From Eunapius fragilis (taxonomy: Eukaryota > Porifera > Demospongiae > Spongillida > Spongillidae), in NCBI GenBank assembly GCA_963681505.1, contig OY811977.1:4316352-4380351 (forward strand): a stretch of DNA of 64,000 bases, given 5' to 3'. Below, one piece after another: positions 1 through 64,000 of the stretch. The translations under genes and the position numbers were made by a program. The first letter of the stretch is position 1. Every line of letters starts with the position of its first letter. The notes under the pieces are model-generated. The model was given only the letters and a program-made list of their open reading frames with translations. It was not told where the DNA came from and did not search any database.

Positions 1-527
1 TTCAATGGCTTGCTCATCACATGATTCACACCGACTTCGTAATACAGCTTGGATGCAGAAGGAATTAACACCGTACGTATCCGTGAGTAAAGTGGGTGAA
101 AAACGGCCAAAATTTGGAGGAAGCGTATAGGATACAAAAGGTCCGTTGAGTCCTAGGGTGCGTAACCGGATATTCGGATATTGCTAAACATAGTTCTTTC
201 ATCCAAACATTCATTGCAGTTAAGAATATCCCATATGCGCAGAGCAGTATTGCGGTCCTTTTAATTAAGCGCGCATCCCACTTCTACACCATTGCCGTAG
301 GGAAGGGAAGCTGATCAGGTGGACGCCAGACAAATTCTCAAGACGGTCCGTACGCAGCATTATCGAGAATACACTCATGTCACTAGGCGAAGACATGATT
401 CAGAACATGTCACATATTTTCTTTCACCATGCATATCACGACTCTGTTTTATATATGAATAATTGGCCACCGTTCGGTCAATTTCTGAATCGATCAGCAC
501 AGCGCTAAGCTCCAGCAACGCTGCAGA

Positions 528-1320
528 GTGCGTGGAAACCTTTTGGTGGCTAAAGGAAAAAGAAAGAAGCCATCATATAAGTGCACAGAATTTTCGGAAC
601 GTCTGAATAGTGTCTTCAGCATATACATCACGAATGATGTACCTGAGACCCACTATATTGTTTGCTATTTGTGTAAACAGATGGACAGATGTTCAACTCA
701 ATACAGGTGAAGGATGTATGGTATAAAAGCTTACATGTATATTTATTTGTACATATATATGTATGTGCAGGTGAAGTATATGTTATGCTTCACCCAGATC
801 TGTCAACCCAAGAGAGGTGTAAAGAGTACATAACCACATTCAAGAGGTCGCTCAACAAGAATTAGCAACATAACTGCCTCTGAATTGTACCACCACATCA
901 CTCGCTAGATCATGATATCCCACTGGCCAGCACTAATAATCCAGCCATTCTGTAGCACCTACAATGTCCGATCTGCATGGTTATCCTGTTCCAACCACTG
1001 GAACTTCAATGCAGGACACTGGTGTGAGTACCGCCTACATAGTAACGTGGTTCACAACATTTGACTGCAATGGTGTGATGTGTCCCTGCTGTAGCTCGGA
1101 AGTACCTTTGGTACCATATCTTTTGAAGCCTGCACCTCCAATAGTGTTAGAGGATGTAAACAGAGATAATATATGGATTATCTCTCAGTGATATAAAGGT
1201 CCACTGTGTAGCCTGCATGAAAGATTTAAGGTCCGGAGATTACCACACTCATGAGTGCAGTGCTGCACCTACCAAGGATGAGGTGAAGGTGGTGTCCTCA
1301 GGTTTTGACCAAGATGGCTG
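528..1320 (+). pseudogene. RAG1 N-terminus-like zinc-finger/RING relic, exon cluster
   Basis: Decayed protein-coding remains that need frame changes to read. At 519-710 a segment has the layout CRVR, then YKCTEF, then CYLC. This resembles the first zinc-binding domain of RAG1-N-terminus-like proteins of invertebrates (the N-RAG group), but the second Cys of the opening CxxC is Arg (codon cgt). A donor-like CAG/GTGAAG follows at about 710. At 960-1030 another frame reads QCPICMVILFQPLELQC, the start of a C3HC4 RING. At 1076-1150 a third frame reads CPCCSSEVPLVPYLL, the rest of the RING. At 1200-1260 a further frame reads CVACMKDLRSGDYHTHEC, a C2H2-like finger. The order matches RAG1-N-like proteins, but frames change within the RING, so no functional product is expected. 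Family assignment is from motif layout only. Confidence 0.5.
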
Positions 1321-1349
1321 ACACTAGTCCAGACAAAACCTTTTCAATC

Positions 1350-1662
1350 CCTACAGCAGCGGCGGCGGAGCCGGGGGGGGAGGGGGGGGGGGGGGGGGGG
1401 TATTTACCCCCCCCCCCCCCCCCCCCCCCCCTCTCCCCCCCAACTTGACCGGGCAGAATTATTATTCATGACTTCATTGACTTGAAAGACTGTTTTTGTA
1501 CAAGGTAAAGAAAACAGGATGAAAAAATTTGGACTATTTTAAATTAACTGTCAGTCAACAAGCCGTTCATTTGCGCATGTGCAAAAGTTGATATACCATG
1601 CCCACACATTTATATATTCATAGCCTTATCATTTATAATACCTTCCGCCGCCCCTGTACAGG
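1350..1662. mobile_element. Small hAT-like MITE with G/C homopolymer core
   Basis: The ends are inverted versions of each other: agcggcggcggagcc near 1353 and ccttccgccgcccctg near 1643-1658. The interior has a long G tract followed by a long C tract (about 1374-1440) able to fold back. The same CAGGGGCGGATCC-type ends recur at 3.49-3.79, 29.25-29.56 and 54.9 kb, which makes this a dispersed family. It encodes nothing. Confidence 0.5.
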
Positions 1663-1755
1663 TAAGCGTTATCTATAGTCAATACATTGACATCATTATT
1701 ATGTACATCCTTCATTTTAGAACATTCATGCAGGTAACACAGGGACGTACACATG

Positions 1756-2000
1756 GCCAGTTCAAAGACACTAAAAAGGAGATGCAGAGAGTTACAAAGT
1801 GTTAGAGAACTTGTCAGCTTCTGTTCTGCTCAGGAATGAGGTGGAATACCTCGATGATGCAGAAATAATGACACTACTACAGCAGGTTGGAGTTGTCTCT
1901 CAGATTAGTGCAAGACAGGGTGATCATAGCTGGCTTGGTAATTCTTTGGGCAAAACTGCGGATTCTTCGAAGGTGATGTACATTGTGGTCTGTTCGTAAG
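1756..2000 (+). pseudogene. Continuation of the RAG1-N-like relic
   Basis: One frame reads KTLKRRCRELQSVRELVSF. After a frame change, LLRNEVEYLDDAEIMTLLQQ and VGVVSQISARQG follow. I recall similar LKRR...R and VG-V...QG patterns downstream of the RING in invertebrate RAG1-N-like transposon-associated proteins, so this is probably a later exon of the 0.5-1.3 kb relic. The frame break and short length support a pseudogene. The link is inferred. Confidence 0.3.
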
Positions 2001-2640
2001 GTAAAATTATATGCTTGTCGGAGTTTAAATTTTATCACTATAAAATTGTATGTTACACAAAGCAACATAATTATCTTCACAACGGTTTTTTATTTTCGTT
2101 TCAAATTTCGTACACTTGTTCACACATCATTTCTCTCTGTGCAAATCGATATTGGTGCTCTAGATATTTTCCATGCATGCCATGGTTACAAAGGTCTCTA
2201 ACCCAATGGGTTAGAATTCCACATTGCTCCAGATATACGATGACGATAACGCATCAAATTTGCAGTGCACATGTAAATAGAAGAGTCCTGTAGCTATTGA
2301 TTTCTACAGATTGTTAAGTTTTTCTTATCCGTTACGGAGATGTAGGTTTTCAAAATAATTCTACATTTCGCTCCACTCATGTTAGATATGCGATTATGTA
2401 ATGGTCACGCCTTTTAAATTTGAAGTTAGGTATGAACCCGCTTTGATCGTATCACTCAACTGCAACTCATAATGGCAAGGGGAAGCAAACAGGAGGTGAA
2501 ATAGGAGGGCATCTCATGTCTGCTCAACTTATGCATCAGTCAAACCGCCTCGGATGTTTCATTGTCAGCACTTATTTTATCTTACCTTCCCCTCCTCCTC
2601 CTCCTTCTCCCCATATTCTCCTCCTCTCTCCTCCTTAGCC

Positions 2641-2860
2641 CTCCCCCTCCCCCTCCCCTCCCCCTCCCCCTCCCCCTCCCCCTCCCCCTCCCCTCCCCCT
2701 CCCCCTCCCCCTCCCCTCCCCCTCCCCCTCCCCCTCCCCCTCCCCCTCCCCCTCCCCCTCCCCCTCCCCCTCCCCTCCCCTCCCCCTCCCCTCCCCCTCC
2801 CCCTCCCCTCCCCCTCCCCTCCCCCTCCCCTCCCCCTCCCCCTCCCCTTCCCCTCCTCCA
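2641..2860. repeat. CCCCTC microsatellite/minisatellite
   Basis: An almost pure array of CCCCTC/CCCCT units, grading into degenerate CTCCTC repeats up to about 3150. The long Pro/Leu and Gly/Arg reading frames across it are artefacts of the repeat. The plus-strand frame leaving it ends in one C2H2 finger (see the next entry). Confidence 0.9.
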
Positions 2861-3204
2861 CCCCCTCCTCCACTTCCTCATCCCCTCTTCCCCTCTCCTT
2901 CCCCTCCTCCTTCCCTCCCCCTCCTCCTACCCTCCTCCTCCTCCCTCTCCTACCCCTTTCCTCTTTCTCTTCCCCTCCCTTTCTTCCCATTACATCCACC
3001 CCTCCTCCTCCTCCCCAACCTCTACCTCCTCCCCCTCCTCTACTTCCTCCCCTGCTCTACCTCCTTCTCAGCCCCTTCCTCTTCCTCCTCCCCCTCCTCC
3101 TCCCCCTCCTCCCCTCCTCGTCCTCTATCTCCTCCTCCTCCCACTCCTCAGACTGAAAATCCCCTTGTGGATGGTGCTACTGAATCAGGAAAAAGGAAAA
3201 AAGA

Positions 3205-3302
3205 AATTCAAGCTGACTTTGTCCTCTGCATGTACAATGTGTGATAAAAAATATAGTACCAGTTCTGCTCTGTACATGCATCAGCATAGAATTCATGAAT
3301 AA
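3205..3302 (+). pseudogene. Isolated C2H2 zinc-finger fragment
   Basis: A short frame downstream of the C-rich repeat reads CTMCDKKYSTSS followed by ALYMHQHRIHE and a stop, giving the C-x2-C-x12-H-x4-H spacing of a classical C2H2 finger. No start codon other than ones inside the repeat and no upstream exon could be assigned. It may be the last exon of a zinc-finger or transposase gene whose other exons are decayed. Between here and 4.7 kb I see only repeats. Confidence 0.35.
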
Positions 3303-3484
3303 ATGATAAGAGACATGTGTTGGAAGATAAAAAGCCTTATTTATACTATTGGTATTGTAAGTCAATGTGTTGTAAATTTGCAAGCACCTGGAGGGGGAGA
3401 GGGAGGAGTAGGTGTGGACGCAATGGGAAGGAGGAGGAGGATGCTGGAGGAGGGGCAGATGCAAATGTGAAGAAAGGTAGAAAA

Positions 3485-3794
3485 TAGTGGCGGATCCGGG
3501 GGGGGGGGGGGTTTTGGGGTCTAAAGACCCCCCCCCCCCCCTCACTATGAATAATTAACTCTAAAATACATAAATTAATTGACACATCCCAATATGAAGC
3601 ATTCAAAGAGCACTATGCAAGGTAGCGACTTCTGTGTTCCAACTGAAGCAAGGAAGCCAGGGGTCTAACTGCCAGACCCCCTGGCAGTCACAGGAGGGGG
3701 AACGCCCCCTCCCGGTCTGTACCCACCCCCACTTGTGAGTATAGTTATTAGACCCCCCCCCCCCCCCCCCCAAATCTTGGATCTGCCCGTGGAA
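3485..3794. mobile_element. CAGGGGCGGATCC-type MITE
   Basis: It starts at gtggcggatccggggggg (3487) and ends at cttggatctgcccgtgg (3776-3792). The terminal segments are inverted relative to each other and there are internal G and C tracts. It is non-coding and of the same family as the elements at 1.35 and 29.25 kb. Confidence 0.5.
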
Positions 3795-4729
3795 AGAGGA
3801 GGAGAAAGAGGAAGAGGAGGAGAAGATGGATGGTGAGGGATGGATGCAATGGAAAGGAAGGTAAAAAGAGGATGAGGGGGAAGTGTGGATGCAATGGGAA
3901 GGAAGATTGGAGGAGGAGGACAAGGAGGAGGTATTGCTACCAATGAAGCATCCAAGGTTTGTCTGAGCATAACTAAGTAGTTATTATTAAACTTTTAATA
4001 AATTCAGCAAGGTGTTTAGTATGGAGTGTTCATGTACAAGTTGCCTTGCGTGGTATTTCTAGTAGCAGTATGCTGCCTTTGCATGACTGCTCATATTATT
4101 GTAGTTGCATGCACGCAGCCAAGGCCATGGCCTGGACCTGGGTAGGATATGACGTTTTCTGTTTATTTTACGTAACTTGAAAAAGCTACTATAGGTGTAA
4201 CTCTAGCCTACTATTGCACTGTTGTTTAGCTTTAACTTTCTTTTTGTTCCGTAGGTCATTCTCATTATGGTGCACCAAAATCTATGCCCAATAAGCATAT
4301 GGATTGATGAGAAGTGCTGTGTTAAATGCAATGCGGTTAACACTAGCTTCACATAAAGCTGTGTTACGGTGTCAACAGGTGGCCGTCCCACTCACATGTA
4401 CGGCAAGTTATAGCATTAGTAAGTGGTCCACCAATTAACTACAAATTAACACGATGCACTTGTGCCGCAAATTCAATAAACTATTGCACGAGACAATAAG
4501 GACTTTGTCCTGAATGCTTTTTAGTCTAGAATGACGTTCCAAGTTATATTACAAAGCCTTTACCTTCCTGCAGAATATTTTCATCAGCCACCTCACGACT
4601 GGCCAACTAGCACACAAAGCTGCCCCATGCCCCCTCCCCCTCAAGAATTATGCCTCCCCCTCCCCTCTCCACCACGGAACATAAATCAAGAGCAAATATA
4701 GCATCTAAAGCCACACCCTTTTAATATCT

Positions 4730-19266
<14,537 letters not shown>

Positions 19267-19454
19267 GGTCTCGAAAAAAGAAACAAAACGATCCGTTCGT
19301 ACTAGTGTTTGATTTGTGGGAGCGTCAAGGTAAGCAGGGACAAGCGCGCTGTATCTATTTTTCTAAATTATATCGGTCTCAAGTTTGGGAAATCGTAGTC
19401 GAGATTCGTCTCATCAATTAAGCGTCACGCGATACCTCGTGATTAACAATTGAC
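19267..19454. promoter_or_regulatory. Bidirectional promoter between CNOT4 and DCPS
   Basis: Only 188 bp separate the CNOT4 start codon (minus) from the DCPS start codon (plus). Both 5' UTRs and core promoters must lie here or overlap. The segment has no TATA box at a usual distance and contains CpG sites, as is typical of divergent housekeeping promoters. Transcription starts cannot be read from the sequence. Confidence 0.75.
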
Positions 19455-21379
19455 ATGGATGTGGCGCCAAAGTCGTGCGATCATAAAACACTAAACGGCT
19501 TGCGCACAGATCGCGTATTGTTTGTAAATCCAAAGACGAAATCGATTGGCTTTGTCGGAGAATTGGGGGAATGCTCTCATCAAGCGGTTATTGTTGTTGA
19601 AAAGAAACCCTTATCACAGAACGACATCGAATGCATCGTTTCACAAACACAGCTCACACAAAACTTCACTAACGACATCTACGCACAATATGATGCTGAG
19701 ACTTCGTCAAATGTAGGAGACTTGAAAGTGATCGTGATTTCCCCAGCCACGGACGCGCACGTGCAGAAATACTTGGATCGGGACATCCACTTCATTCATG
19801 AAACTCCGGAAGATTACACGAGAGTAACCAAACCCTTCATTCAAAGACAGGCAATGAGTGTCGACGTAAGTGTCCAGTTTCGTTATATATCTTTTCCTTC
19901 ATAATGTTATATTTTTTACCTGTTGTGCAGTGGGTGTACAACATTCTTGATGGAAGCAGCGAGTCTGACCGCGTCATATACAACGACGAAGACCCCGTAA
20001 ATGGGTTCGTGCTACTTCCGGACATAAAGTGGGACGTGAAGGACAAGGATACATTGTACCTGCTCGCCATTGCTCGAACAGCTGACATTCTTTCGCTTAG
20101 AGATTTGAGTTCAGAACACCTTCCCTTGTTGAAGAATATCCTTATTAGAGGAAAGGTGACGTTCCTCCCAAAAATACTCCTCAACGTTCCCCTCAACACA
20201 CTCCCCAATGTTCTCCTCAACACACTCCCCAATGTTCCCCCCAACACACTCCGTAATGTTCCCTCCTACACACTCCCCAATGTTCTCCACAACGCACTCC
20301 CCAATGTTCCCCTAACACACTCCCCAATGTTCCTCTTAACACACTTCCCAATGTTCCCCCCTCAACACACTCCCCAATGTTCCCCTCAACACACACCCCA
20401 ATGTTCCCCTCAACACACTTCCCAATGTTCCCCTAACACACTCCCCAATGTTCCCCTCAACATGCTTCCCAATGTTCCCCTCAACACACTTCCCAATGTT
20501 CCCCTAACACACTCCCCAATGTTCCCCCTAACACACTCCCCTATGTTCCCCCTCCACACACTTCCCAATGTTCCCCTCAACACACCCCAATGTTCCCCTC
20601 AACACGCTTCCCTCAACACACTCCCAATGTTCCCCTCAACACACTTCCCCTAACACACTCCCCAATGTTCCCCTCAACACACTTCCCAATGTTCCCCTAA
20701 CACACTCTCCCCAATGTTTCCCTCAACACACTCCCCAATGTTCCCCCCAACACACTCCGTAATGTTCCCCTCCACACTCTCCCCAATGTTCCCCTCAACA
20801 CACTTCCCAATGTTCCCCTAACACACCCCCCAATGTTCCCCTCAACACACTCCCCAATGTTCCCCTAACCCACTTCCAATGTTCCCTTCAACACACTTCC
20901 CAATGTTTCCCTCAACACACCCCCCAATGTTCCCCTCAACACACTCCCCAATGTTCCCCTCAACACACTCCCCAATGTTACCTCACCATTCGCCCTTCCA
21001 TTCCCTTTCATATTGTCATGTGATCTGGTTTGAAGGTCTTTTATTATTAAGATCTCTGTGAGGTTTATTGTGTGAAGAGAATGTCATGGAAACAATAGTA
21101 AGGACAATAGATGGTTGCCTTGTTTTTTTTTTTTTTTTTTGGGCTTGGTGTATTAGATATAGTAGATTCCAATGCTCAGTGATGGAGCCTGTGATCTGCA
21201 AACTTGTTTGGCACGTTATGGCATTTCCCAGCCTATGTAGGATGTTGTGATTTTTTGGCATTAAATCTATACCTTTGTCAGCAAGCATTTCCTAATGACC
21301 CTGGTACTTTTGAATCATCTACCTTTTACATCTGGTTGGCGCATCTATTTCTGCTTGGTCTGCATGTAGGTGAAGTGAA

Positions 21380-21453
<74 letters not shown>

Positions 21454-21995
21454 CAGTGGCAATCTGTAGTATGATGTTGACTACATCGTAATAGTGCTAA
21501 TTGAAGCTAAGATACTGGGCAAGCAACAACAAAGTGGTTAAGGGTGTGTGTCTCTGGTACTACTAGCGACTTTTTAAAAGTCATCTACAAATGAATTGGA
21601 TACATGTATGCGTCTATGACAGCCATCCATCCTGGAAGGTAGCACAATGCAGTACTACGTGTCGATACTGGTACTTGTAAAAGATTTTACTTTTAAAAAT
21701 CCTGTCACTTATTCCTTTTTCTTTTGATCAGCATGCGATCACTTCCAAATACAGTGTGGCTGAAGACCAGCTGCGTGCGTACGTCCACTACCAACCAACT
21801 CACTACCACTTCCACGTGCACTTCACACATGTCAAGTACGAAGCCCCGGGCATCCTGATTGGACAGTCTCACCTACTGGAAGACATAATTGACAATATCA
21901 GTTCCATTGACCCTCTCTATTACCAGAAGAAAACCATCAGCTTTGTAGTGAAGGAAGGGACCCCATTATGGTCTGAGTACTGCAGAGCTAGATAA
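19455..21995 (+). CDS. DCPS: Scavenger m7GpppX diphosphatase (DcpS)
   Basis: Hydrolyses the cap dinucleotide left after 3'-5' mRNA decay (m7GpppN to m7GMP + NDP). There are three exons: 19455-19865 (donor gac/gtaagt), 19931-20155 (after tgtgcag; donor aaag/gtgacg) and 21732-21995 (after gatcag), all joined in phase 0, giving 299 aa. Human DcpS is 337 aa; the difference is mostly at the N terminus. Exon 1 carries the N-terminal swapped-dimer region (FTNDIYAQYD, ISPATDAHVQKYLDRD). Exon 2 has VYNILDGSSESDRV, GFVLLPDIKWD and SLRDLSSEHLPLLKNIL, all close to the human enzyme. Exon 3 has the HIT motif HYHFHVHFTH, whose central His is the expected nucleophile, then YEAPG and HLLEDIIDN. Start chosen as the first ATG before the conserved N-terminal block. 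Intron 2 carries a long minisatellite. Confidence 0.95.
20170..20985. repeat. DCPS intron minisatellite (CACACTCCCCAATGTTCCCCTCAA)
   Basis: More than 30 copies of a 22-25 bp unit fill half of DCPS intron 2, starting 15 bp after the donor. The long Pro/Asn/Thr reading frame continuing from exon 2 is an artefact of the repeat. Confidence 0.9.
21379..21452. repeat. (CA)n microsatellite
   Basis: About 36 CA units in DCPS intron 2. Confidence 0.97.
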
Positions 21996-22415
21996 CAATG
22001 CACTTAGTGGTGCTGCAGTGTACCTTTTCATTACAGCATGCTGCCTCCCAAGACCACCTCCTGCTGTCTAGCGCATGCGTTCATTTTACATACATTGTAT
22101 TGGTAAGTGTTCTTGTGGGGGTGGGTTTAATTATAAGCACATGACGTGCGTAGCTCTAAAATGCACCTTTTGCGTCCTCTACTAAAACTCTTATAGCCGG
22201 TAGGTCTAATTTTAAAACAAGTCTAGTAGTGGGCACTCGTTCATTACCAGTCCTATGGGTGTGACGAAACTGCTGACGATCGCATGTGACGACCCTACCC
22301 AACGCCCTATTACTACCAGTTTAACTCCTTCCCTGCCCTAACAGCGATCTTTTAATTCCAATAGGTGTAATTATAAACTGGAGGCAAAATTCACAGTTGA
22401 ATGTGGTCCTACAGC

Positions 22416-23082
22416 TTAATCCTCCTCCTCTTCTGCCTCTGGGGCCGCAGCACCACCTCCCTGGGTCTTCTTCTGGTTTTTTCTCTTCACACGTCCTGCC
22501 CGACCTCCGCCGAAGGGTGAGGTAAGAGCAAAGTCAATGTGCTTTTGAGAGTCCAGGCGCACCATGTAGGAAGGAACGTTCACGATCTGTTTTCGAACCC
22601 TAGTGATTTTATAAGCCATGTCCAAAAAAAAAAAAAAAAAAAAAAAAAACGGTCAAAAAAAAAACTTTAGTTTCGAGCACTTACCTGATGTGCCTTTGCC
22701 TGATGAGTACTCTGGCGTGGTGGATACTCTTGGCCAATCCCAGCTTGAACACTTGGGTCTGCAAGCGCCTCTCCAAGAAGTCTTCCAGTTTCAGACCGAG
22801 CACGTAATCGAGCTTCATGCGCGATTCATCGAGGACACCGATGCGGACAAGCCTACGGAGGATGGCGTTGCCCTCGAACAGTCGCTTGGGGTGCTTCTCG
22901 TCCAGAGTCAGCAGCTCACGTGCCGCCTTCCTGATCTTAGCCGACATGTAGCGAACTCTCCACACCTCGCGCTTGTTTCGAAGACCATATTGTCCAATGA
23001 TCTTCAGCTCTTGGTCCAATCGAGCCTTCTCGTAAGGTCGACGTGGGGTAGCGTAAGTTTTGGAACACACAATCTTGGGCAT
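22416..23082 (-). CDS. RPS9: 40S ribosomal protein S9 (uS4)
   Basis: Small-subunit ribosomal protein that binds 16S/18S rRNA early in assembly. Two exons: 22685-23082 (donor cag/gtaagt) and 22416-22599 (after actag), joined within an Arg codon, giving 193 aa, the normal family length. The protein follows human RPS9 almost residue for residue: [50 protein letters not shown], the S4 RNA-binding domain with [20 protein letters not shown] and [19 protein letters not shown], then [19 protein letters not shown] and an acidic tail ending EEEED. The start is fixed by the [11 protein letters not shown] terminus. The 85-bp intron holds A-runs. The gene converges on DCPS, with stop codons about 420 bp apart. 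Confidence 0.98.
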
Positions 23083-23620
23083 TTTATTCCCCCCACACTA
23101 AAATAAAAAAGGAAAGCTGAACACGTGCTGACAGCAGTTAATGCGCCGCACGCGCACGAGGCATCACGTGAGTTCATATTTAGATTCTTGATCTTCAGCG
23201 TTAAGATAGAAACTGTAGTTTCGCTGTTTAATATCCATCGCTGTATCGATTTCCTTTTAAAGAGGCTTTCGAAAGGGAGACAAGATCTCCGAACAAAGCT
23301 TCGCTATCGTTTCAATGGGATATAATCGCTCCTCTACACTAACTTATTTCATTATTGGAGCGGTTTCCGGTCCGCGCTGTGAAAGGCACTGTTTTTCGAT
23401 TTGTAGGCGAATGACGAAGTATCTCGTTACCAAGCACAATTAATTAAGCATCACAAAAGTAAGTGTGATGTAACCTTGGGCCTCTGTTAAAGCCACTAAA
23501 CCTATATGTCCGCTACATGTACTGTTAACGTACCCGTAGCGCACAGAATATGAAGCATTGCAAACACTGATTGTCCATGAGGTGGATGTGCATGGTTATG
23601 AATTCGTAGTTTCCTTAAGG
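23083..23620. other. RPS9 upstream intergenic region
   Basis: No coding region seen. The first bases upstream of the RPS9 start (pyrimidine-rich on the plus strand) should contain its promoter and 5' UTR. No convincing TATA box was identified. Confidence 0.5.
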
Positions 23621-24195
23621 TGGTGGTGGTGATGATCCATGAGGTGATGGTTAATGGGTAGTAGGTTGTTCAGGAGATGGTTGCTGGACGATCGTCTGTG
23701 AGGTAAGTGGTGGTGGGGGGGGGGGGGGGGGGGGGCACCAATCTGTTGTATTCCTCTACATAATTAATATTACACAGATGTAGCAGTACCGCAGTGATGA
23801 GCTCTGAGGTGGTTCATGAGGAGGTGGCGATGATCCATGAGGTGGTTCATGTGGTGGTGGTGATGATCTCTGAGGTGGCTCATGAGGTGGTGTTGATGAT
23901 CCTTGAGGTGGTTCATGAGGTGGTGGTGATGATCTATGAGGTGGTGGTGATGATCTCAGAGGTGGTTCATGAGGTGGTGATGATCCATGTGGTGGTTCAT
24001 GTGGTGGTTCATGTGGTGGTGAGTATCTCTGAGGTGGTGGTGATGATCCATGAAGTGGTTCATGATGTGGTGATGATCCATGAGGTGGTGATGATGATTT
24101 TCTCTGAGATGGTTCATGAGGTGGTGGTGATGATGTCTGAGGTGGTTCATGTGGTAGTGGTTGGTGGTCCATGTGGTGGTTTATGAGGTGGTGAT
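23620..24195. repeat. GGTGGTTCATGAGGTGGTGGTGATGATC minisatellite
   Basis: Degenerate tandem units of about 27 bp with a G homopolymer at 23712-23734. Open frames (Val/Met-rich on plus, Pro/His-rich on minus) reflect the repeat. No splice or start context supports a gene. Confidence 0.85.
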
Positions 24196-24536
24196 GTGGG
24201 GAATAGATTATACCCCACACATAAACCACAATGCGTATACATCATTACCTACTAATAACTACTGTACTCACTTCAAGCCAAACAGTCTGCAGAGGGGAAC
24301 AACATTAACCACATGCACAATACCTCTTACCACTCACCTGCTATTACCATCTGTGTGTGTACGTGTTTGTGTGGGTATGGGACTGTGCAAGTGGATGTGT
24401 ACTACAGCTATTAGTATTCATAACACCTTTACAAGGCTGCATGAATGATCTGATGTAGTAACGTCACATCGGAAGTAAAAACCTCAGTGATATTGTATCA
24501 TATTCGCAGACGTGAGCTATTGTGGTTAGTCTCGTT

Positions 24537-24720
24537 CCCAGACCCTATTTATTGAGAAACGCCTGTTGCAAGCGTCCAATTTTTGGCGGCACCAATCATA
24601 CTAAAGGTATGCATATAAGGCGGGGGAGGCGCCGTGCCCCTCCCGTAATAGCAAGGGTATCTGGGGGAACGCTGGTAGGTTGGGCCAGGAGCGAAGCCCC
24701 ACCGCTTTTGTTACTACTTT
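24537..24720 (+). mobile_element. Partial TAGTCTCGT-family terminus next to another repeat
   Basis: A diverged end (tagtctcgttcccagaccc) of the 24.93-26.13 kb family, followed by a GC-rich segment (aggcgccgtgcccctcccg...gcgaagccccacc) that looks like a separate repeat. No coding content. Confidence 0.45.
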
Positions 24721-25117
24721 TGACAGTGATATAGCCGCAAAGCAACTTACTATTAATATCTACAACGCGGCATTTCGATCATAAGCAAACGCGATATGTT
24801 GGAAAAAGGATTGATTTATTTTGATTAATAGAAGCCTAGGCCTGCAGCGTGAATCAGTAGCGCCGAGAAAACTTCTTCCTGCTGACCGGTATGACGCGAA
24901 GCCGCCTTGCATTGTGACCGACCGAAGGGTGGCTAGTCTCGTACCCAGACCCACGCCACAGCAGCGGGTGGATTACATCACCGCTACGTGGAAGTAGGGT
25001 CTGGCGGCAAAATCGTGGCCAGTGGCGTTCGAATCTGAACGTTCCAATCGGATTGCGAGCATGCGCAATTAGTGATTTTAATTGAATTTTTCGCGTGACA
25101 GTCACGCGTTCGTAATC

Positions 25118-25498
25118 ATGGATTCAGAAGAGATCACCTACGCTGCAATCAAGCTTGGCTTTCAGTGTGTAACTCCTGACCAGCGAGCAGCTATTGAAGC
25201 CTTTATGAGTGGTTGTGATGTCTTCGTTTCTTTACCAACTGGAAGCGGGAAGTCCTTCTGCTATTGGATCCTGCCTACACTGTTCGACAGACGAGCGGGA
25301 AGAACCGATGGGTCAGTAGTCATCGTTGTTAGTCCCTTGCACGCGTTAATGAAGGACCAGATCGAAGCACTAACAAGGAGAGATGCTACAGCAGTGTATG
25401 CAGGAGACGCAAACAGCGATGCCCTTCTACTAGACAGGGTAGCGGAAGGCAGATATCAGTTTTCTCCGTGCAACACTTCTACCCAATTTTTGGAGTGA
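25118..25498 (+). pseudogene. RecQ-like DNA helicase, N-terminal fragment
   Basis: A 126-aa frame that starts 93 bp inside the left TIR of the 24.93-26.13 kb element. It shows the first RecQ/SF2 helicase motifs: a Q-motif-like start (KLGFQCVTPDQRAAIEAF), Walker A SLPTGSGKSFCYW, and motif Ia VVSPLHALMKDQIEAL. Similarity stops after AEGRYQ, just before motif Ib/II. The DExH box and the whole second RecA domain are missing, so it cannot be an active helicase. The end has no good splice donor, suggesting an internal deletion near 25460. It was probably the 5' part of a transposon-encoded RecQ gene, or a captured host exon. Confidence 0.8.
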
Positions 25499-25599
25499 TT
25501 TGTTTAAAGGGAAAAGTCTTCTTCGTTTAGGTTGGTTCACAACAATCTGTTGATTATAATCAGTGTAAATAATGTACAAGCTTGCTTATCCAACTCATC

Positions 25600-25968
25600 T
25601 TACCGACACTGCAGGTGACAATTGATTACCCATAGGTCACCACGATTATCAGATGACCTCTTTCTTTGCACTGGAGTATGAACCTCCGAGGAGACCGAAG
25701 GAGCTGTATATGTATCAGACATCACTTTAACACAAGCTGCTGCTTCTTGCTCCGCCAAATCTAGTTTGCGCTTCAATTTGATGCATTTGTCAAGCAACCT
25801 AAAACATCTTATACAAAGCACACTGGAAGGTACATCGATATCGACGTCCATTCTATCGTGCGTTAGTCGCCTCAGCAAGGGTAATACGTAAACTGTAGAG
25901 GTGCTGTGCAATAGCCTTCTCTGCTTCGGCACCGACTGAAAGCCACACATAACGCACAATGAAGCCAT
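25600..25968 (-). CDS. ZAD-like Cys4 zinc-finger protein, N-terminal fragment
   Basis: The ORF starts (minus) 63 bp inside the right TIR of the same element. It opens MASLCVMCGFQSV and continues KQRRLLHSTS, VLPLLRRLT, then SVLCIRCFRLLDKCIKLKRKL. The C-x2-C ... C-x2-C spacing and helical tail resemble zinc-finger-associated (ZAD-type) or RAG1-N-like protein-interaction domains. A donor-like tgg/gtaatc after GDLW suggests later exons that are now absent. Function unknown. Its position suggests a second, DNA- or protein-binding, product of the parent transposon. Confidence 0.5.
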   Translation of the reverse strand: MASLCVMCGFQSVPKQRRLLHSTSTVYVLPLLRRLTHDRMDVDIDVPSSVLCIRCFRLLDKCIKLKRKLDLAEQEAAACVKVMSDTYTAPSVSSEVHTPVQRKRSSDNRGDLWVINCHLQCR

Positions 25969-26151
25969 CTTAATTGCCTAGTCACCCGCAGCGCGTGACA
26001 GTGGTATGAATTAATGTTAATCATTACATTCCACTGGCCACGATTTTGCCGAGAGATTCTCCAGACCCTACTTCCACGTAGTGGTGATGTAATCCACCCG
26101 CTGCTGTGGCGTGGGTCTGGGTACGAGACTAAAGGGTGGCAAGCTGCATGC

Positions 26152-26426
26152 TGCAGGGACGTAGGAGTAGGTCCGGCAGGTCCGGCTTTCGCCGGACCAC
26201 TTTTCCCCCGGCTGCACTTAAAATTTTTTTTTTAATGTGCGTCTGTTCATTTTACTATAAAACAATCAGGTCATTGCCGGCGAGTGCAAGTGAATCGCGG
26301 GTTCACAACATCGGGCAGGTTATTATCTCTGTGATTTAGCTATAACAGTTCATTGTAACAGGTTTTTATTGTGTTATGAATATAATTAAATGCGCTATTA
26401 TGAGCGCTACGTCCCTGATGCTGGTC
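26152..26426. mobile_element. MITE-like element with cagggacgtag ends
   Basis: The left end tgcagggacgtagg (26152) and right end ctacgtccctga (26409-26420) are inverted. The interior has a short GC palindrome (ccggctttcgccgg) and a T run. It lies immediately outside the RecQ/ZAD element. Non-coding. Confidence 0.5.
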
Positions 26427-26462
26427 TAAACGAGACACACGTATTATCACATACTTGCAGCT

Positions 26463-26545
26463 TAGTCTCGTACCCAGACCCAACTTTTCACAGCTATGGA
26501 TGGAATACATCACCGCTACGTGAAAAGTGGGTCTGGTAAAGTCCT
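26463..26545 (+). mobile_element. Solo terminus of the TAGTCTCGT family
   Basis: tagtctcgtacccagaccca through gtgaaaagtgggtctgg. The segment can fold on itself (cccaacttttcac with gtgaaaagtggg). No opposite terminus found. Confidence 0.6.
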
Positions 26546-27195
26546 ATACTCCATTCTCTCCAGAAAGTTGGCGAACAATCAGATTTGAGGTATGCGTTAA
26601 TTGCCCATTATCGTGGGATTAATTAGCAATTACCGACGCAAATGGAGAGAGAGAGAGCGATCGAATCGGCATGCCGACATTTGGGACATTCTAAGTCGAA
26701 GAAAAGCAGCTACTTATATTTAAGAAGCAGGATGGGTGCGATGATTGATTTTTTCATGCTAATATTGGACGTTCTTTTACAAACGCCGGCCTGTTCTGTG
26801 GTTTAGAAAACCTTACAATTAAAGCCTCTACTAAGCTTACTAACAGCACTACAGTACAGAACAGGGTTGGTTGAACACAATTTCGTGGTTTGATGACCGT
26901 TCCATCGGCACGCTCGATGGTAATTGATGCTTACTACGCGCCTGTTATATCAAAAGCTGTAGCACTCTACTCGGTGAGTGTTTTATCACTAGCTAACTGG
27001 TTACATGAAGAACGCTCATCGGGGATCAATAGTTAGAAAACTAGTCGACCCAGAAGACGCCATTTTAGGGTGCCAAACAATTAACATGACGTAGCGTATA
27101 TGAACGGTTAAATACAGTAGCGGCTCGCAAAATGCGACTTTAAGGCACATTCATTGCAACCTCAAGTAAGCTGTTAGCTGATATAAGATCCCCCT

Positions 27196-27607
27196 GGCTT
27201 TCCTGTAGTTTAAGTGGCAATCGAAATTCATAGCCCCAATCTCTAACACAAACAGTAATGAACACTTACAGTAATGAGCGTTTCATTTTTCGCCGGTACT
27301 GGTCCACACCCCCCTTGTAAATTCTCGTTCTAGCTGGGCCTAGTTTAGGTTCAGTGTAAGGGGGATAAGTACATTGGCTTCAGGTTAGGGTTAGAAAGTG
27401 GGGGGAAGCCAATGTACTTATCAGTTATCACCCTTACACCGAACCTAAACTAGGCCCAGCTAGAACGAGAATTTACAAGAGGGGTGTGGACCAGTACCGG
27501 CGAAAAATGAAACGCTCATTACTGTAAGTGTTCATTACTGTTTGTGTTAGAGATAAACCTCGATTGGGGCTATGAATTTCGATTGCCACTTAAACTACAG
27601 GAAAGCC
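27196..27607. mobile_element. 412-bp foldback element with about 190-bp arms
   Basis: The left arm runs from ggctttcctgtagtttaag (27196) to acattggcttc (27381). The right arm (27405-27607) is its near-perfect inverse, ending ctacaggaaagcc. The loop is about 23 bp. No coding content. The similarity of the arms suggests recent origin or maintenance by gene conversion. Confidence 0.85.
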
Positions 27608-28344
27608 GATGCCCCATGGAGGGTTGCTAATGAGAATCACTTTGTGACCAATGTATCAACAAACCTTTACTGTGTGTCAACTTGTTTTTTCTATCCTAAG
27701 ATTTTCTCAAGAGATAGTTTCCTACATAATCCGCCCCTTTTCTAATATTTCGTTTCCTTCTCCGCACACCCTGCCTACCTGTACTTCTTACCTTCATTTC
27801 ATGTACGACGGCTACCGTACATGTAAGTAATACCTGCACGCTCACGAGATTCAACCTTGCTATTTTACCTTGGTGGAGGATGGACACAACCTGAGTACCC
27901 AACCCAAAGAAAAAAACTTTCACTATACGGTACATTGTTACTTCAATTTTACCTCACGTGTTCACTTGCTTGATGATATACACGTGCACTAGTGTTCTCT
28001 TGGTTATGCACCTTGTTTGAGCACCTGACCACATAACACCTCCTGCTGAGAGGACCAGAGTAGGTATACATTAATAAGGATATCCATCAACATATTACAA
28101 ATGCGTGATGGTGTGAGCATCACTCCACACACTACCTTTATCTTGTGTCGTGCTTTTCATTATTGCACAGCAGAAGTTGGAGTGCTCATTGCCAAAACTA
28201 AGATGAGTAATCATGGTACGATAACTGCACTCCTCACTTCCCTTACTGCACCGAATTTATATGGTTGACAATATTCTGAATGAGACTGATATTCATGTAT
28301 ACCTATTCTGGTCCTCTCAGCTGGAGGTGTTATGTGGTCAGGTG

Positions 28345-29036
28345 CACTCTACGTGCACCCTAACACTACACACACCATCACACTACATGCACCCTAACAC
28401 TATACACACACCATCACACTACTGCACCCTAACACTACACACACCATCACACTACATGCACCCTAACACTACACACACACCATCACACTACTGCACCCTA
28501 ACACTACACACACACCATCACACTACATGCACCCTAACATTACACACACCATCACACTACATGCACCCTAACACTTACACACACACCATCACACTACGTG
28601 CACCCTAACACTTACACACCATCACACTACATGCACCCTAACACTTACACACCATCACACTACATGCACCCTAACACTACACACACACCATCACACTACG
28701 TGCACCCTAACATTACACACACACCATCACACTACGTGCACCCTAACACTTCTACACACCATCACACTACATGCACCCTAACACTACACACACCATCACA
28801 CTACATGCACCCTAACACTTACACACACACCATCACACTACGTGCACCCTAACACTTACACACCATCACACTACATGCACCCTAACACTTACACACCATC
28901 ACACTACATGCACCCTAACACTACACACACACCATCACACTACGTGCACCCTAACATTACACACACACCATCACACTACGTGCACCCTAACACTTCTACA
29001 CACCATCACACTACATGCACCCTAACACTACACACA
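28345..29036. repeat. CACTACATGCACCCTAACACTACACACACCAT minisatellite with 244-bp higher-order unit
   Basis: About 20 copies of a 33-36 bp unit. Units from about 28598 and from about 28842 repeat the same order of variants (acatgc/acgtgc, acttacac/actacac), giving a 244-bp higher-order period. The Thr/His/Pro frames are artefacts. Confidence 0.9.
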
Positions 29037-29250
29037 CACACTCTAAAACTCAACAAGTACACAAAACACTTTTATCCTTACATTATTATACAACAAAATA
29101 CACTTCACATTCTGAATGTACAACAGTGTTCAGGGGACAGGAACGCAATGTCTATAAAGTTTATAAAACATGGTGTGACATTAATTTGGTGCTAAAATAA
29201 AAGAAAAACACGACACAAGATAAAGGTATAAGAAGCACTATGCGCAGTGA

Positions 29251-29560
29251 GCAGGGGCGGATTTAGGGTGGGGTGGGGTGAGTAGGGTATACCCCCCCCC
29301 CCCCCCCCCGCAAAGCCTATATATGTTATTAAAAATTCACGACTTCTTTTCTATACATGAAACGATGGGGGAGGGGGTAAATTACAGTCGTATTTACTAT
29401 AATTTAGCATGCGTGTTGCTGCCCCCCCCCCCCCCCCTCCGCTTTTCGTATCGCGCCTGAAGCGGACAGCACCACCCCCACCCCCCCACCCCCACTTTTT
29501 GTATCGCGGGTCTACTCTAAACCCCCCGGTTTGGAAAATCCTGTATCCGCCCCTGCGGTG
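29251..29560. mobile_element. CAGGGGCGGATTT-type MITE
   Basis: gcaggggcggatttaggg (29252) and ctgtatccgcccctgc (29543-29558) form inverted ends around two C-homopolymer tracts. A further partial copy ends at tgcatctgcccctgg (29637-29651), so two copies may be nested. Confidence 0.55.
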
Positions 29561-30035
29561 TTTTGTGAACTTAAAAAGTGCGAATGCTGGTGGGGCGTGT
29601 CCCTTCAAAATCACTTCACCCCCCGCCCCAGAACCCTGCATCTGCCCCTGGTGAGGCCACTTTTATGGTCACCTGTAAGAAAGGCAACACTTGGCTTCAA
29701 ACAACCTATGCTATATTCCAAAATGGTGCACACCATACACAAAAAGGCGAAGACACATACCTGCAAAACGACAAAATAGGTCACAGGTGCATTCAAAAGA
29801 TGCGCAGGCCAAACTTCTGTAAACATACTTGTACACTAAACTCTACGGGCTTCCGCAATTAGATGCGCTTACGCTCAGCAACTGGGAAGCAAGATACAAA
29901 ATTGCTCACTTATTAACATCGTACATAATTATACTTGTAGACCTGAAGAAACGTACGATTGAGCGCCAAGCTACTTGGTAAAAGAGAAGAAGTATAACGT
30001 ACCAATCCGCTTGAAGCTTGGCATTGGGCACGCGT

Positions 30036-30149
30036 TAGTCTCGTACCCAGACCCACATCGCAGCTGCGGATGGATTACATCACCGCCTCTACTCGCGTGC
30101 GGTGATGTAATCCATCCGCAGATGCGATGTGGTTCTGGGTACGAGACTA
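30036..30149. mobile_element. 114-bp palindromic MITE of the TAGTCTCGT family
   Basis: Two full inverted arms of tagtctcgtacccagaccc...gattacatcaccgc meet at a short centre. The flanks are ggcacgcgt (left) and ggcacgtgt (right), a 9-bp target duplication with one difference. It is the smallest two-ended member of the family that includes the RecQ/ZAD element. Confidence 0.85.
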
Positions 30150-31599
30150 GGCACGTGTGGGTTTTAAAATTATTTATGAGACCATATCAAATGTGTATAA
30201 CTGACAGGTGAGACCAAGGCCATATACTCATTGAATTATACACTGTTATACGCGATGTGTATAACAGATTATGCATAACACCGTGTATAACAATGTTATA
30301 CCGACGTGTGTGGTAACTCTTTTTAGTTACACAGTGATATTTTTCCCCTTACTGTATGAGTGCATGACAACGCGCCAATGCATGCATAATGTGGTTCAAA
30401 TCAAGTTGTGAAAGAATTACATGTACGTACAGAGCATGCCTATAAACTGACGGGTGCTGGATATGAATTAATTTAGACCACAATTACATTAAGTTCAGAC
30501 TTATTGCATGCCCCAATGCCGCCGGCCCCCCCCCCTCCCCCCTCCCCTCCCCCCAGTCTATAAAAGTTATCTACAGCCCTGCTGAATGAGGAAAACAACA
30601 ATTCAGAGCAAAAATCATTATTGAAAAAGCAATTTTCCATACATCTCTATGGAGGAGCATTAATCCTTATGAGGAAGCTAGTAGTAGGGGCTGAAAATTA
30701 CATCAGCCCGGCAGAGTAATATAAGGTCTATGACGTCATTCATCATGGGACCTCTATAAACCTTAACTAGCTGCTATTTATGGTATGAACTTGATCTCGA
30801 TCTTACATTTCTATGGACGCGTGCGCGGAAAATGTGACGGACGTTTGCAAAATAGGCCAGGAATTGCTAATGAGCGTCCGAAATAAATTTTCGCAATGCC
30901 ATTCCTTCCCCAACTTTAAACACCCATTGCCCCATCCCTTTTGTATATACGATTCCATTATGATAGTATAGATACTATAGGATCAGGTCTGATATACCTC
31001 CCAGGGGTAAAACGTATCGATTGAATACCAAACATTAAACACTATAAGAAAATGGTGTCCAAACACATGATAAGTTTTCGCAATACCTTTACAGCGATGG
31101 TTCAGGCGAGGTTTAGTGTCAAAGATAATGCAGCGCTGAAGCAATTTATAAATTCGCATACGTGCCACACCTCCATTTCTACGTGACGTCACGGATTTAT
31201 TAATTTTTACCACCGGGTCCATGAAACAAAAAGTGCGCACCATGCTGTTTGAAATGTAGTCGCGCGTTATTTCTATAGCCAGAAATAGATATGCCCTTAA
31301 AATGCTCATTGATCGTTGATACTGAATCTGTTTTCAAATTTCCTTACAAGTGATCAGCGCGCGCCCTACAGATGAAAGGGGCACCACTGATGATAGTAAT
31401 TTGTGACAATCCTTGTACCTCTGAACTTTTAAACAATTCAGTTGGGAAGTTCTGCTAATAAGTTTTGTTGTATATGTGCATGAGGTATAAGTGAAACGAA
31501 TACTGAAGTTGATTGCTATGTTGATGATGAAAGAACAATGGAAAAGTGTCTCACACAGATGGCATCTGTTCGTTCATAACCAACAACTGGAAAAAAACT

Positions 31600-32325
31600 T
31601 CTGAAATTCAGACATTGTATGGCGTGAAAGCAGTGGACAATCCTTTGCTGAGTATTAAATTTAACCCTTACAGGTAAGTACCATTTTTGATATAGATTAT
31701 CCTTTGTTATATACATTTTACCCATGTCATGCAGTGACGAATCCACAGGTGCCTTAATCTCCGTATTTTCATCTCAGTGCAAGTATTGTTTCGATCCATG
31801 CAAGTAAGGAATAATAATTATGGTACTGTTATCTTTGTAATGTTCTTATAGGCTCACACCATTGGAAGTGCTTCATACGATTCTGCTTGGGCTTGCCAAG
31901 TACATGCTAAAAACATTTATGCCACGATTGACTAGCAGAATGAAAGAAGATTTTCTTGCTCGTGTAAATGCATTTCCCTGTTCCGGTTTACGTTCAACAA
32001 TGTTTGGCAATGTGTGTCGATATTGGAATTCCTTTGTGGGAAGGGACTTTAAAGGCTCAAATGTCTGTATTCATCTTAAGCCTTTACCGCTTAAACAGTG
32101 ATGAAAGAAAGGTGTTATTGAGTTTTTTGAAAGTAAGCACAAATTTGTAATTGCATTATTGATTTTTTCATGATGCTTTGTAATAGGTGTTTCGAATAGC
32201 ATATTGTGATTATTTCTCCAAACATCTCTACCATGAATGGAAGTCTATTTGTAAGGAATTTGTCATTGTCATCAATGTCATGTACACTATGCCAGAGTTA
32301 CTGAATAAACCAAAGTCCACTTAAT
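31600..32325 (+). pseudogene. Transposase-like relic (LHTILLG family), spliced and frameshifted
   Basis: One exon ends at about 31673 (AVDNPLLSIKFNPYR; donor cag/gtaagt). The next, 31852-32132, reads TPLEVLHTILLGLAKYM, then CSGLRSTMFGNVCRYWN and SFVGRDFK, and must shift frame by one base in the run at 32049-32053 to continue as QMSVFILSLYRLNSDERK up to aaa/gtaagc. A further exon, 32188-32320, ends with a stop. The pattern (NPLL...P.E.LHT.LLG..KY...GRDFK) matches transposase-like proteins I recall from fungal and invertebrate DNA transposons. The frameshift makes it a pseudogene. Superfamily not assigned. Confidence 0.55.
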
Positions 32326-32589
32326 ACTGTCTGTTGATGTTTACACATTGATTTAGGTGTGGCTGTGGCTTAAAGTTACTGTATTCATCACCTGTGGTGC
32401 AGCATTTCATTGCATTGTCTCGTTAGACGGTCTCTGGTAATTAGATATGAGAAGAAGTTATCTTTACCGGAAACCTGCCACCAATGGCCCAACTCTTTAG
32501 AAAAATGAGTTGTCCTTGGTCCAAAGACTAAAGTGATTCAAGGTTGCTGTCGGCAATTGCGGAGTAGCATGGTGCAAGAGTGTCTGGGC

Positions 32590-32905
32590 AAGTCGTACTA
32601 TGTTCCCACACTAGAAGTTGGCCACATTTCCAAGGGACTATATAAAGACATCATCATCAGCGTGTCGCTCTCCATCTGAGCGATGGTTCCAGACGTAATG
32701 GTACATGTACTGCATGCGCGACTAAAGCTCTGTGTGTAAATATGATGTCGTTGACAGCTGAATGGTGGTGGTGACGCCCTGCACTCATTTTTTGCAGCGT
32801 AAGCCATGAATGTGTGTGAAATTGAGACACATCTGCCCCACATTGCTGACAGGCATGGCTTCTACCATTGACCGCGAGATTCGAGAGTTGCATCATCCGC
32901 GCGTA
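32590..32905 (-). pseudogene. Decayed fragment of a reverse-transcriptase C-terminal domain
   Basis: The minus strand reads ACQQCGADVSQFHTHS, SAGRHHHHSAVNDII, then RALV and VPLRLEPS, with several frame changes. It is the same domain as the longer, intact copy at 51.83-52.52 kb (CQQCGAEVSQFATHG, SAGRHYRHSAINDII). It is a degraded relic of the same retrotransposon family. Confidence 0.7.
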
Positions 32906-33137
32906 GTCCCAGTGATAAAATTGAGCAGGGCATTAAACCATGCTCCAATTATAATTAACTTGGACCTTGGTAAAAAATGTAATGGTCTGGTTATTTTCGT
33001 GGCGCTTGGTGGGCCACATAATATTTATTCTACATGTAATACAATTAGCAAAATTTTTAATTGGAAGTCATACATGTACATATTGAGTGCTGTATTCGTT
33101 ATGTTCTAGACTGTGCTGGAGCGCCTTTAATTTCGGT

Positions 33138-33680
33138 TTATCCCAACGGCCAGTTAACGTATGGTAGAACGTAGCATGCGACTCCTTCGTACTTATAACC
33201 GTATCTGCCGTACTCTCCGTGAACGATCGTTCTAATTTCGTCAATATTGGTCGTATAGAAGTGATCCACAAGGTTGCAGTAGCGATAGAGAGGCACAGTG
33301 TCCTCTTCTCTCCTCCTGTAGCAATACCCTGATATCTCCTCGTACCTATATCCGTACCTTCCTATCGCTCCAGGTTGTGTCGTTCCGATCTCGTCTTCAT
33401 CGGTTGTATAGAAGTGGTCTTGCCCATTAAAGTAACGGAATAGCGGAATAACGTCGCTTCTCGGCTCTGTTTTAAGGATGCACTGAACTCCTTCAGCTTT
33501 GTAACTGAAGTTCCCGATCTGTCCATATAAGGCGGTGCCAATCTCGAAGAAATCTGTAGTGTACAAGTGATCGACTCCGTTGAAGTATCTGTAGAAAGGC
33601 ACGTAGTTTGGTATCGTAAATGTGCAGCTTGGCGTGAAGTAAGTAGCCACCAAAACCAAACACAGAAATGTTTCCGCCAT
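33138..33680 (-). CDS. Secreted FYTT-repeat protein (DUF5648-like)
   Basis: Single-exon 180-aa protein with an N-terminal signal peptide (MAETFLCLVLVATYF) and three repeats of about 40-50 residues. Each repeat has a Y-R-Y-F/C-N ... DH-F/L-YTT ... EI core: FYRYFNGVDHLYTTDFFEIG, FRYFNGQDHFYTTDEDEIG, YRYCNLVDHFYTTNIDEI. Each is followed by a G-x-x-G/Y-x-Y segment and a Cys. This matches the DUF5648 domain found in secreted proteins of bacteria, fungi and invertebrates, whose function is unknown. It has no introns and no disabling mutation. A TATA box lies 58 bp upstream. Being intronless and secreted, it may be an acquired or retroposed gene, which is inference only. Confidence 0.75.
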   Translation of the reverse strand: MAETFLCLVLVATYFTPSCTFTIPNYVPFYRYFNGVDHLYTTDFFEIGTALYGQIGNFSYKAEGVQCILKTEPRSDVIPLFRYFNGQDHFYTTDEDEIGTTQPGAIGRYGYRYEEISGYCYRRREEDTVPLYRYCNLVDHFYTTNIDEIRTIVHGEYGRYGYKYEGVACYVLPYVNWPLG

Positions 33681-33737
33681 TACCTGTAGGGAAGATTTGT
33701 GACTATAACTGCAAAGGACGACCGTGTGGGTCAGCAG

Positions 33738-33746
33738 TATTTATAG
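33738..33746 (-). promoter_or_regulatory. TATA box for the FYTT-repeat gene
   Basis: On the minus strand the sequence is CTATAAATA, 58 bp upstream of the start codon at 33680. A transcription start about 30 bp downstream would leave a short 5' UTR. It is the clearest core promoter in the window. Confidence 0.6.
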
Positions 33747-34199
33747 TATAGCACGCGTCTTGCATGTGTATATATGTCTGCCATCACTGAATTAGTCTAA
33801 GATAAACTGTCTCGATAACATCCGCGCAATTCAGTTTCTGAGTCCGGATTATGAAAAATTTAGTAGTACGCCAAACATAGTGGTTAGGTCCAGGTTTCCT
33901 TGGTTACGAACCCCCTCTGGGTACGGCCCTGAGGTCCTAAACCAAGCTATGCCCATATGTCGCATGTTAATGACAATCATATGACTTGAGCAAATACACC
34001 ACAACTGAGGAGTGCGCCATCAATGAGAGGACCGATGTAATCATTACACCGAAACATCAATTTAAAGGTTAGTAAATTAGCCGTGGATATTATATTGCTC
34101 GCCCGAGAGTACGCGATGAGGATTGCATCGAAATTTACTAGAACTAGAACAAAGGTAAGTATTTTTTAAGACTCCTGCCTGTCCGTGACATTTTTCCCA

Positions 34200-34831
34200 A
34201 AACACACGCACTTTCCATTCCACACACACGCTGTCAAGTACACACACGCACACACACATACACACGCACACACTGTTCAGTTCACACATCACACGCACTG
34301 ATCAGCCCATACACACCACAGGCACCGTTGAGTTCACACACAGTCTACACCACTGTTCTATCCAGACTCACCACACCACACAAATTTACACCCACAAACA
34401 CACACTGTTCAGTCCTCATCACACAAACACCATCCACATACTTAACTGCACAGCACATGCACTCCACACATTACCATACAATTTTTACATACACAAACCA
34501 CACACACTGTTCAGTCCTTATCACACACACTGTTCAGTCCTTATCACACACACATGCACCCATCCACACTGTGCAGTTTGCATCACACACACTGTTTAGT
34601 TTAGACACACACTACACCACACACTGATCAATCCATACACCACACAATTTTTAATCCACACAAACAGAAACACACAACCACACTTTTCAGCCTACACACA
34701 CATTGTTCAGTCCTTACCACGCACACACACACACACTTTCAGTTCCATCACACACAAACACTGTTCAATCCACACACACACACACACACCACACCACACA
34801 ATTTTTAGTCCAAACACAGACACTGTTCAGT

Positions 34832-34924
<93 letters not shown>

Positions 34925-34925
34925 T

Positions 34926-34973
<48 letters not shown>

Positions 34974-34975
34974 CA
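34200..34975. repeat. CACACACTGTTCAGTCC dispersed tandem repeat and long (CA)n
   Basis: Irregular tandem units built from acacactgttcagtcc(a/t)tatcacac, followed by about 65 CA units (34837-34964). The same units resume at 35.28-35.52 kb on the other side of a MITE-like insertion at about 35.17-35.28 kb. Confidence 0.85.
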
Positions 34976-35279
34976 GGGTTTTATTGACCAAAAAGTTGAT
35001 ACTTGTTAGAGGGGGTGATTTTTAGAGTGAGCGATTAAAAATTGGACTAATAAGGCACATCAGATTACTCTGAGCCTATGTGTCACTTATCTTTTCTAGA
35101 AGATAAGTTGTATCCATCACTTGTGTGGACTTACTTTATTGTGCATTTATAAAAATCACTCCATAATAGCCAAGTGGGGAGAGGGGGGGGGGGGGGGGGG
35201 AAATATAATGGCAAGGGGGGCAAATTCCCTCCCCCTCCGCCCCCCTCCACCCCCCCCCCCCCTCGATGAATCCATGACA

Positions 35280-35522
35280 CACCACAACCATACAATTTGT
35301 AGTCCACACAATTACACAATGTTCAGTCCTCATCACACATACACACACAAACACTGTTCAATCCACACACACATACATACACAAACACTATTCAATCCAC
35401 ACACAAACACTGTTCAATCCACACACACACATACACACACCAAAATTTGTAGTCCACACAAACACACTGTTCAGTCCTCATCACACACACGTGCACCCAT
35501 CCACACACTGTTCAGTCCACAC
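35280..35522. repeat. Continuation of the CACTGTTCAGTCC tandem array
   Basis: Same unit type as 34.2-34.8 kb, implying one array split by an insertion. No coding content. Confidence 0.8.
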
Positions 35523-35637
35523 CAGTGGTGGATCCACGGGGTTGGAATGAATTCCCACCCCCCCCCCCCCCCCCTGATTATCAACTTGAAATGCATGAAT
35601 CAATTAAGCTTTGGATGAAATCAGTGGAGCTTCCTTT

Positions 35638-35744
35638 CTCCTGTGTATTTTTTTTATTCGCCAGGGCCTATTTTTTTGGTCCTGGGCCTAAATTTTGGTC
35701 CCGGACCAAAAATAGGTCCAGGCGGACAAAAAAAAGCACAGGAG
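35638..35744. mobile_element. 107-bp palindromic MITE (ctcctgtg ends)
   Basis: ctcctgtgtatttttttt...ggcctatttttttggtcctgg is mirrored by ccggaccaaaaataggtcc...aaaaaaaagcacaggag. A compact inverted-repeat element without coding content. Confidence 0.7.
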
Positions 35745-35749
35745 ATTGA

Positions 35750-38260
35750 GTCCTTATCAGGGTCACAATAAGGCTCGGCGTTCTGTACCTGGTTGCCACA
35801 ACTTAGAGTACGTAGGCTAACCTTTTTATTACTGAGAAGATTTCCATGCCTTGTGTTTGTCCAATATCTCTTTTGCCTCTTTGATATGTACACAAGGGAC
35901 TGCCAATGATGGGGGCAGTGAAAGCTCAATTAATACTTATTCTGCTAAGTTTATCATCACTGATCTCTTCATGCTACAGTGTAATGCACAGAAATGAATA
36001 GTACAATGTCAGACATTGACATTTATACTGGTTAGTGCGTAAAGAAAGGCCTGGGACATGTGTTGTAACGTGAACCCCATGTAATTTATATCCTTCTGCT
36101 TGATTCCAGAACAACATATAATTGATTAGTCTAGTGCCATTGTGTGTGCCAATTAGGGATCTTGTGATGAGTTTAGAGCATATGGGTTCTTGACCAGATG
36201 AGGTGCAGAGTTGCAAATATTGGTTCAGATGATAGGAGGATAAGTGCAACAGATGCAGTTGAGTGCACACTACTACATTGTAAGCAGTAATTGCAGCAGT
36301 AGTTTTTGAAATTGAAAACCAAACATGAAAAAATTAAAATTCTTTATCTGCAGATCAAAAAAGAAGCTACTATTGATGTAAGTGAAGGCACACCTGTATA
36401 CACTTAAATGATTTTAACCTTTTATCTCTCGAAATCGTACGCGCAGGACGCAAGTAAAATTTAGTATTTTGGGCAAAGGATGTGTGAGAAGTACGAAATA
36501 TATATTCTAAAACCTGTAGTAGTAGTTTTCACAGTAGAAAATTGTACATCCTCCTTACTACGCATGCTTGCTCGAGATATACAGTCAAAAGTAAAACAGC
36601 ATGTTTTTGGTGCATGTGTTTGGAAAATGGCGAAGCAACATCAAGCGGGCACAAGTATTGTCAGAAAGACAAAGAAGGCCTAAGGAAAAAAGGGGTTTGT
36701 ATAAGGCAGGCCTTTCATGGGACGCAGTTTACCTAAATCTTTGACAAGTCAATATGGCGATAGGACTTGTACAGTTGTACGCATAAATCCGACTATTTTG
36801 AAGCGATTTGGATTCGCCTGCCCCGGCACTGCATACACAACATTTCATGCAACTTTCAATCGTGTATCCTTATTTACTATATATAGAGTCGATAGCCCAA
36901 CGCGAAGACACAGCGATTATTAACTATGTTTTATATTACTAACCTGCACAGCCTGGTCTATTATTAGAAGTCAACAAACTCATTTAATAACATTCATTTT
37001 AAACAGAGAGTGAAATTTCATTCTTTCATACTGTTTTACCTTATTGTTAACAATATTACAATACTGAATATACACCTTTGTAACACTGATACGGTTACTA
37101 CGCAACCCATATAACTTGCCCGCGCAGTACAGCACTACATGTTGTGAAATTGATTTCTTTTTAATAATAATAGTAACTGTAGCTTAGAATTACATACAAG
37201 AGAATACACGAAGCATACATGATATTTAAACTACTCAGATATTCACATTATATGAAACTAAATACTGAGCTACACTAAACAATTATCGGCTTCACTTATT
37301 AGGAACTACATGTGCTCCAGGAGAACTTTACGATGAGAATGAGATGCACACTTGCAGCACTGCATGCATGCATTTGTCATATGAAATATTAATGCACACA
37401 CAATGACATTATATGGTATGCGCGCAACGTGCAGAGAGAAAAATGTGTGAACTTAGTAAAAAGTAAGCTTGTCACTGAGAATCGAAAGAGCCCAGCTACC
37501 TAGCCAAAAGCTCAAGAAACGAACCACAGACAGATAGATAGACTATCCGCGCATTTATAAATAGGTTCTGGTGTTAGCTGCATGGGATGTAATCAGTTTT
37601 GGCTTCCGTTTTTGCATTTCTTTTGCACCCGTACGCCATGCGCGCATATACATATAGGTTACGTAGCAACTGGACAACCCGTTACTTGAATGCGCGCAGA
37701 AACAGGAACACATGCAGAGAGAAAAAGGAGTGACGGTAAACCCGTCACTGTCTGCACGTATAAAGGAGTCCAAAGAGCCCACTGATGTAGAAATGGCTCA
37801 GCCTAACGCTCAAAAACGAACTGACTACTATCCGCGCATTTATAGATATGATCCTGTACTTGTGCGCGTGGCTTGTGGTTAATAGTATTTGTGTATTGGT
37901 TGCTAGGTATATTACAATACATCAAAAACCACGAAGTGTGGCTCGTCATATAGTTCACGGACGTACGTACATGTACATCGGAAATTATAGTACTTAATAA
38001 ACTCGAAGGGCCATTGCCCATTTACATTCCATAATTGGAAGTCGCAAAGATGCTCCAGAGTTAAGATATACCAACTGCATTTTTCTTTTCATTCAGGCAT
38101 TTTGATGTAGCAAGCATGAAGTAAATAGATGACTTGAAGTGCACAGAAATAACAAACAAATACAAAATCTGATGATCAATGAGTGATTTGAGTTTCTGCA
38201 GAGGAACACAAAGCATATTATTAAAACAGCTAACACAAAAACTGAAAACACTTCACTTAC
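35750..38260. other. 2.5 kb without an identified gene
   Basis: No exon with recognisable homology found. It might hold downstream exons of BDP1, because the last exon found (38261-38315) ends in a good donor, but I could not locate them. Two short diverged direct repeats occur at about 37.52-37.56 and 37.79-37.85 kb (caaa(a)gctcaa(g)aaacgaac ... actatccgcgcatttata). Confidence 0.5.
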
Positions 38261-46949
<8,689 letters not shown>

Positions 46950-47570
46950 TTCAGAATAAAGTCATAACAACGGGTCTTTTGTATTTTATGTGCGCAAACA
47001 TAGTATACGAATAAAATAGATTGCACCATATATCTATGATTGCACAAGCAACCCTTTCCAATTATGGCTCACCATAAATTCCATTGTTAAATATATATAC
47101 GTAACCATTGTGAATGTTGTTATCACGTGCGACGCCAGCGTATATAATACTGTAAATACGAATTCGAATTATTAAAATAAGCCTGGTAAGGATGACGTAC
47201 CGATAAGCGATTGGTAGTATTGCCGTTCTTCAAAACCGTTCGTAGCTCGAGTTATACCTTCCTAAGAAGAATAAGACGACGACGACGGAGAATTATTTTA
47301 GGACTGGGCACTAGAAACAAGAAATTGTTTCTCTATAACCACACCGTTTTATGACACGGAACCAACGTAGAACTGTAGATCGTTGTGCTCTCATTCCATC
47401 GCGATAAAGAGATAAGCGATCCGTTTCTCCGTTGCCCCTCCAGACGCTAGTGAAGTTTTATTAATGACTTCATCAACCCTCAATTAATCCTACATTAATT
47501 GAACCTGCTGAGCTGCCGCAGGTTCAGATAGTAAATCGCGCGCGAGTACGTACATGTAGTGTGCAATAGA
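46950..47570. other. BDP1 upstream intergenic region
   Basis: No coding region seen. BDP1's promoter should lie in the first few hundred bases. The segment aaaccgttcgtagctcgagtta (47.23 kb) resembles one at 40.90 kb (aaaccgtttctagctcgagtt), a small dispersed repeat. Confidence 0.45.
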
Positions 47571-47584
47571 ATGCAATGTCGCGT

Positions 47585-47676
47585 GTCGTACAAGTCGGTC
47601 CAGAGCTGTCAACAGATGGGAACAAAATGTCGGTACAAGTCGGTCCAGAGCTGTCAACAGATGGGAACAAAATGTC
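47585..47676. repeat. Two tandem 43-bp copies followed by an inverted repeat
   Basis: gtacaagtcggtccagagct...gggaacaaaatgtc occurs twice in tandem. Directly after, acaggatgtaat...attacatcctgt (47690-47732) forms a hairpin. No gene recognised. Confidence 0.8.
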
Positions 47677-48425
47677 ATTGTATAATGATACAGGATGTAA
47701 TCAAGTAATATCAGACTGTAATTACATCCTGTACCTGTCTGTACAAAACTGCATCGTCTCGATATGTCATTCCTCGCGATGCCGTATACCAGGTTGTATT
47801 ACAAATGTATACGTGCCGTCATGAAAACTTTTCCTTGTGTAAGGCTTCCTTATCTTAAAAAAACGCCCCTTGTCTAGCCATGTACTATGTATGGCAGTTG
47901 CAAGGGCTGAGAACTAGGTGAAATGAAAATAACTGCAACCATATCCTTCTCCCATATAGCTACTCCTTGTATGAACCCAAATCTCATAATAGATATCTAT
48001 GATCTCATGCACTAATGGAGTATAATGGTGGTCTTGTAAAAGCTATTCTTAGGGATAGTGAGCTTCTAAGTGAAGTAAATGTAAGTCTCATCCATTGCTG
48101 GCTCAAAAGGTTGTTGCTAGATCTGCCCGTGCATGCAGCAGTAAGTAAGATTGGGGCAGAGGCATTATTGTTTCTAAAGCACTAAATGTACAAAGAGCAA
48201 ACGCAGGGTCATTGCTAAAAACTTTTTAGATATTTTAGTAGGGCATAGATTTCATACTGCTGGCTCTGAACCTTACTTTTTAAATACTTTGTACACTTAC
48301 ACAAAACGACTTGGGGCCATTCCAGTAGACCTCAATGGTAGGTGTACATGTGTTTATTATTATTATTATTATTTTTAATAATTAGTTCATTACATAACAC
48401 ATTACACACACAAATGGATCTAGCT

Positions 48426-50303
48426 CTATGACAGTGGGATAATTCTAGAGAGGATGGCTGTAGCATTGGCACTAACTAGATGGACATTAAGCCGGCCATA
48501 AATGTAATTCAGCACAACTGACTTGGACTTGCATGTAGAGGTGGCGAGTCTGGAGGCAATTGATGAAATGATAGAAGAGGCCTCATCGCCCCAAGCTCCA
48601 TACGATTCTACCACCATGGGGACACACACCCATCCAAGTTCCGAACATTTGGGATCATTAGCTTGATGTTTCCTCGTCTCTGTGGCCTGAGCAGCAGACT
48701 TGGCCAAGACTCCCACTTCCAAAAGGGTTAAAGGGTTTAGCGAAGACGTGATGGAGACATCTAGTGCTGCTGGTTTGCCTAAGAACCAATTGGATAGCAA
48801 GATATCCGCTGGGCGAGTCTTATTGTGGTCATGTGTGAGATTGTTGCCCACTTCCACCTGAACACTGAACACCTGAACACCTATGTGTGCACGCTGACAG
48901 GTCTCCACCAGGATATCTCTGATCTTGTTGTGGCGAGAGACCACATCTCCACCATATTTGCAGGTGACTGCATGGTGGCCAAGGTGATCAAGTACACCGG
49001 GACACAGGGTACACTGAGAGCCCTCTGAAGTATCGAGGCCAAGCCACTACTTTACAGCAATCTGGAAAACAGGTGGATCTAGATGGAGTCCAAGGCCCTC
49101 AGAGGGAGTTACAGACAGCCAGGCTGAAGCATGGGGTGAAGAGATGGACAATAGACGGGCTTTGTCTGCTAATGAAGATACAGTTAGCAGATCGTTGAAT
49201 AGATGGTCATCAATTTTGGAAGACAGTGTTTTCTGAATAGGAGGGGAAAGAAGAACAGACTCAACATTAATGGCTTCTACTGGTAAAACTAAGTTGTTAA
49301 AGACCTCCACAGCTTGAGATAGGTGGTGGACTGATTTGGATCCAAAGCCCGATGAACAAATGGAGGAGATGTAAGCTGCAGAAGAGTGGTGAGACAAAGA
49401 TCGCAGGCCTAGGCCTCCTCTGCTCAGGCTGAGCTGGGCTTGTTTCCAGGCAGTATCAGAGGTATCAACACCAGTGCACTCACTGAAAACCCTATGGATG
49501 TCATTGTCAAAAAGGCTGAGAGCTTGTGAAGATAGAGATGGTGGTGTTGATCGGGCTAGGTGTACCAGCTTACAAAACCCTCCACACAGACGAAGGAGGA
49601 CCAATGCAACCTGGGAATCCAACACACCAACTTGCTCAAGTTGGGATAGGAGAGCACTGGCCTCCATCCGCTTGGTAGCGATGAATGAAGAGCAAAAGTC
49701 CAGGTCTCCAATGGCCACACCAAGTATTACAATGTTTGGCTTGTCAGATGCTTTCATCCCAGAAGGGAACACATCAAGATTGTGGCGGGAGAAAACCTCA
49801 CACTTTGACAAGTTGACAAAGATACCTAGAGCTGGACCCTGAACCTGGAGAAGACTGAGGCACCGGCACAGAGACTGCCTTGGGCCAGCCAAGACACCAT
49901 CATCTAGGTACCATGCATGGAAAAGGTTGCTGGAACAAGCTTTGTCTTCTGAGATTGCTTTAACAAGGACATTTAATACAAGAGAGAATAGCAGGGGACC
50001 AAGGGGATCTCCTTGTTGGACACCCGATTCTGAGGTCAAACAACCCAAAGTATGCCAGAGGTATGGATGTTGCCCATAGCACCAACCAACCCAAGGCAAG
50101 AGCTCTGGGAAATGCTCAGCACACTCAGAGAGAAGAGCTTGGCGGGAAACCTGGTTGAAAGCATTCTTCATGTCCACCTTTAACACTCCAAAGTCCTCTT
50201 CTAACCAATGCTCCTCCACACACCCTCTCAGGCCATGAATAATTCTTTCGGCTCCACGGGGGCAGGCCACTCCAAACTGGTATGGCTCAAAGAATGATGC
50301 TTA
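48426..50303 (-). pseudogene. Non-LTR retrotransposon reverse transcriptase with C-terminal nuclease-like domain (5' truncated)
   Basis: Reads from about 50303 to a stop at 48426. RT motifs are clear: VLKVDMKNAFNQVSR (first catalytic Asp), SGVQQGDPLGPLLFSL, FHAWYLDDGVLAGP (Y-x-DD), and LGIFVNLSKCEVF. The thumb-like region and a Cys/His motif (QCTLCPG, then HLGHHAVTC, about 48950-49020) follow. The final 170 residues have RPADILLSNW then GKPAALDVSI, resembling a PD-(D/E)xK-type endonuclease core. The frame is interrupted by a single TAG at 49044-49046, between FQIAVK and WLGLDTSEG, where the family likely has Trp. The N terminus is missing before YQFGVACPRGAE. An inactive insertion. Confidence 0.8.
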
Positions 50304-50537
50304 TTTTAAATAATTTTATAAGTAAACACCAATGTGAATAAAAATGGGTACAAAGTAAGATATGTTGATGTGCACACAAAGGATGCAGTTAATGTGTTAA
50401 ACAGATACTGAGGGAACCTTGGCTTCTGCAACAACCAGATCAATCACGCTGGATCTGAATGCTCACCCCTGTGATGATCTAGTACCTCTTAGGCACATGA
50501 TGGAAGAGTGCAAGAGAGAGAAACTAAGGCAGCATCA

Positions 50538-50875
50538 TTAGCTTACCCAAGCAATAGTTGTGCCATAGCTCTGCTCTTGCTTGGTTGATAGACGAGAGGC
50601 AAGTCTCTTATATGTTACGGAAGCACACTTCCCCATTCCTCCTGATGTGGTAAATCCTAGTGGAGTGAAGGAGCCATCCTCTACCTCCCGTACACGTCGG
50701 TCATAAGACCTCTGCTTTTGGTGTTCATGAAGGCAGTATGCTGATGGTAACTGCATGTTTTGATAAGAGGGAGCATTTGGGTGGAAAAAACGTAAATCAA
50801 AAAATGTCTGTTGGTGACGATCACCCCCAAAACCTTGTGCACTGACGTCAAGACGAGCACCATTTTCTGAATTTG
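50538..50875 (-). pseudogene. Fragment of a second reverse-transcriptase family, C-terminal domain
   Basis: The minus strand reads ARLDVSAQGFGGDRHQQTFF, DLRFFHPNAPSYQN, HEHQKQRSYDRRVREVEDGS, then FTPLGFTTSGGMGK and YKRLASRLSTK. The D...D-x-R-x-F-x-P-x-A-P-S and RVREVE.GSFTPL patterns are those of a C-terminal domain found in invertebrate retroelement polyproteins, from memory. The RT itself is absent. Confidence 0.65.
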
Positions 50876-51825
50876 AAGTTTCATGTGACAGCAGTTAAAA
50901 CTTGCAATTGTGGTTCTATACACACATTGGGACATACCTTGGTCAACAGATTAGCTGTAAAATCCCTCAGATCATTGTGGCACATGGATAGAAAACCACC
51001 TGTCGGGCAGGTGAGTGCATGATCTGTGGTGAAAGAACTGCAGCAGACAATGGTAGGTGTGTAGTGTCAGAGGAGATAGGGGACAGAGATAAGTTTACCA
51101 TGTGCCACCTGAGAACATATCCTTATTGATCTACATGCTGCCATCTAGTTCACTTCCTGAGTTCCCACACAATCCATCTATAGAACTTAACTGCATGTAG
51201 GCTACACCTCCATGTTTAGATGGGAGTATCAAATTTGATCAATAGAATTTTAGCACAACTGACACACATACACCCCTTCCCTCCCTGTCATTAATATGTA
51301 TACGGAAATGGACCAATAGAATTTTAGCACAGTCGGCACACATGTAAAGGCTTTGCAGGTATCAAAGCCATTCACTTGCTGAATGGCTTTGCAAAACGAG
51401 GTAAAAATTTAATAATACTCTATGTGGATTTACGTGTAAAGGCTTTGCACTTTGCTTGAAAAAAGAAAGAGGTAAAAATTTAATCATACTCTCTGTCACC
51501 ACGTACATGTAGATGGCAGCTGAAAACCTGAGGGGATTTGATCAGAGGAGGAAGAGTACATTCATCCTCCGACCTTCACCCTGCCACCTCCAGAAGCCCT
51601 GCTGCCACCACCACCACCAGCGCTGCCCCCGCTGGGGCTCCAGCTGACACCACCAGCAGTGCTGCTCCAGCCAGCACCACCAGCAGTGCTTCCCCCCTTG
51701 CCTGCATGGCCACTGCCACCCTGGCCAGTCAGACCAGAACCAGCATGGAGAGGAGGACCCACGCTCGCAGGAGAAGAGGGCATGGACGATGACAAATAAT
51801 AATAAACTCCACAAATTCTTATTAT

Positions 51826-52521
51826 TATTAATTGCTGTCTACAAATAATACACTACCAATTACATCGCTGGGGCTACGCATGGATAACACTACCATCAGA
51901 ATATCCATGGGCCTTCGTCTGGGAATACCACTGTGTAGAAACCATCTCTGTCAACAATGTGGAGCTGAAGTGTCTCAATTTGCCACACATGGCTTAAGCT
52001 GCAAGAGGAGTGCTGGTCGTCATTACCGCCATTCAGCTATCAACGACATAATACACAGAGCTTTAGTGGCAGCACATGTTCCATCACGTCTTGAGCCTTC
52101 AGGTCTCTATCGCTCAGATGGAAAGCGACCTGATGGAATTACAATGGTTCCATGGAAATGCGGCCAACTTCTTGTGTGGGATGCCACTTGCCCAGATACG
52201 TTTGCACCTTCTTACTCCACTATCGCGGCACAACAAGTTGGAGCAGTTGCCCAACAAGCAGAGGATAAGAAGACTCAGAAGTACAAACACCTTAGCTCAC
52301 ACCTTTTCTTCACTCCTGTGGCAATAGAAACATCAGGAGTGTATGGCCAAAAAACAACCGATTTCATAAAAGAGCTGGGACATCGGTTGAGGCAAGTGTC
52401 AGGAGAAGCAAACTCTTTCCAATATCTTGCCCAAAGGCTATCTGTTGCCATTCAGAGAGGCAATTCAGCTTCAGTAATGGGGACAATGAATGGGGATGAT
52501 GAAGAGTTTTTTTTTGTATGA
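51826..52521 (+). pseudogene. Fragment of a third reverse-transcriptase family, C-terminal domain
   Basis: An open frame of 229 codons without an RT domain. It opens SLGLRMDNTTIRISMGLRLG, then has a zinc-knuckle-like CQQCGAEVSQFATHGLSC, an RHSAINDIIHRALVAA helix, RLEPSGL, and KRPDGITMVPWKCG followed by LVWDATCPDTFAPSY. The RPDG...WDATC pattern could be a PD-(D/E)xK-like nuclease core. It is 5' truncated, and the 3' end is followed by T/A-rich sequence and TAAATAAATAAATA (52557-52570), a typical non-LTR retrotransposon tail. The decayed fragment at 32.6-32.9 kb is a relative. Confidence 0.7.
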
Positions 52522-52815
52522 TTTAGTTCAATCGTATACATGTATTATAATTAAAATAAATAAATAAATATTATTCCTAAAAAAAATAATACACACCAAT
52601 TTTTATTTTTATTAAATTATTATATCTTGTTCATATTGGCATCGGTTATCATATTTGCACAGTCCTTGCTGGGTCAGACCCATTCCCCTTTCTCTTACCA
52701 TTTATTAAAGCATAATTTGCACACCAAATACAAACAAAATTTAGGAGATGCACACATCAAATCAGGTACGAAATCGCTAAACGTTCCTTGTCTCTTGCAA
52801 TGTCACAACTATTTT

Positions 52816-54340
52816 TCATTGTTTAATTTTGTTTTTCAACCTAGTACACTCATCATTTTCAAGTTGTTGATGCAATTTAGTGGCATTATTTGTTATTGTC
52901 TGTTCATTGTTTATACTTCTATGACCAGGTAGACTGTGCTTTTCGGCCGGAACAACAAATATTAAATTCACATTGGTATAATCACAGTTCCATACAATAT
53001 CATTTAAACTCTGAGCCATTACAAGATGATACTCACGTGCTGTACATTGAAATAAATTTAGGTCGCCATTACTGTCCATAAATAAACTATCAACTGAAAT
53101 ATGCTGATGTGATATAGGTTGATAGTACAAATTAGGTTTAATCTCACGATCATAATTTGAAAAACGCTTCACTGCTTTAAATGACGGTATTTTCAACATT
53201 TTTTCCGAGTGGTTGAATGTATAGCTTGTCCCTCAGAGGTGTAATAAATGAAGAGTGAATGTTTTATTTGTACAATACATAAAATATGTATGCATATGCG
53301 ATTCAAAAGTTTGGCTCCACTTGACACTTTCTTCTGCAACACGTCTTGATGACAGATACTTTATCTGGGTAGCATAGCCCTTCTCAATAAAATGCTTGCA
53401 AAGCATATCACAGGCATACTGTGATACGTAAATAACCTTTCCTGTTGGTAAGCAATTATTTCGATCAATAAGTACGCAAAATATCTCAGAACTGTAACAC
53501 TCAGTTTCCGTAATATGTGAATGCTGCTTATGGGAGGCGAAGGCTATACTCTCAATGACAGCTTTGCCACTTACATCATTTTTAAGTGTTTCAATTCGCA
53601 AACACATTTCGAGGATTTGGACCAGCTATATTGCAACACGCAGCATATTGAGAATATTTTGTCTTATCGTTTTTGCAATACAGAAAAACCAACTGTTCAA
53701 ATTCATGATCAAAAATGTTTGAAGCTGTATCAGATGTCAGTTGTCTTCCATTTGCAGCACTATTTGGAACACTTGCATCAGTTTCACATTCTGCATCAAG
53801 TCCCACCAGTTTTCCTGCATCAGTTTGGCTCCACCAAGGCAAATACATCATAGTTGGAGCACTACCCATTGAATGATTCTTAAAATTTTTATAATTCCTA
53901 TCGCTGAATGATGCAAATAATATCACAACAACATTGCTGTTAACTGATTGATATGGTCCATGCTGTTTTCCATCCATCAACCAAATAACATTAAGTCCTT
54001 CAAAAGGAGTAATTGCCAAGTAAAGATTAATATAAAACGCATTAGCATTCTTTATGTATTGTTCAGTGATAACATAATATTCTGGATCTGTATTTTCATA
54101 CTGTTGTGAATAAATAATGATTTTAAAAGTCTTCAACTTCAATAGCTTAACAATAGTATAACCAATAAAACACCTTTTTCCAATCCCCTATGAACCAGTG
54201 ACAATGAATCGCTTAGTTCCATCAGATATTTTTTGCAAAAAATTTTTCGTAGTATTTCGAATGTAGATTTTGTTAAAACGGTCTTCAAAATCATGATTTA
54301 ACTTCAATATTGTCCCAAAGCTACAATCTACTTTTACTTT
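52816..54340 (-). pseudogene. Crinkler/RHS-type P-loop NTPase with C-terminal nuclease-like domain, broken
   Basis: Three consecutive minus-strand frames line up with one protein. The upstream part has RFIVTGS, then a stop codon (TAG, 54188-54190), then GIGKRCFIGY: a P-loop interrupted by the stop and with Arg where Ser/Thr is usual. Next come VIWLMDGKQHGPYQS (Walker B-like region), MYLPWWSQ and GPNPRNVF (a G-x-PR-like helix). After frame changes near 53600 and 53220 the C-terminal part has YYQPISHQHISVDSLFM, then DLNLFQCTAREYH and VNLIFVVP. The VD...LFQ-T...H pattern is that of the PD-(D/E)xK-like nuclease of Crinkler/RHS proteins, which occur across eukaryotes. The stop and two shifts mean it is not functional. 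Family call from motif order only. Confidence 0.6.
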
Positions 54341-54399
54341 TCGATAACTTTTTCATATTTTCCAGTCTTTATAGCTGCATGAAAAAATAAATCAAACAT

Positions 54400-56070
54400 C
54401 ATTTACTATTTTAATTGCGTTAAAGAAGTAAGATATGAATATGAGTGGGAAATTAAAATTCCTTATAACTTTAACATTTAAATCTCCCAATACAAGAGTA
54501 ATTAAATTTTGAATTGCTGATAACATTTCTAATGTGAGAATACACACTGATGTAAATATTTTATAAACAATAATTTTTATTAACACTAAATCACTCAAAT
54601 TAGTCCGAAATCATGTCAAAATATTTAATTACATATCTATTCAACATGCATGACTACTCTCACTGTATCATTAATGTTAAGAAAAGTCACTGGTGTTTGC
54701 AGACCAATGTTTTGTGGACACTAGGTTCATTTTCGAAATGATGATGTCATGCCCTTAACAATGACATATTGACACTCGGAACGTGAGCTCAGCAATGGAC
54801 TAGTCGTCATTTTAACACCCTACAAGAAAAGGGGTACCGTTCTGTTCCAAACCATGAGGCGTAGTCAACTGTCTACAGCAAGCTACGGGCCTTGAAAGTG
54901 GGTTAGTGTACCTCTTCAGGGGCGGACGGAGGAATTCGGAGAGTGGGGGTGTACAATATGAATATTGATGAAGGGGCGGGGCAGGTGACGCTTCCTGGGG
55001 GTCTGGGGCTGAGCCCCATAATCGTTTTAGCTAGTAATGTATTAAAAAAAAAAAAACACAAGAAGTGTTTGTATCGAAAAAATTAATTAGCCACACCGAT
55101 GGTGAATTGCTTACCGGTACATGTCCATATACATGCGTCCCCATGCATACATCATATATACCGGGGTCTGGGGCACAGCCCCAGAAGCTTGAGCATTTCA
55201 TACAATATTAGCGATCTCGAAGTCGAAATCGTTTTGAAATAGGCAGATGCTGCACTTTAATGTATTAAAACAATGTATGAATATTTAATGCTCTCAAACA
55301 GGCCCGGTCTATTAGATTTCTACACTTGGTGCTAACTATATTGGAACTAACTTATAATTGCCTATATGTATAGATGAGTACCGAAATCAGGTCTGCATGC
55401 CCTCCAAGCCCCCAACCCTACTTGCTTTTAAAAATGGCCCTGATGTATATAGCCTATAGGCATTCAGTATTCGCCAATGGTTGAATTACGTGCATAAGCG
55501 CGATAATAGTATTACCAATGGGCTAATGTCCAGCTTCATAACACTTTTGCAAAACATTACGCCATTGTAAAGCTATCAATCATTTTTAAAATTTATATTA
55601 CCGTTATTCCAATTCAAGGCAAATAAAATTCTGTTTGGTGAGTATAAAATCCACGTTTTGGTTTCAGTGATTGCATACTGGTGTATAGGATGACGAAATC
55701 GCTTAAAAGCATACGGTACTATAATTACATTTATATGTGCGTGATGTGGGCTAATTATTTCGTCAATGGTTCCAATGGGGGGTGTCGGGACATCCTGGAC
55801 TCCCCCCCCCCCCCCCTCCCCCTGTATCCGCCTCTGCTCTTCGATACAGAAGCAATTCTCCATGCCTACGACAATCAGAAAGCTGAAATATAGGGAAGCA
55901 TTAGTTTGGGTCACAAAAAGTATCACTTATAATGAGCTCAAAGTAGCATTTCACGATGTAACACTTTATTTATTTAATTTGATTCAGTGGTAGTTATCGT
56001 TAATAATACAGCATTCAAAAGGCATACCGTAATAGCCAATTATATGAATTTTATCCAATCGCAAATAGCA
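54400..56070. other. Gene-poor, AT-rich stretch with MITE fragments
   Basis: No supported gene. Contains a caggggcggacggagg end at 54918, two tctggggc(a/t)gagcccca-type fragments (about 55.00 and 55.17 kb), and a cctgtatccgcctctgc end at 55820-55836. These are pieces of the CAGGGGCGGATCC MITE family. Confidence 0.5.
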
Positions 56071-56075
56071 GTGAA

Positions 56076-58186
56076 GTACGGTCCGTGTACTTTTCCACAT
56101 TTCAATATCTTGTATTTCTATTTATACAAGGAGGGCAATTTCGGCCTAATTGGCAATGTTTCACGTGATGAAATTCTATTTGTGGTCTAAATCTAGCGCG
56201 TCGCAACATATTGAAAAATGAAAAATGAAATATCGTTGTCTTTGTCAATATAATGAACAGTGCTCAATCCGAAGCAGAACAATGGTCTGGAAGCAGTCCC
56301 GACCTGTCTGGAATCACCCGGCGGAATCGACCCCTCGCACGGAACGCGTATACCATGTAGGCGTGTACGTGCGTATGCATAGCAAGGACACTTTAAAATA
56401 ATTAAGCTAGTGTCCTTGGTTCTATACAGCGGTAAAATTGCATCCTTAGTGTAGTCATACCATGGTACTGTATTGGAAGCTGCCAACAGTATATTTGTTG
56501 TGGTGTGTTTGTGCATGTGCGTTTGTGTGTACATGTGCGCATGTGTACTTAATAGTACAGTTCTTACCATAATCGCCTCCTCCCCCTCCTCCCCTCTAAA
56601 TAATATTACATTGTTAACAGTCTGTTAAAGGGCATACATACACATGTGCATATGAGATGAAAAACTACATGGCTACAACCATGAATGGACAAAATAATGT
56701 GACAGCATGGTAAACACCAGTACTAAGTTGGTTGCACAAGATCAGAGTACTTGTTGCCATGAGTGTGAGAAGCTGCATGTGACACAGTACTTACACAATT
56801 ATCTTTTCATGGGGTTGGCGAAAGTACAACCCACTGCACTTTAGTGGTGCTAATGTGGCTTCCAATGCATTTGGGGCTGTTCATAAATAATGTCACACTG
56901 ACAGGGGGGGAGGGGGTTATGACGAGAGGGGGGACTCATAATGGTCAAAAATAGCATGACGTAATTTATGAACGGCCTCTTTGTGGCACTATCAAAGGCC
57001 TGAATCATTTGATGTATTGTGCACAAGATATGTTATTGGTGCATGGTCTCTTTCCATGACTCACTTCAGTGGCTAAACAACACTTTCTTTGGCAGTCTAT
57101 CACCAGGCATGAGCCACAAGTGCTCAAGCCATCATAGTCGGCATAGTTTCAAGTTAAAGAGATAACAATATGTAACAACCTTCTTTGGCACAAAGAGTAA
57201 CTGTTGTAATGTTTGCCAGTTTTAAAACTCATGGCTTGCAGAAGTGAGTCCACAGAGAACCACTCCTGGCAGTTTAGATGGCAAGTAGTAGTTGTCCCTG
57301 TCTCTGTTCATAAATTACGTTACGCTATTTTTGACCATTATGAACACACCCCCCCCCCCTCCCCCTCATCATACGATGTCCCATACTGATGTATGCTTAA
57401 TGTGTACGATGTCACACTGGCTGATACCCCCTCCCCCCCCCCTTCAGTGTGACGTAATATATGAACAGCCCCAAATGCATTGGAAGCCACATTAGCACCA
57501 CGTACTAGTAAAGTGCAGTCGGTTGTATATTCGCTAACCCCATGAAAAGGTAAGTACTGTGTCACATGCAGCTTCTCGTACTCATGGCAACAAGTACTCT
57601 GCATGATCTTGTGCAACCAACTTAGTACTGGTGTTTACCATGCTGTCACATTATTTTGTCCATTCATGGTTGTAGCCATGTAGTTTTGCATCCCATGCAT
57701 ATGCACATGGTATGTATGCCCTTTAACAGTGCTGTTAACAATGTAATATTATTTAGAGGAGAGGAGGGGGATTATGGTAAAAACTATACTATTAAGTACG
57801 CATGCGCACATTTACACACGCACAAACACACCACAACAAATATACTGTTGGCAGCTTCGAGTACAGTACCATGTTATGAATACACTAAGGACGGATACGC
57901 GCATACACGCCTACATGGTGTACGCGAGGGGTAGATTCCGGAGATTCCAGACAGGTCGGGACTGCTTCCAGACCATTATTCTGCTTCGGATTGAGCACTG
58001 TTCATTATATTGACGAAGACAACGATATTTCATTTTTCATTTTTCAATATGTTGCGACGCGCTAGATTTAGACCACAAATGGAATTCCATCACGTGAAAC
58101 ATTGCCAATTAGGCCGAAATTGCCCTCCTTGTATAAAAAGAAATACAAGATATTGAAATGTGGATAAGTACACGGACCGTTGCGTA
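56076..58186. repeat. 2.1-kb inverted repeat with about 0.9-kb arms
   Basis: The left arm starts acggtccgtgtac (56076) and ends near gacgtaatttatgaacggcc (56980). The right arm starts tgttcataaattacg (57306) and ends gtacacggaccgt (58186). Matching landmarks include catttcaatatcttgtatttc, gtcgcaacatattg, cagtcccgacctgtctgg, taatattacattgttaacag and ccaatgcatttggggctgttcat. The loop is about 325 bp. Arms differ by scattered substitutions and in their C/T-tract lengths. No ORF of note, so it is a large foldback element or an inverted segmental duplication. Confidence 0.85.
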
Positions 58187-58366
58187 CCTCTGGTCACGGA
58201 GTCCTATGGTGATTGGGGAAAGGAAGCCACGGGCTCGTTTAAGATGCTTGCCTCCCGTCTTGCCATCATATCGGGCAAACCAAAGTCAGTTGTGCTGTCT
58301 GACCTGTATAGCAGGCTCAACTTGAATCTGGTGAGGGCAAATGCGACAGCAATCCTTTCCAGGTGA
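58160..58366 (+). pseudogene. C-terminal fragment of the 48.4-50.3 kb reverse-transcriptase family
   Basis: Reads CVPLVTESYGDWGKEA, SRLAIISGKPKSVVL and YSRLNLNLVRANATAILSR, matching the end of the minus-strand element at 48.4 kb (CVPMVVESYGAWGDEA ... LVSANATAILSR). Only the last 60 or so codons remain. It is bounded by the large inverted repeat on the left and a TTAA transposon fragment on the right. Confidence 0.8.
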
Positions 58367-58369
58367 GCT

Positions 58370-58738
58370 CATTATAGTTCTAACGATGTGCCTCAGCATT
58401 CAAGGTACAGTTCCGGTTTACACTATAGCCTATCTTAATAAATGGATGCAAAAGCGAATGTTATAAGAAAGAATTTTATACACTGAAAACCAATACAGTG
58501 GTATAAGTAGTGCGATCGACCAGGAATTACATAGAAAAACAAAGGGCACCTGGCGCAGCATGTTTGCGGAATTGTCCGACAATACGAACCTGTATATAAC
58601 TCCATAGGGCTAGGGCAGTCGCAAATGCGTACTGAGTTTTAAATATGAAAAACTGCAAGAATGATCATTCAAACGACTAGGAGGAATTATTCCCCAAAAT
58701 AATAAAGATTTCCCCGCTCGTCTGTCGTAAACCGCGCG
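58370..58738 (-). mobile_element. Truncated second copy of the TTAA-flanked transposon
   Basis: Inverted relative to the BDP1-intron copy and clearly homologous from ctcattatagtt...gcattcaaggtac to gatttccccgctcgtctgtcgtaaaccgcgcg, followed by TTAA (58739-58742). The part corresponding to 45.23-45.40 kb is missing and the copy abuts the RT fragment directly. Confidence 0.8.
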
Positions 58739-59204
58739 TTAAATATATAAAAAAGTATTCTTTTCTTTTTCGCTTTCATTTTGCGAGCAGGAGAACCAAC
58801 AACAAAATTAATTACTTTTGCTGTTTCGAAATAATTTCTTTAAAGGTGAATAATGATTAATAACATCAAATGTGGGCGCGCCCTTATAGTGCTAATTATA
58901 TGTGTTGGTGCGTGTGTGAGTGGGAGGAGCATGTTGTTTTCTAAGTGCTCGTAATGTGCCCTTGGTTCAATACATTTCTTTCATCGGCATGAATAGACGA
59001 ACGTGCGCTCGGCGTGTATCTACCTGTTTTCTACGACTGCGTAAGTTAACGGTCCGTTCCTACATCTTGATACCTCATCCCGATATGCGCAATGACACAC
59101 ACCACGCGCGCGCGCACACACATTCCCAGATACTCCCAGCTCTTTTTCCTGGGGTGCACATTAGGAAGAATCACTTTAGCTGATGCTGATTAACCGGTTG
59201 GGTT

Positions 59205-59657
59205 GGTATGTACCCAGGGCAAGAATGGGTTAAATATCTCTAGCCGCTAGTCGGTTGTGTCGTCTGAGTGTGGTCTGTACCCTGGGCAAGATTGGGTTAA
59301 ATCTATCTAATTGATTTGCCTGGGTGTGGCCAGTACCCTGGGCAAGAATGGGTTAAATATCTCTTGCCGCTAGTCAGTTGTGTTGGCTGGGTGTGGTCTG
59401 TACCCTGGGCAAGATTGGGTTAAATCTGTCCAGTTGACTGGGTGTGGCCAGTACCCTGGGCAAGAATGGGTTAAATATCTCTTGCCGCTAGTCAGTTGTA
59501 TGTTGTTTGTACCCTGGGCAAGATGTGATGTAACGGAAGTACAAAGTGCAGGTGTCACGTGCTTTAACTATATAGATACTGGTGCATTGAATGTTTTAGT
59601 CAGTCTCTCTTTCTCTCTGGTTGTCTGTACCTCCGTCTTGTTATCTTATTAGTGTTA
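59205..59657 (+). repeat. Tandem repeats and probable 5' LTR/leader of a Ty3/Gypsy element
   Basis: Six copies of gtaccctgggcaaga(a/t)tgggttaaat occur between 59211 and 59520 in an alternating pattern of about 118 bp. They are followed by tgtaacggaag...ttagtgttac (about 59528-59657), which has the inverted tgtaac/gttac ends of an LTR. Directly after comes gttggtggcagcgg, the primer-binding-site-like motif seen in many animal Gypsy elements. No 3' LTR is seen, so the LTR limits are tentative. Confidence 0.5.
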
Positions 59658-59679
59658 CGTTGGTGGCAGCGGTTCTTCA

Positions 59680-60600
59680 ATGACAACGCCAGGTCTTCCA
59701 CTTCCCGAAATTGGTGAGAATGGCGAGGAAGAGTTTGAACGCTCGTGGATAAAGTTCAAGCTAGTAGCGGCGGCCAACAAATGGGACGATGCAAAAGCCC
59801 TACTGATGTTACCTGCACTCCTCCAAGGTAAATTAGTAGAGATATACGTATCGCTACCAGATGAGAAAAAGGTCGACATGGATACGCTCAAGAGGGCACT
59901 AAAGGAGAGCGCTGGTCTTACCCGTGACCAGCTGTCCTTATCTAAAGCTTTCTCCGAATGGATGCTAGGGGTGCAGGAAAAGGTTGCAGATTTCGAAAGG
60001 GGGTTAAAAAAACTATTTCAAGAAACGTATCTCGACGAGAAGATAACCACCTCCACAGTACTATTACAACATTTTCTGGCTGGTCTGCGACCACTAATCA
60101 CCAGGCAGATTCTGTTGTGGGGTTCACCAGAGGACATAGCAGAGGCTATTGAGGCAGCCATTTCCATCGAGCGTGCTCTGTCATTTGCAGATGAATCTCC
60201 GACTATGGTGCACGCAGAAGGGGCGACAGAAGGGCATGCTGACCATGGTGAGCACAAGCTGTTGGAGCAGGTTCTCCATCGCCTGGAGGCTTTGGAGTCT
60301 CGTTTTTCCAGACAGGAGGAACCTCAGCAATCTGATAAGCGGCCTCGTCGTAGGTGCTACAGGTGTGGCAAGGAAGGTCATATACAACGGAACTGCCCAT
60401 TAAACAGGTACACTGGCGGTCCATGTTATGGTGAACAACTACCTGATAAATCTTCAACCACAAATAAGGTGTGTGGTGCTACGCTACAAGTGCATGGGAT
60501 GTTGGGTAATGATTCTATAGATTTCTTAGTAGACTCAGATGCAGCTGTGTCTGTGGTCACTAATGATTCTTCCCGCCAGCATCCGTACATGAATTATTAG
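59680..60600 (+). CDS. Ty3/Gypsy gag with start of protease
   Basis: Open frame of 306 codons. The N-terminal two thirds are capsid-like (SWIKFKLVAAANKWDDAKAL, LLPALLQGKLVEIYVSLP, then helices ending in LLQHFLAGLRPLITRQIL). A single CCHC zinc knuckle, CYRCGKEGHIQRNCP, follows a basic RPRRR stretch. It then enters the protease with FLVDSDAAVSVV, where the catalytic D-T/S-G is changed to D-S-D. The frame stops soon after. Gag could still be made, but protease would be inactive. It starts 23 bp after the putative primer-binding site. Confidence 0.85.
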   Translation: MTTPGLPLPEIGENGEEEFERSWIKFKLVAAANKWDDAKALLMLPALLQGKLVEIYVSLPDEKKVDMDTLKRALKESAGLTRDQLSLSKAFSEWMLGVQEKVADFERGLKKLFQETYLDEKITTSTVLLQHFLAGLRPLITRQILLWGSPEDIAEAIEAAISIERALSFADESPTMVHAEGATEGHADHGEHKLLEQVLHRLEALESRFSRQEEPQQSDKRPRRRCYRCGKEGHIQRNCPLNRYTGGPCYGEQLPDKSSTTNKVCGATLQVHGMLGNDSIDFLVDSDAAVSVVTNDSSRQHPYMNY

Positions 60601-63292
60601 AGAAGCACCTCATACAGTGGGTGCAAATGGCAGTGCTTTGGATGTCCTGGGTCGTTTGGAGATTCCAATCACACTTGGACAATTTTGTGCACCACATGAA
60701 TTTGTAGTAGTGCGGCATCTTATCGTCCAATGTCTATTGGGTATGGCATCGTTATGGAGCTGTAATTCACTGTGTTAAAAATACACTGTCTTTGTCACCA
60801 GTTTTGAACCCTCTGCCCCTTGAATCCAAGCGTATCGTATCAACTATTGTGTCGAATGTGACCATTTCTGAAACTGTGGAGATTCCTGCTAGATCTAAAA
60901 TGCTTATCGGGGGAACCTTGGCATACCCTAGCATGTTGGTTGGCCAGGAGGGTTTATTGGAGCCTACCTACAAAGGTCAGGGAAAACTATTTGTTTCACG
61001 GAGCCTGAACACTGTTAGCTATGACAACCAACTGATGGTGGGGGTAGTTAATACTGGTCAAGCTCCCATAACACTGTATTCTGGAACCACAATAGCTAGT
61101 TTCAGCCCAAACATACCTGTACATCCCATCAGCCAGAAGGATTGGGATATGATGAATGCTACTATGCCTGACATAGATCTCAATGGTACAGAGCTCAATG
61201 ATTCACAAAGATGAGAGTTGGAGGCTTTGATTTCAGAGTTTTGAGATATATTTGTGTTGCCTGGGCAATCCTTAGGTCGGACATCTACTATCAAGCACAC
61301 CATCAGAGTGGAAGGCCCCCACCCCCCTTGTTCGGAAACCGTTACGACGCATTCCTTTTGCTCTAAAAGACACTGTGCGAGCAGAAGTCCAGAAAATGCT
61401 GAAACAAGGCGTTATCAAAGAAAGTTCCAGTCCATGGTTCTCTCCAGTGTTAATGGTGAAGAAGAAAGATGGCACATGGAGATTCTGTGTTGATTATCGG
61501 AAACTCAATGCCATTACTCGCAAGGATGCTTACCCATTACCAAGGATCGACAAGACTTTGTAATCACTCTCTGGATCCCAGTTTTTCACCACACTGGATC
61601 TAGCATCAGGGTATTGGCAGGTTGAGGTAGAAGGAGACAAAGAAAAAACTTTTCTACACGAGAGGGCCACTTTGAATTTTATGTTATGCCTTTCAGTTTA
61701 ACCAATGCACCAGCCACCTTTGAGAGACTCATGGAGTGTGTTCTGGCAGGTCTTACTATGAACAGTGCTTAGTATACCTGGACGACATTGTTATATTTAG
61801 AATAACATTTCCTCAGCATCTTGAACATCTGATAACTGTCTTTCAGCAACTACATAAGGCTGGTCTTACACTTAAGCCTGAAAAGTGCCACTTTGCACGG
61901 AAAGAGATTCGTTATCTGGGCCACATTGTGTCCAGTAAGGGAGTCCCAGCTGACCCAGATAAGTTAAAGGCCATAACATCATATCCTGCCCCACATGATA
62001 TCAAGGAAGCTTAGGCAGTTTCTTGGATTGAGTAATTATTACCGTCGATTTATTGAACACTACTCAGATATCACGGAACCCCTAAACAAACTTACTCGGA
62101 AGTCTGGAGCTGTTTATCAGTGACAGATGAATGTGATAATGCATTCAGAGTTTTGAAACAAAGACTGACAACTCCACCAATCCTGGCGTATCCAAATTTC
62201 TCTTATCCTTTTATACTGGCAACTGATGCTTCAGGAACCGCCTTAGGAGGAATCCTAAGCCAGACAATCAATGGTAGCGAGCAAGTGATAGAATACTGGA
62301 GCCGTCAGATGAATAAAGCAGAGAGAAGGTATTAAACAATCGAAAGAGAAGCATTGGCAGTAGTAACAGCAGTTAAAGAATGTTATCCCTACCTCTATGG
62401 CTGGTCATTCACATTGCTCACTGATCACAACCCACTGACATCGCTGCAAGGGCTCAAAGATACAGGAGGACGACTGACTAGGTGGCTCCTCTACCTTCAG
62501 CAATTCGACATGAAGGTGTTGTACAGGCCAGGGAGGTGCAATGGGAATGCTGATACAATGTCACGAAGACCCGATGACAGTGCGGACCAGGTTGCTGTAG
62601 TACATGCAATAAACTATCTAAGTAACACAGAAATGCTGCGACAAGAACAAGCGAATGATGTTTACATTTCAGAAATTATGCAGAAGCTTCAGACAGATGG
62701 GAGCAACCGTAAACAAGGAGAATACCTGCTGAAGGAAAGACTTCTAATGAGACAACAGGGAGGAAGTGATGGTTCACGCACACAGCTAGTGGTTCCTGTG
62801 GCTTTGAGACAAATGGTCCTGGAAGAACTCCACGACAAATCAGGACATTTAGGAATTCATAAGACCTTGGAGAAGGTTAAGGAACACTTCTTTTGGCAAG
62901 GATGTGAACAAGATGTCTGAAATATTGTCCAACAATATGAGTGGTGTCAAAACAAAAACTAACCCGGTTCCAACTCAGCATGCTCCCATTGGCACTATTG
63001 AGAGCAATCATCCATTTGAGAAGCTCTCGTGGGACATTATGGGCCCATTGCCAGCTGCAGCAAGTGGATGCAGGTATGTCCTGGTGGTGACATCTGTTTA
63101 CCAAATGGGTTGAGGCATTCCCATTGAAGTCTACAGACAGTGTCACACTTGCCAGGTACTGGTTGATGAAGTTATTTGTTGCTACGGTGTGCCACATTAT
63201 CTGCATAGTGATCAAGGGGCTAACTTTGTGAGTGCAGTTATGCAGTCCATCTGTTCAAGGCTCGGGATAAAACGGACACAGACTACCCCTTA
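60601..63292 (+). pseudogene. Ty3/Gypsy pol, decayed and 3' truncated
   Basis: A chain of frame-broken pieces. Reverse transcriptase: [38 protein letters not shown] (Y-x-DD at about 61773-61785) and YLGHIVSSKGVPADPDKLKA. RNase H: LATDASGTALGGILSQ and LLTDHNPLTSL. Integrase: zinc-binding HDKSGHLGIHKT with a later C-x2-C-like pair, then the core WDIMGPLP (first catalytic Asp) and a region with the second Asp (agtgatcaaggggctaac). The sequence leaves the family at about 63292, before the catalytic Glu and any 3' LTR. In-frame stops include 61212-61214, 61561-61563, 62333-62335 and 62918-62920. It cannot transpose on its own. Confidence 0.88.
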
Positions 63293-63417
63293 GCTTCAAC
63301 AATGTCCAAATACAATTTGCCTCTTTACTTGCTCGCTGCCTTTCTTAACTGTTTGATGTTTGCTTCTTAAAAGAACCATTTTCGCATTCCCGTCTTCAGC
63401 CATAGTATCAAAACTTT

Positions 63418-63525
63418 AATTGCAACAATAATGTCCCAATTTTAATGATATTCACTGGAAATTGCATGTTTTTGTATTATGAAATTGCAACAATAATGTC
63501 CCAATTTTAATGAAATTCACTTGAA
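63418..63525. repeat. 65-bp direct repeat, two copies
   Basis: ttgcaacaataatgtcccaattttaatga occurs at 63420 and 63485, with following attcactggaaattgcatgt-like sequence. Lies just beyond the broken end of the Gypsy pol. Confidence 0.85.
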
Positions 63526-63680
63526 AATTGCATGTGTTGTTTGCAGACAGTGTTGTTTGCAGACAGTAAAATCAACTGTTACATCGTAAATGTGGGTTCT
63601 ATTCCTCAGTATAAAAATCTATTTACAGTCACATACAATGTGCACTGTGCATACGCATGCAAGAACACTTTTCTGCATGC

Positions 63681-63800
63681 CTTGGGATCAATGCTACATG
63701 TTCATAACACTCTTAGCATGACTTGGGATCAATGCTACATGTTCACAGCACACTTAGCATGCTTGAGATCAATGCTACAAATTCACAGCACACTTAAACC
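63681..63800. repeat. Tandem repeat of about 43 bp, three copies
   Basis: ttgggatcaatgctacatgttca...cacttagcatg repeats three times with slight decay. Adjacent to the BDP1-derived fragment. Confidence 0.85.
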
Positions 63801-63844
63801 TTACAATTTCATTGTAATTGAAGATCTAAGAGCAGGCTGTGTTC

Positions 63845-63920
63845 TGGACTTAGCCATTGTGTCACTCTCACCATTGCTGATGACCACGTCCCCAGAACTG
63901 GGGTCCATGTAGTTGTCAAC
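63845..63920 (-). pseudogene. Stray copy of part of BDP1 exon 2
   Basis: On the minus strand this reads DNYMDPSSGDVVISNGESDTMAKS, close to DDYMDPSAGDVMGGLVTISNGEGD in BDP1 exon 2 (46.36-46.45 kb). The nucleotide match includes ccacgtccccag(c/a)actggggtccatgtagt, with a short internal deletion. No neighbouring BDP1 exon is seen. A duplicated fragment 17 kb from its source. Confidence 0.75.
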
Positions 63921-64000
63921 ACACTTAAGCATGGATAGGCAGGAGGTAATGTAGTTCTTCACCATAACCATTTGCCAATGGGACTCCTTCATTGAGTTTG

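Follow-up and report, generated by a model that had tools for sequence, protein, structure and literature searches.

Inverted ends and gene starts in the window

The window, the whole stretch of 64,000 nucleotides of Eunapius fragilis DNA that was analysed, contains a short element with terminal inverted repeats that enclose the beginnings of two genes. The features of this element, and of a smaller one in the same window, are as follows.

24934..26131, no strand: element, very probably non-autonomous, 1,198 bp
24925..24933, no strand: target-site duplication, left copy, 9 bp, AAGGGTGGC
26132..26140, no strand: target-site duplication, right copy, 9 bp, AAGGGTGGC
24934..25004, + strand: left terminal inverted repeat, 71 nt, tip TAGTCTCGTACCCAGACCC
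26061..26131, - strand: right terminal inverted repeat, 71 nt
25000..25025, + strand: inner subterminal inverted repeat, 92% to its partner
26031..26056, - strand: partner of the inner subterminal inverted repeat, 92%
24946..25003, + strand: palindromic arms CAGACCC...GGGTCTG within the end, around the core GGATTACATCACCGCTACG; hairpin fold possible
25121..25462, + strand: RecQ helicase gene, 5' coding part, 114 codons
25460..25462, no strand: internal-deletion junction with 3-bp microhomology TTT, from comparison with the 5.36-kb copy L031
25600..25968, - strand: ORF with ZAD-like Cys4 domain, start at 25968
30036..30149, no strand: palindromic mini-element, 114 bp, with ends as in the window copy

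The inverted ends, the exact 9-bp duplication and the starts of the RecQ and ZAD-like Cys4 genes all lie where an earlier note on this DNA had placed them. Both flanking copies of AAGGGTGGC are identical (9/9 bp), and the left and right terminal inverted repeats agree at 70/71 nt. The RecQ-like ORF from 25121 matches Pfam DEAD (E 8e-14), and the Cys4 ORF matches Pfam zf-AD at E 0.043 only, under the curated cut-off. The two gene starts of the earlier ORF anatomy stood but the RecQ frame past 25462 did not: RecQ homology stops at that position, and what follows in the ORF comes from the far side of the deletion junction.

With as many as 3 mismatches allowed, seven instances of the 19-nt end TAGTCTCGTACCCAGACCC are present in the window (mean of shuffled sequences 0.00). 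In the genome to which the window belongs (219 Mb, 24 contigs), its exact form was found 563 + 546 times, with none for the reversed-pattern control. Given the excess over the shuffle in the window and over the reversed pattern in the genome, this end is not a product of chance.

Elsewhere in the window, the flanks of the mini-element, GGCACGCGT and GGCACGTGT, match at 8/9. Single left ends of the window-copy type also lie at 9935-9953, 24527-24545 and 26463-26481, and a search reaching 12 kb gave none of the three a right-end partner with a 9-bp duplication; those at 9935 and 26463 have a common inner part, AAGTGGGTCTGGTAAA, pointing to a further family. Many tandem arrays (periods 2-244) occupy window positions 14798-29039, coinciding with a strongly GC-skewed part.

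Full-size and deleted relatives in the same genome

A DNA search of the genome recovered four other copies of about 1.2 kb, aligned end to end with the window copy at 93-98%, ten copies of about 1.4 kb whose common breakpoints define a second deletion form, and longer copies as well. The exact deletion junction of the window copy is common to L002 and L003. L004 and L005 (1.19-1.20 kb) retain more RecQ and have a different junction; they are near the window copy in length with another deletion point, so deletions to about that size arose more than once. The main reading of the window copy stands equally well on the ten copies of 1.4 kb, whose breakpoints are shared.

Two longer copies supply the part that is missing. 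L031 (5.36 kb) is 95-97% identical to the window copy on either side of the junction, and relative to it the window copy is short of about 4.2 kb. Within this absent middle, a DUF6589 ORF (E 4e-36) reads in the direction of the Cys4 start, and RecQ, with its Helicase_C and RecQ_Zn_bind domains, reads the opposite way. Since L031 is truncated at the outer end beside RecQ, no duplication is visible there. L076 belongs to a different family and is complete, with 5,094 bp, 87-nt ends at 100% identity, the same 19-nt tip as the window copy and the 9-bp duplication CCTTGCGCC. It carries a Cys4 start and DUF6589 (E 4e-33); its RecQ gene, on the opposite strand, is interrupted behind VDEAHCVKTW by a GT-AG intron. 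Full-size copies lead from one end into the ZAD-like start and DUF6589, both rightward, then into the leftward RecQ gene, and close with the other end. The core GGATTACATCACCGCTACG is also present in the L076 family, and in both families the end runs from a 12-nt tip through CAGACCC and a core with GGATTACATCACC to GGGTCTG, which is able to pair back on CAGACCC (folded DNA z-score -2.9).

The earlier note had proposed an internal deletion derivative whose transposase was lost from the middle. This main inference stands: in full-size relatives from the same genome, RecQ lies by one end and the Cys4 protein by the opposite one, and the candidate transposase DUF6589, which sits between the ends in these relatives, is lost in the window copy. 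Other end pairs enclosing RecQ and ZAD-like genes, which the note had set beforehand as the test of its reading, do exist.

The note's alternative was a gene-capturing, Pack-MULE-like element; host RecQ and zinc-finger fragments would then have been caught once between unrelated ends. The window copy has gene starts only, as such a capture might, and MULEs commonly have 9-bp duplications. However, the same two gene starts occur at the same ends in other copies, and full-size copies carry RecQ and DUF6589. The RecQ piece of the window has 151 matches; leaving the window aside, the best three listed belong to element copies, at 97-99% identity, and no single-copy host source, which the note had considered, was seen among the matches listed. 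With full-size copies at hand, with the RecQ piece closest to element copies, and with no Pfam match to a MULE model in the full-size copies, we reject gene capture as scarcely credible and not needed.

Some other copies are noted here for their structure. L032:579-4183 and L033:671-4558 are 3.6-3.9 kb copies with exact 9-bp duplications. Close to one end both retain remnants of the ZAD-like start, and close to the other L032 also has a remnant of the RecQ start. Read by eye, their longer frames gave no DUF6589, and these copies may be filled by other insertions. At L040 (G000:C7:4722001-4724700), several end copies stand side by side, adjoining one derivative, which suggests repeated insertion into or beside an end.

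Target duplications

End-to-end insertions were listed from the fetched loci where tips had at most 3 mismatches and enclosed an interval of 500-6000 bp, which places decayed copies outside the list. Twenty-seven end pairings were reduced to 23 insertions by leaving out the left-end pairings L001:1097, L006:1419, L017:325 and L017:557, each an alternative for a right end already paired; in L001, L006 and L017 the pairing kept was the one with a duplication. An exact 9-bp duplication flanks 19 of the 23, counting L002 and L011, where it is ambiguous because it is sited in TG repeats. L015 and L016 have 9-bp duplications with one mismatch each, and L003 and L008 have none. The duplicated targets are 9 bp of varied sequence and not TTAA.

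Convergent linkage of DUF6589 and RecQ

Searching the genome with the DUF6589 protein gave at least 101 matches, merged to at least 85 loci (a lower bound, the best candidates being scored). The RecQ protein gave at least 151 matches, and the 150 listed merge to at least 126 loci, again a lower bound. A convergent RecQ, on the opposite strand and tail to tail, lies within 3 kb in 76 of the 85 DUF6589 loci against 0.29 expected, with gaps of 12 to 1,312 bp. Non-convergent RecQ was counted only where a convergent partner was absent, so that extra RecQ near the 76 are possible; the other nine loci have no RecQ within 3 kb in either orientation among the matches listed. Fifty RecQ loci are without a DUF6589 partner among the matches listed. 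In all 30 loci fetched as DNA, many of them related copies, the best DUF6589 match converges with the best RecQ match. The candidate transposase and RecQ are thus a convergent travelling pair in most loci of this genome, and why some transposons need their own helicase thereby becomes testable.

The ends accompany these genes. In the part of contig C1 spanned by the first 100 listed end matches, an exact 19-nt end lies within 6 kb in the right orientation at 6 of 12 DUF6589 loci (0.46 on average at random) and at 3 of 6 unpaired RecQ loci, the paired locus C1:7281816 being left out of these six.

DUF6589 as the probable transposase and its ZAD-like head

Two predicted DUF6589 structures resemble the Hermes, P-element and RAG1 transposases, and on this ground the DUF6589 (PF20231) protein is probably the DDE transposase. 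Conserved acidic residues, among them aspartates, likewise support this; with E856 (P0141 numbering) they are candidate catalytic positions. Foldseek by itself is not decisive on the fold, and the DUF6589 sequence profile found no relative among PDB chains, with nothing up to E 10.

The earlier note took the Cys4 domain to be a separate protein. In the gene models of other sponges it stands at the N-terminus of DUF6589, and most likely it forms the N-terminal part of the transposase. The head profile had no convincing relative among PDB chains (best E 0.16, a chain labelled ZBTB17). In the head alignment, zf-AD is the most frequent Pfam match (4 of 9 members, best E 0.026, below cut-off), and other Pfam families reach E 0.02 in single members. 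The full-size copies give Pfam matches above or near cut-off to DUF6589, helicase and, weakly, zf-AD-like domains, and no Pfam match to THAP.

ZAD is the zinc-finger-associated domain that heads the insect ZAD-ZNF transcription factors, and the THAP domain, which is shared with P elements, offers a parallel. Under a joint reading, DUF6589 would be an unrecognised branch of P/hAT-like transposases and the Cys4 head a true ZAD, so that the domain of the insect factors would be shared with, or derived from, RecQ-carrying transposons; we regard this combination as unlikely.

Another candidate is a KolobokH or P-type element with RecQ. Kolobok elements duplicate TTAA and P elements 8 bp, against the 9 bp of varied sequence found here, and the Pfam domains of the full-size copies are DUF6589, zf-AD-like and helicase only. 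The DUF6589 predictions have the P-element transposase among their closest folds. KolobokH encodes RecQ, and available passages of PMC9587614 describe one rhodophyte Kolobok with RecQ on the complementary strand, as here; by the same passages, however, KolobokH is recorded only in fungi, with RecQ downstream of the transposase domain. The chance that the element is of either kind is very slight.

Among named matches, the DUF6589 protein of this genome is nearest to sponge proteins, and named relatives come from sponges, molluscs (many bivalves), a brachiopod and a priapulid. No named fungal protein was among the matches listed (best 120 of 254, then 76 + 35; most unnamed). Two viral contig scans found no relatives, one giving no pattern match and the other 15 pattern matches, none related. 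As a separate observation, P0171-P0180 (Ephydatia muelleri or like), most with Pfam DUF1280, contain stretches identical in part to the DUF6589 gene model P0100. These cover about a tenth of P0100 for most, N-terminal by eye, at 54-75% identity in P0171, P0172 and P0174-P0180, and the proteins may be gene models in which adjacent mobile elements were fused.

Origin of the window copy

Taken together, the data make it very probable that the window copy is a non-autonomous, internally deleted form of a cut-and-paste DNA transposon that encodes RecQ and is AcademH-like. Evidence on mechanism comes from the deletion at the TTT junction, the same form at two other sites, the second form at ten sites, and the 9-bp duplications. 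In the mechanism we propose, each end would present its 12-nt tip and the palindromic CAGACCC...GGGTCTG block, the latter a putative binding site, and the ZAD-like N-terminus of the DUF6589 protein would pair subunits or bind the ends. The transposase would excise the element and insert it through joins placed 9 bp apart on the two target strands, and the RecQ helicase may open or clear strands at the ends, at the gapped product or during repair. The window copy would have been born when about 4.2 kb dropped out at a microhomology of 3 bp, much as happens when gap repair fails; it and the other deletion forms would then have spread in trans with enzymes from full-size copies.

This reading gives DUF6589, a large Pfam family whose function is unknown, a place in a transposon anatomy and links it with a predicted DDE fold, and hundreds of "hypothetical proteins" could receive new labels through the link. 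The ZAD-like head is a checkable lead on the origin of ZAD zinc fingers.

Comparison with known transposons

The earlier note regarded RecQ as a non-standard partner of animal cut-and-paste transposases. Available passages of the literature do, however, place RecQ in Academ and KolobokH (PMC3627910, PMC9587614). AcademH is the helicase-encoding Academ lineage, in animals and fungi by the title of Kojima 2020 (Mob DNA 11:15) and recorded in three fungal phyla in a passage of PMC10799480. In the passages of PMC10045372, AcademH has 9- or 10-bp duplications, and its difference from AcademX seems tied to helicase versus nuclease. In described features the element resembles AcademH: its full-size copies encode a RecQ helicase besides the probable transposase, its duplications are of 9 bp (exact or with one mismatch in the proportions given above), and its host is an animal. 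Given the known RecQ partners and the AcademH duplications, the note's "possibly undescribed" is probably wrong. Further Academ mentions, in passages of PMC12210899 and PMC8290104, are without domain detail.

The literature searched has no mention of DUF6589, and a transposase of this family, linked to RecQ and headed by a ZAD-like domain, was not found in it. In a paper found for ZAD with transposase, the transposase passages concern THAP, and a paper on transposon-derived transcription factors contains neither ZAD nor Academ. The subject of one RecQ-rich paper, by its available passages, is subtelomeric fungal RecQ genes.

DUF6589, the ZAD-like head and a convergent RecQ were not found in the available AcademH descriptions, and DUF6589 with RecQ could instead form a separate, unnamed DDE superfamily whose likeness to AcademH, in helicase and length of the duplication only, is convergent. 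The silence of the literature searched on DUF6589 favours this, as do the lack of a sequence link from DUF6589 to a transposase of known structure and a fold as near to P element and Hermes as to any other listed. Against it, RecQ, the 9-bp duplication and the animal host agree with AcademH (PMC10045372, PMC3627910, available passages), and the many bivalves among named DUF6589 matches recall Academ, which is bivalve-rich among molluscs in the passages of PMC10294476. A separate superfamily is, on balance, improbable.

The predicted DUF6589 fold is like that of P element and Hermes (hAT). Unlike these, the element has a 9-bp and not an 8-bp duplication, a RecQ partner, and a zf-AD-like N-terminal domain where the P element has the zinc domain THAP, and not THAP or BED. 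With KolobokH it shares cut-and-paste transposition with a RecQ helicase, but in 76 of the 85 DUF6589 loci here the two genes converge tail to tail from opposite strands, and the other nine are without a near RecQ. In size (5,094 bp and 5.36 kb) the full-size copies are near the bivalve Academ mean of 5,565 bp (PMC10294476, available passages). The element is probably best filed under the AcademH kind, a placement based on description and not on a sequence match to Academ transposases.
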